The position numbers and the translations under genes are program-made. A stretch of 54,177 nucleotides of DNA, taken from IMG/VR virus record IMGVR_UViG_2162886007_000039, positions 1 to 54,177 of that record; one strand, given 5' to 3'. Every line of letters starts with the position of its first letter. Position 1 is the first letter of the stretch. The notes beneath the pieces were generated by a model, which was not told the DNA's origin, made no database searches, and worked only from the letters and a program-made list of their open reading frames with translations. This document shows positions 1 to 54,177 of the stretch, one piece after another. Source of the DNA: a virus.

Positions 1-63
1 CGAAGTTAGCACCACCAGCATTGTAATACTTGATAGTAGTGGCGGTGTTTGAGATGATAGGGG
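1..63. repeat. 63-bp terminal direct repeat (copy 1)
   Basis: Bases 1-63 are identical to bases 54115-54177. A gene reading frame continues without a break across the join, which shows that the molecule is circular or circularly permuted and was linearised arbitrarily. The exact 63-bp length is typical of a k-mer assembly overlap rather than a biological terminal repeat (inference). Confidence 0.95.
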
Positions 64-1318
64 TAGTAACAGGAACGCCGCTATTGGCCACCTGCCCTGG
101 TGCCAGAAGCTGGTATCCAGCCCATTGATTCGTCAACCAGCTTTTCGTGTTGTCCGTTAGCGTACCTTCAGGCGTTGCGTTACTAGCGGTTCCAGTTACC
201 CAGTAATATGTTGGTTCGCCGTCCGTCCATGTTCCATCTGCTTTCGTGGCGTATTTATCCAGGATATTGCTTCCGTTCGTAAGTGACCAAGTTGAATCCG
301 GCTTGATGTAGGCTTCCCGATAATCTCCGAACATGCACATTGAGGTTTTATTCAAGCCTGCGTCCGGAACTCCGGTACCCAGATTGTCATGGACTAAAAT
401 GTTACCACCGCGCAATTGTACTGGCGCAGAAAAAGTTCTCGGGGCAGTAAAATTAAATGTATTATTGTAAACCTCCCAGGCACGCGAACCTCTGTTCACG
501 CCTTCCGTTCCGTGCGATAAAATCGAGGTATCCAGAAAATAATTATGCCTGAGAACAAGCCGTAAACCTTTGCTTCCGTCAGTTGTTGCTGAATGTTCTA
601 CCGTGCTATCCTCAACAAAAAGGTAATTGTCCGTTCCAAATCGTGGATAATCCGCCCATGACCCGTGACCAGCAGTTCTGCCCCCGTATGTAGCGTGCTC
701 AACGTAAAACGTTTCCTTATTGCCAACTCCAACCGGCCTTGCTGCCCCGATGTTTTCATGCCAGTTATGATCCAAAACACCGAGAACCCATCCAGTAGCT
801 GCTATATCGCGAGTGACCAATGTATTAAAGAAATGACAATGATCTACGCGCATGTTTTTGTTTTGAACAGGGGAGTTAAGTAATATTGCACCCAGACCCT
901 CACCTTGAACAGTTTGAGTCGCGCCTCTTGCAAAAGTAACACCCGTCAACCTGAACGGTTGATTCACGGTTGTCATGTTTGCTTTAACAATGAAATGATT
1001 TAGACCGCGCGGCAAAGTGTCATCCTGTATGACCGTCCCCTGGTTAGTTCCACCGTGAGTTCCGTCGTTGACAGTCGGAGTTGCCGTTCCGGTATTGGTG
1101 ATAATGGTTTGACCCTTCAGCGTAATGCCTTTTGTGATTGTTAACCCTACAGTCCAGCTAAATGTGCCGGATGGAATCGTTATGGTATCGCCGTTTTGCG
1201 CTTGAGTGTTGTGGATCGACTGAATGTTTGCGACTGTTCCGTCAGAATTGAACGTCGTGGCGTTGGCAATCAAAGCCGTAAAGATTATGAGGACAGCTAA
1301 AAGTAATTGTTTTTTCAT
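1..1318 (-). CDS. Exported beta-helix/FN3 fibre-like protein, N-terminal part (gene continues at 54114)
   Basis: The gene starts with the ATG at 1318, 13 nt after the previous gene stops. I translated it across the window join: 441 codons here plus the part at 52493-54114 give 979 aa. Residues 1-20 form a classic Sec signal (MKK, a hydrophobic core, then a small-residue ANA cleavage site). The next roughly 400 residues are Asn/Gly/Thr-rich and look like a pectate-lyase-type right-handed parallel beta-helix, with TITIPSGTF near the start and later rungs such as RVDHCHFFN and VYNNTFNF. The family role would be glycan binding or depolymerisation. A signal peptide is unusual for a phage fibre, so this could instead be a secreted or surface protein made by the infected cell. 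Confidence 0.75.
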   Translation of the reverse strand, partial: MKKQLLLAVLIIFTALIANATTFNSDGTVANIQSIHNTQAQNGDTITIPSGTFSWTVGLTITKGITLKGQTIITNTGTATPTVNDGTHGGTNQGTVIQDDTLPRGLNHFIVKANMTTVNQPFRLTGVTFARGATQTVQGEGLGAILLNSPVQNKNMRVDHCHFFNTLVTRDIAATGWVLGVLDHNWHENIGAARPVGVGNKETFYVEHATYGGRTAGHGSWADYPRFGTDNYLFVEDSTVEHSATTDGSKGLRLVLRHNYFLDTSILSHGTEGVNRGSRAWEVYNNTFNFTAPRTFSAPVQLRGGNILVHDNLGTGVPDAGLNKTSMCMFGDYREAYIKPDSTWSLTNGSNILDKYATKADGTWTDGEPTYYWVTGTASNATPEGTLTDNTKSWLTNQWAGYQLLAPGQVANSGVPVTTPIISNTATTIKYYNAGGANF

Positions 1319-1330
1319 TGTGGTGCTTTT

Positions 1331-2500
1331 TTACTGTATAAAGAAACCATTTGGCCTGGGTTGATCCTGCACTCCGAATCCCTTTCCCCACAGTGATGAG
1401 GTCATTCTTATCCTGAAATCGCCATTGGTCGCATTCGCGTAGTCCGCCGCATCCGATCCGGCACTGGTATTGTTACCCAAGTTGGTAGGAAGGTTTCCCA
1501 TCCCGGTTGTGTTCGTACCGTTACGAAGCCGATTGTCGGAAAGCAACACACGACCAGCGTTACTGTTGCCGTCTATCCCTGTGGTATTACCAGTAATCAT
1601 GCAATTTGCAGTGATAAAAAACGTAGATTGAGAAGCGGTGCTATGTGTTTTCAACCCAGTGCCGTTATTTGCTATAACGGATTCAAGTATTTTGACATGT
1701 GAACCCGCCGCAGCAGTATTGCCAAGCACACCTTCTCCAACGTTATTTATCACTGTGCATCGTTGCACAGTGGGATCAGCAACGACAAATGTCATCCCCC
1801 TCCGATTTCCACTGGATGCGCTTGCGTTACCAACAATTCTACAATTTGTATATTCCGTGGTTCCGGTCGTGATGTTCACCACGGCATCATAGCTGGCTGC
1901 GGTGCAGCTATAGACAGAATTGATGCTATTGGCAACGGCTCCTACTGCATTGACAGCAGTGCCACTGGCAGAGTTCGTAACTTGACACCACACCAAGCTT
2001 GTTGCGCTTGAAACAACACCGCCAGTAGTTGTGCGACTTGTGGCGGTAAAGTTGATCAAATAAAAAAAACATACTTCACCAGTAAGGTTGATTGTGGGTA
2101 TATTCGTTGTCGTTGCTATTGTGGGAAGCGTGGCGGTACTCCAGGCTGGCTGTGCACTCGTCCAATTTGGATCAGGCGGAGTCAGGGCGTTACCAGAAGA
2201 ATCCGCGCCAACCAGGATTAACGGATTTCCTGTGGTGGGAACATTACTAAAAATCGCAGCACCTAAAGTTTGAGAACAAGTATAACTGCCAGCCTCAATG
2301 TAGCACTTGAGCGAATCGGAACCAGCGAAATTAAAACCACTGATCACCGTTGACCAGTTCCCGGCTGAAAATAGTGCTGCTCGATTAGCGTGACTGGTTC
2401 CATCCGCTGCTCCAGCACTACTAACGGCAAACCATCGCTCCACGATTGCTCCACTGGCAATCTGCACTGACAGTAGGAATAGCAGGATTGCCTGTTTCAT
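1331..2500 (-). CDS. Exported right-handed beta-helix protein
   Basis: 389 aa. The ATG at 2500 overlaps the previous stop as TAATG, so I prefer it to an upstream ATG at 2533. Residues 1-17 are a Sec signal (MKQAILLFLLSVQIASG). The body is Ser/Thr/Asn/Gly-rich with short repeated beta strands (phrases such as VQRCTVINN and SVIANNGTG), as in parallel beta-helix pectate-lyase-like proteins. The C-terminal NGDFRIRM phrase recurs as NGDFRINL in the gene at 4093-5538, so the two share a C-terminal module. Probably glycan-interacting; no catalytic residues can be assigned by eye. Confidence 0.65.
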   Translation of the reverse strand: MKQAILLFLLSVQIASGAIVERWFAVSSAGAADGTSHANRAALFSAGNWSTVISGFNFAGSDSLKCYIEAGSYTCSQTLGAAIFSNVPTTGNPLILVGADSSGNALTPPDPNWTSAQPAWSTATLPTIATTTNIPTINLTGEVCFFYLINFTATSRTTTGGVVSSATSLVWCQVTNSASGTAVNAVGAVANSINSVYSCTAASYDAVVNITTGTTEYTNCRIVGNASASSGNRRGMTFVVADPTVQRCTVINNVGEGVLGNTAAAGSHVKILESVIANNGTGLKTHSTASQSTFFITANCMITGNTTGIDGNSNAGRVLLSDNRLRNGTNTTGMGNLPTNLGNNTSAGSDAADYANATNGDFRIRMTSSLWGKGFGVQDQPRPNGFFIQ

Positions 2501-4092
2501 TAGAATCCTCCTACGCCTCCGGTATAAAGCCATGTTGTAGTCAGGGTGCTATACATAAAAGCATACATATCAACAGTAGAGCCACCTGTGGTCGCAGTAG
2601 GCAACCCGTTTGATCCACCGCTATACGCTGCATTCCAACTAAAGGTTTGGACATTGGTGGATTTGATGCGAATCATCAATGATTGACCATCAGTGGGCGT
2701 TCCGGTCGGAGCGTTCGCAGTCAATGTGCCGAGGGCTTGCGTGTTGGTTTGAGATGATATGTCGTAGGAATCTGAATCAGGAGTAAACGAGGTCGCATCG
2801 CCCATTGATTGAATCCGCTTGGTGATCCGCTTGTTGGTGAGCGTGTCTGTAGTCGCCTTGCCAACTAATGTATCCGTGGCTGCGGGAACCGTAACCGTGA
2901 CTGTTCCGAGTGCTCCGGTAGGAGGTTTTAACGCTATTGTCCCAGAGGTCGCATTTTTCAAATCCAATTCCCCGACAATCGAACCTGCAACTCCCAGTGT
3001 AAGAATGTTAGCTGTCTTGTCCCAAGTAAACGCAGTATCACCTCCAAAGGCCGAGCTATCATTAAACTGTACCTGAGTATCGCTTCCACCAGGAGTTCCA
3101 CCGCCGCTTGCTGTAGCCAATTCGAATCCGGTTTCTGCCGCGTTGACGCGTACGACTTTCAGGGTGTTTCCGGTGTAGGACAATCCGGCAAGCGAATCCA
3201 GTTGCGTGTCCCACGCCTGAACATTGGTGCCAATGACAAGCCCTAATGTGGTACGCACCTGAGTTGGTGTCCTACTTGCCCACGCGCTTGAAACTGACAC
3301 TAAAAAATTGTCAGTAGTCGCTGTTAAACCAGCAATCGTGGTTAGGTCAGAATCCAGTGGTTGCGCGTCCGTGATCCCATAACCAGTTAAGGTAGTAGGT
3401 TTGCTAGTCAGAGAAGTAAATGTTCCGTCGAAGCTAGAAGTGCCAGCGCCGATGTAAGAACGCACATCAGCCCCACTGGTTTTGATGAGCAAATCGCGCC
3501 CGAACGAATCGGTTGCCAAGGCTGCGATTGCCGTTAGATCACTGTCAATCGGTTGATACGCGCTCGAGGCTGTGTACGCTGCGGTGCCAAGCGTTCCTCC
3601 TGCGCCTATGTTTAATGTCGATCCATCCGTTCCTGTAAATGTTAGAGTGTTATTAACGGTCAATGTTTTTCCCGCTGTACCGGCAAGCGTAATTGGAAGT
3701 GATAGAGCGATTGTTCCGCTCGTCGTAATCGGACCACCCGTAGAACTAATCCCATTCGCCCCACTGACATCAACACTCGTCACGCCACCAGTAGAGATGG
3801 TCGCAAATTCAAGTCCGGTCTCGCCAGTATTTACCCTGACAATCTTCAGTGATTGACCGGAATAACTATTTGGAACATCAGTCAGGTCCGTGAACGCGCC
3901 CACGGTTGATAATCCAGTTACCGTAGCTCCAGTGAAATCTACTGTCGAGCCAGTGAAGTCCAGTGTTGTCCCAGGCCAATTTATCCCGAGAGGTTGAAGA
4001 ACATTGTGCGTTTGCGTCCCGATCTTGAGAACTTCGTTGCCCTCGCCAAACGCAAGAGAACTAAATAAAAGAAAGATCAAAAACTTTTTCAT
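2500..4092 (-). CDS. Tail-fibre-like repeat protein with signal peptide
   Basis: 530 aa. The ATG at 4092 directly follows the preceding stop. Residues 1-16 (MKKFLIFLLFSSLAFG) are a Sec-type signal and no alternative start lies nearby, so the signal is real if the gene is translated as coupled. Residues 30-350 contain fibre repeats of the LTGYGITDAQPLDSDLTTIA kind, repeated as QPIDSDLTAIAAL and QAWDTQLDSLAGL, which are common in phage tail fibres. A lamin-like NKRITKRI segment is near residue 420. The role is a virion fibre or adhesin by family resemblance; the signal peptide is the odd feature. Confidence 0.7.
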   Translation of the reverse strand: MKKFLIFLLFSSLAFGEGNEVLKIGTQTHNVLQPLGINWPGTTLDFTGSTVDFTGATVTGLSTVGAFTDLTDVPNSYSGQSLKIVRVNTGETGLEFATISTGGVTSVDVSGANGISSTGGPITTSGTIALSLPITLAGTAGKTLTVNNTLTFTGTDGSTLNIGAGGTLGTAAYTASSAYQPIDSDLTAIAALATDSFGRDLLIKTSGADVRSYIGAGTSSFDGTFTSLTSKPTTLTGYGITDAQPLDSDLTTIAGLTATTDNFLVSVSSAWASRTPTQVRTTLGLVIGTNVQAWDTQLDSLAGLSYTGNTLKVVRVNAAETGFELATASGGGTPGGSDTQVQFNDSSAFGGDTAFTWDKTANILTLGVAGSIVGELDLKNATSGTIALKPPTGALGTVTVTVPAATDTLVGKATTDTLTNKRITKRIQSMGDATSFTPDSDSYDISSQTNTQALGTLTANAPTGTPTDGQSLMIRIKSTNVQTFSWNAAYSGGSNGLPTATTGGSTVDMYAFMYSTLTTTWLYTGGVGGF

Positions 4093-5538
4093 TTAGGAGG
4101 CATAACCGTAACTGACTTCTTTGGTGAATGTCCCGCTCCCTCCTCCGGTAGCGGATTGTGCAGCACCGATGTCGGGATACCCTACTGTTCCAGCATAGCT
4201 GGCAGCGGTTTGCGTGAACGCTTGACGACCAGCAAAATTGGCGGCGGTAAGATTAATTCTAAAATCGCCGTTAGCTGGATCAACCCACGGCGTCACATTA
4301 CTTGCGTACGTAACGGTTCCGCTCTGCTCCAATCTTCCGAGCGTGTCTGCACTACCATTAGCTTGCGTTCCTGCACCATATCCGCAATTAAAAATGTAAC
4401 CATACGCATCGGTGGTGGAGGCATTATTGATTGCTGCTCCTGTGTTTTTGATGAAATTAGTATTCTCAATTAAGAATGCGGTTACATTTGCGGACGCTAT
4501 GGTGATGCCATCGCCACCATTGTTGTATATGTCACAAGCACTTATGACAATAGGGCCGAAGCTTGATGTTGACGTAACGTTCACGCCGCGACCGCCATTT
4601 GTATCTGAAATGCAATTTTGCAAAGTTGTGCCGCCTCCTGCAATCACAAACCCCGCAGAATTGCTTCCGGTGTTATCGTGAGAAATACACCGATACAGTA
4701 GATGCGCCCCTGAAACTTGAAACCCAGCTTTACCTGCTGTGTTCGACCTATTATTGTTGTATGCTTCGCATTCAAATGCAGCCCCTGGTGTCGAGGTAGC
4801 ATTCATAGAAATTCCACCTCCGCGCGATCCTTGAAACACGCAGCGAATCCATATTCCCGACTGCGTGCCTTCTGTCACGAGATCAGACGTGCCGGTGGTA
4901 ATCGACGTTGTGAAGATTACATCTTCCCAAACAGTTTGCAGTGGTCCTGTGGCGGAAAGAATCGACCCCGTGCTGGTTCCTCCATCAAACGTGGCTTTGC
5001 CTCCGTCACCTACTGAACTCGTATAACCTCGAACGGCGTACTTGTTTCCAGAGTTAGTAGGAGTGAACGCGGCAGTTAGAGAATAAGTCTGATCATTTTT
5101 CAGATTCATTCTTACCATGTTGGAACTGGCATCTTGATTGTTGCCGAAACTCGTTAACGTAAACGGAAACCCAGTGGCGGCATTCGGGCCTAACCATGCT
5201 CCACCTACTCTAATTGTCATGGTTCCGGTTCCGTTCGCAGGCGTCGCTCCAGCGAAGGTGGCTGTGAGTACGAAAGTTATAGTCCCGTTTGTTGCGTTCT
5301 GTACGGCTGAGATTCGCGCTATCCACACCGCGTTTGTTGCCCCAGCGGTGATGTAAACACTGCCCCAATCTCCAACACTCACAGACGCCGACGGGTTGCT
5401 TCCATCCGTTGGCGTAAACACTCTCGTACTTTGCACCCAGTTTCCAGCAGCACTGGTGTATGCTGCCGTGTTGTTCGTGGTCGAGCCTGCGTTGAGATTC
5501 GAGCCGCCACTCTGACAATAGTATTCTGTGTAAGCCAT
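4093..5538 (-). CDS. Right-handed beta-helix virion/fibre protein
   Basis: 481 aa, with no signal peptide (starts MAYTEYYCQSGGSN). One nucleotide separates it from the upstream stop. Central residues 180-400 are regular Asn/Gly/Ser rungs (CISHDNTGSN, CISDTNGGRG, CDIYNNGGDG) of a parallel beta-helix, as in tailspike and pectate-lyase folds. The C-terminus has an NGDFRINL phrase shared with the gene at 1331-2500. The likely role is host-surface glycan binding or cleavage. Unlike its downstream neighbours it looks like an ordinary cytoplasmically assembled phage protein. Confidence 0.65.
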   Translation of the reverse strand: MAYTEYYCQSGGSNLNAGSTTNNTAAYTSAAGNWVQSTRVFTPTDGSNPSASVSVGDWGSVYITAGATNAVWIARISAVQNATNGTITFVLTATFAGATPANGTGTMTIRVGGAWLGPNAATGFPFTLTSFGNNQDASSNMVRMNLKNDQTYSLTAAFTPTNSGNKYAVRGYTSSVGDGGKATFDGGTSTGSILSATGPLQTVWEDVIFTTSITTGTSDLVTEGTQSGIWIRCVFQGSRGGGISMNATSTPGAAFECEAYNNNRSNTAGKAGFQVSGAHLLYRCISHDNTGSNSAGFVIAGGGTTLQNCISDTNGGRGVNVTSTSSFGPIVISACDIYNNGGDGITIASANVTAFLIENTNFIKNTGAAINNASTTDAYGYIFNCGYGAGTQANGSADTLGRLEQSGTVTYASNVTPWVDPANGDFRINLTAANFAGRQAFTQTAASYAGTVGYPDIGAAQSATGGGSGTFTKEVSYGYAS

Positions 5539-5539
5539 G

Positions 5540-6883
5540 TTATGTGAAGTAGAGGACTAGAGAAACGTAGGTGCAGGCCGTGATGCCTGATAAGCTGATT
5601 GCGAGATTGTCCTTTGCGGTCAGTGTTGTCGAAGTCCAACTGGTAAAACTGGTAGACGAATTTTCTACCGCACTCGACAACGATGGTTTGGTTCCGGCTC
5701 CAACAATGCTGGTTACCGGCAATCCCGCTCCATCGGCAGCGCGGAGAATGTCAACGGTGACAGAACCGCTTGGCGTTCCAATGAGCAACCATCCAGTCAA
5801 TGTGCCGCCATAAGGTATCTTGATCGGATTCTTTGTACCTGCCGTTACCACTGCACTCGAGCCATCAACCGCAAGCGTGACTGCGTGCGTTGCTGAACCT
5901 CCCGCAGATGTAAGAGTATGAGTAGCATGATCGTAAGTTAGTCCTGTGCCAATCGTAACGTATTGAAAGTCGCCATCAGTATCATCCCAGATTACGAGTC
6001 GATGCGCGTTGGGATCAGTCATGGCTTTGCCGAATCCGCCACGGCTTATACCCAGCGTTCCACTCCAACCCAATGTTAGCGATGCAGCTTGAAGCAACGC
6101 AGTTGCAGGAGTTCCACCAAGCGCGAGAGTGACATTCGTATCATCGGTCTTGGTTAATGCCGCTGGAGTAATGGCCGATTGTTTGCCGTTAAATGTGCTC
6201 CAATCAGTTAATGACAGATACCCGTTATGACTGGCATCAGCAACGTGTTGAGCAATAGATGTCCCGGTTCCTACTACTGCTCCAGTCCCGCCAGTAACCA
6301 CGATGCCATCTGTCCCGACATCCGTAAGATTACCAGTAGGTATGGTTACTCCAGCAACTTCAGCGTCCACGTAACCCTTGACAGCTTGCTGGCTTGGTAT
6401 CCTCGAATCTGAATCCGCAGCGAGCGTGTCATCAGTATCAAGCGATAACCCGCCGTCTTTGACCAGTATTCCTGTTGTTCCATCAAACTGCACAAAATCG
6501 CTGTCAACGGCTGAAAGCGGCCCTGTAACCGAGCCATCGACATTAGCCGCAACGATTGTCCACTCGTCTCCAACTGCCGCCTGATCGCCTGAAGGAGTTC
6601 CGTTAGTCAAACAGATAATTAGATCACGCGCCAGAACATCTATGCCGGACGCACCTCCGATCTTGCCTGCTACTGAAATGATGTATGCAAATCCACGATC
6701 TGCTGCTGGATAATTTGGATTACCGGAACAATCAATGACACCCTTGAATATAACGGCATTCAATCCGGCGCTTATCAAGTCGGCGTAATGCTTCGTCGCC
6801 ACATCTTGATCGGTGCTGGGATCAGCCACGTTCTGTATGACGTGTCCTGTATGATCCTGATCAACTGAAATTGTGCTTGCCAT
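5540..6883 (-). CDS. Tail fibre protein
   Basis: 447 aa from the ATG at 6883, which overlaps the previous stop as TAATG. An upstream in-frame ATG at 6901 lies inside the preceding gene and is less likely. The N-terminus reads like phage fibre and baseplate-attachment proteins (HVIQNVADPSTDQDVATKHYAD; compare 'DATTKAYVD' repeats of many fibres), with a second copy near residue 165 (RIPSQQAVKGYVDAEV). The C-terminal 150 residues are beta-rich with no recognised enzymatic domain. It is part of an uninterrupted minus-strand fibre operon. Confidence 0.7.
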   Translation of the reverse strand: MASTISVDQDHTGHVIQNVADPSTDQDVATKHYADLISAGLNAVIFKGVIDCSGNPNYPAADRGFAYIISVAGKIGGASGIDVLARDLIICLTNGTPSGDQAAVGDEWTIVAANVDGSVTGPLSAVDSDFVQFDGTTGILVKDGGLSLDTDDTLAADSDSRIPSQQAVKGYVDAEVAGVTIPTGNLTDVGTDGIVVTGGTGAVVGTGTSIAQHVADASHNGYLSLTDWSTFNGKQSAITPAALTKTDDTNVTLALGGTPATALLQAASLTLGWSGTLGISRGGFGKAMTDPNAHRLVIWDDTDGDFQYVTIGTGLTYDHATHTLTSAGGSATHAVTLAVDGSSAVVTAGTKNPIKIPYGGTLTGWLLIGTPSGSVTVDILRAADGAGLPVTSIVGAGTKPSLSSAVENSSTSFTSWTSTTLTAKDNLAISLSGITACTYVSLVLYFT

Positions 6884-8142
6884 TAGATTGCGCTCTCCCA
6901 ATGAAAATCGTTCGTGCCTAAATCGTAATCATCTGGGGCAACCTGCCCAGGATCGGCGCCGTCTGCTGGTCCTGATTTCAGGATGAAAACCTTGAAACCG
7001 CTTCCCAAATCTGGATCGGCATCAAACAGCACGTCCATCCTTGCAAACTCAGAATTGCCAAGTGTTGGAAATGCGGCCAGCTCTGTCGTATTGGTGATCT
7101 CCGGTTTATACCACCAAGTCACGCTGCTTACAGGCGGCGGACTGCTCGCTGGTTCAGTGTAACGAATCTGTTCAACCCAGGTAACGTTGTCCACGTCCAG
7201 CACGTCGAACGCAAAACCATGTATGGGGGAAAGATCACGCACTCTGCCAAATGGACCAAAGTTAGCAGTGCCATTTCCTCCACCACCAGCAGCAGAACCC
7301 GTATTATCCCAGTAACCAACTGCCGCCTCCAAAAGCTGTGCGTCAGCGTAGAGCTCAGTGAGATTAACGCTTATCGATCCATCTATGGTATCACCTAGGA
7401 AAGCATTTATAGCTACCACATCTTCAGTGTCATCCAGCTTTTTAACCCGAAGATATTGCCCTCTTCCATCGTCAACGAGTGCTTGCGGGAGATTTATGTT
7501 TACGTCGCCAGTGGCGCCTTGAACGTAAATAGCGAAGTCATTCGGTTGAACGTCATAATCGGAGCTGACAATTTTTCTGCTTAACCGTAGTCCTGCAAAA
7601 CTATTTACATCGGTAAATAAATTTGGTTGATCTAACAGCGCCAAATTTGCGGGAAGAACGAATGGAGGCAGGAACAATCCCATGTCCCAAAACCCTTCAA
7701 CCGCGTCTGACAGAGTAACTGTTTGAAATGCGGCTAACGGAACAATAGTCTGCCCGTCATCAATCACGTCGGTTCCGCTAGTAATTATGAAAACGGTGTG
7801 AGCCGTGTCGTCTTTTCTCTTAATTCTGAAGAGTTGTCCTGTAGCTAAAGCTGGTGGCAACGTGACAGTGATGTCTTGATTGAGAATAGAACAGTCAACC
7901 ACAACCTCAGAATAAAGAGCGGTAAGAGTTACATCGCTCGTCACTAGGTGTGGAGTAAGCCTGAGTCCCGGGAACGTATTTTCCCGCAGGAAAACATTCG
8001 GAAGCGAGAGCCTTGCGATGTCCGATGGAATTATCGGAAACCCACCCCCGCCGCCGCTCCCCAAGATGTTTATCCTGACAATCTTGGGTTCCGGTACGAT
8101 TACCCTTATTGTAATAACAGGTGGCTCTGAAATGACCGGCAT
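6883..8142 (-). CDS. Tail/fibre structural protein with duplicated domain
   Basis: 419 aa. The start lies 1 nt after the upstream stop, with a GGAG ribosome site. After a Gly-rich hinge (residues 29-35) there are two homologous modules at about 58-160 and 180-290. Each begins LRL(T/S) and VxSD, then a beta segment INLPQAL or VTLPPAL, then R(I/V)K(R/K)xDDT. This internal duplication suggests a trimer or fibre building block. The C-terminal 110 residues differ. No catalytic motif was seen. Structural role inferred from position between the adaptor and fibre genes. Confidence 0.6.
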   Translation of the reverse strand: MPVISEPPVITIRVIVPEPKIVRINILGSGGGGGFPIIPSDIARLSLPNVFLRENTFPGLRLTPHLVTSDVTLTALYSEVVVDCSILNQDITVTLPPALATGQLFRIKRKDDTAHTVFIITSGTDVIDDGQTIVPLAAFQTVTLSDAVEGFWDMGLFLPPFVLPANLALLDQPNLFTDVNSFAGLRLSRKIVSSDYDVQPNDFAIYVQGATGDVNINLPQALVDDGRGQYLRVKKLDDTEDVVAINAFLGDTIDGSISVNLTELYADAQLLEAAVGYWDNTGSAAGGGGNGTANFGPFGRVRDLSPIHGFAFDVLDVDNVTWVEQIRYTEPASSPPPVSSVTWWYKPEITNTTELAAFPTLGNSEFARMDVLFDADPDLGSGFKVFILKSGPADGADPGQVAPDDYDLGTNDFHWESAI

Positions 8143-8143
8143 A

Positions 8144-8848
8144 TCACTCCTGCGTGATGTTGTCTGAAATGATGAATTTGCCCATGATGTACGGTCCCAA
8201 GCGATTTCCGCTCGCTGTCTCCGTAATTACCAAGTCCCACTGAAAAGCGCCGACGATCGGTATGGCTGCGGTCTGGTCTGTTGTGAGGCCGGGAATGGTG
8301 ATTTCGCCGTTTACGGCGTCCGTGACTTCAGGAGTAAGATCGAGAACGATTTCGTCCTCCGCGTCATTTCGTCGAACCACTGCTTGAGCAGTGAACCCCG
8401 TAAGATCAGTCGGATTATCATCTACAACCGCTGTTCCCGAATACGCTCCTTCACCGGCATAATCCCCAGTCGGTTCGTCAGTCAGAGGATCGGGACTTGG
8501 TACGAACTGATCAGTCAGCGCCCCAGTGGTGAGACTTCTGGCGAGGATATACGAAGCTTCTACTGCGTTGTAGTAGATGAACGAGGCTGGCGAACTCTCG
8601 AGGATAAAGAGTGGCTGACCATCCCATTCGCCGGACGGAACGTAGGTTCCCGTAAGATCGGGAATAATGACTCCTCCGACCAAGACGTTCTCGTCTTTGC
8701 ATTGAAGGATTCGTCCTTCCCACGCAATCCCCCGAACGATTTGGATGTCGTGTGTGCCAGGGATTAGCAGTAACCCCGTATCCTCTTCCAATTCCTGAAG
8801 AGGCGACGGTTCTAAGCTCTCAATTCCGCCCCAGTCGTTGAAGCGCAT
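8144..8848 (-). CDS. Ig-like (BppU_N-type) tail/adaptor protein
   Basis: 234 aa. It is the first gene after the capsid-tail hairpin. Residues 20-50 (DIQIVRGIAWEGRI) and 140-225 (FTAQAVVRRND, then LDLTPEV, EITIPGL, then FQWDLVIT) have the strand pattern of phage structural Ig-like domains such as BppU_N: DL(T)GFTA..R, a middle ITI strand, then a YDLxIT-like strand. The likely role is connecting fibres to the tail or capsid. Fold assignment is by pattern only. Confidence 0.5.
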   Translation of the reverse strand: MRFNDWGGIESLEPSPLQELEEDTGLLLIPGTHDIQIVRGIAWEGRILQCKDENVLVGGVIIPDLTGTYVPSGEWDGQPLFILESSPASFIYYNAVEASYILARSLTTGALTDQFVPSPDPLTDEPTGDYAGEGAYSGTAVVDDNPTDLTGFTAQAVVRRNDAEDEIVLDLTPEVTDAVNGEITIPGLTTDQTAAIPIVGAFQWDLVITETASGNRLGPYIMGKFIISDNITQE

Positions 8849-8858
8849 AAAGTTTGGT

Positions 8859-8896
8859 TCAACGCGGGGAGCAGGTTTGGGTACTCCCCGCGTTGA
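8859..8896 (-). terminator. Strong hairpin between capsid and fibre genes
   Basis: A perfect 13-bp inverted repeat (TCAACGCGGGGAG at 8859-8871 and its complement at 8884-8896) with a 12-nt loop lies 20 nt after the capsid-gene stop and 10 nt before the next start. There is no T-tract on the minus strand, so it may act as a partial terminator, attenuator or mRNA-end stabiliser, allowing more capsid than fibre protein. Confidence 0.7.
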
Positions 8897-8916
8897 TGGT
8901 TGTGCTAGATGCGTTC

Positions 8917-10326
8917 CTAACCTACAAACGCATCAGGCGGATAAGTTGAGTAAGCTCCGTAGCAATCGCTCAGATTGATGTTCATCGGGCAGTCGAGATG
9001 CAAGATGCCATAACCCACAGCCGGATTGATCGGCTTGGAAGCATCTGCATACAGGGCTCTCCAATAAATCATCGTTCCATCAGGATTGCAGGTACGATCG
9101 AGAATGTTTCTCGGCTCGAACTTGCCCATCCACGAATGCGGATTGAAGTTCCATCCCGGCGCCGGATTGGTGATCGTGTTGACCGCCAAACTCTGGTAGT
9201 TGTCCCTGTGCCAGATGATCGATTCGATATACGGCGCAGCTTTGTACGCTGGGTTCTGTTCCCATTTGAACCCTTTGGTTGTGGCCGACTGTACGAATGG
9301 AGCGACTTCGTGATACGCGCCACCGCTAAAGGTGAACTTGCGCGGATACGGATCGATCTCGTGCATAAACCCGCCGTAGTTCCGGCGCTTGGTCGGCACA
9401 CCGACCAGGAGCGGACTATTCGGATCATTCTTTGAACCCATGTACGCATAGCGATTATCCATCGCCATTGCCGGATCAGACTTGATCACCGAGCGGGAAA
9501 CTTCCGCTGAAGTGATTAGCGTGAATACTGGGGCATTCGTATCTTCATCGAGTCCTTCGGAGAGGTCTCCGCCTTCCCTGTACAAATCCATGTACAAAGA
9601 ATTGAGAAACTCCTGCGAGAGACGCGCGTCAGGAACGAAGCTGACGTTATACGCCGTGGCGCTATCCTGGGGACCGTGCGTTTTGTTGAGGGTCAGTTTA
9701 TGACCGGCAAGGCGAACGTATTCCGAGGTGTAACGGCTTGCCCAAATCCACTCTGAGGTGTTTGAAAAACCAGCCGTGATCTTGCTCAGAAACTCGGCAT
9801 ATTGGTAATCGAACTGAATATCTCGGATACAAAAGTAATCCGAATCGACTGCCATGTGATCGGGTCCGAACGTTCGGCTGGTTTGACCGAAATCCACCGT
9901 GTCAGTTGGCGGCAAGCAAGCGTTGACATCGGCACCGTCGCTCACGGCAATAGCCGCCCAAACCCCTCCGTAGGTGTTTGGTAGCATTCGCTCGAAAGTT
10001 ACGGCTGCGATTGTTACTCCCATTCCATCCATCCACGCGCCACGCGTACTTTGCTGCAATCGAATAATTGGTCGTTTACGCGCTGCGCGGGCATAGATGC
10101 CGGGACCGAATCTGCCACTCTCCATAAGGAGAGAGTTAGTTACTGCGAAACATTCATCAGGCATGGATGTTTGCCCCAACACCGGACGAATAAATAGACT
10201 CAGAGCAATGGCCTGAGTGACAACAAACGCCGCAAGCCAGCCGTACTGCACACCAGCTAAAACACTGATAAAAAGGAGTAGGCAGAATCCTGCAAGCGGG
10301 TACTTGAAAAAGTATTTCTTGAACAT
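8917..10326 (-). CDS. Putative major capsid protein with N-terminal hydrophobic extension
   Basis: 469 aa from the ATG at 10326. Residues 55-469 look like a podovirus-type major capsid protein: an N-terminal LLMESGRFGPGIYA, then the strand region GAWMDGMGVTIAAVTFERMLP, a mixed alpha/beta core, and placement directly before a hairpin and the tail genes. Residues 1-52 are hydrophobic (two membrane-like stretches, about 10-30 and 31-48) and end with VLGQTS. An internal ATG at 10164 (MPDECF, with GGGG 10 nt upstream) could be the true capsid start. The 10326 start lacks a Shine-Dalgarno. It would be cytoplasmic if started at 10164. Confidence 0.65.
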   Translation of the reverse strand: MFKKYFFKYPLAGFCLLLFISVLAGVQYGWLAAFVVTQAIALSLFIRPVLGQTSMPDECFAVTNSLLMESGRFGPGIYARAARKRPIIRLQQSTRGAWMDGMGVTIAAVTFERMLPNTYGGVWAAIAVSDGADVNACLPPTDTVDFGQTSRTFGPDHMAVDSDYFCIRDIQFDYQYAEFLSKITAGFSNTSEWIWASRYTSEYVRLAGHKLTLNKTHGPQDSATAYNVSFVPDARLSQEFLNSLYMDLYREGGDLSEGLDEDTNAPVFTLITSAEVSRSVIKSDPAMAMDNRYAYMGSKNDPNSPLLVGVPTKRRNYGGFMHEIDPYPRKFTFSGGAYHEVAPFVQSATTKGFKWEQNPAYKAAPYIESIIWHRDNYQSLAVNTITNPAPGWNFNPHSWMGKFEPRNILDRTCNPDGTMIYWRALYADASKPINPAVGYGILHLDCPMNINLSDCYGAYSTYPPDAFVG

Positions 10327-10330
10327 TTAA

Positions 10331-10412
10331 GTTTTGAAAATCTGCGGTCGTGACTGTGAACCGTCACCGCTGCGACCTGTCGAAATATGGTCGCCTAACC
10401 GATTTTCAAAAC
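10331..10412. promoter_or_regulatory. Inverted repeat and hairpins upstream of the capsid gene
   Basis: A perfect 12-bp inverted repeat (GTTTTGAAAATC at 10331-10342, complement at 10401-10412) encloses further short stems (GTGAC/GTCAC, GGTCG/CGACC). It forms the leader of the minus-strand capsid transcript and lies in the 203-bp divergent region 10327-10529. A possible minus promoter here is TTGAAA, 16 nt, TATTTC, but it is weak. It could be an operator or a structured 5' leader. Confidence 0.5.
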
Positions 10413-10493
10413 GCGTCCCAATTTTCGTAGGGATGTTCTGACGCTGAAATGGCTTTTAACCCCAAGTTTTCAAACATGCAAACGATTTTTCTA

Positions 10494-10522
10494 TTGCTAC
10501 CGCGTAAACATTGATTTATACA
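10494..10522 (+). promoter_or_regulatory. Promoter for the ejection-protein operon
   Basis: TTGCTA (10494-10499), a 17-nt spacer and TATACA (10517-10522). Seven bases follow before the GTG at 10530, so transcription would start at the start codon and give a leaderless mRNA. This supports the GTG start. A weaker alternative start is the ATG at 10557. Confidence 0.6.
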
Positions 10523-10529
10523 ACGCAGC

Positions 10530-11540
10530 GTGCTTACATTGCTCGCCGCACGCCGGATGTTGTGGAACGACGCTTCCCTTGTTGCTTACGAAAACGCTAC
10601 CGAACAGGACTTCTACAATTTCGATCTTAAACTCGCGCAAGTCCTCGAGCGTTTCTTCACCTTCGGAACGTGGAAATCGTGTTGGCGCAGGACAACGCTC
10701 AGAGTTTACGCAGACGAGACTCACGGCGCTCTCCTGACTTTGCCGAGGGGATTTGAAACCTGCGAGCAATTTCAGCCTGCTTGCATCGAGAAAGCTCCTA
10801 TTTACTCTCGATTCCACGAGTTTGCCGGATTCTGTTGTCTTACCTCTAACGGTCAAAACCGAAGAGGATGGATACCGTGTGAAAGCGGACTGAAGCTTTA
10901 CAGTGATTCGGCGCAAACATTCAGAATTCCCGAAGGAACGTTTACGCTCAAAATCTACGGTACAGAAACTTTGTCCGGTCAAATCAAGTTTTCGGGAGGA
11001 CTTGACCAGAACGGGGTCGAACTTTTCTCGACTGAAACGCTCACGATCACAAGCGGTCCTACATCTGGAAGCCAGGAGTTCACGCAACTTCCCTTCATCC
11101 AGAAAACCGTAACCACGAATCCGGTTTATCTGGTAGCGGTTGATGTCGATACCAGCGAGGAAAGCGCGATCGGAGTTTACGCCCCAGGCGAAACCATCCC
11201 TGAATATCGACAATACCTGATTTCAGCAGGAGCGGACGGCGACTCGGTAAACTGCATCTGTAAACTCAAACTCGTCATCCCAACTTCTCAGAACGACATC
11301 GTTGTTCCCAATAACATCGGCGCATTAAAACAGGGACTCAAAGCGTTGCAGTATGAGGAGAAAAGTGATCAAGAACGGGCAGGACGCGCGTGGGGACCAA
11401 ACTATCCGAGAGATAACCCCGGTGTTTTGGCAGGGGCTATCGATCTTCTCGACGCGGAATTGGAATCTTTGTCCGAAGCTGAAATCCCGCAATTCAACAT
11501 GGTAGAGTACGGCGCCGGAACAGTGGTAAACGTGATTTAA
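10530..11540 (+). CDS. Putative adaptor / head-tail structural protein
   Basis: 336 aa from the GTG at 10530 (327 aa from the ATG at 10557). The N-terminal half has a winged start and a WKSCWRRTTLRVYAD segment. The C-terminal 90 residues (GALKQGLKALQYEEKSDQERAGRAW, later AIDLLDAELE) match a helical pattern that I associate with podovirus neck/adaptor or tail-tube-A proteins. It heads a plus-strand operon with the three internal-virion proteins. The opposite-strand 238-codon frame over the same bases is a shadow. Functional call moderate. Confidence 0.5.
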   Translation: MLTLLAARRMLWNDASLVAYENATEQDFYNFDLKLAQVLERFFTFGTWKSCWRRTTLRVYADETHGALLTLPRGFETCEQFQPACIEKAPIYSRFHEFAGFCCLTSNGQNRRGWIPCESGLKLYSDSAQTFRIPEGTFTLKIYGTETLSGQIKFSGGLDQNGVELFSTETLTITSGPTSGSQEFTQLPFIQKTVTTNPVYLVAVDVDTSEESAIGVYAPGETIPEYRQYLISAGADGDSVNCICKLKLVIPTSQNDIVVPNNIGALKQGLKALQYEEKSDQERAGRAWGPNYPRDNPGVLAGAIDLLDAELESLSEAEIPQFNMVEYGAGTVVNVI

Positions 11541-11542
11541 TT

Positions 11543-12094
11543 ATGCCTTCTCCATACGATTACGAAAACAAACGGCTTCAAGGCGGAGCGGCCGGCCGTG
11601 TCCGCTCGATGGGTGAACGGGAGGATTTACTTAATGAAGCGGAAAGTTCGTTTTACGGAGGCGGCAACGCTCCCCCAACGCCAACTCCAAGTCCTACTCC
11701 CGCACCTACGGGAATGCAGACAAGCGGAGGAGCGGGCAGGCAGTTTTTTCAGGCACCGCAAATCACCGCGAGTCAACTGGTGAATCCCCCCAAGACCACA
11801 ACTCCATATTCGCAGCCAAGTTTTAGTAACCTCACCTTTCAGCCCAAGCAGGATCAAATTCCGGTTGGACCGTTTGAGCTTGGATGGCCGTCACCAAGAT
11901 TCGATTTGCTTCGGCAACCAACAAAAGGCGGAGCGATCAATCCTGTTTTCCAATATCAAACACCGGAGGCCACACCGACGCCGGTGGCGCCAACAGCCAC
12001 ACCAGATGAACAGAAGTTTTATATGCAGAACGCGCCCATAGATCGTCGCGAGATGGACGACATGCAAAAGAAATACGGATATGCCGCGTCATAG
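11543..12094 (+). CDS. Small virion-associated protein with GGAAGRV motif
   Basis: 183 aa, 2 nt after the previous stop. Mostly disordered and Pro/Thr/Gln-rich. Residues 12-20 (LQGGAAGRV) repeat a motif found at the N-terminus of the 1178-aa protein at 13737 ([11 protein letters not shown]). There is a short Pro-Thr linker at 43-56. It overlaps the next gene by 14 nt. It is probably packaged inside the virion or acts in ejection, inferred from the shared motif and operon. Confidence 0.45.
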   Translation: MPSPYDYENKRLQGGAAGRVRSMGEREDLLNEAESSFYGGGNAPPTPTPSPTPAPTGMQTSGGAGRQFFQAPQITASQLVNPPKTTTPYSQPSFSNLTFQPKQDQIPVGPFELGWPSPRFDLLRQPTKGGAINPVFQYQTPEATPTPVAPTATPDEQKFYMQNAPIDRREMDDMQKKYGYAAS

Positions 12095-13736
12095 AACAAA
12101 CGCAGCCAGTAGAGTTTTCGAAGGGAAAACCTATTTTGATCCTGCCACGAATCTTCGCGTTGGCGCACAGGGAATTGGAAGTACGAAAGGCGGCTATCGA
12201 GCACCTCCTGGTTTGGATATACCCGCGCGTCCGCGCGTGCGCTCGACTCAGTTCACACCGGAACAGGTTCGCAGCGGGGTTTTACAAGGTTCGCCACAAA
12301 CTCCAGAGGAGCAAAGGTTTTGGGCAGCACATCCACAGGGAGTGGTGGCGCCGTGGAATGCTGGTGATCCGCTTTACGATCCGGCAGCAAAAGCAGCGCA
12401 GGACGTAGCGAGAACAAAAGCCGCAGCAACGGCAGCGCGAACAGTCGATGTAGGAACCATTCGCGGACAATCAGCCGCAGACAGACAGGCATTGGTAGAA
12501 CGACGCGCTGGCGCGGAAAACACTCGTGCTCAGTTAATAAACCGGCTACAGAATTTGCCGATCAATCGCAAAGGTCAACGAATCGGCGGGGATGTCGTTG
12601 TGCAACAGATTCGAGGCATTGATTCAGGGATAAAAAATATCTCGGCGCAAGAATCGCGACTTGCACATCAGGACGATTTGCGTGTCGCGCAAGCTTTCCG
12701 CAACGCCGCAATCGCTGACAAAGATTTAACCCGACAACGCAATGTCCAAACTTCCGAAGCGGCAGCAGGAGTAATGAAAGGATTGGCGAATATCGAGGCA
12801 AATTATAAACGTGGAACGCCAGAATTTAGAGATGCCGTGAGTGCGTTAGCCGAGCAACATCCCGACTACGTGAACAGCAAGCAAGCTTTTACGATGATGA
12901 AAGAGGCCGTGACATCACACGATAAGGCTGAAGAGAAACGATTTATTAAGGCTCAATCAGACCTACAAAAAGCGACAGGATTGACACCCGAGGAATTTGC
13001 TAAACTGAATCCTCAGCAGGCTTTTGCTGCTGGCGGAATTAGAATAACCGAAGAAGGGAAACCCAGAGTTCATTTCGGCGGGTCTGGATTTACAGCACAA
13101 GGCAAACCGAAAGGGGAGTTTACGCGTGAAGCGAGTGAGATTCTTGCTCCCGAACACGCTGCCCTGCTGGCAGCAGGCAAACCACTCCCAAAGGGAGTTT
13201 TAGAAGCTGGAAAAGAACAAATGAAAGCAGGCGGGGCGATCCGAATCGACACCGGGAAAGGATACCCCGTCATTATTCCGCGCACTGATTTCGAGAGGTT
13301 CACTACAGCGTTCCGTCCAGAACCAACTGGAGCGCAGCCAGTAATTGATCTCGGAACTGTGCCGAAATTCCCTCCAAATTACGTCCCTGGTGTTGGAACG
13401 GTTGAGCAGGCACCGCAAGGCACGATTAACGGACTTCCGGCGCAACAGGCGATTGATGAAATTCGAGCACGCAGAGGAATTGCGCCTACAGCACCGCAGC
13501 CAGCAGCTCCTCAGATAGCGCCGCAAACACAACCAACCGTTCAGCCAGCCGTTGCCGCTCCACAACCCGTGGCGCAACCTGATCAAGCCGCCGCCGCTCC
13601 TGCCGACGTAGTGAGCGGCAAAAGCTGGCAGCAAATACAACAGGAATCGCGTGCTCCTCAAGCTGCCGCTGGCGAACAGCCTAAACCAATCGACATCTAC
13701 CAGTATTTAGGGCGTAAGCGACCGGGAGAAGAATAA
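12081..13736 (+). CDS. Putative internal virion / ejection protein
   Basis: 551 aa, highly charged and helical in the middle (residues 110-300: KAAATAARTVDVG, RQALVERRAGAENTRAQL) and Pro/Ala/Gln-rich at 430-520 (repeats of PQPAAPQ type). No enzyme motif seen. It overlaps the previous gene by 14 nt and abuts the next (TAA then ATG). Size, composition and position between two GG-motif proteins suggest an internal core or ejectosome component, as in podoviruses; this is inference. Confidence 0.5.
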   Translation: MPRHRTNAASRVFEGKTYFDPATNLRVGAQGIGSTKGGYRAPPGLDIPARPRVRSTQFTPEQVRSGVLQGSPQTPEEQRFWAAHPQGVVAPWNAGDPLYDPAAKAAQDVARTKAAATAARTVDVGTIRGQSAADRQALVERRAGAENTRAQLINRLQNLPINRKGQRIGGDVVVQQIRGIDSGIKNISAQESRLAHQDDLRVAQAFRNAAIADKDLTRQRNVQTSEAAAGVMKGLANIEANYKRGTPEFRDAVSALAEQHPDYVNSKQAFTMMKEAVTSHDKAEEKRFIKAQSDLQKATGLTPEEFAKLNPQQAFAAGGIRITEEGKPRVHFGGSGFTAQGKPKGEFTREASEILAPEHAALLAAGKPLPKGVLEAGKEQMKAGGAIRIDTGKGYPVIIPRTDFERFTTAFRPEPTGAQPVIDLGTVPKFPPNYVPGVGTVEQAPQGTINGLPAQQAIDEIRARRGIAPTAPQPAAPQIAPQTQPTVQPAVAAPQPVAQPDQAAAAPADVVSGKSWQQIQQESRAPQAAAGEQPKPIDIYQYLGRKRPGEE

Positions 13737-16700
13737 ATGTCAGGCGGAGCCGCAGGCAGGGTAAAACGATACCAGGGCGGAGGATACGTCACCGAGGAGG
13801 AAGCCACCGAATGGTGGAAGAAGCAGCCTGCCTATCAGGGAGCAGAGCTTACTCCGTACGAAAAATCTGGAATCCTGATGGTGCCAGAGACTCCTGCCAA
13901 AGCAACAGAACAAGAAAGACCGGAAGGATACGAGAAGGCGATGGATTATCCCGGCATTCTCGAAGCGCCTACTATGGACATTGAGGGAGGAGAAGCCTCG
14001 GGAACTTTTGACATCGACGATCGCACATACATACTTCCCACTCAGGTAGAAGGACAGAAATTTTCTCCAGAGGAAGCGATACAACGCTTTCAGGAAACCG
14101 GGGAACATCTCGGTTCATTCGATAAGCTTGAGAACGCGAGATTTTTTGAGGACGATTTTCTCGGGTACGTTCCTCCGCAGCCAATTGGATTTGCGAAAGG
14201 GGGACGGTCGAAAGACACGCAACCAGCACTGCTAAGTCCCGGCGAAGTTGTATTGAACAAAGAACAACAACGCAAAGTCGGGGTTGAGAAAATCCGTAAA
14301 GCGGTAGGAAAAAGAACAGGAGAGTCGGTTGGTGGCGTCCGAAAATATCAGGCTGGAGGAACGGTTGGTGGGACTGTTCAAATGCCAGACGGAACGCTGA
14401 TCAATGTTCCTGATGACGCTCCAGACGATTTGAGAGAGGAGCTTGGTCGTAGAGCAGACGCGATGATTGCGCCTCCGCCTGCTGCTGCTCCTGCCGCTCC
14501 ACCACCAACTACTGGGATAGAAGCAGCCACCGCTTACGGTCAACAACTCGGTGCGCCGACCGTAGGAGAACAAAAAGAGATGTTAGCTGCTGTTCCCCAG
14601 GGAATACGTGCTCCATTGGAGGCGGCAGCGGAAACTGTTGCAGGATTCGTTCCAAAATCCCTGGCAGAAGCAACGCAACTTGGACTTTCTTTAACGCCCG
14701 GAATAGGACAGGCGATTTCAACTTATCGAGCAGGACAAGCAATCCGAGAAGGCAGACCATTGGAAGCAGCCGCAGGAATTCCGGTCGCTCAACGCATACC
14801 GGAAATTATCGCTGCGGAACAAACTCCTGCATTTTCAAAGGAACGCTATCGAGCGGGATTCGGAACATTAGCCGATCTTTTAATGGTAGGCGGAATTGGA
14901 CAGGCAGTAGCAAGACCATCAGCACGCCCGACTTTAACCGAAGAACTTTTCCCCGAAACCAGAGCAACAGAAACTACTCCCCTCATTAAACAAACAAACC
15001 AAGCACTACAACAATTAGAAGAACAAAAATATGCCCCTCAAGAAAGGCAAGTCACAGAAGGTGGTCTCCCACAATATAGAGGAGATGAGACACGCGGGAC
15101 ACCCACAGAAACAGGCGGTGGCGGCGGCGTTGGAGCAAGCGCGCAAATCGGGCGGGAAGCCGAGCAACCTGGTCAAGCCGCGCCGGAAACGGTAGGAGAA
15201 CGTGTAAGTCCGTTGGCGTTAGCGGAGGAACCGACAGCGCCTCCTGCTCCTCCAACTGAAGCGCCGCCTGCCACGCAACCAGGAGCGCCGCAACCCGATG
15301 TCGTAACTGGAATAGCGAACAAGGTCACGGAACAAGAGCGAGCAACGCGAGGATTGCCCGAGGCTGCGGAACCCGAACGGCGCTCGTGGCAGCAGGCAAT
15401 GGATGAAGCGCAAGCGCGAGACGCCGAAGGACCGACGCTCGTTGAAGAACTAAAAAATAATCCTCGCGCTCTCAATGATACCGAAGACGCCTTGCTACTC
15501 CGCGAACAGATCAAAGCTCAACAGGCGCATGACGCTGCCGTAAAAGAAGTCAACGCTAATCCAGCCGATGAAGCTGCGAAGACAAGACTCGAAGCCGCTC
15601 GAGACCGAGTGCAAACAATCTACGATGTGGACAAATCTGCGGGAACGGCTGGCGGACGCGGATTGAACGCGCGCAAAATGTTGGCTGATCAGGATTTCTC
15701 TCTCGCCAAGATGGAGGCGACGATCAGAGCAGAAGGTGGCGGGAAACCCCTGACTCCAGATAAAGCGAACAAAATTCAGAAGCTTCACGGTGACATTCAA
15801 AGAACTGAAGCATCTTACCAAAAACAGATTCAAAAAGGCATCGAGGAATACGAACGACGCACAGGAGAAAAAGATATTTCCCCACTTCGCCCACCGAGAC
15901 GAGTCGTGACCGATCCCGAAACGATCAGGCTACTTCACGCACGAGACAAAGCGCGAACTACATATCACGATATGCTGGCGCAAGAACGGTTTAACGCAGC
16001 GCCCTTGTATCAAAAGATCGGACATTACACCGCCGAATTGGGTGTTGGACTTTCGCGTTCAATCAAGAGCGCATACGATCTTTCTGGTTTACTGAGGCAA
16101 GGAGGATTGATCGTTACTGGTCGTCCGATCATTGGCGCCAAAAGCGTTCCATCAATGCTCAAATCATTTGCAAGCGAGGAAGCTCAAACCGCAGCAATGC
16201 AGGACATCGTGAGCCACCCTAAATATGATCGGATGCGTCATGCCAAGCTTGACATCACTGAGCCAGGAGGTCGGATGTCAAAGAGGGAAGAAGTATTCAG
16301 GTCACAACTAGCAGAGAAAATCCCAGGCGTAAAAGCCAGTGAACGCGCTTACACCACCGTCCTAAACAAACTCCGCTCTGATACTTTCGATTCGCTTACG
16401 GGTTTGGCTGAAAAAATGACTGGAAGGAAATTGACTGCCGCTGAAGACCGCCTCTTCGCTAACTACGTAAATATCGCTTCGGGACGTGGCAATATGGGAC
16501 GATTTGCTGCTGCTGCTAATGCTGCATCCAAAGTATTATGGTCTCCACAGTTGGCGGTTTCTCGCGTCCAGTATCTCTTGGGTCAACCGATATGGGGAAA
16601 TTTGAAGGCTGGTGGCGCTCCTGCGGTACGAGCACTTATCGCGGCTGAATACGCAAGGACTTTAACGGGAATGGGAGTGATGGTGGGATTAGCTCGAGCG

Positions 16701-17273
16701 GCGGGAGCGAGCGTAGAATTAGACCCGAGATCGGGCAATTTCGGGATTCGGTTTGGAAACAAGCGTGTTGACATCACCGCGGGACTAAAAAGTTACATCA
16801 ATCATTTCTCGCGGATCGTCACCAACAAACTAAAAACCCAAAAAGGCGAGATCAAGGAACTGGGTTCCGACATCGTGACGCCTGGACCAGTGGAATTAAC
16901 CGCGAGACTGGCTCGTGGAAAACTCGCTCCAGCGTGGGGCAGCGCATTCAATGTCTTAGAAGGTCAACTTCCAACCGGCGAACCCACAACGCCAATCAAC
17001 GAGCTCCTTGGATTTTATGCGCCCCTGTCTCCTCAAGATGTTGGCGATGCTCTAGCGTCGGGAGGAATACCGGAGAAAATAGGTACGTCACTTTTGGCTA
17101 TCGGCGGGATGAGCACGCAGAATTACGAACAGATGACGGGTGCCGACAAGAAAGCCATCAGAGCACGGTTGCAACAACGTGATCAGGCACTAATGCGCGG
17201 CGACGTTGAAGCGGCTTATCGTCTGAGTTTTCCTTCCAAGCAACCACAACAAGCAAGGGTGGTGAACTACTAA
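13737..17273 (+). CDS. Large internal virion / ejection protein (LPD-type)
   Basis: 1178 aa, the largest single-piece gene. Residues 1-16 carry [15 protein letters not shown]. Residues 95-145 match the phage '[29 protein letters not shown]' motif, and residues 160-180 the [20 protein letters not shown] motif seen in virion-internal and tape-measure-like proteins. A second KYQAGG lies near 205. The last 400 residues ([12 protein letters not shown] through [15 protein letters not shown]) resemble the C-terminal region of large polyvalent phage proteins. The likely role is DNA ejection or the membrane channel. Its stop overlaps the convergent gene by 4 nt (17270-17273). Confidence 0.6.
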
Positions 17274-18622
17274 CCATTACCCTTCGCTTGCTGCATGAAC
17301 CTGTTGAAGATCACTTTGGCGGACTCCATCCGATCCATTCCTTCGTGCTGTTTATCTTCGGTCTTCGAAGGTACGGATTGCGTCATCTCGCCTCCCGGCT
17401 TGGAGGCTGTGAGTTTGGAGATTTGTTCTGCTTGCTCCTTATTCTTTTTGGTAAGTTGATCTATGATTTTTTCAGCAGGCCGGTAAGAAAGCCCCATCAA
17501 AACAAGATCGCCAATGGTCTTCAGTCCTTCTCTTTCCGTTGCTGATACAAGTTCTCCATCCTGATCAAACTTCCACGACCCGCCATTGAAAATCTTTTTC
17601 CCGTTTAAAACAATCTTTTCACCTCGTTGATTCCACGCTTCTTGTTTTGATTTTCTAAGAGGCCACAAATCTTGTAAATCTTTAACTGTATTCTCCCAGG
17701 TTTCATTCTCTAGGGCCACACGCCTATCATCCTTTTCCTGCTGTTTAGCGGATTCCTGCTCGATCAATTGAGCGGTATCGGTTTTCCAGTTCTCGATTGC
17801 CTTTGATTTGTCGCGTTGAACAGCGTCGAACCGACTAAGTTCAGCTAAAATTCCTCCAGCCGCGTACTGATCGACTCCGCGTTCCGCCAACGTTTCTGCT
17901 CTCTTTTTAGGAGGTAATGCAACAAGCATATCAACGATTCCGGCATCAACGTCTGGAGAACCATCGAGATAAGCTTTCGCGCCTAAAATCGCGGACTGTT
18001 CTTTCTCTATGAACTCAGATTGAAAACGCGGCGATGCAGTATAAAGCTCGCGTCCAAAGCGTTCCTCGAGCTCGCCATATTTACCTTGCGATTCTTTGAG
18101 TTGAGTCCGCAAGGCTTCGACATCGGCGTTGCCGTTCACTTTCCCGCGAAGATCGTTCAGTTGCTCTTCAAGTCGCGCAATGTGCGATTTGCTCACTTCC
18201 TTGAGTTTAGAGAATGAAGCTACCTCTACAGGTTTGGCCCCTTCCGGTAGCTTCATTGTGTCAACTTCAGTTATCGCTTCGCTAGGCTTCACCTCCTCTT
18301 TCTTGGCAGCAGGCGTAAATATATCCTCCGGTAGCTCGGTGTGGGCATCGGCAGGTTTCGAGGACGACAGAGAGAGATCGACTTCCCCGACTTCTTTCGA
18401 TTCGGCTACCGGAGGAGATTCACTTTGAGGGGATTCTTTTTTTCGTGGCTTCATCCGTGCCACGTCTTGTTCAACTACTTTTTCTTCGGCAGGCATTTCC
18501 TTTGCTTTAGCAAGCTGGTCTCGGAAGAATTGTTTGGATTGTTCAACGTGCTCGTCTTTGAGTACAGGATTCACAACCTCAACTTTTGGTTGTTCCACTG
18601 GTTTTTCGATTACGTCATTCAT
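17270..18622 (-). CDS. Putative scaffolding protein
   Basis: 450 aa, acidic and largely helical. Residues 1-120 are Glu/Lys/Pro/Ser-rich and disordered. Residues 135-200 form a coiled coil (SKSHIARLEEQLNDLRGKVN, LRTQLKESQGKYGELEERF). The C-terminal 60 residues are charged and helical. It lies directly after the portal gene and a 99-aa gene, where podoviruses encode scaffold. Its 3' end meets the ejection-protein gene tail to tail with overlapping stops. Scaffold assignment rests on composition and synteny. Confidence 0.55.
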   Translation of the reverse strand: MNDVIEKPVEQPKVEVVNPVLKDEHVEQSKQFFRDQLAKAKEMPAEEKVVEQDVARMKPRKKESPQSESPPVAESKEVGEVDLSLSSSKPADAHTELPEDIFTPAAKKEEVKPSEAITEVDTMKLPEGAKPVEVASFSKLKEVSKSHIARLEEQLNDLRGKVNGNADVEALRTQLKESQGKYGELEERFGRELYTASPRFQSEFIEKEQSAILGAKAYLDGSPDVDAGIVDMLVALPPKKRAETLAERGVDQYAAGGILAELSRFDAVQRDKSKAIENWKTDTAQLIEQESAKQQEKDDRRVALENETWENTVKDLQDLWPLRKSKQEAWNQRGEKIVLNGKKIFNGGSWKFDQDGELVSATEREGLKTIGDLVLMGLSYRPAEKIIDQLTKKNKEQAEQISKLTASKPGGEMTQSVPSKTEDKQHEGMDRMESAKVIFNRFMQQAKGNG

Positions 18623-18918
18623 ACGGCTTCTTTCATTGCGAACTTGTTGCGATCAACACCCCATGTTGGCTGATCATCATTTTCGTTTACTAAGGGTAGT
18701 GGCACTGAAAGGGTAACAAACATATTGATGCAAGCGTCCCACGCCGATTTAGCGGCAGCAACCCGCACACTTGCGAGAGCATCGGAATTGAGCGGGATAT
18801 CGAGGGACGGACTTTCATCCTTGAGACATACGAGAGCGTTGGCGAGTACGCTGTTTTGCAAAAGGTCGTGTAACGCGCTTACCAACTCTGGATTAGCTCG
18901 GAATTGATCGGCTGTCAC
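18619..18918 (-). CDS. Small protein between portal and scaffold
   Basis: 99 aa. It overlaps both neighbours by 4 nt (ATGA-type coupling). Residues 1-55 are helical (PELVSALHDLLQNSVLANALVCLKDE), then ASVRVAAAKSAWDACINMFVTLSVPL. Small helical proteins of this kind between portal and scaffold genes are frequent in podoviruses but have no assigned function. I do not recognise a domain. Confidence 0.6.
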   Translation of the reverse strand: MTADQFRANPELVSALHDLLQNSVLANALVCLKDESPSLDIPLNSDALASVRVAAAKSAWDACINMFVTLSVPLPLVNENDDQPTWGVDRNKFAMKEAV

Positions 18919-21302
18919 GGTAACACTTCCTCGGGGACTTCGCTGTTCGTTCTCCGTTTATTTTGAATATCAGCTACCGTCTTGGCGTTCTGAGTATTGA
19001 TCTCGTGTACAGTCGTAACTCTGTCAATGTTCAAGTCTTGCCCAGTCTTCAACGCCTTAATCTGCATTTGTTGAGCGGTCTTAGCTCGCTGATTTTCAAT
19101 CTGCGATTGCGTCTTGGCCGCGTTCGCTGCCGCAGCCGTCCGCACACTTTCAACTTTCGCCTGATCGAGTGCCGACAACGCTGTGGCTTGCGCTTCCTGT
19201 TCCTGTTGAATCCGCTGATCGCGTTGAGCAGTTCTAAACGCTCTCCAGATTTCCTGACTGAAATCACCGAGTTGCCCTAACTGATCTTCGAACAATTTCG
19301 CTTGCGCTCTACGACCAGGATCGCTCTTCAACCGTTGGATATGTTCTTCGCAGTGTTGCACCACGATCTGTGAGTATTGCCCGTTTTGACCAAGTGCCTG
19401 CATATCCTGTTGGCCTTGATCCATCGATTGAGCTAACGGCGCAAGACGCTGGCGAGCGTCGTTCAAATGGCTCATCAAATGTTGAACGTCATCCTGATTA
19501 CCCGCAATAATCGGCATTGCGCCAGCCCACATCTGAGAGTTTTCAACGTTAGCCTGCCAATCTTGATCGTCGGGAATATGCGAGCGCGGTGCGAACGACT
19601 CGGTTTTATCCGGTCCAAATACAGTAGTCACGTAGCTCTCAATAAAATTCTGTTTGCCTTCCTCTGGCAGACTGGGAAAGATTTCCATTCCCTGCCGAAG
19701 TTTCATTAGTGCCAGTTCTGGACTGCCGTAACCGTTCATACGGTTGGCTCTGACGTAGCACATATCTTTCAGAGCCTCTTTTGGCACACCGTCATCGTAG
19801 CATTCCTCGCGAAACCGCTTGGCTTCATCGTCCGAGTAGGCTGGATCAACCGAACGGGTAAACATGGTATTAAAAAGCGAATCCAGATAGCCATAAAAGA
19901 TGGTGATGTCGCCTTCGCCGATCGAAGATTCAGTCGCAGCCTGATAATCGACTTGTCGCGCGGTAGGCATCTCGCCGCGTCCGTCCTGGCGATAATTGAC
20001 GTTCGTTTGCGCTACCCCGATGTTGTTCATCAGATGCGCCCGAAGCAGGTTGTGCATCTGCACCGGACCATCCATGCCGCCTTGCACGGTAGTCGGCTTG
20101 AACTCTGAGCCGGTCGGCAAACTAACCACCGTTCCCCACACCGCCAGTTCAAGTCGTTCGCGCCCGCGCGCAGTGGCGCTCGCGAGAACTACCGAAGAAT
20201 CAATAAACGCGCGATTAACAGCTTGGCAGAGAAGCCGGTTGTCCACTTCCAAATGACCGTATGACTCCATCGCAAATCCGCGAACTGAATGCCATGTCCC
20301 GTCGCCGGTGTTTCGGAAGAACGGGATAATGCACTCGGAGTAATTCTCGTAGCATTCGATGTCCTGATAGAGAAAGTCTTTCTTATCCTCGTCTTTCTCT
20401 TTTGGAACTGTCGGGTTTTGCACCGAGACGTAAGCCTCGGTGAAAATCGCTTTACTTATCTTGGTTTTCTTCCCCGGCTTACCAAATTCCACATACAACA
20501 TCATCACGCAGTTCACGATGTCGCAGTCGGTAAATGAAACGAATAGATCGTGGTTTTTAAGCCTTTGCTCATACCACTCCCAGCTGCGGGAGTACCAATC
20601 TGTTCCCGCCTGATTTTTCATCCCGAACTTGATGGCGTTACGAACGTTCTCGACGTTCCATCCCGCTTTCTCGGCGGTTTCGGGGTCTTTAATTCGCTCC
20701 CAAAGCTCAGTGATTCGGTAGGGAATTTCGATGGTGAGATACGGGATTTTTTTGTCGAGGCAAGATGGAGCTCCTTTGGGAACCTTGACGCTGCCGGTCT
20801 CGACGCTCCTGAATCGCCAGTCGTAATCCTTATCGAAAAGCGCGATGCCGATCCCGTGCAATCGCATCCAGTACGAGACCTGTTGTATCGTCCAGTTGAA
20901 CTCCGTCCATCTTTTAAGCATGTCGTGGAAACGTCGCGTGATCGACGCGTTCCACATGGCATAATTCGGGTGATCAGGTTGGAAATTGGTTTTGCAATCA
21001 GCGTAGTAGGGAACTCGGGCAAACAGATTATAGTAGGGAACAGCGGTGCGATTCATAATCGCTGTTCCCTCTCGGAAATTTAGGTTCGCTTCCCATGTGC
21101 GCCCTTTCGGTTTTTTGGCGTAAGGCGGATTGCCGTCTGTCATGCCTTTGACCAGAGCACGGAAATATGAGCGACCCTGGTTATCTTCTTGAACCAGAGC
21201 GTCGTAAAGCCTGCGACCGTCCGAAGCAGTTTGGAGACGGGTTTCCGGTACTGGTTTTTGACCTTCTTCGTCGAGCCCTAATAGAGCGAGAGGCGCATCC
21301 AT
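18915..21302 (-). CDS. Portal protein
   Basis: 795 aa, close to the 700-750 aa of P22-type portals. Features include an N-terminal region with NRTAVPYYNLFARVPYYAD and NYAMWNASITRRFHDML, a QVSYWMRLHGIGIALFDKDYDWRF stretch typical of podovirus portals (conditions and binding of the bottom wing), and a long helical C-terminal barrel (residues 620-780, rich in Gln/Glu/Ala: QRDQRIQQEQEAQ). It forms the dodecameric DNA-packaging vertex by family. The next gene overlaps by 4 nt. Order terminase-portal-scaffold supports the call. Confidence 0.85.
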   Translation of the reverse strand: MDAPLALLGLDEEGQKPVPETRLQTASDGRRLYDALVQEDNQGRSYFRALVKGMTDGNPPYAKKPKGRTWEANLNFREGTAIMNRTAVPYYNLFARVPYYADCKTNFQPDHPNYAMWNASITRRFHDMLKRWTEFNWTIQQVSYWMRLHGIGIALFDKDYDWRFRSVETGSVKVPKGAPSCLDKKIPYLTIEIPYRITELWERIKDPETAEKAGWNVENVRNAIKFGMKNQAGTDWYSRSWEWYEQRLKNHDLFVSFTDCDIVNCVMMLYVEFGKPGKKTKISKAIFTEAYVSVQNPTVPKEKDEDKKDFLYQDIECYENYSECIIPFFRNTGDGTWHSVRGFAMESYGHLEVDNRLLCQAVNRAFIDSSVVLASATARGRERLELAVWGTVVSLPTGSEFKPTTVQGGMDGPVQMHNLLRAHLMNNIGVAQTNVNYRQDGRGEMPTARQVDYQAATESSIGEGDITIFYGYLDSLFNTMFTRSVDPAYSDDEAKRFREECYDDGVPKEALKDMCYVRANRMNGYGSPELALMKLRQGMEIFPSLPEEGKQNFIESYVTTVFGPDKTESFAPRSHIPDDQDWQANVENSQMWAGAMPIIAGNQDDVQHLMSHLNDARQRLAPLAQSMDQGQQDMQALGQNGQYSQIVVQHCEEHIQRLKSDPGRRAQAKLFEDQLGQLGDFSQEIWRAFRTAQRDQRIQQEQEAQATALSALDQAKVESVRTAAAANAAKTQSQIENQRAKTAQQMQIKALKTGQDLNIDRVTTVHEINTQNAKTVADIQNKRRTNSEVPEEVLP

Positions 21303-21315
21303 TCCGTGGCGAGTT

Positions 21316-21984
21316 TTACTCTTTTTCCTTCAGAGTTGCAAATTCTTCTTTACGCCAACAGTCTTCGACATCCTGAAATTGCGCCTTCTGTTCCTCGGTT
21401 ACGCCCTTCGAAATGTGCTCAATCGGCAACCAAACAGCCGCTTCGTTTGAGCAATGACAGATTCCGCAGGATTTCAGGAGATGATCGTACGGCGTTTTCC
21501 TGGCGCCTTTCGCTTCTGAGATGACATTCGCTGCTTTACTGCACGCAGTGCAACCTGGGACAATGACGTTGGCGAAACACCGCGAACAAATGAGCGCCCT
21601 AGCTTGAGCCATCTTTTCGTCCACAACCTTTTTTCCGCTAAGGATAAACGATCCCAAGACCTTCGTTCCCCGAACAAAATCCCCCACTGTAAACCGCGTA
21701 GTGTTAATGAAGGACTCTGGTTTTCCGCCTTCGCACCATTCCCCTGATAAGGTTCGGCAGAGTTGGTCTTCCGCTTTTTCCTTCCAGTTTTCGGGGAGCA
21801 CGTAGCCGTTGTTGACGTAGTGCGTTTTGATTTTGGCGAACCAATCTTCTTTACCGTAGGCTTTGATTTCATGGGCGTCTTCGGGGCAAATAAATCTGAA
21901 CTGATCTGGCACTGTCACATTCGACGGTTTTAGGCGTAACATCGTTTTCTTCGGTTGTTGCTGCTGATTTTTGGAGTCGCCCAT
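21316..21984 (-). CDS. Zinc-binding protein between terminase and portal
   Basis: 222 aa. Cys clusters at about 133-146 (CSRCFANVIVPGCTAC) and 172-178 (SCGICHC) suggest two zinc ribbons. Residues 40-60 contain a KEDWFAKIKTHYVNNGY helix. It lies between TerL/HNH and portal in the packaging operon. Its start overlaps the homing-endonuclease gene end by 55 nt, consistent with insertion of that gene upstream. Possible role in packaging or head assembly; not recognised. Confidence 0.6.
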   Translation of the reverse strand: MGDSKNQQQQPKKTMLRLKPSNVTVPDQFRFICPEDAHEIKAYGKEDWFAKIKTHYVNNGYVLPENWKEKAEDQLCRTLSGEWCEGGKPESFINTTRFTVGDFVRGTKVLGSFILSGKKVVDEKMAQARALICSRCFANVIVPGCTACSKAANVISEAKGARKTPYDHLLKSCGICHCSNEAAVWLPIEHISKGVTEEQKAQFQDVEDCWRKEEFATLKEKE

Positions 21985-22439
21985 CTACAATTTCGGGGTT
22001 CGTAATTTCCTTCATTATTGATTCGATCTATCAACATGCCATTCGGCCTGTCTCCCATATCATCCCTGAAATTAGCAAAATCCATCCATCTCCTACACAC
22101 CCTAATTCCCCGAGCTCCGTAACGTTTGTAATCTTTATTTGTTGGTATGTAACATCGCTTTAGTATGCCGCGCCATACATTATACAGCGGCGTATAACTT
22201 CCTCCGTGCGTGGTGTTGTAATCTCTCGCTATCCCCGACATTGTATCTGCCCTTAAGCAACCGCATGATCGAGTCTCGGAGCGTCGTAATCGTCTTCCAC
22301 GAATAATTACCTCTGAGCCGCAGTTGCATTTGCATAGCCAAGAGGAAACGGAATGCCCACCAGAAGTTATATGATTCTCAACCCGACGAAGGACAACCAA
22401 CCTTCCAAATCGCTTTCCGGTAAGGTCTATAAGAACCAT
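21930..22439 (-). CDS. Free-standing HNH-type homing endonuclease
   Basis: 169 aa. N-terminal beta and zinc region (residues 33-60: CKCNCGSEVIIRGRRLRRSE, then CGCL), then the typical phage nuclease block NVWRGILKRCYIPTNKDYKRYGARGIRVCRRW and DRINNEGNYEPRNCRWAT. These residues match a widespread family of mobile phage endonucleases. It is inserted between terminase and the zinc protein, a favoured site for homing genes. It overlaps the next gene by 55 nt. Expected to cut DNA of relatives lacking the insert. Confidence 0.8.
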   Translation of the reverse strand: MVLIDLTGKRFGRLVVLRRVENHITSGGHSVSSWLCKCNCGSEVIIRGRRLRRSETRSCGCLRADTMSGIARDYNTTHGGSYTPLYNVWRGILKRCYIPTNKDYKRYGARGIRVCRRWMDFANFRDDMGDRPNGMLIDRINNEGNYEPRNCRWATPKISSNNRRKRCYA

Positions 22440-22526
22440 GTAATTTGATCAATCTATACTTATTTGGTTCTGTGTCAACGTGACGTTACTAGGTTTGAGT
22501 TTAAGCATTTGCGGTCTTTGACGTTT

Positions 22527-24311
22527 TCAGGCATAACTTGGTTCGTGGAGGTAACTTGCTGAATCGAACTCGTCATCCTGCTGTGTCCACGGCTGATCGT
22601 TCACAGCCTGCGAGAATACCGTCGCGACAGCGCCTCCGATTCTTCGACAAAATTCGACTCCTATACAGCAGGCATCCAGATGGTCAGGAGAATGTCCCAT
22701 CCTCTGACGGTATCCCCGAACCGGACGCCCCCGTTCATCAGTCTTACCTTTACTACCCGTTTTCGGTTCTGCACACCACTTACCATTACGGAAAAATGTG
22801 CGACGTGAACACCCCTGAAACGCAGCCTCATTCGATAACCCTCTAATCCCATCAGACAATGCAAATTCCCGAAAAGAAAACAGCAGTTCACTGGCACGGG
22901 TATCATACGCTTCCTTTGCCGTCTTCCCAGTCTCATCAATCGGAAGATCGTCACTCGCGCTCCCTCCCGCTTCGACGCCATGCACGATACCCCATTCCCG
23001 GTCAAAGATGGCTTTTAAGCCGCCACCTTCTCCGCTCGAGTCCAAAGCAAAATCTCGCGGCTTAATACCTCTTTTGCCGCATTCAACTTTGCAGTAATCC
23101 ACTATCTGATAATGGATAGGTCGCTCTTTTTCTTCAGAATCAATCGGCACATCGATCCAATCGCCAAAATCGATCACCCAACGGCGTCTCCCTTTGTCGT
23201 CCAACGTCTCGCCGTATTTGATAAATTGCAGAATCTTTTTGTCGCCACCGTTAAACGCGGGGTCTAACGCGGCGCATTGCCTGAATCCTTCTGTCCACAC
23301 CACCTTATCTTTGCAATGAAACGTGATCAGGATCGAGTCGTCAATCAGCGTCGATTCCAGTCCCATCGCTGGAGGCCAACCGATTGCCTGACTCCAGAAT
23401 GAAGGATCATTCAGGTTGCCCCTGACGGATTTGAGATGGTTAGCTACCCAGTCCCTATTGATCAGCCACGGCAACCGTTTTGTTTCTTCCGGCGAATCGT
23501 CTGCCGGACTTTTGCGGCCATCGAAAAACTGGCAGAGACCGTTGCCTTTTACCGGACCACCGAGAGTTTCCCATTCCTCAGTTTCACCGCGAACAACCGA
23601 ATCCCAACCACCCAAAGGCTCTGACTCGCGACAGAGCGGAGTATTGATGTGTTCTGGATTTCCCATCATCAGGAAATCGAACCTGGGATTTTTAGCCATA
23701 TTTTTTGTGGCTCGCATAATTGCTTCCCGAATGCCTTGTCCTTCATCAAGGATGAGAAGGACTCTTTCGGTATGAATACCGATGAGGTTGTTGATGACCT
23801 CTTCAATACTCCCTTCTTCGACTGCCATACCGAAAACTCCATTCTTGTCGTCACCCTGTCGCCATCGTATACGCGTAACTGAATCCAGCAGTTCTCCGAC
23901 ATAATCTTCCTTCCCTTTCACGATTGATTGATGGTAGTACGCCACGTACGAAAAAATACGCATTCGCAGCATTTTCATTGTCGTAGAACAGCAGATGACG
24001 GCGGTGCGATCGGGCGCCTGCAGCCAGTACTCCAAACCAAATACGCTGGCGTCAACAGTTTTGCCGCTCGCGCCGGGACCAATCCAAGTTAGCCAATGCG
24101 TTCTACACGCACCGCTCAGTCGTCTCTCATTCCATCTGTGCCACTGGTAGTGCGGCCACATGACCTGAATCCGTTCCTTTCGGATTTCGAACGGATCACC
24201 GAACCCCCTGTAAGCGCAGAACTGTAGCTTGTTGAGGTAGGTGAGCTCGCGCCGGATGTTGTACTGACGCTTGATGTCCTTCCAATCTACGAGTGAATCT
24301 AGGTCGATCAT
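22527..24311 (-). CDS. terL: Terminase large subunit
   Basis: 594 aa. ATPase: Walker A GPGASGKT at residues 78-85 and Walker B LLILDE at 185-190. Nuclease: Asp350 (CAALDPAFNGGDKK), Asp424 (FALDSSGEGGG) and Asp543/Asp546 (HSPDHLDACC), giving the RNase-H-like Asp triad. It powers packaging of DNA into the prohead through the portal and cuts concatemers or permuted headfuls. The start overlaps the upstream gene by 4 nt. Followed by the homing endonuclease and the zinc protein. Confidence 0.92.
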   Translation of the reverse strand: MIDLDSLVDWKDIKRQYNIRRELTYLNKLQFCAYRGFGDPFEIRKERIQVMWPHYQWHRWNERRLSGACRTHWLTWIGPGASGKTVDASVFGLEYWLQAPDRTAVICCSTTMKMLRMRIFSYVAYYHQSIVKGKEDYVGELLDSVTRIRWRQGDDKNGVFGMAVEEGSIEEVINNLIGIHTERVLLILDEGQGIREAIMRATKNMAKNPRFDFLMMGNPEHINTPLCRESEPLGGWDSVVRGETEEWETLGGPVKGNGLCQFFDGRKSPADDSPEETKRLPWLINRDWVANHLKSVRGNLNDPSFWSQAIGWPPAMGLESTLIDDSILITFHCKDKVVWTEGFRQCAALDPAFNGGDKKILQFIKYGETLDDKGRRRWVIDFGDWIDVPIDSEEKERPIHYQIVDYCKVECGKRGIKPRDFALDSSGEGGGLKAIFDREWGIVHGVEAGGSASDDLPIDETGKTAKEAYDTRASELLFSFREFALSDGIRGLSNEAAFQGCSRRTFFRNGKWCAEPKTGSKGKTDERGRPVRGYRQRMGHSPDHLDACCIGVEFCRRIGGAVATVFSQAVNDQPWTQQDDEFDSASYLHEPSYA

Positions 24312-24643
24312 CGCGTCCCGACCGGAGTTCTCTTTTTGTTAAATGCAGCCCTAAATTTGGACGCGGCGGCTTCAAAATCATCTGCAATAGTCGGGAAAAA
24401 ATCTATGAAATCATCGTCATCACCCCACGCCTGAAGGTAATCGGCCACGAGCTTTTTCAGACTCACTGATGTCTTGGCATCGCCCGCGTATATCTCAATA
24501 GAAACCTCCCCAATTCCACTAATATCGACAGTAATTTCGTCGATCAATTCCTGATCGTACTCCATCATTGCATGTTTTACCGCGTTCTTTACGGCTTCTG
24601 GAATCGCGTCTTCGAGTTGTTTGGTTATAGATTTTCTCTTCAT
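24308..24643 (-). CDS. Hypothetical acidic protein upstream of terL
   Basis: 111 aa with ATGA overlaps on both sides. Residues 40-60 look like beta strands (EITVDISGIGEVSIEIYAG) and the middle is acidic (AWGDDDDFIDFF). Position directly before terL invites a small-terminase role, but I see no HTH. Unrecognised. Confidence 0.5.
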   Translation of the reverse strand: MKRKSITKQLEDAIPEAVKNAVKHAMMEYDQELIDEITVDISGIGEVSIEIYAGDAKTSVSLKKLVADYLQAWGDDDDFIDFFPTIADDFEAAASKFRAAFNKKRTPVGTR

Positions 24644-25404
24644 ATTTTGCCGACCATTACCTTGTCATCCACGAACGGAAAAAATCTGTTCAACTGTTCG
24701 GGGAAATGATCGTGTTTTTGCAGTGACCGCCATTGGTTGACGAGTCCAGTGTAACCGTAGAAGGCTTCCTTGTACTTCACCTGTTTTTTGAGGGCGTAAG
24801 CGTAATGATCGAAAGATAGTCCGTGCGTTTTGGCTTCGTCTTTCTCCATGATCCGGCCTTTGAGCGGGTGCAGGTTTGGTGGTTCATGAATGAGGAAACG
24901 CATCCCAGGTTCAAACCGCCACGCGCGCGTCCATTCGAAGCTGCGATTTGACCAGCAATTCTCACCGTGACAGATCAAGCGTGGACCGACAAAGAATCTG
25001 CACGGCATCCGAATCGCGCCGAGCGAATCGTCCTTCTCGAATAACTGAACGATCTTTTCAATGTTTTCAGGAGTATGAATTTCGTCGGCATCGACCTGCA
25101 TTAAGACGCACGGCTCGGTTATTTCCGAGACTGCGGTATTTGCCATCGCATCTTTTGATTCCCACCTCGTGTTAGCAAGTACGTTAATCTGTCTGTAGTC
25201 GCAGATTTTTAGCAGAAAATCAGTAGTTCCATCTATCGAATAACGCCCCTCTTGCTTCTGACACCATTTAGTCGAACCATTATTCATGGCCGCTCCTTCA
25301 ATTACAATCCATCGCCAATCACACTTCAGTTTTTGAAAGATCGAGTATTGCCACGCGATGTACGGCATCCCATCCAAAACGATCGTGAAGATGACCAGTT
25401 TCAC
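24640..25404 (-). CDS. Glycosyltransferase, family-2-like
   Basis: 254 aa. N-terminal Rossmann-type strand (LVIFTIVLDGMPYIAWQY), then the acidic metal-binding motif LMQVDADEIHTPENI at about 100-115 (DxD) and a C-terminal helical part. This is the GT-A fold of GT2-type transferases, using a nucleotide sugar donor. With neighbouring methyltransferases and other transferases it probably decorates virion proteins or modifies host surface glycan. Overlaps neighbours by 4 nt at both ends. Confidence 0.65.
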   Translation of the reverse strand: MKLVIFTIVLDGMPYIAWQYSIFQKLKCDWRWIVIEGAAMNNGSTKWCQKQEGRYSIDGTTDFLLKICDYRQINVLANTRWESKDAMANTAVSEITEPCVLMQVDADEIHTPENIEKIVQLFEKDDSLGAIRMPCRFFVGPRLICHGENCWSNRSFEWTRAWRFEPGMRFLIHEPPNLHPLKGRIMEKDEAKTHGLSFDHYAYALKKQVKYKEAFYGYTGLVNQWRSLQKHDHFPEQLNRFFPFVDDKVMVGKI

Positions 25405-25622
25405 GGCTCTGGAAAATCTCGGAGAGCTTTGGCTGCGGACTTAATTAGATCAACATCTAACTCGCAGTGAGGATAGACAGAAAATTCCAGTCGATCGGAA
25501 TTACGCATAACTTTTATTACAGCCTCCAAATTCCCAATGTGCCAACCAGACCTCATGTGGCTTCGGGTTTTTTTCTCCGTTACGGGTTTCCCGAGCACGT
25601 TGTATTTCAGAACTACTTTCAT
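25401..25622 (-). CDS. Hypothetical protein in glycan cassette
   Basis: 73 aa, basic N-terminus with KPVTEKKTRSHMRSGWHIGNLEAVIKVM and a Cys near residue 53. Short overlaps of 4 nt on both sides show translational coupling in the glycosyltransferase/methyltransferase run. No domain recognised. Confidence 0.5.
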   Translation of the reverse strand: MKVVLKYNVLGKPVTEKKTRSHMRSGWHIGNLEAVIKVMRNSDRLEFSVYPHCELDVDLIKSAAKALRDFPEP

Positions 25623-26272
25623 GTGCTTTTTTCAAATACCCCCAGGTCGCGTCCATTTTTTTCCTTGTCTCCGACAACCGTAGCTAGGTGATTCCAGTTT
25701 CGTCTATGGTTGTCGATGAGTCCGAGTTCTCGACACGCGCCCAGAACGTCGCCTGTGCCACAGTGCGGTTGCGGTTCGCCTACTGAATCCTCGCCAAAAT
25801 CGTGAAACATCACAATGCCTCCTTCACTCATTAAGGGTTCGAGCATCAGAAATTCTTTCATGGAACACTCTTTGCCGTGGCAACCGTCAATCAGCACCAG
25901 CTCAATTGAGCCGACAAAGTTGGTCTGCAAAAATTGTTGAACCGGTTTTAAGACGACATTGATGGCAAATCTTTTGGCGGGGAAAAGACCGAACGAATCG
26001 TTGAGTTCAACAATCTCGCACTGAATACCGAGGGCGTTGGCACGTTGCAAAATTCCGTTTCGTTCCAGTGAATACCCGTTAGGCAGATCGACTCCAATGC
26101 TGGTCCATTCCTTTGCGCTCTCCCGAAGAACTTGGGTGACGCTCACCAGGGTTTGACCGCTGGCAACGCCAATCTCCATGTACACAACGTTTCTGAAACG
26201 GTCGGCTACAAGACGGGTGTAAGATTCAATCGCCTCCTCTAATCCCGCCATGCAAATGCCCAGTTCCTTCAT
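25619..26272 (-). CDS. SAM-dependent methyltransferase (Methyltransf_24-like)
   Basis: 217 aa. Residues 31-40 VYMEIGVASGQT form the SAM-binding motif I. Residues about 127-133 (VLIDGCHG) and 151-158 (GGIVMFHDF) match motif II and III of the Methyltransf_24/CmcI-type family, common in sugar or peptide modification. Target unknown; neighbours suggest a glycan substrate. Coupled by 4-nt overlaps. Confidence 0.7.
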   Translation of the reverse strand: MKELGICMAGLEEAIESYTRLVADRFRNVVYMEIGVASGQTLVSVTQVLRESAKEWTSIGVDLPNGYSLERNGILQRANALGIQCEIVELNDSFGLFPAKRFAINVVLKPVQQFLQTNFVGSIELVLIDGCHGKECSMKEFLMLEPLMSEGGIVMFHDFGEDSVGEPQPHCGTGDVLGACRELGLIDNHRRNWNHLATVVGDKEKNGRDLGVFEKST

Positions 26273-26724
26273 TTGATCGCCTCGTATCGCGCAGTTGATT
26301 CATCGCGTATCACGCCTGCTTTGAATCCGGCGAACTCGAGATAGGTCAACACCAGATCATGATTCCACACAGACCCGTTACCGTAGCCGTTAATGATGTC
26401 GCGCGCGTACGTGTCCTTTAGTTTGGTAAGAACAGAAACAGAAAGACGAATTATTCCGCCTGCTTTAAGCGAGCGATAGCATTCATCGAGGATTGCCAGC
26501 GCGTGAGACGGACTGCAATGCTCGAGAACGTTTTCCGCGAAGATCATTACCAACGATTCATCTTCGAATGGAAGCGGAAGAGTATTGAGGTCTAACGCCA
26601 TGACATCGGCACCAAGTTTCTCACAATCGTAGCTCTCCCATCCTCGAAGGATATTGCCGCCGCACACAAGACTAACTTTTTTGCCGTTTAATTGTTGCTG
26701 TTGTCCCACATCTGTTCGTTCCAT
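26269..26724 (-). CDS. SAM-dependent methyltransferase (Methyltransf_11-like)
   Basis: 151 aa, a short class I methyltransferase. Residues 18-24 (VSLVCGG) are a degenerate motif I. LDLNTLPLPFEDESLVMIFAENVLEH (about 44-69) and LKAGGIIRLSV (about 87-97) are the characteristic post-I and III segments. It overlaps the upstream transferase by 37 nt. Probably acts on a sugar intermediate with the partner at 25619-26272. Confidence 0.65.
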   Translation of the reverse strand: MERTDVGQQQQLNGKKVSLVCGGNILRGWESYDCEKLGADVMALDLNTLPLPFEDESLVMIFAENVLEHCSPSHALAILDECYRSLKAGGIIRLSVSVLTKLKDTYARDIINGYGNGSVWNHDLVLTYLEFAGFKAGVIRDESTARYEAIK

Positions 26725-27986
26725 ATTGTTTCCTCATCCACTTTATCTACCCACGTTGATTCGTGAGGTTCGTGCTCGACCAATCCTGCTGGCACTTCCA
26801 TCGGCGGAAAATCGAGAGTCAGGTTTTCTAGCACGGTTGTAATTCCCAGTTTACTCCGCAACCAGCGCGCAATCACCAGATCGAATTTCGGTCGGGCGAT
26901 ATACACATCGGGCATCTCATCAATGTGATCAGCCAACCAACTTTGACGAAACCAGAATATCTCGCGACCTACGTGCTTTGAATCTCGACGCGAACAACCG
27001 AACGGGAACTTTTGAGCGTGAGCCTTGATACGATCGACGGTATCGGGTTTGAATTTCACATCGTCGTTTGTCCAAATCACTACGTCCCTTCCATCGCCAA
27101 GTCCGTAACGCAGCACATCTTTTAGACGCGGGATGTTTTTGGTCTTGGTGACGAGCGTGTTTATCGGCCATGTCGCACGGGAGCGTTTATGTCGTGCGGT
27201 ATTTCCATGAACATCAACGACAAGCGTTGCCGTCTTAATTTCCCTGATCAATTCTTGTTCTACGCGGAACGGAACTGTCTGCATTGCGCTCAACATTTTC
27301 GGGTAGGTTTGGCTGGCGATGCATTGTGGAGGGAGCACGCTTCCGAGCCAGCCGTCGTGGATCAGTGCGATCAGCGGCGTGTAACAAGCTCGAGCAAGAT
27401 GAAGATGAACAGTATCAACGGTAACAACCAAATCTCCAGCGTCATAGAGGCCAATAAGATCATAAATCCTTTCCGCCTTCACGTTATCCAAATCCACCAC
27501 GTTGCAGTCTAAGCCTCGTATTCGGGCAATCAGCTCGTTGGCTTTTTGGAACGGCGAAGAAATGCTTTTTGTCCCCACCAAAACATTCTTTCGCTTCCTG
27601 TCGATGTAGCGATCGATCAGTTTTTGTTCTCGTTTCTTGTCGCGCTTATCGAATATCAGAGGCCAAGTCTGCGAATATCGGAAGCCAGCAAGGCGCCACG
27701 ATTCTTCGCAGTACGAAGCGGAGATATGCCTCGAGTCAGGATTTTTATAGACCTGCGCGCAGATTGGATTGAACCCGTGGTGTTGGGCGAAAAGCATCGC
27801 TTTATTGAGCGTGTCAGGCGCGCCACACCAAATTATAGGTTTGATGTACGAAACGCCGTCAAAAATCTCTTCGAACTCTTCGCCAACCACCCACTGACAT
27901 CCTCCATTCAGGGAGAAGTAGTAGGCTAACGGCAGGAGATTGATGATGTCTCCGTTGCGTCCGATTGAGACTATCGTTTTTTCCAT
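26688..27986 (-). CDS. Two-domain glycosyltransferase (GT9-like plus second domain)
   Basis: 432 aa from the ATG at 27986; the upstream GTG/ATG at 28034 lies deep in the preceding gene. N-terminal half (MEKTIVSIGRNGDIINLLPLAYYF) resembles ADP-heptose:LPS heptosyltransferase (GT9) domains, with VVTVDTVHLHLARACYTPLIALIH near residue 190 as the GT9-type donor site. From about residue 270 a second domain has RDVVIWTNDDVKFKPDTVD, a GT-A-like acidic motif. It would transfer sugars in a small glycan pathway. Confidence 0.6.
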   Translation of the reverse strand: MEKTIVSIGRNGDIINLLPLAYYFSLNGGCQWVVGEEFEEIFDGVSYIKPIIWCGAPDTLNKAMLFAQHHGFNPICAQVYKNPDSRHISASYCEESWRLAGFRYSQTWPLIFDKRDKKREQKLIDRYIDRKRKNVLVGTKSISSPFQKANELIARIRGLDCNVVDLDNVKAERIYDLIGLYDAGDLVVTVDTVHLHLARACYTPLIALIHDGWLGSVLPPQCIASQTYPKMLSAMQTVPFRVEQELIREIKTATLVVDVHGNTARHKRSRATWPINTLVTKTKNIPRLKDVLRYGLGDGRDVVIWTNDDVKFKPDTVDRIKAHAQKFPFGCSRRDSKHVGREIFWFRQSWLADHIDEMPDVYIARPKFDLVIARWLRSKLGITTVLENLTLDFPPMEVPAGLVEHEPHESTWVDKVDEETIWNEQMWDNSNN

Positions 27987-28168
27987 GAGCGTAAATGGAC
28001 GATGTTGTGAAGATGTTTGAGGTTGATCCCCCATTTCTCAGCCAACCGTGATTGGATGCCTCTCGTTTTCGGACTTAACTCCCATTCAGTCCGAATTTGA
28101 TCGACAATTCCCCAGGTCAGTTTGCTGTTAGGGTGATTGCTCCCAGTTGGATGTGGAGGATTTCTCAT
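27971..28168 (-). CDS. Small HTH DNA-binding protein
   Basis: 65 aa from the ATG at 28168 (an upstream ATG exists at 28198). The C-terminal half, LTWGIVDQIRTEW then RGIQSRLAEKWGINLKHLHNIV, fits a helix-turn-helix often encoded near HNH or transferase genes in phages. It overlaps the 380-aa gene by 41 nt and the next by 16 nt. Possibly the DNA-binding part of a mobile element or a regulator. Confidence 0.5.
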   Translation of the reverse strand: MRNPPHPTGSNHPNSKLTWGIVDQIRTEWELSPKTRGIQSRLAEKWGINLKHLHNIVHLRSWKKR

Positions 28169-29270
28169 GGTTCTTTTTGATTTTTGCTGCACGCGCATTG
28201 GCAGCAGCGGCTCTGAGATTGGCTAAATGTTCAGGGGTAAACTGGCGTTTCTTGCGTTTACGACGGCGACGAATGGGAGAGCTACCTGCCTTATTCTTCG
28301 GCAGCGACCGACCTTGATCGGACGAGCCAGTGCTCCCCCATTCGTTTTTCTCAAATTCTTCAAGCCGTTTACTAAAATCAGAGGGAGGCTGGACGGGTGT
28401 TTCATCAGGCTGAACCCTCGTCTCCGTCTCACCAACGGAGGTAGTGTTTTCAACGCGCTGTGACAAATCCAGCGCGCAACCCGTCCGAGGACTTTTAACC
28501 TCGACACCATTCCCGCCAGCCTCCACTGGTTGTCCAACCTTAGACAACATTCGATAAAGCGTTCCGTCTTTGCAACGATGAAAGAAAGCGGTGTGCGGAA
28601 GGATTATGTCTGTGTCACGCGGAAAAGTCGGCGGAGTTTTGCCGTCGTTCCCGAAATCTTTGTGCTGAAAAAGGCGGGAATTATGCGTGTTCGGGATTAC
28701 CTCTCCACGTCCGCCAATGTCAAAAGCCGCTTCGATCCCCGGTCGCTGCGGTGGCTCAAATGAAATGAACAGGTTTGGCGCGATCTCGGGTGTTTTCTCG
28801 TGATAAATAGCTGTTCCATTAAGTCTCCGTTTTGGTTCTTCGTTTAGCGTTGGCATCTCTACGACCACGCCCATGAACGGTTTACCGCTTGCCACGTATT
28901 CTGCCGCCGCAGCGTCAAAAGCGTCCTTTCGAATCACGCAACAATCAGGTTCACAGAAAAACCACGGACCTTTCTTCACTTCATTGTAAAAATGCCATGC
29001 TGCCTGCCGGAATAGTGAGTTCGGACCGAGTGCGTCTCGCCATAATGCGCCGCTTTTCCAATCGCTTACCCTGCCTTCGGCATCTCGAATCACATTGACG
29101 TTCGCAAATACATCCTTCGCGAGACCAACGTGAGCTACATGATCAACGCCCCTGAACGGTAGAAGGAAAAGATCGTGGCTATCCTGAAACCCGCAGAAAT
29201 CTTTTACCCACCTGATCCATTCCAACGCAAGTTGACGCTCACTCGAGACGAAGGGAAGACAGATATTCAA
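28128..29270 (-). CDS. Phage glycosyltransferase-like protein with basic tail
   Basis: 380 aa. The N-terminal 240 residues (ICLPFVSSERQLALEWIRWV, KKGPWFFCEPDCCVIRKDAFDA) match a phage-encoded glycosyltransferase-like family with a CEPDCC acidic motif near residue 105-112. Residues 260-340 are disordered. The last 50 (RRRRKRKKRQFTPEHLANLR, AARAAKIKK) are basic and helix-forming and likely bind nucleic acid or a partner. Unusual combination of transferase core and basic tail. Confidence 0.5.
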   Translation of the reverse strand: MNICLPFVSSERQLALEWIRWVKDFCGFQDSHDLFLLPFRGVDHVAHVGLAKDVFANVNVIRDAEGRVSDWKSGALWRDALGPNSLFRQAAWHFYNEVKKGPWFFCEPDCCVIRKDAFDAAAAEYVASGKPFMGVVVEMPTLNEEPKRRLNGTAIYHEKTPEIAPNLFISFEPPQRPGIEAAFDIGGRGEVIPNTHNSRLFQHKDFGNDGKTPPTFPRDTDIILPHTAFFHRCKDGTLYRMLSKVGQPVEAGGNGVEVKSPRTGCALDLSQRVENTTSVGETETRVQPDETPVQPPSDFSKRLEEFEKNEWGSTGSSDQGRSLPKNKAGSSPIRRRRKRKKRQFTPEHLANLRAAAANARAAKIKKNHEKSSTSNWEQSP

Positions 29271-29443
29271 CTCATTTTCTCCGCGTAAATTACCATGTCT
29301 TTTGAGGGATCAAGTTTCCAAGCTTTTTGATAGGCTATCACGGCTTCTCGTAACTCCTCCTCGGTGCGGAGCATTTCTTGTGCTTCCGCCATATCCCTGT
29401 CCATTACAGAGAAAAAATTTCGGATGGCTGATGACGTAATCAT
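29267..29443 (-). CDS. Small helical protein
   Basis: 58 aa from the ATG at 29443, which overlaps the preceding stop as ATGA. An alternative ATG start lies 13 codons later. Sequence MDRDMAEAQEMLRTEEELREAV is strongly helical and acidic. Overlaps the next gene by 4 nt. No function recognised. Confidence 0.5.
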   Translation of the reverse strand: MITSSAIRNFFSVMDRDMAEAQEMLRTEEELREAVIAYQKAWKLDPSKDMVIYAEKMS

Positions 29444-29529
29444 GCTTTGTACCAGAGCACAGCGACCAAAACCCAAACCGAGAGCGCGATAATGACTTGG
29501 AGATAAAAGCTAATATCTTGAATGCTCAT
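29440..29529 (-). CDS. 29-aa single-TM protein
   Basis: MSIQDISFYLQVIIALSVWV and onward to WYKA: one hydrophobic helix from about residue 6 to 26. It sits 4 nt after the preceding stop and overlaps the next start as ATGA, so a coupled microprotein is plausible. Too short for standard ORF cut-offs. Confidence 0.45.
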   Translation of the reverse strand: MSIQDISFYLQVIIALSVWVLVAVLWYKA

Positions 29530-29533
29530 TTCT

Positions 29534-29815
29534 CTAATTCTTCCCGTAATTACGCACGTATTCTTTGGCGTCTTCGCGCGAAACTGTTTTCCCCTCCCAA
29601 TCCAAATAAATCTCATCCATGAAATCAATAGCGTCGAGAAGCGCCTGTTGTTGTTCAGGAGTATCGTGCTGGCAGATAGCACTCATTGAATGACCGTAGC
29701 TTGCCCATTTGTTTAAGGCAGCAATCGCTTCTTCGCTCTCCAAATCCCAGCTCTTAACCGTTCCCCATTTCAAAGTTAAGCGATTCGTGAGATGCCTCGC
29801 GCCGTTCGGATTCAT
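29534..29815 (-). CDS. Hypothetical acidic protein, first gene of the late minus operon
   Basis: 93 aa from the ATG at 29815 (an in-frame ATG at 29857 overlaps the promoter and is unlikely). Contains HLTNRLTLKWGTVKSWDLES, and a helical C-terminal half ending DAKEYVRNYGKN. It follows the minus promoter at 29829-29857 with a leader of about 7 nt. Function unknown. Confidence 0.55.
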   Translation of the reverse strand: MNPNGARHLTNRLTLKWGTVKSWDLESEEAIAALNKWASYGHSMSAICQHDTPEQQQALLDAIDFMDEIYLDWEGKTVSREDAKEYVRNYGKN

Positions 29816-29828
29816 TCTGATAAATGCG

Positions 29829-29857
29829 TTTATACATTGCGATTTAGAAAAGTGCAA
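29829..29857 (-). promoter_or_regulatory. Promoter of the terminase/portal operon
   Basis: Minus strand TTGCAC (29857-29852), 17-nt spacer, TATAAA (29834-29829). The ATG at 29815 is 13 nt further, giving a very short leader. It overlaps the plus promoter at 29837-29864 back to back. Confidence 0.65.
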
Positions 29858-29864
29858 TTACAAT
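29837..29864 (+). promoter_or_regulatory. Promoter of the plus-strand structural operon
   Basis: TTGCGA (29837-29842), 16-nt spacer, TACAAT (29859-29864). The ATG at 29875 follows after 10 nt, so the message would be nearly leaderless. The same -35/spacer (TTGCGA, 16) recurs upstream of the lysis genes at 52460-52487. Confidence 0.65.
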
Positions 29865-29874
29865 TTTGCGCGGG

Positions 29875-32076
29875 ATGCCCATCGGTAAAACTCCGCCACC
29901 CGAATATCCGGTACGCACGTTTCCTACGCCGGATAAAACCGATGAAGTCTTAATTGAATGGGTAACGAGCGAGCTCGCGCACTCGCAGGCGCTTCAACCG
30001 GGAACAGCGCATCCTAATTCGCGCGATTATCCTAATCACAGACTCGGCAAACAGGACGTAAACCCGCGCGATCCATACTGGTACATCAGGTACTGGGTGA
30101 TGGATCAGCCTGCGGCTGGGGAACTCAGCGTTGACCTGTGGAATTACGCCATCCAATTCGCTGAAAACTCGAATCTTCATCCTTTAATCATCCGGTCTTA
30201 CCGGATTCCGAAGGCTGGCTATCTCCCACTCGACAAAGGCGATCCCGATCCAAGCGGTACGCCAAGAACCTACCTCGTTTCAGAGGAAGCGAAGCAGTTT
30301 CCTGAGACCAGCGAGTTTTACGCTGAGTATTTCAACGTAATCAGAGTATTTGAAACGCTTCCTGGTCCGTGGATTGCCACGACAAGGCTCGATCCAGACG
30401 GCAAAGTCGTAACGGTAAACACGCGCAGGCAGCTTACGGCGGACGCAGTGGATGAAGAAATCATCGTGGGCGGGGTTTGGACGAAGAAAACCCATAAGGG
30501 AGTAGATAATCAGGTTTGCGAAGAGGTAGTCGAAACCCGCGACCTCCCCGGCAACGTGATTCCGTCCGTGCAATACGGCGCCGACTATCTGCCAGCCGAG
30601 ATAGGTAAGACCCTCAAAGACCTTACCACCATCACGACAGGTGCGTCTGAGAGCGGAGGCGTGATTCACACCGTCGAGATTGAGCCTGTCGGTGATCTGG
30701 TCGGGAACGAAGTCGTGACAGACAAGGAATGGCTGGATGAGAAATTCTTCTCGGTGTCTATCCCTGAAGGCATCATCCCGATCGAACTCAGGGCGAAAAT
30801 GCCCACGATCGTTGAGTCACATACCGTGGCAGGACAAGCCACGATGCCTACTCTTGGGCCGGGGGAGATTGAACATTCCAGGAGGCAAAAGAACGCGTTC
30901 CTTTACGACGAGCGCGTAGTTCGCTACGAGGAAGTGGGCGTCAGCGTTACGGGACAGGAAACGACCACGCAGTACGGAGGCGGGATACTCGATGTCACTG
31001 TGCAACTGGCGTTCTCGCCCCTCACTGTTGACCAGGGATTTTTGGTTGTTTCCTCGAAAGTTCAACAACTAGCAAACGGCATTTGGATAAAGACCAGTCG
31101 AACGAACACCGACAGTTCCTGGCCGACACTCATAGGACGCGATTGGAATGAAGAGTTTCAAACTTATGACGCGATTGAAACGCAGGTCATGGACGCGGAA
31201 GCTCCGTACGTACCGCCCGATCCACTGCCTGATTTCACGGTCGAAGATTTACGGCCACTTGATAAATGGAGGGTTAGGAGGGTTCGCCGCACGGTTGATC
31301 CTGGGAACCACATCGGCCCTGAGAACGCGCTTATCTCCTATCGTTATCATCCTTTCCAGTTCCCCGGCACACTCGATTACAATCGCCTGATTACATTCAG
31401 CCACCGCGAAGGATACAGGCGAGCAGCCGCGCTTCTCGCCAAACACACCATACGAACATGGTGGTTAGTCAGGGACAGCGACGATCCGCCGACTGTAGGA
31501 AACGCGGACCTTGGAACATTCGACATCGACGTAAAAGAAATCATCAGCGACACGGTAAACGTTCCTGTTTATTCATCCGGCAGCGATCTTGGAGCGCAAA
31601 GTTTTACGGATGTGTTGCATGACGATATTACAAACACGCTAGGCGCATTTTATCCGGCAACCACGCCGTCGTTCACCGAGTACTACTTGGGAATTGGTTC
31701 TGGATCGACTGGCACCGGATCGATGTACATACTCAGCGCGCCAGGAACTGGATACACTCTTGGCGGGACTATCACAATCAATGGCACCGGCTGTACGATA
31801 TTGTCAGTTGGCGTATCCGATTCGATTATGGCTATCAATCAACCAGATGCTCCGCCGACAGGTGCCATTATCACTGGACTTAGTGATGGCGGTGCCGCCA
31901 GCGTATCGGGTGGCGGAGGGTCAGGAGCAGCGTTTAACGAACTTATCGTGAGTTACGAAACTACTGTCCCCGGTTCTGCTTGGGTAGGAACGCAAAAGGT
32001 GATAGCAGCGGACATCAAATATCAAAACATCCCAAGATTATGGAAGGTGATAACGGAATCAGTGGTGATGAGGTAG
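29875..32076 (+). CDS. Large structural (tail) protein
   Basis: 733 aa from the ATG at 29875 (a TTG at 29866 is in frame). N-terminus is Pro-rich (MPIGKTPPPEYPVRTFPTPD). Residues 30-560 are beta-rich with repeated VVTVNTRRQLT, HTVEIEPVGD and TVQLAFSPLT type strands. Residues 610-690 are Gly/Ser/Thr-rich. No enzyme motif. Its size and lead position suggest a tail-tube-like or fibre-hub virion protein. Not matched to a family by eye. Confidence 0.45.
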   Translation: MPIGKTPPPEYPVRTFPTPDKTDEVLIEWVTSELAHSQALQPGTAHPNSRDYPNHRLGKQDVNPRDPYWYIRYWVMDQPAAGELSVDLWNYAIQFAENSNLHPLIIRSYRIPKAGYLPLDKGDPDPSGTPRTYLVSEEAKQFPETSEFYAEYFNVIRVFETLPGPWIATTRLDPDGKVVTVNTRRQLTADAVDEEIIVGGVWTKKTHKGVDNQVCEEVVETRDLPGNVIPSVQYGADYLPAEIGKTLKDLTTITTGASESGGVIHTVEIEPVGDLVGNEVVTDKEWLDEKFFSVSIPEGIIPIELRAKMPTIVESHTVAGQATMPTLGPGEIEHSRRQKNAFLYDERVVRYEEVGVSVTGQETTTQYGGGILDVTVQLAFSPLTVDQGFLVVSSKVQQLANGIWIKTSRTNTDSSWPTLIGRDWNEEFQTYDAIETQVMDAEAPYVPPDPLPDFTVEDLRPLDKWRVRRVRRTVDPGNHIGPENALISYRYHPFQFPGTLDYNRLITFSHREGYRRAAALLAKHTIRTWWLVRDSDDPPTVGNADLGTFDIDVKEIISDTVNVPVYSSGSDLGAQSFTDVLHDDITNTLGAFYPATTPSFTEYYLGIGSGSTGTGSMYILSAPGTGYTLGGTITINGTGCTILSVGVSDSIMAINQPDAPPTGAIITGLSDGGAASVSGGGGSGAAFNELIVSYETTVPGSAWVGTQKVIAADIKYQNIPRLWKVITESVVMR

Positions 32077-32249
32077 AAGATGAGGTAATCGCGGAACTCG
32101 ATTCGATCTTCGATGACATACACATTAAGCGCGTCCAAAGAGAGGTAAACGAACGGCAGCAGTTGATGGAACTATTCAGGATTGTTGGCAGCAGAATATC
32201 TGGAAACAGCGGCGACGGGTTTGAGGTGGACAATCAGACCGGGGAATAA
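32040..32249 (+). CDS. Small acidic protein overlapping the previous gene
   Basis: 69 aa. ATG at 32040 overlaps the upstream gene by 37 nt. Helical and acidic (DEVEDEVIAELDSIFDDIHIKRVQREVNERQQ). Five nt before the Cys-rich gene. Unknown role. Confidence 0.5.
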   Translation: MEGDNGISGDEVEDEVIAELDSIFDDIHIKRVQREVNERQQLMELFRIVGSRISGNSGDGFEVDNQTGE

Positions 32250-32253
32250 ATGA

Positions 32254-33309
32254 ATGGCTGGTTTAAGGGATATTCTTGGCGCAACAGCCGAAGCAACGCA
32301 AGCGAAAACGCCCCTTCAGGCAGTACAAAGCCAGCTTAAATTAGTCCAAACACTTCAAGACAACTTCCGTATACGGGGACAGGGAGTATCGGGAAATTTG
32401 CAGAACGGGTATTGCGTGCGCTGTCCTCCTTGCGAAGAAGCAGCAGCACCAGAAGGCAGTGGTGGTATACCCACGCCAACGCCCACAGGCGCGTGTTGTC
32501 GGGATGGGGTTTGCACAGTTGAAACTCAAACAAGTTGCGAATCTGACGGAGGAATATATCAGGGAAACGATTCAACGTGTGAACCAAACCCGTGTCCACA
32601 ACCACCTACCGGAGCGTGTTGCGTCGGCGAAAGTTGTACAATTGAGACAGGGGAGGGTTGCGCGGGACTAGGTGGCATTTACCAGGGAGACGATACCACC
32701 TGCGAACCTAATCCGTGCGTGGAAACTGGGGCTTGTTGCAGAGAAGATGCCTGCACTGTCGAGTCACAAGAAAGCTGCGAATCCGATGGGGGCATTTACT
32801 ACGGGGACGGAACTGACTGCGATCCCAGTCCTTGCGGGGAACTCCCATGCGGTGAGTGCTCCCACGCCGGGTGGTTGGGAGAGGGGCAATGGAAGACATT
32901 AACCAAGGAGGTTTCAGGAACTATCACGTTCTCAAGTGATTCTAGCCCTCGAGCATTTACGACAACGTTTACTTCAATCCGTGTTGAGCATTGCGATCCC
33001 TCGATCTGCGAATCGTGTTCTGGAACAGGGCATACAGAAGGCACAAACGCGTCTGGCGACCCGTTCTCGTGTGACTTTACGCTTGATGGCTGCAACCCTG
33101 GGGCAGATAACTTCCTCGACCAAGTCAGCGGGTGTGAGTCTTCTGGAGAGTGCGAATCCAGTGGCGGTCCAGACTTTTCTCCAGGCGAGAACATAGTAAG
33201 CGACGCGGTTAGAATTATCACATGGGATAGTAGCTCGGATGCCTTTGGCAGTCATTGGACGTGGGATGCGGTAAGAACTGAAACATTCAGTGAGCCGTGC
33301 ATTCTTTGA
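32254..33309 (+). CDS. Cys-rich repeat protein with three TGACC modules
   Basis: 351 aa. Residues 1-50 are helical. Three copies of a 37-41-residue module start at about 78, 119 and 158, each TGACC, then C at +8, C near +15, GGIYxGxxxxC and PxPC. Six or seven Cys per module suggests disulphides or metal binding. Such modules are common in Planctomycetes/Verrucomicrobia surface proteins. Residues 195-351 form a distinct Cys-containing domain (CGECSHAGWLGEGQWK). No signal peptide, so it would form disulphides only once outside the cell. Overlaps next gene as TGATG. Confidence 0.6.
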   Translation: MAGLRDILGATAEATQAKTPLQAVQSQLKLVQTLQDNFRIRGQGVSGNLQNGYCVRCPPCEEAAAPEGSGGIPTPTPTGACCRDGVCTVETQTSCESDGGIYQGNDSTCEPNPCPQPPTGACCVGESCTIETGEGCAGLGGIYQGDDTTCEPNPCVETGACCREDACTVESQESCESDGGIYYGDGTDCDPSPCGELPCGECSHAGWLGEGQWKTLTKEVSGTITFSSDSSPRAFTTTFTSIRVEHCDPSICESCSGTGHTEGTNASGDPFSCDFTLDGCNPGADNFLDQVSGCESSGECESSGGPDFSPGENIVSDAVRIITWDSSSDAFGSHWTWDAVRTETFSEPCIL

Positions 33310-33569
33310 TGACGCCGCTTATCCAATCTTTCACAAATCGTTTGCAGCCTTGCAGGGGTTGCGGTACAAGCGTGTGGCAAATCGTGGATCAAAAAGGTAT
33401 GAAACAATTCCAAATCACACTTGTAATCAATTCTGACACTTTAATGGAAGCGGTGAAAAAGGTAGAGGGAATAGGCGAAATTATTTCTGCTAACGCCCGT
33501 CCTCCGCAACAGCCTGTCCGAACGACTTTTGGCATCCCGCAAATCGCAACCTCGCCAAAGCAATCGTGA
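33309..33569 (+). CDS. Hypothetical small protein
   Basis: 86 aa. ATG at 33309 overlaps the previous stop. Sequence contains a CRGCGTSVWQIVDQKG stretch (possible zinc/Cys pair) and a beta-alpha end. Overlaps the next gene by 4 nt. Function unknown. Confidence 0.5.
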   Translation: MTPLIQSFTNRLQPCRGCGTSVWQIVDQKGMKQFQITLVINSDTLMEAVKKVEGIGEIISANARPPQQPVRTTFGIPQIATSPKQS

Positions 33570-33859
33570 CATGGCTTTGGTGGGTAATCGGGAGTTTTGC
33601 GTGCTATCGGCTCACTGTTCTGTTCGCTCGCGACCTCGGTCCGTGGGGAGTCTTTAAACGCCTCCGCGAAATCGGTTCGTGCTCGAAACTGCTCACATGC
33701 CCCTTCTGCGTTTCTATCTACACCGGCGCCCTCGTGGTCCTCGCCTTCTACCTCTCCGGCATCCTGCTTCCCTTTGGTTTCTGGATAATGCTGTCGCTTT
33801 CTTTTAGTTCCTTCGCAATCATCCTTGACCGAACGTTCACCGCCGATTATACCAATTAA
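33566..33859 (+). CDS. Membrane protein of the DUF1360-like type
   Basis: 97 aa with about three hydrophobic segments. The pattern SFACYRLTVLFARDLGPWGVF, then LLTCPFCVSIYTGALVV, matches small phage membrane proteins of the DUF1360 kind (a Cys-x2-Cys pair between helices). Function unknown. Coupled to the upstream gene by a 4-nt overlap. Confidence 0.6.
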   Translation: MTWLWWVIGSFACYRLTVLFARDLGPWGVFKRLREIGSCSKLLTCPFCVSIYTGALVVLAFYLSGILLPFGFWIMLSLSFSSFAIILDRTFTADYTN

Positions 33860-33881
33860 AAGAAAGAGGAGGTGAAAAACA

Positions 33882-34268
33882 ATGCAAAAAGAAGATGCTA
33901 AAAAATTACAACTGCAAATTGATTTGCAGGAGGAGGAAGGTCACTGCAAAAAATTGTGCGCGGCGATGCGCTGGCAACGAAAAATTATCGCGGTGCTGTT
34001 GTTAGCAGGTATCCTCGGCCTAGCGTTGTTCGCATCCCGCGCAATGGCTGGGAGAGAAAAGGCTGAAGTGCAGATCAGCGACATCGTTACGTCCGCACAG
34101 CGCGTGTACGGCGAGGAAGTGTTCAGAGGTTGCCCACACGCAACGTACAGGGTGCAGGGGCCAACCCCCATGATCGCCGTTGATCCGATATGGAGTGACA
34201 CGTTGGAAAGCATCCGCGTTGAACTCGATAAGAACGCGTTCCAGCGCAGTCACATCGCCAAAAACTAG
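33882..34268 (+). CDS. Single-TM protein with strong Shine-Dalgarno
   Basis: 128 aa. A perfect AGGAGGTG lies 8 nt before the ATG, one of the clearest Shine-Dalgarno sites in the genome. Residues 1-30 are hydrophilic and Lys/Gln/Glu-rich, 36-57 form one TM helix (IIAVLLLAGILGLALFASRAMAG), the rest is periplasmic-like. The last gene of the plus operon, followed by a terminator hairpin. Confidence 0.6.
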   Translation: MQKEDAKKLQLQIDLQEEEGHCKKLCAAMRWQRKIIAVLLLAGILGLALFASRAMAGREKAEVQISDIVTSAQRVYGEEVFRGCPHATYRVQGPTPMIAVDPIWSDTLESIRVELDKNAFQRSHIAKN

Positions 34269-34284
34269 GGAGACCCTTCCGCAA

Positions 34285-34318
34285 GACTGAGAGCGGCAAC
34301 GCTCCACCGCTCTCAGTC
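34285..34318. terminator. Bidirectional terminator-like hairpin
   Basis: A perfect 12-bp stem (GACTGAGAGCGG at 34285-34296, complement at 34307-34318) with a 10-nt loop sits between the stop of the plus gene at 34268 and the stop of the minus gene at 34337. No T-tract, so termination may be partial. Position fits separating converging transcripts. Confidence 0.65.
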
Positions 34319-34336
34319 CAAACTTCCACCGAGGAG

Positions 34337-34558
34337 TTAGCGTTTCTTCTTCTTCGCAGCAGCCTTGTAATACGTTTTTTTACGCGGCGTCGGGCTTCCG
34401 TTGTCCCCGCCCTCTTCCTCCTCATCCTTCTTTTTCCCCTCGGGATCAAGCGGATCAGGGGAACGCGGCTCGGGCATACCTTGCCCCGGCACTTCCGGCC
34501 AATACCGCTTTTCCCCCTTCTCCGTTCTCTCGGTTTTTTTTCCTTCTTCTGTAGCCAT
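34337..34558 (-). CDS. Highly charged small protein
   Basis: 73 aa from the ATG at 34558 with a strong AGGAGGT site 8 nt upstream; an ATG at 34615 is a poorer start. Almost entirely Lys/Glu/Pro/Asp/Gly (EKGEKRYWPEVPGQGMPEPR, KKKDEEEEGGDN, ending AAAKKKKR). Perhaps a decoration or DNA-condensing protein; unrecognised. Confidence 0.55.
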   Translation of the reverse strand: MATEEGKKTERTEKGEKRYWPEVPGQGMPEPRSPDPLDPEGKKKDEEEEGGDNGSPTPRKKTYYKAAAKKKKR

Positions 34559-34628
34559 TTTTATACCTCCTTTCTTCGTTGCAACCTTCGCAGCAACCAT
34601 CAAAAAAGGTTGCATATTTTTTCTTCCC

Positions 34629-34641
34629 GTGATTTAATCAC
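34629..34641. promoter_or_regulatory. 13-bp palindrome in the leader of the charged-protein gene
   Basis: GTGATTTAATCAC has 6-bp arms about one base. It lies 71 nt upstream of the ATG at 34558, in the minus transcript leader, and could be an operator. The gene uses a Shine-Dalgarno and thus has a longer leader than most operon-first genes here. Confidence 0.35.
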
Positions 34642-34686
34642 TTCAACACGGACTTTGGCAACACTAGAATGTTTGCCATCGACAAA

Positions 34687-34734
34687 CCCCGCTACCCTCC
34701 CTTCCTTGCGCCATCTCGGAAAACGGTAGCGGGG
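34687..34734 (-). terminator. Terminator after the 34757 gene
   Basis: Stem CCCCGCTACC (34687-34696) with GGTAGCGGGG (34725-34734), 10 bp perfect and a 28-nt loop, starting 23 nt past the stop at 34757. Read on the minus strand it ends with a short TTT. Probable terminator or attenuator. Confidence 0.5.
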
Positions 34735-34756
34735 CAAGTCTTTCTTTCCCTCCGTT

Positions 34757-35269
34757 TCACGGAACTTGCGGGATACGGCGAATCCCGAAGCTGTGCATCG
34801 TAAATATCTGCGTGGCAGCGGGTGAATTACTTTTCATCTGAACCAGCACCGGCTTCGTCCCCAGCAAAGCCTCTGCCCCGCTCTTCCACGAACCAAAACT
34901 GCTCCCTATAGTCGAAAACCCTCCACCCGGTATAGTACCCGTTATCCAGCCTACCCCCTCCGCGCGCCATGCGTTTACCGAGCTCACCGACACGATAAAG
35001 CGTAAAACAGTAGCCGCCCTGCTCACAGTGCTCGCCCCAACATTGAACATCACCGTGTCAATTACACTCACCCCGCCAACGCTCACCCTCGAACTATACT
35101 GGCGCGGTCCACCCGAACTATTCAGGAAAGTCCCCCAAATATCGATAAGAAGCGTGTCGTGCGCCGCTATCCCCACAATCCCCTTAGTCAAAATCGGCAC
35201 GTAACTCACGCTGTTCACCAGCACGTTGCTATTGTCCGCACTCGCAAAATCCCACCCCGCCGCGCTCAT
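34757..35269 (-). CDS. Beta-rich structural-type protein
   Basis: 170 aa, Ser/Val/Gly/Thr-rich with regular beta strands (YVPILTKGIVGIAAHDTLLIDIWGTF, RVSVGGVSVIDTVMFNVG). It resembles small phage virion-decoration or fibre-tip proteins in composition only. Overlaps the upstream gene by 4 nt and precedes a terminator hairpin. Unrecognised. Confidence 0.5.
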   Translation of the reverse strand: MSAAGWDFASADNSNVLVNSVSYVPILTKGIVGIAAHDTLLIDIWGTFLNSSGGPRQYSSRVSVGGVSVIDTVMFNVGASTVSRAATVLRFIVSVSSVNAWRAEGVGWITGTIPGGGFSTIGSSFGSWKSGAEALLGTKPVLVQMKSNSPAATQIFTMHSFGIRRIPQVP

Positions 35270-35784
35270 CCACCCCCCGTTGCCAACCTCGCCAATGTCA
35301 CTTCCCTACACCGAAAACTGCAAAACCGCGCCAACCCTTGCCCCTCCTCAACCGGAAACGCCGCCCCGCAATGCACACACCTCCGGTAAAGGGTATCTAT
35401 TTCCCCTTCTAAAGAAGGATGCCCGCCGCGAGAGTCCACGCTTTTAACATGGCGGGTTCCGGCCTCCCGCTGTTCGCTTTCAGTGCTCTCTCGCGCTTCG
35501 CCGCTTGCACTTGAGGCGGCGTGCATAGCACCCGCAGCGTCGGCCAGCACAGGCACGGGCAAATTTTTTTGAGCGGGCAACTGAGCATTATTCGGCTGTA
35601 CTATCGCGCGTTTCAAGCCGCCTTTTGCCTCCGTTGAACCATGCTTGCAAGGTCGCTTTACGCCACCGCTCAAATCTTCCTTCAAATCCTTTATACGCTT
35701 CTCCGCCTCCATCAGTAACCTCTTCGCAGTAGCCCTCTGCTCCCTCTTCTTCTCCCGCCAATATTCCTTCCCCATCTTACTCAT
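35266..35784 (-). CDS. Basic helical protein with C-terminal zinc finger
   Basis: 172 aa from the ATG at 35784 (an upstream TTG is less likely). Residues 1-40 are charged helix (MGKEYWREKKREQRATAKRL). Residues 60-130 are disordered. Near the C-terminus RRCVHCGAAFPVEEGQGLARFCSFRC is a Cys4 zinc finger. It lies downstream of the repeat-rich non-coding region at 35793-36265. Possibly DNA-binding. Confidence 0.5.
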   Translation of the reverse strand: MSKMGKEYWREKKREQRATAKRLLMEAEKRIKDLKEDLSGGVKRPCKHGSTEAKGGLKRAIVQPNNAQLPAQKNLPVPVLADAAGAMHAASSASGEARESTESEQREAGTRHVKSVDSRGGHPSLEGEIDTLYRRCVHCGAAFPVEEGQGLARFCSFRCREVTLARLATGGG

Positions 35785-35869
35785 GTCCAACTACACCCTT
35801 GTCCAACTCCCCAAATTCCGCAATCTTTCTTTTTGTCCAACTCTCCCGTTACTCCCGCTTTGTCCAACT
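35784..35869. repeat. Four copies of TGTCCAACT (AGTTGGACA on the minus strand)
   Basis: Exact copies at 35784-35792, 35800-35808, 35834-35842 and 35861-35869. They directly precede and touch the start of the minus gene at 35784. Spacing (16, 34, 27 bp) is irregular. They could be binding sites for a regulator or initiator, or clustered -35-like TTGGAC elements. Confidence 0.6.
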
Positions 35870-36265
35870 TTCCCAATAATGGGACCGCGTTGCTTATTGT
35901 CAGCATCTGTCAGCAAAGATGTCCTCTTGTTACATAACATCCTGATACTGAAAATTTTGTGAGACAGGACATGGAATTTTTGTGAGCGGGGTGCTCTCTC
36001 TTTGTCCCTAAGACTCTCAACATGAGAAATTTGTGAGCGTGGTGCCACGCCCGCCCACGCCGTGTTTCCGGTCTCCCCCCGCCATCGTTGCGCCGCGTGT
36101 GGCGTCAATAGAAATAAGAATGCTTTTATTTTTAATATATAGCTTAACCCCAGGGCTTTAACTATTGCTCACAGTACTGTATTGAATGCGCGCGGTGGAT
36201 TCCTAATCCGGTGTTCTACCTAGCATAGCTCCGCCGTATTGACGTAGCATTGACGCTTTACCAGG
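35793..36265. other. 473-bp non-coding region with repeats
   Basis: No convincing gene. Contents from left to right: the four 9-mers above; 26-bp imperfect direct repeats at 35969-35994 and 36020-36045 sharing the core TTTGTGAGCG and ending GGTGC; a third short version (GAAAATTTTGTGAGAC) at 35950-35965; a GCGTGG/CCACGC hairpin at 36037-36050; an A+T-rich tract near 36110-36145; and a 10-bp palindrome ACAGTACTGT at 36171-36180. Candidate regulatory or replication region. Confidence 0.5.
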
Positions 36266-36739
36266 CTACGGCTCGACACTCGCGTTCAGTATCTGCACGT
36301 TCACCACCGCGCTCTGGCTCCGATCCCTATCTTCCGGCCAGACTTTCTCGTACGTGCTCGCAATGTTATTTGCGTGCTTCGATAAGTGTATGGCTTTGTT
36401 GCCTTTAACCCTCGAAATCGCCGAGGACGCGTTTTGTACGTACCTGCTCAGATTGACCTTTGAGCTCACTTTTCGACGCGCCAACGAGGCTTGTACGCGG
36501 TCTGCGAGGCTACGCAGAGGCGTTGCTTTCGGCTTGCTTTCGCTATTAATCGACTTGCCTGCTCTGATGTCGATCTTCCACTTTTCGCGATGAGCCCAGG
36601 TACAGACCGTATCTTCGTTTAGGCCGGCAAGACGTGCGGCTTCACGTAAGCCGTGGATAGCGGCCAGGGCTTTTATTGCATCTCTATTGACAGCCAATTT
36701 GTTGTTAGCTCTCGCGGCGGTCGGGGCAGCATCCGGCAT
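36266..36739 (-). CDS. HTH protein, candidate small terminase subunit
   Basis: 157 aa from the ATG at 36739. Residues 15-50 (KLAVNRDAIKALAAIHGLREAARLAGLNEDTVCTWAHREKWKID) form a helix-turn-helix, a common small-terminase or mobile-element DNA-binding layout. The C-terminal half is helical and basic (RSLADRVQASLARRKVSSK). It is separated from terL by 12 kb on another operon, so the terminase role is only a suggestion. Confidence 0.5.
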   Translation of the reverse strand: MPDAAPTAARANNKLAVNRDAIKALAAIHGLREAARLAGLNEDTVCTWAHREKWKIDIRAGKSINSESKPKATPLRSLADRVQASLARRKVSSKVNLSRYVQNASSAISRVKGNKAIHLSKHANNIASTYEKVWPEDRDRSQSAVVNVQILNASVEP

Positions 36740-36814
36740 CAACACTCGTTTTACGTCATTTGCTGGCGATCCGCAACAACAAAAAGCGCTCGTTTGTGTC
36801 GGAGTGTGTGTTTC

Positions 36815-36952
36815 TTACCTTGTGAGTTGGGGCAACGATTTAGACATCCGCTCAATTCGCATATGCCGCAATTGTTTCGCCATTGTGCGCGAATAGCCTA
36901 AATCACGCGCGTGATAATAGGCGTCTATCCAATTTGATGTTTTGTTGTTCAT
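36815..36952 (-). CDS. 45-aa basic protein, first gene of minus operon
   Basis: MNNKTSNWIDAYYHARDLGY then SRTMAKQLRHMRIERM and SKSLPQLTR. The ATG at 36952 lies 6 nt after the -10 box, so its mRNA would be leaderless. Basic with a possible helical core; in position it resembles a repressor diverging from the early operon, but no HTH can be asserted. Confidence 0.45.
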   Translation of the reverse strand: MNNKTSNWIDAYYHARDLGYSRTMAKQLRHMRIERMSKSLPQLTR

Positions 36953-36958
36953 GTTCGT

Positions 36959-36985
36959 TTAGACTATGCGAAGCCCTACGTTCAA
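36959..36985 (-). promoter_or_regulatory. Minus promoter of the 36952 gene
   Basis: TTGAAC (36985-36980), 15-nt spacer, GTCTAA (36964-36959), then 6 nt to the ATG. The spacer contains CTTCGCATA, like promoters at 38748 and 41505. CGAAGCCCTACG at 36969-36980 (plus strand) is identical to 41510-41521. It faces the plus promoter at 37005. Confidence 0.55.
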
Positions 36986-37004
36986 AAATAAATCAAAATA
37001 AATA

Positions 37005-37033
37005 TTGAACATACGAACCGCTTAGCATACTAA
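37005..37033 (+). promoter_or_regulatory. Early promoter (plus)
   Basis: TTGAAC (37005-37010), a 17-nt spacer and TACTAA (37028-37033). The ATG at 37040 starts 6 nt later, so the transcript is leaderless. It drives the early operon starting at 37040 and shares the TTGAAC -35 with the promoters at 38748 and 41505. Confidence 0.65.
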
Positions 37034-37039
37034 TAGGAC

Positions 37040-37402
37040 ATGGCACAAAAAACAAATCAGCAAACGGGCGGGAGCGAAGCGTCTCGCGTTCAATATCGCA
37101 AAGGCACATTTGAAGCGCGAATGAATGAGCTGTTGCCGGATAACAGTGATTCGTTCAGCGTAAGATTTTTCGATTTGTGGCGCGACAGCGAAAGCGGCTG
37201 GAGCGTCAACGATAGCTGGCAAGCGTGCAGTGATGAATCGCGCGCTGGAACGATTCGTTTACTTCGATCACGCTGGGAAATATTCAAGCTTAACTATTCG
37301 CCCAAAGCGTGCGTGTCTGACATTCAAGACATTGGCGATCAGGAAGGCGAATACAAATTGGAAGTCGATTACACGGCATTCGCTGATGTAACAGCATATT
37401 GA
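37040..37402 (+). CDS. First gene of the early operon, unknown
   Basis: 120 aa. Leaderless start at the ATG at 37040. Polar with aromatic patches (SFSVRFFDLWRDSESGWSVNDSW). Unknown, likely early function (takeover or defence suppression by position only). It is followed by 32 nt without a clear gene. Confidence 0.55.
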   Translation: MAQKTNQQTGGSEASRVQYRKGTFEARMNELLPDNSDSFSVRFFDLWRDSESGWSVNDSWQACSDESRAGTIRLLRSRWEIFKLNYSPKACVSDIQDIGDQEGEYKLEVDYTAFADVTAY

Positions 37403-37434
37403 AAGACTAAAACCACAACAACCAACAACCAAAC

Positions 37435-38307
37435 ATGAACACACAAAACAAAACATACGTAGAACTAAATGAAAAACTACAAGGCCGCAATCGCAATGGC
37501 CGAAAAATTGCGAATAACACATACGCGGAACGTCGCTGCGCTTCCGTAAAATGGACAGCGGAAGATGTAACAGACGAACAAGCGTGTAAGGTTTGCCACC
37601 TTTCGCCAAACGATCCAGTCACAGACGCGGATCGCGAAGTTACGGCGGCGGACTTCAACAGTACAAATACAACCAAACCCGTAGCAATCGCCATTCGATT
37701 GCATTTAACGGACATCCTAACTTTCAACCCAGATGGATCAGTGGTCGCTAACAGTGGCGGATGGAAAACTGTAACTACCAAAGCGCGATTGAATGATTAC
37801 TTGCCAAGCGGATACGGGATCAGTCAATCAAAAGGCGTTTGGTATTGGACGCAATACAACGGTCAGTTTGAAACGTTGGGAATGTTCAGCGATGGTGACC
37901 GCATACTTCCAGATGGCAAGCTTGAAATGCAAGCGAAGCCTTCAGACGAAGCCAAACAAGCGAAGCTTCGCAAGCGTATAAACGCCTATGCGAAACTCTG
38001 CGCGGACGCTTTGCCCCTGGAAACGCCGAATGCCGGCGATTGCTTCTACTGCCACATGGTAACAGATGAAGGCAAGGCCTTGGGCGATGCGTTCAACGAC
38101 ACAAGCCACATTGAATTGCACATGGACGAAAAATACGTTGTCCCTTCGCTTGTGTTTCACGCGATGCTAGAACGCGGTTGGACAACAGACAAAATTCCAT
38201 TCGCGGCGGCATTCGGGCAGGCGGATTTCATGTTGGACGTTGCCAAGCGCGAGGTTAGAAACGCGGTCAATCGCTACATCTTCAGACGATACGGCATGGT
38301 CGGCTAG
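37435..38307 (+). CDS. Conserved phage protein of unknown function
   Basis: 290 aa. Residues 20-120 (NRNGRKIANNTYAERR; IAIRLHLTDILTFNPDGSVVANSGGWKTVTTKARLNDYLPSGYGI) match a widespread phage/plasmid family of unknown function with the NTY..RR, RLH.TD and SGGWxTVTTK.R signatures. A HLSP/CxxC pair lies at about 52. C-terminal residues 180-290 are helical. Early operon second gene. Confidence 0.6.
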   Translation: MNTQNKTYVELNEKLQGRNRNGRKIANNTYAERRCASVKWTAEDVTDEQACKVCHLSPNDPVTDADREVTAADFNSTNTTKPVAIAIRLHLTDILTFNPDGSVVANSGGWKTVTTKARLNDYLPSGYGISQSKGVWYWTQYNGQFETLGMFSDGDRILPDGKLEMQAKPSDEAKQAKLRKRINAYAKLCADALPLETPNAGDCFYCHMVTDEGKALGDAFNDTSHIELHMDEKYVVPSLVFHAMLERGWTTDKIPFAAAFGQADFMLDVAKREVRNAVNRYIFRRYGMVG

Positions 38308-38325
38308 TCTGACATCATCATATAC

Positions 38326-38351
38326 ACTGCCAGCGCACGTTCGTTGGCAGT
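38326..38351. promoter_or_regulatory. 7-bp inverted repeat ACTGCCA/TGGCAGT before 38355
   Basis: Arms 38326-38332 and 38345-38351 with a 12-nt centre, ending 3 nt before the ATG at 38355. Either an operator or a small RNA hairpin; no T-tract. Confidence 0.4.
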
Positions 38352-38354
38352 AAT

Positions 38355-38633
38355 ATGACGACAGAGAGAAAAACAAAACTAAGGGCAGCGAAAAGCCAGA
38401 ATTTTCGCATCCGAGTCGAGGACTCAATGGGTAACGTTTCCTATATCACGCGAGAAGGCGGCAAGGTGCAGTACTTCAGTGGCAGCGAGCAACCTTTGGC
38501 CTTAGCCAATATAGCAGGAAATAAGGCGGCAATCTTGCGCTTTGCGATACAAGACGCGCTAACAGCGAGAGACGCCGCGCACGCGATTAGGTACAATGCG
38601 ACCTATTCAACAAAGGTGGACGTAATATCATGA
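38355..38633 (+). CDS. Hypothetical small protein
   Basis: 92 aa, basic N-terminus (MTTERKTKLRAAKSQNFRIRVEDS), then a NVSYITREGGKVQYF beta segment. Immediately after the inverted repeat at 38326. No domain recognised. Confidence 0.5.
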   Translation: MTTERKTKLRAAKSQNFRIRVEDSMGNVSYITREGGKVQYFSGSEQPLALANIAGNKAAILRFAIQDALTARDAAHAIRYNATYSTKVDVIS

Positions 38634-38745
38634 ACGGCGAAACATTGCTTAGTAAGTGGTGGCAGACGCCTAGTGCCTAGTCGAAAACAAAAAGCGCGAA
38701 CGCGAAGAACTCGACGCGCAAATCTGGGGCGAGGAAAAAGCTTGA
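38630..38745 (+). pseudogene. Possible frameshifted short gene
   Basis: The ATG at 38630 reads 16 codons (MNGETLLSKWWQTPSA) to a stop at 38678. In the frame one base later, a plausible acidic helical end (VENKKREREELDAQIWGEEKA) runs to the stop at 38743. A 7-bp tandem duplication (GCCTAGT twice at 38669-38682) lies at the junction. A single indel could join the two. Low confidence. Confidence 0.25.
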
Positions 38746-38747
38746 CA

Positions 38748-38776
38748 TTGAACGAAACGCTACGCATACTGTCTAA
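38748..38776 (+). promoter_or_regulatory. Leaderless promoter with CTACGCATA motif
   Basis: TTGAAC (38748-38753), a 17-nt spacer and GTCTAA (38771-38776), then 7 nt to the ATG at 38784. The spacer holds CTACGCATA. Nearly the same arrangement is at 41505-41533. Confidence 0.6.
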
Positions 38777-38783
38777 TCTACAA

Positions 38784-39041
38784 ATGAACATACCAATTAA
38801 AAGCCCACCGAATAAGCCAACCTCTAATAGTTGGCCACGTCACACGGTCGAATCAATCGAAACGCGCAAACGCGATTTAGTCATTCGAATCGCAGACTGG
38901 CACAGAATCACGTCAGGGACAGGCGGCTACGATGTGGAATGCTACATCAAAGGCGTTTACGATTGGAACGAGTCGGAAAACTTCGACACGAAACCAGAAG
39001 CAATCGCCTACGCACAACAACAGATTGCTAAACTTCTATGA
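38784..39041 (+). CDS. Hypothetical small protein
   Basis: 85 aa from the ATG at 38784, placed just after the promoter box. Upstream in-frame codons from 38673 overlap the promoter and are not likely used. Sequence includes KRDLVIRIADWHRITSGTGG and a C-terminal helix. Overlaps the next gene by 4 nt. Confidence 0.55.
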   Translation: MNIPIKSPPNKPTSNSWPRHTVESIETRKRDLVIRIADWHRITSGTGGYDVECYIKGVYDWNESENFDTKPEAIAYAQQQIAKLL

Positions 39042-39220
39042 ACGCACGAGAAAAGCGAACAGATTACCCGACAATAACGAATGACGAGTTTAGAAACCGG
39101 ATTCGGAAGCTTCTCGGAATACCCGACGAAGTAACCGGCGCGAAGAAAACAAACCCTGCCCTTGTCCGTCAACCAACAGACAAAGGCTATTACCCACCAA
39201 AAAAAGAAACATCAAAATGA
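39038..39220 (+). CDS. Hypothetical small protein
   Basis: 60 aa, charged (REKRTDYPTITNDEFRNRIRKLLGIP). Overlaps its neighbours by 4 nt. Unknown. Confidence 0.5.
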   Translation: MNAREKRTDYPTITNDEFRNRIRKLLGIPDEVTGAKKTNPALVRQPTDKGYYPPKKETSK

Positions 39221-39417
39221 ACACACAATTATTTAAGCGCGACCCGCGAGACTTTGCGCTGCAAATGGTCGAAGATGGCCTAGTCAGCGCAGATCACTTG
39301 TTGCTTTGCGCTCTCAAATATATGTCGCACGGTGATGTGCGGGATATGCTCGATTGCAACGAACTATCACCTCGTTTCGATGAGGACAATGAAAGCGAGG
39401 ATGAGGACAGTGAATAA
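39217..39417 (+). CDS. Small acidic protein
   Basis: 66 aa: helical body (ALQMVEDGLVSADHLLLCALKYMSHGDVRDML) with an acidic Glu/Asp tail. 4-nt overlap with the previous gene. Unknown. Confidence 0.5.
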   Translation: MNTQLFKRDPRDFALQMVEDGLVSADHLLLCALKYMSHGDVRDMLDCNELSPRFDEDNESEDEDSE

Positions 39418-39481
39418 AGGCTGGAAATACACGGACACTGAGGCATGGCAAATTGGGTGCAATTCGACAATGAAGCATTGA
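39401..39481 (+). CDS. 26-codon microORF overlapping the previous end
   Basis: MRTVNKGWKYTDTEAWQIGC and onward to stop at 39479. It overlaps the end of the gene at 39217-39417. A second microORF in another frame begins at 39445. Only weak evidence either is translated. Confidence 0.3.
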   Translation: MRTVNKGWKYTDTEAWQIGCNSTMKH

Positions 39482-39522
39482 CCGGATTTCTACCATACAC
39501 AAACACAACCGCAGAAGATTGA
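39445..39522 (+). CDS. 25-codon microORF
   Basis: ATG at 39445: MANWVQFDNEALTGFLPYTN and onward to a stop at 39520. Composition looks protein-like and it ends 11 nt before the next gene; equal or better than the overlapping 39401 frame. Low confidence. Confidence 0.3.
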   Translation: MANWVQFDNEALTGFLPYTNTTAED

Positions 39523-39532
39523 AAGAACACAA

Positions 39533-39796
39533 ATGAACACACAAACAGACACACCACCACCAATTATCCAATTAGAGTTTGATGAATCGGACTTCGACAA
39601 AGCGGAAAAACTAGCGGCTACACTCGGATACGAGCAAACAGCTTACACGTCCACCTCTGGACTCTGGGGCTTGTTTTGCTTGCCGGAAAATCCAGAATAT
39701 AACAAAGGCCGCCCGACACGCGGCGGATGCATAATCAAAACAAAGGAATTTGGACTCATGTTTGTCCAATTAGCAGAGGAGATTCAAAACCAGTAG
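39533..39796 (+). CDS. Hypothetical small protein
   Basis: 87 aa. MNTQTDTPPPIIQLEFDESD start; the MNTQ opening also occurs at 37435 and 39217. Contains YTSTSGLWGLFCLPENPEYNKGR. Ends where the structured region at 39795-39972 starts. Unknown. Confidence 0.5.
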   Translation: MNTQTDTPPPIIQLEFDESDFDKAEKLAATLGYEQTAYTSTSGLWGLFCLPENPEYNKGRPTRGGCIIKTKEFGLMFVQLAEEIQNQ

Positions 39797-39972
39797 CGGA
39801 AGTGTTCACCGCTCCGCGCTCACGGACAGCAAACGTGAGCGTCAAGCGATGAAAACAATTTGGATGCAGCATAACAGGAACGCCAAAAATAATGCGAGAC
39901 ATTGCCCTGATTCGGAAGCTTCGGTGACTGACAGGCGCGGCTCTGCGACCTTGCAAGGCTGCTGCATCCAAA
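39795..39972 (+). ncRNA. Candidate structured RNA element
   Basis: Between the stop at 39796 and the ATG at 39988. Three predicted stems: AGCGG/CCGCT (39795-39799, 39809-39813), CGCTCACG/CGTGAGCG (39817-39824, 39834-39841) and a 13-bp perfect long-range pair TTTGGATGCAGCA (39859-39871) with its complement at 39960-39972, enclosing 88 nt that has smaller stems (CCTG/CAGG, palindrome CCTTGCAAGG). A 76-codon frame here (from 39849) has no protein character. Could be a leader, sRNA or operator. Confidence 0.45.
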
Positions 39973-39987
39973 ACACTTTTGGACACT

Positions 39988-40221
39988 ATGACAGAGGAAA
40001 AAGAGACAGTAACGGGCGAGCGGATTCCGGCTCGCGGGATTATCGCAGCAACGGCAAGGACGTTCGTCCCCAACCGTAAACCCCAAATCAAATTTGAATT
40101 AGCCTACAGATTTGGCGACGAAATAACGTGGCACGAAGTTAGCGAGAAAGAATGGAGCCAGGAAGCTTTCCCCTCAATCCTGCAAAGCGCCGAGGATGAA
40201 CGCAAAACGGAGGCGCGATAA
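39988..40221 (+). CDS. Hypothetical early protein
   Basis: 77 aa from the ATG at 39988 (MTEEKETVTGERIPARGIIA), with TFVPNRKPQIKFELAYRFGD. An in-frame ATG at 39979 is inside the structured tail. Its TAA overlaps the next ATG as TAATG. Unknown. Confidence 0.5.
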   Translation: MTEEKETVTGERIPARGIIAATARTFVPNRKPQIKFELAYRFGDEITWHEVSEKEWSQEAFPSILQSAEDERKTEAR

Positions 40222-40398
40222 TGGAAACGACTAAATCAAACGTACGCCTGTAACAACGCCGAGCGACTAGCGGAAGCACTCAGAAAGATTCTGGCAAACC
40301 TTAAAGAAAATCAGAACGACTTGCCGCCAATCCCTGCCGTTTGCGAACTGTGGGCGGATGGCAGTGCAGCCCTCGAGCAGTGGGAGGCCGCGCAATGA
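40221..40398 (+). pseudogene. Frameshifted small gene
   Basis: The ATG at 40221 reads METTKSNVRL then stops. In the frame +1 a protein-like run continues (TYACNNAERLAEALRKIL, ... ALEQWEAAQ) to the stop at 40396. A one-base insertion near 40242 explains this. The final codons share an 18-nt identity with the end of the next gene. Either a decayed gene, a sequencing error or a programmed shift. Confidence 0.55.
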
Positions 40399-40607
40399 AC
40401 GGATTTGTAATAGCCAATCGCCGCAACCATGAGAGAAATCTTGTTATGCGCGGATTTTGGTCAAACGAAGAATCAAAGCTAATCAGATCGGATGAGGACA
40501 GAACGCCCGAAAATTACCGCAAGATTCGCTCAATTATAGGCTACTGCCCTTTCACTCGGCGCATGATGGAAAAGAGAGGCTGGAAACTATGGGAGGCCGC
40601 GCAATGA
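40395..40607 (+). CDS. Hypothetical early protein
   Basis: 70 aa from the ATG at 40395, overlapping the preceding stop. Basic, with FWSNEESKLIRSDEDRTPEN and GYCPFTRRMMEKRGWKLWEAAQ. Its last 18 nt repeat the end of the neighbouring frameshifted gene. Confidence 0.5.
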   Translation: MNGFVIANRRNHERNLVMRGFWSNEESKLIRSDEDRTPENYRKIRSIIGYCPFTRRMMEKRGWKLWEAAQ

Positions 40608-40681
40608 TTTTGGCCATCGCATTCTGCACCATTGTGGGTTTCGGAGTTGGATTGCTTATTGGAATGGATTTACACAAATGA
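40604..40681 (+). CDS. 25-aa membrane microprotein
   Basis: MILAIAFCTIVGFGVGLLIG then MDLHK: one hydrophobic helix. ATGA overlaps on both sides show coupling. Likely an inserted early membrane peptide. Confidence 0.4.
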   Translation: MILAIAFCTIVGFGVGLLIGMDLHK

Positions 40682-40773
40682 GAAGGCGATCCCGACGCAT
40701 CAAATGGCTGTTTCTGAACCTCTGGTTGTTCAATCAACCAAAACGCAAATTGATTCCGAGATTTGACGATTAA
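40678..40773 (+). CDS. 31-aa basic microprotein
   Basis: MRRRSRRIKWLFLNLWLFNQ then PKRKLIPRFDD. Basic, with a hydrophobic patch; overlaps the previous stop as ATGA. Unknown. Confidence 0.4.
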   Translation: MRRRSRRIKWLFLNLWLFNQPKRKLIPRFDD

Positions 40774-40775
40774 AA

Positions 40776-40940
40776 ATGAGAACTAAAAAATCACTTAAAA
40801 AACAACTCAAAAAGCTACGTGAACGGCACACCCTGCAATTCAATTCCAGTAAATTCGTTGAAATGCAAACCACGCGACGAAAAATGATAGATGTGCTTAA
40901 CCAACTCACCGAAAACTTCCCAAAATGGAAAGAGAATTAA
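40776..40940 (+). CDS. 54-aa basic helical protein
   Basis: MRTKKSLKKQLKKLRERHTL... rich in Lys/Arg, strongly helical, then a C-terminal LNQLTENFPKWKEN. Two nt after the previous gene. Unknown, possibly nucleic-acid binding. Confidence 0.45.
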   Translation: MRTKKSLKKQLKKLRERHTLQFNSSKFVEMQTTRRKMIDVLNQLTENFPKWKEN

Positions 40941-41080
40941 GCCAGAGAATTACAGAGTACCTTGCGAGCGGTGGTCTGTTCAATCCAGAACTAATGGAAC
41001 ATGATAAGGTGCGCGATTTGCTAATTGACTGCCGCGACTTCCTTGACCTCATCGTACGATCGCAAAAACTTGACGATTAA
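40925..41080 (+). CDS. 51-aa protein
   Basis: ATG at 40925 overlaps the previous gene by 16 nt: MERELSQRITEYLASGGLFN then PELMEHDKVRDLLIDC. Helical; unknown. Ends at 41080, inside the promoter at 41070-41105. Confidence 0.45.
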   Translation: MERELSQRITEYLASGGLFNPELMEHDKVRDLLIDCRDFLDLIVRSQKLDD

Positions 41081-41105
41081 GTCAATCTATGCGTAGCTTT
41101 ACGCA
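41070..41105 (+). promoter_or_regulatory. Leaderless promoter over a TGCGTA/TACGCA palindrome
   Basis: TTGACG (41070-41075), an 18-nt spacer and TAGCTT (41094-41099), then 6 nt to the ATG at 41106. The box is inside a perfect inverted repeat TGCGTA (41090-41095), gctt, TACGCA (41100-41105). TACGCA or TGCGTA is also within the promoters at 38748, 41505 and 47114, so it is a candidate operator half-site. Confidence 0.55.
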
Positions 41106-41276
41106 ATGAGCAGATCAATGACAGTAAAAGCAGCAGGGCGCCTGGGTGGTCTCGCCGGGAAAGGCAGCGAAGCACGACGACAGGCAGCAATCAAAGCCGC
41201 AAACGTGCGCTGGGCAAAACATCGAGCAGCCAAACCGACGAAAAACAATGAAACAGCACCGCTACCTAGCTCCTAA
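41106..41276 (+). CDS. Small Ala/Lys-rich 'GGLAGKGS' protein
   Basis: 56 aa: MSRSMTVKAAGRLGGLAGKG then SEARRQAAIKAANVRWAKHR. A very common small phage/plasmid helical protein pattern (GGKxRAxKLTPEQR-type relatives) likely to bind DNA or RNA. Leaderless mRNA by promoter position. Overlaps the next gene by 29 nt. Confidence 0.5.
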   Translation: MSRSMTVKAAGRLGGLAGKGSEARRQAAIKAANVRWAKHRAAKPTKNNETAPLPSS

Positions 41277-41508
41277 CGGTAACATGGTCTCACGCCAGCG
41301 AATCTACCAGATTCGCAACGCAGCCGAAGGACTTTGTATCGTGTGCGGAGAACCAGAAGATACGAGCGGACTTTGCCTGAAACACGCTATTTACCGGCGC
41401 GAATACGCTCGCAAAGCCAAAGGAACCACCAAACGGATCAACTCTAAAACGTATCGACTGCAATTCGCCCAAAGCCTAGGACCCAAAAAAAGAATTGACA
41501 AACATTGA
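41248..41508 (+). CDS. Zinc-ribbon-like small protein
   Basis: 86 aa from the ATG at 41248 (the longer frame from 41146 is mostly shadow). Contains CIVCGEPEDTSGLCLKHAIY (a Cys3-His set with spacing of a small zinc ribbon) and a basic tail (RREYARKAKGTTKRINSKTY). Probable DNA/RNA-binding; unrecognised. Confidence 0.5.
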   Translation: MKQHRYLAPNGNMVSRQRIYQIRNAAEGLCIVCGEPEDTSGLCLKHAIYRREYARKAKGTTKRINSKTYRLQFAQSLGPKKRIDKH

Positions 41509-41533
41509 ACGAAGCCCTACGCATATCGTCTAA
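41505..41533 (+). promoter_or_regulatory. Leaderless promoter for the exported protein
   Basis: TTGAAC (41505-41510), a 17-nt spacer and GTCTAA (41528-41533), then 6 nt to the ATG at 41540. Spacer contains CGAAGCCCTACG (identical to 36969-36980) and CTACGCATA. So this moron-like gene has its own promoter. Confidence 0.6.
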
Positions 41534-41539
41534 GCACAC

Positions 41540-41935
41540 ATGAAAATCAAAAGAACCCTCGCAGTATTAGCACTCACAGCGGTCACGGCTTCAACTTCGA
41601 ACGCAGCACCGTACGGACTCAACGTTCCGTTGCCGGGAATGGTGAATGGCAGTTACGACTTTGAAAGGCAGACGTATGTCGCGGAATACGACAGTCTGGC
41701 CGGTGGCCATTGGAAAGTGAGTGGCAGGCATTCAATCGTAAGAGACGGCAGTGGTTACGTCCACAAGGACACGTTCAAGGGAACCATAAGCGATAAAAGT
41801 TTGCTCATGGTATTCGGATGGGCGTCTGACTATCTGCGGGTAAATCCCTATGGGCAATGGGTGAAGTGTTACAGGTTCAACATCAAGCTTGATGGAAAAG
41901 GAAACGTGAGCGGCGAAGCGTTCTACAAGCTATGA
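41540..41935 (+). CDS. Small exported protein
   Basis: 131 aa with a Sec signal (MKIKRTLAVLALTAVTASTS then NA|AP). The mature region is beta-rich (YDFERQTYVAEYDSLAGGHW), no lipobox. It has its own leaderless promoter inside the early operon. Candidate host-surface modifier or exclusion factor; inference. Confidence 0.6.
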   Translation: MKIKRTLAVLALTAVTASTSNAAPYGLNVPLPGMVNGSYDFERQTYVAEYDSLAGGHWKVSGRHSIVRDGSGYVHKDTFKGTISDKSLLMVFGWASDYLRVNPYGQWVKCYRFNIKLDGKGNVSGEAFYKL

Positions 41936-42306
41936 GCAATCAAACGATGACCACCGAGGCGATCCGTTGTCACAATTACAACGAACAACTCATCAATCAC
42001 GACGATCTCATTCGACAGCGAAAACTGCTTTACGAGAACGCTTACAGGACGTTCAACGAATGGTTGCGCGAACAGAAAACTCTCCCTACCGATGCCGAGC
42101 ACACTCGCTGGCTATCAACCGGGAAATGGCTCTTATCCGGTCTCGATCTGTGCGACAAGTGCAACGGCAAAGGTCACACCGACAAACACTGCCAAGACTG
42201 CAACGGTTACGGTCATTACTACGACTTGGATGGCAAACAGGATTGCCAATGCACGAACGGTTACGAAGTCTGCGAGCAATGCGAAGGGGAAGGGTTCACG
42301 CAATGA
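41932..42306 (+). CDS. DnaJ-type zinc-finger protein
   Basis: 124 aa. The C-terminal half has repeated CxxCxGxG motifs: CDKCNGKGH, CQDCNGYGH, CQCTNGYEV, CEQCEGEGF, i.e. the DnaJ cysteine-rich central domain without a J domain. N-terminal half is helical (LLYENAYRTFNEWLREQK). Probably binds zinc and a partner; 4-nt overlap upstream, overlaps the next gene's start. Confidence 0.65.
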   Translation: MSNQTMTTEAIRCHNYNEQLINHDDLIRQRKLLYENAYRTFNEWLREQKTLPTDAEHTRWLSTGKWLLSGLDLCDKCNGKGHTDKHCQDCNGYGHYYDLDGKQDCQCTNGYEVCEQCEGEGFTQ

Positions 42307-42461
42307 AGAACGAAGAAAACGACTACAAAGCTCGAGAGCTTATCCGAGAAATGTTTGTCGATGGTGAAATCTCGCGCGAAGAATTTGAAATAATGGAGCA
42401 AAATCCTGCGCCGTTTTGGAAAATGGTAATGCGAGAAATGGGAATTAGCGGCTCAAACTAA
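42303..42461 (+). CDS. Small acidic protein
   Basis: 52 aa from the ATG at 42303 (MKNEENDYKARELIREMFVD). Helical, acidic; overlaps the previous gene by 4 nt and abuts the next. Unknown. Confidence 0.5.
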   Translation: MKNEENDYKARELIREMFVDGEISREEFEIMEQNPAPFWKMVMREMGISGSN

Positions 42462-43286
42462 ATGAGAACACTCACAATAAGCCAAGTCCGAGAAATGCAG
42501 CACGGCGAAATTATCCCGGCTGTCCAAGGCCGAATCAAAAAGGTTTTTGACCAGAAACGATCAGAACCGGGAGCGCCTAATCAGTGGGTGCTGCAAAACT
42601 TTGTCCTACAGGACGACAACGAGGAAATCTATGTTACCTGGGGCGGGGACGACGATCTTTCCACGATCGAAGGGCGTCTAGTCTCGCTTGAATGCTCGGA
42701 AACGAAACACGGTTTGACCGGAGTTAAGCGGGACATTACCACGAAACGAGGTAAGACCTACGAAGGAATCAAGTTGACCGGCTCATGCAAAATCCGAGTG
42801 ATTGAAGAGGCGGTAGCGAGATACGGGCCTCGAACCGAAGTGCTCGATCCTGAAAACATTCCCCCAACAGGAGGCGGGGATTCACGAGTACAAAGCGGAA
42901 AGGACAGCCAGATCGGACGCGACGACGAGGCTGCTAGTTCCCCGCCTCCTACTAAATGGGGAATCCCTGACAAGACAGCAGTCTTGGCAGGAGGATGGAT
43001 AGGAATGGAGTCTCAACTAACTCCTAACGATCCAGACCAGCAACAACTTGATAATATCCTCAAAGCGCGCAAACATCTGATGCAAGCCGCCAATCTCTAC
43101 AATTTGTGCGTGCAATGCGTCGATAGTGCTATCGCGCCAACACTGCCACCAATCGCCAGAACAAGCGAGCAGTTTCAGGCAACTCTAGCGTCAATCTGGA
43201 TTGAGGCTTCATCCAGACGTTCAGAAGACGGAATTAAATGGTTTAGCTACATAGACATGATGCCAACGAAGCCGATTCAAAAATGA
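42462..43286 (+). CDS. OB-fold ssDNA-binding-like protein
   Basis: 274 aa. Residues 15-110 have OB-fold strand order: GEIIPAVQGRIKKVFDQK, QNFVLQDDNEEIYVTWGG, IEGRLVSLECSE, GKTYEGIKLTGSCKI, as in single-strand DNA-binding and RPA-like phage proteins. Residues 125-175 are a disordered linker. C-terminal 90 residues are helical. Likely acts at replication with the initiator and the nucleases near it. Confidence 0.55.
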   Translation: MRTLTISQVREMQHGEIIPAVQGRIKKVFDQKRSEPGAPNQWVLQNFVLQDDNEEIYVTWGGDDDLSTIEGRLVSLECSETKHGLTGVKRDITTKRGKTYEGIKLTGSCKIRVIEEAVARYGPRTEVLDPENIPPTGGGDSRVQSGKDSQIGRDDEAASSPPPTKWGIPDKTAVLAGGWIGMESQLTPNDPDQQQLDNILKARKHLMQAANLYNLCVQCVDSAIAPTLPPIARTSEQFQATLASIWIEASSRRSEDGIKWFSYIDMMPTKPIQK

Positions 43287-43639
43287 AAACGGCAGCAAAA
43301 AAAGTGTTTGACGAAATGAACGGTTTTCCTGAATACGCACGCTACGTATCTTCGGATGAATGGCGTCGTTGTAGGACGCGATTCTTACGCACGAGTGATA
43401 GGGTTCGGAGGATGGTAAAGAAATATCACCGGATCATCTGCGAATTTTGCCACTCGGATTCTAAATTCAATCTGCACCACAAAACATACAAACGTCTAGG
43501 CAAGGAACGCGCCACGGACCTCATTATCCTATGCGATCACTGCCACCAAACGGTTCATGATTTAGCTAAAAAAGTCGGAATCGAATCCGCAACAAGACAT
43601 GTCCGAAAGGCTTTTCTTGCTAGGAAAGGAAGATTCTAA
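43283..43639 (+). CDS. HNH nuclease
   Basis: 118 aa. Zn/HNH motif: CEFCHSDSKFNLHHKTYKRLG then LIILCDHCHQTVHDL (Cys2...HH...Cys-x2-Cys-H). This is the standard HNH endonuclease, here with two Cys pairs. It follows the OB-fold gene, so a recombination or packaging role is possible, or mobile. Confidence 0.75.
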   Translation: MKTAAKKVFDEMNGFPEYARYVSSDEWRRCRTRFLRTSDRVRRMVKKYHRIICEFCHSDSKFNLHHKTYKRLGKERATDLIILCDHCHQTVHDLAKKVGIESATRHVRKAFLARKGRF

Positions 43640-43642
43640 GCA

Positions 43643-43873
43643 ATGAGCTACGAACGACGATCACAAATCTACGTTACACATGAGATCGGAACGCGCCTGT
43701 TCTTGGTCAGAGATTTGCATCCAGAATTTTTTACGGTTGAAGATGTGGTAGGAAAAATATTGAACGAATCAATCGAGCGGGACTACCCCGAAGTTATCGA
43801 ACTCGAAAAGAAACTCGCGCAGGTAAAAAGAGAAGCGATAGAAAAAGCAAAAAACACAGAGGGAAAACTATGA
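43643..43873 (+). CDS. Small helical/RHH-like protein
   Basis: 76 aa: SQIYVTHEIGTRLFLVRDLH then EDVVGKILNESIERDYPEVIELEKKL. A beta-then-helices layout like ribbon-helix-helix proteins plus a C-terminal coiled coil. Unrecognised but plausibly DNA-binding. 3-nt gap before, 4-nt overlap after. Confidence 0.45.
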   Translation: MSYERRSQIYVTHEIGTRLFLVRDLHPEFFTVEDVVGKILNESIERDYPEVIELEKKLAQVKREAIEKAKNTEGKL

Positions 43874-44427
43874 AAAAACTGATACTAATACTAACGCTGG
43901 CGTTTGTCAGCATCACGCACGCGCAACAACTCATCGATCTGACCCCTGGCGGGTTTAATGTTGATGAGGGGTTGCCTCCCGCGTTCTTCGAGTTGCAGGA
44001 ACAAATCTTTTTCGATGAGGCCGCACACGGTTTTTTTGATCTGCCAGAAGGACAATTCTATTTCGATGGATGGGTGAGCATGTTCGGAGAGCTCGATGGC
44101 GGAACTTACTTTTTCACCGACTTGTTTGGACGCGATACGCCCAGCGCATCGATTTGGTGGGACTTCAGACATACCACTTGGACGCTTACCATGATCGATG
44201 TTTGGGGTCGAAAATCGGACGGAACTGCTTGGGAACATATCTATGCAGTTAGACCAAATAAAGCCAGGAAAAGCCAGCCTGAACTTGTAACCGTAGATGG
44301 TATGACATTTATCCAGGGCATCTCTTTCTATGGCGGCACTGGCAGGCAGCGACCTGGGGTGAAACAACAACCGATCTTACTCAAGAACATATCGCAATAC
44401 TTCTATAACATGAAGCAAGGAAAATGA
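43870..44427 (+). CDS. Exported protein
   Basis: 185 aa with a Sec signal (MKKLILILTLAFVSITHA then QQLID). Mature region is acidic and aromatic (FFDEAAHGFFDLPEGQFYFD) with beta strands. Overlaps the previous stop (ATGA). Second exported protein in the early operon. Confidence 0.6.
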   Translation: MKKLILILTLAFVSITHAQQLIDLTPGGFNVDEGLPPAFFELQEQIFFDEAAHGFFDLPEGQFYFDGWVSMFGELDGGTYFFTDLFGRDTPSASIWWDFRHTTWTLTMIDVWGRKSDGTAWEHIYAVRPNKARKSQPELVTVDGMTFIQGISFYGGTGRQRPGVKQQPILLKNISQYFYNMKQGK

Positions 44428-44624
44428 GATACTACAAACTTTGGAAAGTGAAAAATGGTTGGCTGGCAACTGACCATAGGTGCGTTCCGGATGGAGTAGA
44501 TGGCAGAGGATACGACATGGACAACTGCACAATCCATCATTCTCTTAGAGCCTTTGCTGACTACGTAGCTAAGAGCGAAAAGAAACCCGCCGCCAGGTCC
44601 GCGAAATTGAGGGTAGCTGCATAA
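44424..44624 (+). CDS. Hypothetical small protein
   Basis: 66 aa: MRYYKLWKVKNGWLATDHRC then VDGRGYDMDNCTIHHSLRAF. Coupled to the previous gene by a 4-nt overlap. Unknown. Confidence 0.5.
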   Translation: MRYYKLWKVKNGWLATDHRCVPDGVDGRGYDMDNCTIHHSLRAFADYVAKSEKKPAARSAKLRVAA

Positions 44625-44894
44625 ATGAAACGGTCTCCTATCAGAACAGTAAGCAAACAACGAGCAAAAGATTTGCGCGCCTATTACATAATGAAGCCGA
44701 TATTTCTGCATGCTTATCCTGTCTGTCAGATGCCTACCTGCTGCAATCCATCGACTCAGATTCATCACAAGATGGGAAGGCGAAGAAACCTACTGACCGA
44801 GAAATTTTACATGATGGCTATATGCCAAGAGTGCCATACTTGGATACACGAGAACGCTAACGAAGCGCGGAGGCGAGGACTGCTATTGATATGA
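44625..44894 (+). CDS. HNH-type nuclease (small phage type)
   Basis: 89 aa. KRSPIRTVSKQRAKDLRAYY, then CQMPTCC, IHHKMGRRRNLL, and CQECHTWIHENANEARRRG: the small phage HNH family with two CxxC motifs (Cas9-like HNH/Ref-type layout). Starts directly after the previous TAA. May be a nuclease at recombination or mobile. Confidence 0.6.
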   Translation: MKRSPIRTVSKQRAKDLRAYYIMKPIFLHAYPVCQMPTCCNPSTQIHHKMGRRRNLLTEKFYMMAICQECHTWIHENANEARRRGLLLI

Positions 44895-45265
44895 ACTTTG
44901 AAGTCATAGATAGACCGAAAACCAACCGGCACCGGCTCAAGAATGAGCTCGATTACGACAACCATCTCGAAGCCGCTTTGTTAAACACGTTAGGCACTGG
45001 GCGAGCAATCAGGGTCACGCTCTCAATGTTCCACTGTTCGCCAGCGAAAGGTCGGCTCTGGATGAAAGGTTATCGTGTTAAGCATCGTGTGTTAGAAGAC
45101 AAGGAACACGTAGGCGCCTGGGTCGAACGGGAAGATGAACCAGAAGAAGGCGATTACAGATGCAGCGGTGCCAATTATCATCTACCTAGTTGCGGAGGAA
45201 CATGCGGGCAAGATCACGGGGATGGTTCGGTTGATTCCCAGCAATTTGATTTATTTGAATTATGA
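44891..45265 (+). CDS. Hypothetical protein
   Basis: 124 aa. Acidic region and a Cys/His cluster (YHLPSCGGTCGQDHGD) near the C-terminus. 4-nt overlaps. Unknown. Confidence 0.5.
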   Translation: MNFEVIDRPKTNRHRLKNELDYDNHLEAALLNTLGTGRAIRVTLSMFHCSPAKGRLWMKGYRVKHRVLEDKEHVGAWVEREDEPEEGDYRCSGANYHLPSCGGTCGQDHGDGSVDSQQFDLFEL

Positions 45266-45465
45266 ATTTCGGCGTGACAATGAGTGTTGATGCGTCGAGG
45301 GCGCACAGGGATCATGGTTGTTCCTCGGTGCGCCCGAAATTTACGTGTGAAGCTGCAATGAAAGAGAGATGCGACGAGCAAGGTCATGACTTTGAAAACT
45401 GTTGCTCGATCTGGTTTGAAATTTACAAAAAATGTAAATGGTGCGGATACATTAAGCCGTATTAG
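45262..45465 (+). CDS. Cys-rich small protein
   Basis: 67 aa with seven Cys (FTCEAAMKERCDEQGHDFENCC, KKCKWCGY). Possibly zinc-binding. Its DNA carries an 8-bp inverted repeat GGGCGCAC/GTGCGCCC. Unknown function. Confidence 0.45.
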   Translation: MNFGVTMSVDASRAHRDHGCSSVRPKFTCEAAMKERCDEQGHDFENCCSIWFEIYKKCKWCGYIKPY

Positions 45466-45502
45466 AAAACGCCTCACTCTTACTATCGAAAATATCGAAA
45501 AT

Positions 45503-45949
45503 ATGAAAACAAGAACAGCGGCCTTAATAGCCGCAATCATAGGAACGGCTGCGCTAGTGGCGCAGGGAGAGGTAGCAACATCGAACGTGGCATATTGGGA
45601 TGCCAGAATTTGCCCTAACGCAGTCTCGGTCATAGTCACACAACGCACAATCGGACCGGGAACATGGGTCGTAAACGGTGTTGCCAACATAGTCTACACA
45701 AATGCAAACCCTGGTCACAATCAAGGAGTGGCTTTTATTGCAGATGTAACCACGCTGCAAACAACTCGACTCGACGGATATAGTTCCTTGCCTGGGACTG
45801 TGTTCACCTCAAAATATGGCTACCAGACCGGATCACCTCAACGCGTGATCACCGTGACTCGGCCAACGGTCGTCAATTTAGTGGTCTTTGTTGTCGTTGG
45901 CGCTGGCGACGCCAAAGCCTGGGGCAGCATCGTAGCCAGTAAACAGTAG
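45503..45949 (+). CDS. Exported protein
   Basis: 148 aa from the ATG at 45503 (longer frames from 45386 overlap the previous gene). Sec signal (MKTRTAALIAAIIGTAALVA then QG|EVA), mature part beta-rich (YWDARICPNAVSVIVTQR). No lipobox. Third exported protein of the operon. Confidence 0.55.
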   Translation: MKTRTAALIAAIIGTAALVAQGEVATSNVAYWDARICPNAVSVIVTQRTIGPGTWVVNGVANIVYTNANPGHNQGVAFIADVTTLQTTRLDGYSSLPGTVFTSKYGYQTGSPQRVITVTRPTVVNLVVFVVVGAGDAKAWGSIVASKQ

Positions 45950-45962
45950 TTCATTACTCACA

Positions 45963-45986
45963 CTGCATCGGCCAAGTCCGGTGCAG
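45963..45986. promoter_or_regulatory. 9-bp hairpin before the coiled-coil gene
   Basis: CTGCATCGG (45963-45971) pairs with CCGGTGCAG (45978-45986), one G.U wobble, 6-nt loop, 8 nt before the ATG at 45994. It could attenuate transcription or cover the ribosome site of the next gene. Confidence 0.4.
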
Positions 45987-45993
45987 CCTTGTT

Positions 45994-46476
45994 ATGAGTC
46001 ATACAGCAGCAGAAAATTGCAGACCAGAAGAATTCGATCCGACAAGCTTCGTTCCAATCGAAGATCAGATTGAATTGCGGCGCAGCGAGCAACCTTTGAC
46101 ACAGGAGTGGACGTGGGAGTCCCTTCGGAACTTAGTTAAAGAAATGGGATGGATCATAGCGGCTTCACAGATCAACGCCGCACTCGCCGCCGCAAAAGAG
46201 GTCGACAAGGTATCCAGGCGAGTTGAGGCAGGGTTACGAAAGCAACTTGCCGCCGAGCGGGAGCACGCCCAATCAATAAACGACGACTTGATCGCAACCA
46301 ATTCGTCACTCCGAACCGCACTCGCCGCCGAGCGGGAGAAGATGAAGCCGCTGGTGGATGCGCTGGAAGGTATACGCAATCATGCTGACGGTCATAATCG
46401 GAATCATTGCCTTGGATGTTCCTTTAGTTTCAACACGGCAACCGACGCGCTGGTAAAGATGAAGGAGGGGAAATGA
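45994..46476 (+). CDS. Coiled-coil protein
   Basis: 160 aa. Residues 50-120 are Ala/Glu/Leu-rich heptads (SQINAALAAAKEVDKVSRRVEAG, LAAEREHAQSINDDL). C-terminal CLGC near residue 140. Unknown; perhaps a structural or regulatory early protein. Confidence 0.5.
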   Translation: MSHTAAENCRPEEFDPTSFVPIEDQIELRRSEQPLTQEWTWESLRNLVKEMGWIIAASQINAALAAAKEVDKVSRRVEAGLRKQLAAEREHAQSINDDLIATNSSLRTALAAEREKMKPLVDALEGIRNHADGHNRNHCLGCSFSFNTATDALVKMKEGK

Positions 46477-46637
46477 GCAGAGAACAATGGAATGAATTGT
46501 ACCGGCGTTATCCCGGCGATGTGGTGAAACACCTTACAGCAACTGATGATTTGCTTTGTCTTTGGGCGGCGGAAGTGATTGAGAATCTCAGGCGGGATAA
46601 AGCTAAAGAGGTGAAGGAAGATGCACGGGAAACGTGA
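46473..46637 (+). CDS. 54-aa hypothetical protein
   Basis: MSREQWNELYRRYPGDVVKH then LTATDDLLCLWAAEVIENLR. Helical. Overlaps the previous gene as ATGA and the next by 17 nt. Unknown. Confidence 0.45.
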   Translation: MSREQWNELYRRYPGDVVKHLTATDDLLCLWAAEVIENLRRDKAKEVKEDARET

Positions 46638-46908
46638 CTCAGACTGTAACTGGGAACCGGAACTAGGATTGCAAATCTTGGCAGCAACACAGAAACCGCC
46701 GCATAACGAAGTCGTAATTTCCTGCTACATGGGCGTGACCCAACAGATGGTGAACTTGGATATACAAAGAGGACTGCGAAAGATCAGGCGAGCTTTGATG
46801 CGAGAGCCTGGGCTTTGGCAGGAGTTCTGCGATTACATGCAGAATGGGCATTCATCTCAGCGCACGGTTGGACGAGGAAGAAACGGTCACTCGCGCATTC
46901 ATTCATAG
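46621..46908 (+). CDS. Sigma-70 region-4-like HTH protein
   Basis: 95 aa. Residues 20-60 (LAATQKPPHNEVVISCYMGV then TQQMVNLDIQRGLRKIRRAL) have the layout of sigma-70 region 4: an A-T-Q-loop, GVTQQ helix, and a basic second helix. A stand-alone region 4 could be a phage transcription factor or anti-sigma partner. It is followed by the 46844 gene and the initiator. Good position for a regulator of the TTGAAC-class promoters, but unproven. Confidence 0.5.
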   Translation: MHGKRDSDCNWEPELGLQILAATQKPPHNEVVISCYMGVTQQMVNLDIQRGLRKIRRALMREPGLWQEFCDYMQNGHSSQRTVGRGRNGHSRIHS

Positions 46909-47092
46909 ATATATGCACGGGTTGATGGACGACGAGGATAAATTCAGGATGGAACTAGTCCAGCGTGTAGCTGAGATCACGGACGGTATAGACTTGGATT
47001 CCGTCGCCGAGATTGTCTTTGCGATTAAAGCAGGCAAGTCGGTTGCGGTGATACGCAAGGACAACAGAATTAACTATTGGATTCACGAATGA
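46844..47092 (+). CDS. Hypothetical protein
   Basis: 82 aa. Overlaps the previous gene by 65 nt. Acidic/helical (TRAFIHRYMHGLMDDEDKFR) with AIKAGKSVAVIRKDNRINYW. Unknown. Followed by the initiator promoter. Confidence 0.5.
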   Translation: MGIHLSARLDEEETVTRAFIHRYMHGLMDDEDKFRMELVQRVAEITDGIDLDSVAEIVFAIKAGKSVAVIRKDNRINYWIHE

Positions 47093-47113
47093 TTCGATTC
47101 CCGAAAAAACCTC

Positions 47114-47142
47114 TTGCGTAATTAAATTCAACAAAGTATGAC
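47114..47142 (+). promoter_or_regulatory. Promoter of the initiator gene
   Basis: TTGCGT (47114-47119), 17-nt spacer, TATGAC (47137-47142), then 10 nt to the ATG at 47153. The -35 overlaps TGCGTA (47115-47120). An in-frame ATG at 47138 lies inside the -10 box, so the 47153 start is preferred. Confidence 0.6.
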
Positions 47143-47152
47143 AGTCAGCATT

Positions 47153-47938
47153 ATGTCTTACTCAAAGCTTTTCTCGTCAATCGTTCACTCATCTCTATGG
47201 ACAGAGCCAGATCATATTCGGCTGCTCTTTGTAACACTTCTCGCAATAGCTGATCGAGAAGGGAACGTTTGGGGTTCTCGACTAGGGCTTGAGAGGCTGG
47301 CAAATATCTCGTGGGATAAAGAGACTGATCGTAATCCGTGGGAGGCGTTGATGTCGCCGGATTCGGACAGTTCGGACCTGCTTCGGAACCCTGAGAACGA
47401 AGGGCGCCGAATCGAGGAGGTCCCCGGTGGCTTCCAAATCCTGAACTTTTTGTATTATCGCGCATTACGCAATGATGACGATCGCCGTGACCAAAACCGT
47501 CTCTCACAGCGGAGGCATAGAGCGAAAAAGTCAGCCGAGAGCCGTAATAAGCCAAAGTCAGCCACCGTCAGCCAAGATCAGCCAAACTCAGCCAGTGTCA
47601 ACCGGTGTCATCCTATCTCAGAAGCAGAGGCAGAAGCAGAGGCATATGTTCTTTCTTCGAAAGAAAGAACCAAAGAACGTTCTGGAGCAGAACGGCCTAA
47701 AGGCTTTTCGTCTCGGAAGAAAGAGTTAATGTCAGAATTGCGAACAATTCTTTCCAAACACGAAATGGCTGAGTTCGGGGACTTGTGGGCGAAACGCGTG
47801 AAACACTGCCCAAAAGCCGTGGCGTACGCAGTCGAAGACTACAAACTTCAGTCTCCAGACAGAAAATCAGCAATCAAAAACCGAGGGGCGTGGCTTACCG
47901 ACAGGCACGCTCGAGCCCTAGTCGAGATAAACCAATGA
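47153..47938 (+). CDS. Replication initiator / replisome organiser (lambda-O-like)
   Basis: 261 aa. The N-terminal MSYSKLFSSIVHSSLWTEPDH... FVTLLAIADREGNVWGSRLG matches phage replication initiators (a winged-helix domain, residues 8-80). The middle (KKSAESRNKPKSATVSQDQPN) is a low-complexity linker encoding the 10-bp DNA repeats at 47558-47613. The C-terminal 90 residues are helical and would bind helicase or its loader. Same overall plan as lambda O: DNA-binding domain, iterons inside the gene, partner domain. It lies 211 nt upstream of the DUF1064 nuclease. Confidence 0.65.
   Translation: MSYSKLFSSIVHSSLWTEPDHIRLLFVTLLAIADREGNVWGSRLGLERLANISWDKETDRNPWEALMSPDSDSSDLLRNPENEGRRIEEVPGGFQILNFLYYRALRNDDDRRDQNRLSQRRHRAKKSAESRNKPKSATVSQDQPNSASVNRCHPISEAEAEAEAYVLSSKERTKERSGAERPKGFSSRKKELMSELRTILSKHEMAEFGDLWAKRVKHCPKAVAYAVEDYKLQSPDRKSAIKNRGAWLTDRHARALVEINQ
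47531..47670 (+). other. Candidate replication origin: 10-bp iterons inside the initiator gene
   Basis: Starting at 47558, TCA(G/A/T)CC recurs every 10 bp exactly (47558, 47568, 47578, 47588, 47598, 47608), with a degenerate next unit at 47618; a further TCAGCC is at 47531. Then a 12-bp unit GAAGCAGAGGCA is repeated twice (47620-47643), and arms GTTCTTTC (47648-47655) and GAAAGAAC (47663-47670) form a hairpin. A 10-bp period is not a codon multiple, which favours DNA-level selection. No A+T-rich element is as clear as in lambda. Confidence 0.6.
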
Positions 47939-48129
47939 ACGAATCATTACGATCCTGGCTTGATAACTATGGCGATTCGTTATTGCGATGGGATCGCGGG
48001 ATGGTTGTAATCGAAAGTTATTACGAGAAAGAGTTTCGCGCTCTCGGCGGAGATATTCTGAAACTCGCCGCTTGCTTTGAGGATAATGGCGAAATGAACG
48101 GAGCAGTAGAAGATTACTTCAAAAACTAA
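47935..48129 (+). CDS. Hypothetical protein after the initiator
   Basis: 64 aa from the ATG at 47935 (overlaps the initiator stop). MNESLRSWLDNYGDSLLRWD... helical, acidic. Position suggests a helicase-loader or partner role, but no domain seen. Confidence 0.5.
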   Translation: MNESLRSWLDNYGDSLLRWDRGMVVIESYYEKEFRALGGDILKLAACFEDNGEMNGAVEDYFKN

Positions 48130-48135
48130 ATCTGT

Positions 48136-48591
48136 ATGATAAACCTCCCCAACGCCTCAAAATCGTTCCGAAGGGCTAACCCCGCTATCTTTACCCTCAA
48201 AACAAATTCAAACGCTGTAGAGGCCACTCCTAGCTCGTTTACGGGGCGGTCTATGAACCGTCATGAGAAAGAATTCTCGATAATTCTGGAGTCAGGGAAG
48301 CGAATCGGTGAGATTTCGTGGTGGGGCTACGAGGCAATCAAGCTGCGTTTGGCCGATCGGACGTGGTACACGCCAGACTTCTTCGTTATTCCAACCCATC
48401 TTGAATTCTTCGTTATTCCAACCCATCTTGAAGCTGGATTACGGGTTTCAGATTCCCCGAAGTTCATCGAAATCAAAGGCTTCAAGCGCGATGACGCGAT
48501 GGTCAAGTTCAAGTGCGCTCGAGAGATGTTCCCCTGGGCAAGCTTCGAAATGTGGAGCCGGGAAGGAGGATCATGGAATCGGATTATGTAG
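48136..48591 (+). CDS. DUF1064 family nuclease-like protein
   Basis: 151 aa. IGEISWWGYEAIKLRLADRTWYTPDFFVIP and KFIEIKGFKRDDAMVKFKCA... FPWASFEMW match the phage DUF1064 family (restriction-endonuclease-like fold, PD..EIKG). The 27-nt tandem duplication at 48379-48432 adds nine residues (FFVIPTHLE twice). Its last 15 codons (FEMWSREGGSWNRIM) reappear in altered form at 49067-49111 after a homing endonuclease gene. Confidence 0.65.
   Translation: MINLPNASKSFRRANPAIFTLKTNSNAVEATPSSFTGRSMNRHEKEFSIILESGKRIGEISWWGYEAIKLRLADRTWYTPDFFVIPTHLEFFVIPTHLEAGLRVSDSPKFIEIKGFKRDDAMVKFKCAREMFPWASFEMWSREGGSWNRIM
48379..48432 (+). repeat. Perfect 27-bp tandem duplication
   Basis: Two copies of 27 bp (48379-48405, 48406-48432) within the DUF1064 gene, in frame, each encoding FFVIPTHLE. 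Exact identity implies it is recent. It inserts between the conserved WYTPDF element and the EIKG element. Confidence 0.9.
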
Positions 48592-49106
48592 AAATTCCTC
48601 TTCGGACTCAAGGATTGGTTACTCTAGTATCACGCCAAGACTCAGATCGGGTATCTCGGCATGTTTGGTATGCTTCTGGCAAACTGGGCAAAACTGGTAG
48701 GCTTCGATACGCTCACAGGGCAATCAATGGTAAATCTCAGTTCCTCCACCATTTCATTTTGGAAATCGAAACCGGAAGTATAAAGCGTCCAGTAGATCAC
48801 ATCGACGGAAATGGACTCAATAACACACGAGAAAATCTAAGGATCACGACGCAATCATCGAACTGTCAACGCACATTTCCGAAACCCACGAACGGATTCC
48901 AAGGAATACAAAAACAACATAGCCTAGTAAATAAGTGGGTGGCATGCATTCGGATTGGAGGCAAAAACAAAAGATACCTTGGAAGCTTTTCTACTCCTGA
49001 AGAAGCAGCCACAGAGTACGATCTGGCGGCTCTGAAAATTCATGGCTCATTGGCAAAAAAACCAACTTCATGTGGTCAAAAATCGGGGGAAGCTGGGAGA
49101 GGATGA
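48573..49106 (+). CDS. AP2/HNH homing endonuclease
   Basis: 177 aa from the ATG at 48573, which overlaps the DUF1064 stop region. HNH part: HHFILEIETGSIKRPVDHIDGNGLNNTRENLRI (residues 60-95). AP2-like part: YLGSFSTPEEAATEYDLAALKIHG. The family usually ends HGxFAxxNF; here the zero frame turns to KKPTSCGQ after a run of seven A (49055-49061), while the -1 frame reads KKTNF and then MWSKIGGSWERMM. So either one A is missing or a -1 shift occurs. Confidence 0.75.
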   Translation: MESDYVEIPLRTQGLVTLVSRQDSDRVSRHVWYASGKLGKTGRLRYAHRAINGKSQFLHHFILEIETGSIKRPVDHIDGNGLNNTRENLRITTQSSNCQRTFPKPTNGFQGIQKQHSLVNKWVACIRIGGKNKRYLGSFSTPEEAATEYDLAALKIHGSLAKKPTSCGQKSGEAGRG

Positions 49107-49111
49107 TGTGA
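49067..49111 (+). pseudogene. Second copy of the DUF1064 gene 3' end
   Basis: In the -1 frame of the homing gene, 14 codons FMWSKIGGSWERMM and stop at 49109-49111 resemble FEMWSREGGSWNRIM, the end of the DUF1064 gene at 48544-48591. Interpreted as the original 3' end left behind after the homing gene arrived with its own adapted copy. The next gene starts GTG at 49108 inside this stop. Confidence 0.55.
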
Positions 49112-49299
49112 ATCCTAATCACTACGGTTGGGCGCAAGTCATAAAAGCTCTCCGCAAAACGAGGCAACGTGATCCTCATCAGCGCGAGCTCGATTTCAAC
49201 TGTCCAAATTGCGGATGGCCAGGAGAAAAGCGCACAATCACAAAGCACTACTTCGACAAAGTTTACGGCAAAAGCCACAAACCAAAGAAAACAAAATGA
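49108..49299 (+). CDS. Small zinc-type protein
   Basis: 63 aa from the GTG at 49108, overlapping the DUF1064 relic stop; the ATG at 49042 is in the homing gene and less likely. NPNHYGWAQVIKALRKTRQR, then NCPNCGWPGEKRTITKHY. One CxxC, basic. Originally the gene after DUF1064. Unknown. Confidence 0.45.
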   Translation: MNPNHYGWAQVIKALRKTRQRDPHQRELDFNCPNCGWPGEKRTITKHYFDKVYGKSHKPKKTK

Positions 49300-49508
49300 T
49301 CAATGACTTACCAAACGAAACAGCGTTCAACCTGAGAGGCGTCGAACGAGAAGAGGAATGCCCACTGTGCGGGGAGTGGATAACCTACGGTGACCAGCAG
49401 GATTGCGTCATTTGTCCCAGTTGTCAGAACACACTGGGGATCGACGTGGACGCGGACTTTGTAAACGGATCGTGGAGGAATTTAACGCACCTTTACGTGC
49501 CAAAATAA
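49296..49508 (+). CDS. Zinc-ribbon protein
   Basis: 70 aa from the ATG at 49296. CPLCGEWITYGDQQDCVICPSC gives two zinc pairs. N-terminal 20 residues acidic. Overlaps the previous gene by 4 nt. Unknown. Confidence 0.5.
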   Translation: MINDLPNETAFNLRGVEREEECPLCGEWITYGDQQDCVICPSCQNTLGIDVDADFVNGSWRNLTHLYVPK

Positions 49509-49526
49509 GCAAACCACAAAATCAAA

Positions 49527-49817
49527 ATGAACCACGACAGAGCAAACAGAAAATGGGATAAATACAAGGCGAACGGCAGACAGAAAAACAAGGAAGCTTG
49601 GCTAGGCAAACTTGATCTGCAACGAACCTACGAAGACATCCGGCGCGGAAAGATCACGCTCAGTAACGGAGAAACCGGAGTGATCATTGACCCCGATTAT
49701 CAGCGCGAATTACGCGCGCGGATACACCGTAAACGAGCGCAACTCAAAGTCCGAGGAGGCGCAGTCGATGAAGAAGATGATGAATCTTTGATTGCGTCCT
49801 TAAGGAATAAGATTTAA
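49527..49817 (+). CDS. Basic helical protein
   Basis: 96 aa: NRKWDKYKANGRQKNKEAWL then IHRKRAQLKVRGGAVDEEDD. Highly basic. Possible DNA-binding. Unknown. Confidence 0.45.
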   Translation: MNHDRANRKWDKYKANGRQKNKEAWLGKLDLQRTYEDIRRGKITLSNGETGVIIDPDYQRELRARIHRKRAQLKVRGGAVDEEDDESLIASLRNKI

Positions 49818-49822
49818 GAACT

Positions 49823-49963
49823 ATGAAAAATGATATTCAATTTTTCGTTGTCCTGGTAATACTATTGACAATTGTGGCCATGCTTTGGCACGACAAAAAA
49901 CACCCCACGGTGACCGACTCACAAGGCAATTCGTGGGTAACAATGGAGGAAAAACAACAATGA
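49823..49963 (+). CDS. 46-aa membrane protein
   Basis: MKNDIQFFVVLVILLTIVAM then LWHDKKHPTVTDSQGNSWVT. One TM helix (about 6-22), 5 nt after the previous stop and ATGA overlap with the next. Unknown. Confidence 0.45.
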   Translation: MKNDIQFFVVLVILLTIVAMLWHDKKHPTVTDSQGNSWVTMEEKQQ

Positions 49964-50088
49964 GAAAACTAATCGCACTCATACTGATCGCTATCTCGAT
50001 CAGTTTGGCAACGGCGGATGCGGCGTCATGGTGGCAGCGTATCGCTGCGGACATAGCAAATTGTTGGGGAATGTGTAAGGATCGGTAA
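49960..50088 (+). CDS. 42-aa exported peptide
   Basis: MRKLIALILIAISISLATAD then AASWWQRIAADIANCWGMCK: signal peptide and a short Trp/Cys-rich mature part. Coupled to the previous gene. Last gene of the plus operon before the terminator. Confidence 0.45.
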   Translation: MRKLIALILIAISISLATADAASWWQRIAADIANCWGMCKDR

Positions 50089-50112
50089 AAATTCGGTAAC
50101 CGTAACCAAATC

Positions 50113-50145
50113 GGGTGTGGTGGAGAAATCTGCCACGCCCTTTTT
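50113..50145 (+). terminator. Rho-independent terminator of the early operon
   Basis: GGGTGTGG (50113-50120) and CCACGCCC (50133-50140) form an 8-bp stem with one G.U, a 12-nt loop and TTTTT (50141-50145). It ends the 13-kb plus operon and faces the convergent minus gene at 50144. Confidence 0.85.
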
Positions 50146-50302
50146 ATATCTGCACGAATCGCGCGTCTTCCGCCGTGTCGCCCTGGTAGCTTGGATTCGC
50201 GTTGTTCCACGCGGACAACGCGGCGTCCGAGCTCGCGTTGCCAGAGGGGTTAATCACGAATCCTATCACCACGCCATCAACTAATATTTTGTAGGCTTTC
50301 AT
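50144..50302 (-). CDS. Small protein after the endolysin
   Basis: 52 aa from the ATG at 50302 (MKAYKILVDGVVIGFVINPS). Starts 8 nt after the endolysin stop; a longer in-frame version overlaps it. Beta-alpha, soluble. Unknown; possible lysis accessory. Confidence 0.5.
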   Translation of the reverse strand: MKAYKILVDGVVIGFVINPSGNASSDAALSAWNNANPSYQGDTAEDARFVQI

Positions 50303-50309
50303 AAAGTGT

Positions 50310-51311
50310 TTATCCGGCTGGCTCAAGGGCGTAGTATTTATGACCGACCACGGCTGGAATCCCTGGAAATATTTCGTATAGGTAGTGAAGCTGTTCGTCA
50401 CCGGAGTTGTGTGTGACCGAAGGATTGACCAACTTCGCCAGACAGTAGGCGGCTTCGCCAGTTTTATTTTCCGGACCGATCTCACCCGTCACGGCAGGAT
50501 AGGCAACGCCAGTCTTCAAATTCGTCAGTTGTCCCTGGCAACCCATCACCACGGGAGGCACCATTTGGCGAACCTGTGGCGGAATCACGATGTACTGGTC
50601 CTTGTCAGCATTTAGGTATTTCCCGCCATTATAGTAGGCCGTCATTTTTTGGTGGTGCGGGTCGCCGTGGGTCGGACCAGTGCCGTCGTTGCAAACATCA
50701 AGATCGCTTATGAACCGCACGTAACTTCCATCCTCGTTACTGTAGATGACAACTGACCCAATAGTTAGAATAGGCGTCAGACCGGTGTCAGGCTTGCGCT
50801 CGACTGACAGTGCTTTACAAATCGCCTTGCAGATTTTATCGAAATGCGATTCGTAGAGTTTCTTGTCGGCATACGAATCAACAAAACAAACTTCGATCAG
50901 GATTGCTGCTTTGTCTGTCTTGTTAAGGAAAAACAAATCGGTGCGCTTTTTCGCCCCACGGTTTTTCAGGCCGGATGCATCACAAATGTTATCGACGACC
51001 GATTGCGCCAACCCCTGCTGAGTCAAATAAAGACACTCGCAGCCCATCGGCTCATCGGTTGTGTCGTAGGCGTTGAAATGTACGGACACGTCGAGGTCGC
51101 GCCGCTGGGAATTGTGAAAGTCAACGATACGATCAAGGTTCTCACTCTGCGACGTGGACACATCATCATTGAAAGTAACACAACCAACGCCAGCAGCCTT
51201 GAGATAACGGGAGACCGCCGCGACCACGCTCCGTGCTTCGTCAACTTCGTTCAAAAATCCGCTTGCTCCGCGAATATATTTCCCGTGGCCTGATGAGAGA
51301 ACAACACTCAA
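50310..51311 (-). CDS. Endolysin: Amidase_3 plus GH75-like (chitosanase-type) domain
   Basis: 333 aa from the TTG at 51311, with GGGAGG nearby and no better start. Residues 1-170 are an N-acetylmuramoyl-L-alanine amidase_3: His9 (SSGHG), Glu22/25 (NEVDEA), His78 (VSVHFNA), Glu140 (ILIEVCF). Residues 182-330 look like a GH75/chitosanase-type domain: YYNGGKYLNADKDQYIVIPP and GEIGPENKTGEAAYCLAKLV (compare DIGPxxKIGEAS). The first domain cuts peptide stems; the second may cut a host glycan or bind it. No signal, so holin is required. Confidence 0.65.
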   Translation of the reverse strand: MSVVLSSGHGKYIRGASGFLNEVDEARSVVAAVSRYLKAAGVGCVTFNDDVSTSQSENLDRIVDFHNSQRRDLDVSVHFNAYDTTDEPMGCECLYLTQQGLAQSVVDNICDASGLKNRGAKKRTDLFFLNKTDKAAILIEVCFVDSYADKKLYESHFDKICKAICKALSVERKPDTGLTPILTIGSVVIYSNEDGSYVRFISDLDVCNDGTGPTHGDPHHQKMTAYYNGGKYLNADKDQYIVIPPQVRQMVPPVVMGCQGQLTNLKTGVAYPAVTGEIGPENKTGEAAYCLAKLVNPSVTHNSGDEQLHYLYEIFPGIPAVVGHKYYALEPAG

Positions 51312-51326
51312 TGCTGGAAACCTCCC

Positions 51327-51533
51327 TTAATTTCCAGGGGGAGTTCCAGTGTCTGTTTCGATTTCACGTTGTTCTTTTGGAAGCGCCGTGGGTTCAGGCG
51401 TAGGCGTAACGCTTTCCTCGTAATATATCTCCCCCTTATCGTTCAAATCAAATATGCATTGACCGATGAGAAGGCTGGCGCCGATCAACGTGATCAGCGC
51501 CAACCCAAACAGTACCTTCTCTCGTCTGTTCAT
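51327..51533 (-). CDS. Small single-TM protein
   Basis: 68 aa from the ATG at 51533. One N-terminal TM (about 7-24: VLFGLALITLIGASLLIGQC) and a Pro/Glu/Thr-rich tail. Could be a spanin-like lysis protein (i-spanin or an o-spanin without a clear lipobox). 15 nt after it is the endolysin. Confidence 0.45.
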   Translation of the reverse strand: MNRREKVLFGLALITLIGASLLIGQCIFDLNDKGEIYYEESVTPTPEPTALPKEQREIETDTGTPPGN

Positions 51534-51925
51534 CTCTTTTTTGGACCTGGAGCCCCTGGACCTGGGTAATAAACCCAACCGTAACCAGGGAACCATCCCC
51601 ACCCGCCGTTAGCTGGTGGCGGCTTTGGCTCACTTGGCATTGTAGGGATTTCTGGTGGCTCAGGTGGCTGTGGCGTTGGCCGCGCAGGTGGCGAACCGGG
51701 AGAGAAGGCTATCCACTCCCAGTGCGGCGGTGGTGGGTTCGGGCAGAAACTAAGCAGGAAGAAAACATCAGGATTATCTGATGTTGGCGGCAAGAGGATC
51801 GGGTGTGACGGATGTGGTGCATCAGGGTCCGCCTTTATTATTGCATCGCCTGTGATTGTGGCATTATGAATTGAGCCACCTTCTCCTTCGATGTTAGCGT
51901 TTGTAATCTCGATTGGAATTGGCAT
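51530..51925 (-). CDS. Proline-rich protein of lysis cassette
   Basis: 131 aa. Residues 40-95 are about half Pro (PTPQPPEPPEIPTMPSEPKP) and the C-terminus is Gly/Trp/Tyr-rich (NGGWGWFPGYGWVYY). Overlaps the next gene by 4 nt. It could be a structural spacer or periplasm-spanning, but no signal or TM is seen. Confidence 0.45.
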   Translation of the reverse strand: MPIPIEITNANIEGEGGSIHNATITGDAIIKADPDAPHPSHPILLPPTSDNPDVFFLLSFCPNPPPPHWEWIAFSPGSPPARPTPQPPEPPEIPTMPSEPKPPPANGGWGWFPGYGWVYYPGPGAPGPKKR

Positions 51926-51982
51926 ATATTTATTTTTCTTTCTTGGTTTGTTGTTGTTGTACTGGGGAGGAAATTCCTTTGT

Positions 51983-52153
51983 TTACCGAGCCGGGATCGC
52001 TTGAATGACATGGCCGACTCCGCCGCCCAAGAGAAAGGCGAGCAGACCCGTCCAGAACATTATGCGACCGACTTCAACAAGCTTCGGGTTTGAACAAATA
52101 AAATACATTATCAAGCCGATAACTGCGATTAGTAGTGGGAAAACAATAGTCAT
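51983..52153 (-). CDS. Small two-TM protein, holin candidate
   Basis: 56 aa. Two TMs: MTIVFPLLIAVIGLIMYFIC and MFWTGLLAFLLGGGVGHVIQ separated by SNPKLVEVGRI. This is the layout of small phage holin-like proteins. Clear Shine-Dalgarno AGAAAGGAA upstream. Followed by 57 nt of no gene before the Pro-rich gene. Confidence 0.55.
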   Translation of the reverse strand: MTIVFPLLIAVIGLIMYFICSNPKLVEVGRIMFWTGLLAFLLGGGVGHVIQAIPAR

Positions 52154-52175
52154 TTGATTATTTCCTTTCTTTTTT

Positions 52176-52445
52176 TCATGGTTGTTTTTCTTCCGTCTGC
52201 GTTAGTGCAGACTTAAGTCCGTTGGCTTCCATTCGTCCAGCAGCTCGCCCACCAATTAGGCCAACCAAAGCTCCTACAACAGTCGTCAAAATATTACCAA
52301 CGGCTGCTGCGCCACCACTAACGTCGGCCTCTGGAGTCATAATTCGCACTACAAGAATTCCAAGAGTGGACATAATCAGTACCACTCCCACCAAAATGGT
52401 CATCAAAATTACTACAACATCAATTGTTGGCCGTTCTTTGAACAT
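52176..52445 (-). CDS. Two-TM protein, second holin/antiholin candidate
   Basis: 89 aa. TM1 about 9-35 (DVVVILMTILVGVVLIMSTL), TM2 about 50-68 (NILTTVVGALVGLIGGRAAG), hydrophilic tail. First gene of the lysis operon after the promoter at 52460. Two small membrane proteins in a row are compatible with a holin/antiholin pair. Confidence 0.5.
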   Translation of the reverse strand: MFKERPTIDVVVILMTILVGVVLIMSTLGILVVRIMTPEADVSGGAAAVGNILTTVVGALVGLIGGRAAGRMEANGLKSALTQTEEKQP

Positions 52446-52459
52446 TCTTTATTAACTAC

Positions 52460-52487
52460 TTTATATCAACTACCTAAGAACTCGCAA
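52460..52487 (-). promoter_or_regulatory. Lysis operon promoter
   Basis: TTGCGA (52487-52482), 16-nt spacer, TATAAA (52465-52460), then 14 nt to the ATG at 52445. Same TTGCGA and spacing as the promoter at 29837. It begins within the end of the fibre gene. Confidence 0.6.
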
Positions 52488-52492
52488 TCACT

Positions 52493-54177
52493 TTAATGCT
52501 TCTGAATTGTCACCTTTGAACTGTGCGGACCTTCACCGTTGTCATTTGTCGCCGTCACATCGAACGTCGATCGGTTTCCTTGCAGGGAATTTGTGAGGTT
52601 AAAGGTCGTGGTTGCGGAATCGGTTGTCCCCACAACTATGTCATTGCCGGGATGTGTTCGGTGAACTGAATAACCCGTCACATTGTCTTCGGGCGGATTG
52701 CTAGTCCAATTCAAAACGTTTCCACTCGTAACGTGTACTCCTGTTGGAGCGACAGGAGTTGGGCCGGGAGTAGGAGTTGCTGTAGGTGAAGCGGTTGGAG
52801 TAGGCGTTGCCGTGGCGGTTGGCGATGGGGTAGGCGTCGGGCAAACGTCAGCAGTGGCGCCAGCGGTATTTGAATAATCTGATAATCCGCCGCCATCGAT
52901 ATACGCACGAACTCGGTAGCATCGGAATCCGCCTCCCGTGAAGCCGCTAACGTAAGCCGTAGTGTTAGCCGGAACACTATCAATCTGGCTAAACGCTCCA
53001 TCGCAGGCCAATGCTCGCTCTATCCTGAAGCCACTTTCGTCGGTAGCGTTATCAGTCCAAGTAAGCGTGATCTGCTGACATTCCGTAGCCGTTGCCAACA
53101 GATCGCTCGGAGCTCCATTAGGCGAAGGCGTTGTTGTCGGTGTAGGCGTTGGTGTAGGTGTCGGAGTGAATGTCGCCGACGGGGTTGGGGTTGGCGTAGG
53201 CGTTGGCGTGAACGTCGCGGTAGCGCTCGGAGTAGCACTGGGAGTCGCGCTCGGTGTGGGAGTCGGAGTAAACGTAGCCGTGGCTGTAGCTGTCGGAGTA
53301 GGAGTTGGGGCTGAAGCGCACGAGGAATTGTTGGTTGGAGCCGAGTTTGCATCTGGATTGCACGCGCGATATGAGCGAACCTGATAGCAGTAACTCGTTC
53401 CTGGGCTTAATCCAACGTTCTGGTACGTGTTGACACTTGCGCCGACTGTCGCGATTTGGGTTACATTCGAGCAAGTTGGACTGCCACGATAAATCTTAAA
53501 TCCAGTTTCATTGTTCGAGTTATCTGTCCATGCAAGGTTAATCTGAGTCTCAGAAATCTGGGTGCAAGTCAATGTGGTTGGAGCAGTAGGAGCACCGCAC
53601 GTTGCTGTCGGGGTGGGCGTTGGAGTAGATGTAGCCGTAGCTGTAGCAGATGGAGTCGCGGTAGGAGTAGACGTTGCAGACGGACTTGCGGTAGGAGTTG
53701 GGGTTGGACTAGCACCGCTCACCAGCGGATGCGGATATGTAAATGTTCCGGTGTAGGCTACTCCGTTAAGTGCTGCATTGTATGTGGTCGAAACCTGAGA
53801 AGGGGTTGTGTTAGCGGGGAAACTGTTTCCCAGATTAAAAAATGAATAATTGATCCGTGGTCCATTGGCGCTAAACTGAGATACAGGAGGAAAAATTAAC
53901 GGGATAGGAGTCCCAGTGGGGGGCTGATGGCTGTTATTCCAATTATAGCTTGGCTCGATAACCATGTGTGGAGGTTCACCGGGATGAGTGACGTTTACCC
54001 AGGCACCACTTACAACGTTTAGTAAATCAGTTCTGCCGCATCCTCCTGGCGCATCGAATGATTCATGCACTTTATAAATCTTATAGGGTGATCCTGCATT
54101 AAATATCATGTGACCGAAGTTAGCACCACCAGCATTGTAATACTTGATAGTAGTGGCGGTGTTTGAGATGATAGGGG
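52493..54177 (-). CDS. Exported beta-helix/FN3 fibre-like protein, C-terminal part (from 1318)
   Basis: Continues the 979-aa gene from 1318 through 1 = 54115. This part spans residues 442-979 plus the repeated 63 bp. The ATG at 54109 is internal. It has Pro-Thr-Ala-Ser spacer blocks (TPTPT) at about 575-612, 708-770 and 867-893, between three FN3 domains (about 617-703, 774-866 and 894-979; each has a (V/I)xLxWxDN or LNWTSN strand). Such FN3/PT repeats are typical of secreted glycan-acting enzymes of Verrucomicrobia-like bacteria. Confidence 0.75.
54115..54177. repeat. 63-bp terminal direct repeat (copy 2)
   Basis: Identical to 1-63; see that entry. Confidence 0.95.

Follow-up and report, generated by a model that had tools for sequence, protein, structure and literature searches.

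Does the gene for a presumed phage replication initiator also carry, within its own coding sequence, the origin at which that initiator would act? The question is raised by a gene at 47153-47938 (+ strand, 261 amino acids) of a viral record of 54,177 bases, the whole of which is called the window here. A preliminary description of the gene had drawn attention to 10-bp-periodic repeats inside it and had likened it to gene O of phage lambda. Our analysis leads us to consider this locus very probably a theta-type phage replication origin that lies where its own initiator gene encodes the linker, in a lambda-type layout.

The gene at 47153 and its iterons

The open reading frame opens at 47138, and the ATG at 47153 is favoured as the start, given that homologues align from ..YTKLF in an alignment with 33 relatives. 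The 47153 protein matched no Pfam or PHROG family. Its N-terminal 126 residues (47153-47530, + strand) were modelled with AlphaFold2 on 85 sequences (pLDDT 88.5), and the label winged-helix-like rests on the modelled helices, after which come a beta-hairpin wing and a long basic helix. Searches of solved structures and folds returned no significant match to this N-domain, which is the presumed iteron binder. The C-terminal domain (47695-47938, + strand) is presumed to recruit a helicase or its loader. It is exchangeable across the family, in which C-domains form many unrelated clusters that are swapped freely among relatives; that of the 47153 protein is a singleton, unlike the C-domains of all sampled relatives.

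Elsewhere in the window a terminase (22527-24311, - strand), an endolysin (50310-51311, - strand) and HNH genes at 43283 and 44625 (+ strand) are recognisable. The majority of the large window ORFs scanned have no PHROG match, and the window proteins scanned included no recognisable helicase, loader or polymerase. The downstream gene, at 48136-48591, matches a Holliday-junction resolvase profile and contains a perfect, in-frame 27-bp tandem duplication at 48379-48432 (TTCTTCGTTATTCCAACCCATCTTGAA, twice).

GTCAGCC-like iterons occupy 47530-47617 on the + strand. TCA(G/A/T)CC had been reported to occur six times from 47558 to 47608 at intervals of 10 bp and to fade at 47618, and these coordinates are right: TCAGCC is found at 47558, 47568, 47578 and 47588, TCAACC at 47598 and TCATCC at 47608, in steps of exactly 10 bp, with a fading unit, TCAGAA, at 47618. 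Further units lie upstream, namely TAAGCC in register at 47548, a weak one at 47538, and TCAGCC at 47531, which is out of register with the others. The self-match at lag 10 (44 of 60) is the top score in the 54-kb window among periods of 7 to 25, and none of 1000 codon shuffles of the gene reached it, the maximum being 36.

Relatives were collected as 147 distinct loci, using queries that consisted of the N-domain only and requiring at least 300 nt downstream. Prevalence was re-measured in this way because a first search had been seeded in part with EAEAEAEA; in the loci from that first search, the linkers are alike as DNA and unlike as protein. The A2/A3 queries nevertheless come from loci found partly with that seed, so that array-free clades may be under-sampled, and the 147 loci share descent, so that counts among them are not independent events. 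The contigs include metagenome-assembled genomes labelled Anaerolineae, Planctomycetota/Phycisphaerae, Verrucomicrobia, Acidobacteria, Chromatiales, Hydrogenedentes, Polyangiaceae and Gemmatimonadota. Named isolated phages are absent among the relatives from two N-domain queries, but do occur among C-domain relatives. One 60-kb contig labelled Gemmatimonadota (JAOTVV010000018.1) has two initiator loci, L221 and L222. At another locus (L028, 3638-4636), a domain of ~90 residues is inserted between the initiator N-domain and the iterons; we take it to resemble a GIY-YIG/T5orf172-type nuclease.

Across these relatives the iteron period is near 10.5 bp. Identical 5-mers in the iteron region occur 535 times at lag 10, compared with 14.7 expected from codon shuffles, and are likewise in excess at lags 9 (239 versus 24), 11 (369 versus 14), 21 (537 versus 21) and 32 (188 versus 10). 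Chained iteron steps comprise 61 of 9, 176 of 10 and 109 of 11 bp, and many loci alternate exactly between 10 and 11. Since steps of 10 and 11 fall in different reading frames, the iterons are not producible by repetition in the protein. The comparison of relatives, in which the period of ~10.5 bp is kept while the amino acids vary, thus bears out the earlier proposal of selection at the DNA level. The proposed helical-phase spacing is supported across the family as well, since the autocorrelation has its peaks at lags of 10/11, 21 and 32 bp.

The iteron motif itself varies by clade (GTAACGC, GTCAGCC, GTCAACA, TGTCCC, GTAGAAC, TCCGACA, GTGGACA and others) and tracks the relatedness of the N-domains (Mantel r = 0.26, 0 of 2000 permutations). 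This correlation fits coevolution of sites with the protein that would bind them, and shared descent alone could yield the same.

A hexamer array and hairpin behind the iterons

A 2 x 12-bp repeat followed by a hairpin had been noted behind the iterons, and both are present. The repeat had been framed as GAAGCAGAGGCA (47621-47644); we read it as CAGAAGCAGAGG, twice, at 47619-47642. It had been treated as a detail, yet no other part of the element is so well conserved. We find it to be a degenerate member of a hexamer array of the form (YARNNN)n, consensus CAGAAG, which in the window extends over 47619-47644 (+ strand) as CAGAAG, CAGAGG, CAGAAG, CAGAGG and a final CA, and encodes EAEAEAEA.

At least four consecutive YARNNN units are found in 110 of the 147 relatives, compared with 3 of 147 after codon shuffling, 3 of 147 after base shuffling and 1 of 138 upstream regions. 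Behind the N-domain, 91 of 147 loci have strict arrays, defined as CAGANN runs of three or more units on either strand; the remaining 708 kb of the same loci contain two. Of the 91 strict arrays, 89 have the purine strand pointing away from the iterons in the 5' to 3' direction. The consensus over 653 units is C A G A A G, in which the Y-A-R positions are fixed by the definition of a run, whereas the A that follows (594 of 653 units) and the preference for C, for G and for a final G are not. Measured from where the last iteron begins, the first array unit is mostly 11-12 or 22-23 nt away. At one contig, IMGVR_UViG_3300011438_000021, both ends (the end of L001 and the start of L270) lie inside a hexamer array, which suggests a circular genome whose assembly was broken at the repeat.

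These arrays might be viewed as a flexible acidic linker selected as protein, with the DNA repeat a by-product of slippage. Slippage does expand repeat tracts, linkers tolerate low complexity, and 106 of the 110 arrays lie in the E/A-type frame. The choice of codons is hard to reconcile with such an account. Alanine is encoded by GCA in 436 of 442 cases within arrays but in only 564 of 2988 in the remainder of the same genes, and exclusively by GCA in the arrays of 77 of 80 genes, a bias that is partly built in, as an in-frame YAR array requires A at the third codon position, and that nonetheless points to selection on DNA. The comparison of 110 runs with 3 in shuffles that retain the same codons is a stricter test. 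Moreover, the encoded residues change (EA, TD, VD, PD, SE, AK, GS, QK, RS and GR) while YAR persists every 6 nt, and some arrays survive in other frames (QKQK, RSRS, GRGR) or past a stop codon and a few on the opposite strand, with the spacing to the iterons fixed. We therefore regard a purely protein-level origin of the repeat as very improbable. As judged from sequence, the excess of YARNNN runs, the varied residues and frames and the clustered spacing indicate that the hexamer array is maintained as DNA, in helical relation to the iterons. The rare opposite-strand arrays (L041, L043, L044 and L050) have the form GCTTCT, read as SASASA, and the iterons of these loci are partly inverted.

Behind the array, the window has a hairpin at 47648-47670 whose 10-bp stem is perfect (GTTCTTTCTT-CGA-AAGAAAGAAC; z = -2.8 versus shuffles), and a second at 47678-47694 (CGTTCTG-GAG-CAGAACG), which resembles a terminator on the - strand. 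Perfect stems of 6 bp or more lie within the 70 nt behind the array in 41% of loci, compared with 9-10% in shuffles and N-domain segments, and stems of at least 7 bp in 19%, compared with 2-3.5% in controls. Hairpins are thus enriched about four-fold after arrays, and their stem sequences differ among loci. Thermodynamically, the array and the next 20 nt form the weakest stretch, with a GC-rich bump 20-39 nt beyond. The window array is about 58% GC, and the family mean dips only to 40-49%; the window array is therefore not AT-rich and is not a classical unwinding element.

Likeness to known origins

The bases of lambda gene O show four iterons, then a purine-biased, A-rich strand (ACACAAAAGACACTATTACAAAAGAAAAAAGAAAAG), then a palindrome (GTCAGAGAATTCTGGCGAATCCTCTGAC). 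O binds the iterons, and unwinding occurs at the AT-rich tract (PMC3349717, PMC7466680). The lambda origin and the window element both lie within an initiator gene, with iterons inside the reading frame, and have the same order of parts: an N-terminal DNA-binding part (a presumed one in the window protein), iterons, a purine tract, a palindrome (here 47648-47670, and enriched in relatives) and a C-terminal part. The purine strand also has the same polarity. They differ in that iterons here are 7 bp at 10/11-bp steps, in contrast to four 18-bp iterons at 20-24 bp, and in that a GC-neutral hexamer repeat, a purine-asymmetric tract, takes the place beside the iterons that a 38-bp AT-rich unwinding tract has in lambda. 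No P-like loader gene is seen adjoining, the downstream gene being the one that matches the resolvase profile, nor was a loader found among the proteins scanned, and the 47153 protein had no Pfam or PHROG hit that would relate it to O. The analogy with lambda drawn in the preliminary description thus stands for the layout and fails for iteron size and AT-richness. With its layout and purine polarity shared, its iterons and tract composition different and a P-like gene apparently lacking, the window element would work like a lambda-type origin, probably as a variant of that kind rather than as a member of the O family.

Might the iterons instead be operators at which the protein represses or autoregulates transcription of its own gene, with the array and hairpin as part of that regulation? 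Winged-helix-like N-domains often belong to repressors, the sites are inside the gene, and promoter-like and terminator-like matches lie nearby, at chance level only. Regulation of this kind leaves unexplained why an array recurs at a fixed distance with a hairpin behind it, why the order of elements is identical in the lambda origin, and why some relatives have DnaD/DnaT-like C-domains; the C-domain of L050 matches proteins adjoining DnaB- or DnaC-like genes. We thus judge an operator function to be quite unlikely. GC skew, proposed earlier as a check on the origin, gives no independent signal and was rejected as evidence, as it changes with gene strand and has no switch at 47.6 kb.

Other origins offer partial parallels. 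Iteron plasmid origins likewise have tandem initiator sites adjoining an opening region with repeats of its own, but here the element is intragenic, its iterons are one helical turn apart and not about two, and the window has no excess of DnaA boxes. Among replisome organisers, a distant relative, L041, matches Phage_rep_org_N (PF09681) below the curated cut-off (E = 8e-4) and some relatives have DnaD-like C-domains, whereas neither the window protein nor any other relative tested falls into such a family, and PF09681 has no match at the curated score.

The B. subtilis oriC resembles the array in having a short trinucleotide-phased motif beside duplex sites, and it is conceivable that the locus is an origin whose array is a DnaA-trio-like or DnaD-recognition-like single-stranded element, with host DnaA or a DnaD-like C-domain as its reader. 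One strand of (CAGAAG)n does allow a reading in 3'-GAN-5' triplets, and the complement of the unit, CTTCTG, contains 5'-TnnT-3', which occurs paired on one strand in the DnaD recognition element (PMC10201434). DnaA-trios, which are 3'-[G/A]A[T/N]-5' triplets, however, lead away from DnaA boxes in the 3' to 5' direction, which is the opposite of the polarity in 89 of the 91 strict arrays, and only every second triplet is conserved in the arrays, so that the DnaA-trio reading, attractive by motif, was rejected on both counts. The hexamer period, the phage initiator and the lack of a DnaA-box excess set the element apart further. As to DnaD, TnnT is present in CTTCTG arrays and missing from GCAGAG (CTCTGC) and CAGATA (TATCTG) arrays, and the C-domains are not conserved. 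On balance, recognition of the array by DnaA or DnaD in these forms appears unlikely.

A possible shared reader of the opened strand

The array is not confined to one initiator family. About half of the matches in a scan for exact arrays belong to the 47153-protein family, and the others to unrelated repetitive proteins and to unrelated initiators, behind which the array accompanies the initiators' own iterons (L249, L255, L268, L286 and L290). It is also not universal: in two other initiator families, searched without bias towards the array, the hexamer occurs in 2 of 41 and 0 of 18 members, and we rejected universality on these counts. Both families often carry purine arrays of the GGAAA or GGGAA type after their iterons. 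Stretches of 36 nt that contain 29 or more purines are found in 17 of 17 tested members of one family and in 39% of the other, and never in their N-domains. There may accordingly be a general rule, in which iterons are followed by a purine-strand array and then by a hairpin, with the code of the array varying. DUF4373-like initiators found with a Porphyromonas phage query (L398-L419) have GCAATGC/GCGAACGC-type iterons, then (GGAAA)n arrays and hairpins. At L350, from another initiator family, a stretch that by eye appears HNH-like follows the N-domain directly from position 947 on, where iterons would be expected.

If the locus is an origin, the winged-helix-like N-domain would bind the 7-bp iterons, which are spaced by about one turn of the helix, and form a nucleoprotein complex on one face of the DNA. 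This complex would open the adjoining strand-asymmetric (CAGAAG)n array, whose distance from the last iteron is one or two turns, and the opened array, with the hairpin behind it, could serve as a single-stranded platform for loading the replicative helicase and primase. The exchangeable C-domain would recruit the helicase, directly or through a host loader. Which type of array a locus has depends little on either protein domain. This suggests a shared reader, and the variability of the C-domains speaks against these as the universal reader.

The hexamer element is apparently undescribed, as searches of a library of open-access papers found no earlier description of the repeat, of phage iterons combined with hexamers or purine-rich tracts, or of intragenic origins from metagenomes. 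We propose, tentatively, that (CAGAAG)n represents a class of origin elements that is new and sequence-specific, with a hexanucleotide code that would be read in single-stranded form by a factor other than the iteron binder, such as a host helicase-loading or priming protein. Such an element would be common among uncultivated phages and transferable from one initiator family to another, unrelated one, with purine pentamer codes in its place in others.

The locus provides a clear natural case in which one stretch is both protein code and DNA signal. Iterons at ~10.5 bp, a hexamer array at a fixed distance and a hairpin constitute a DNA-only signature, with which probable origins can be found in unannotated phages, and which makes testable the question of what factor recognises the opened strand at phage origins.
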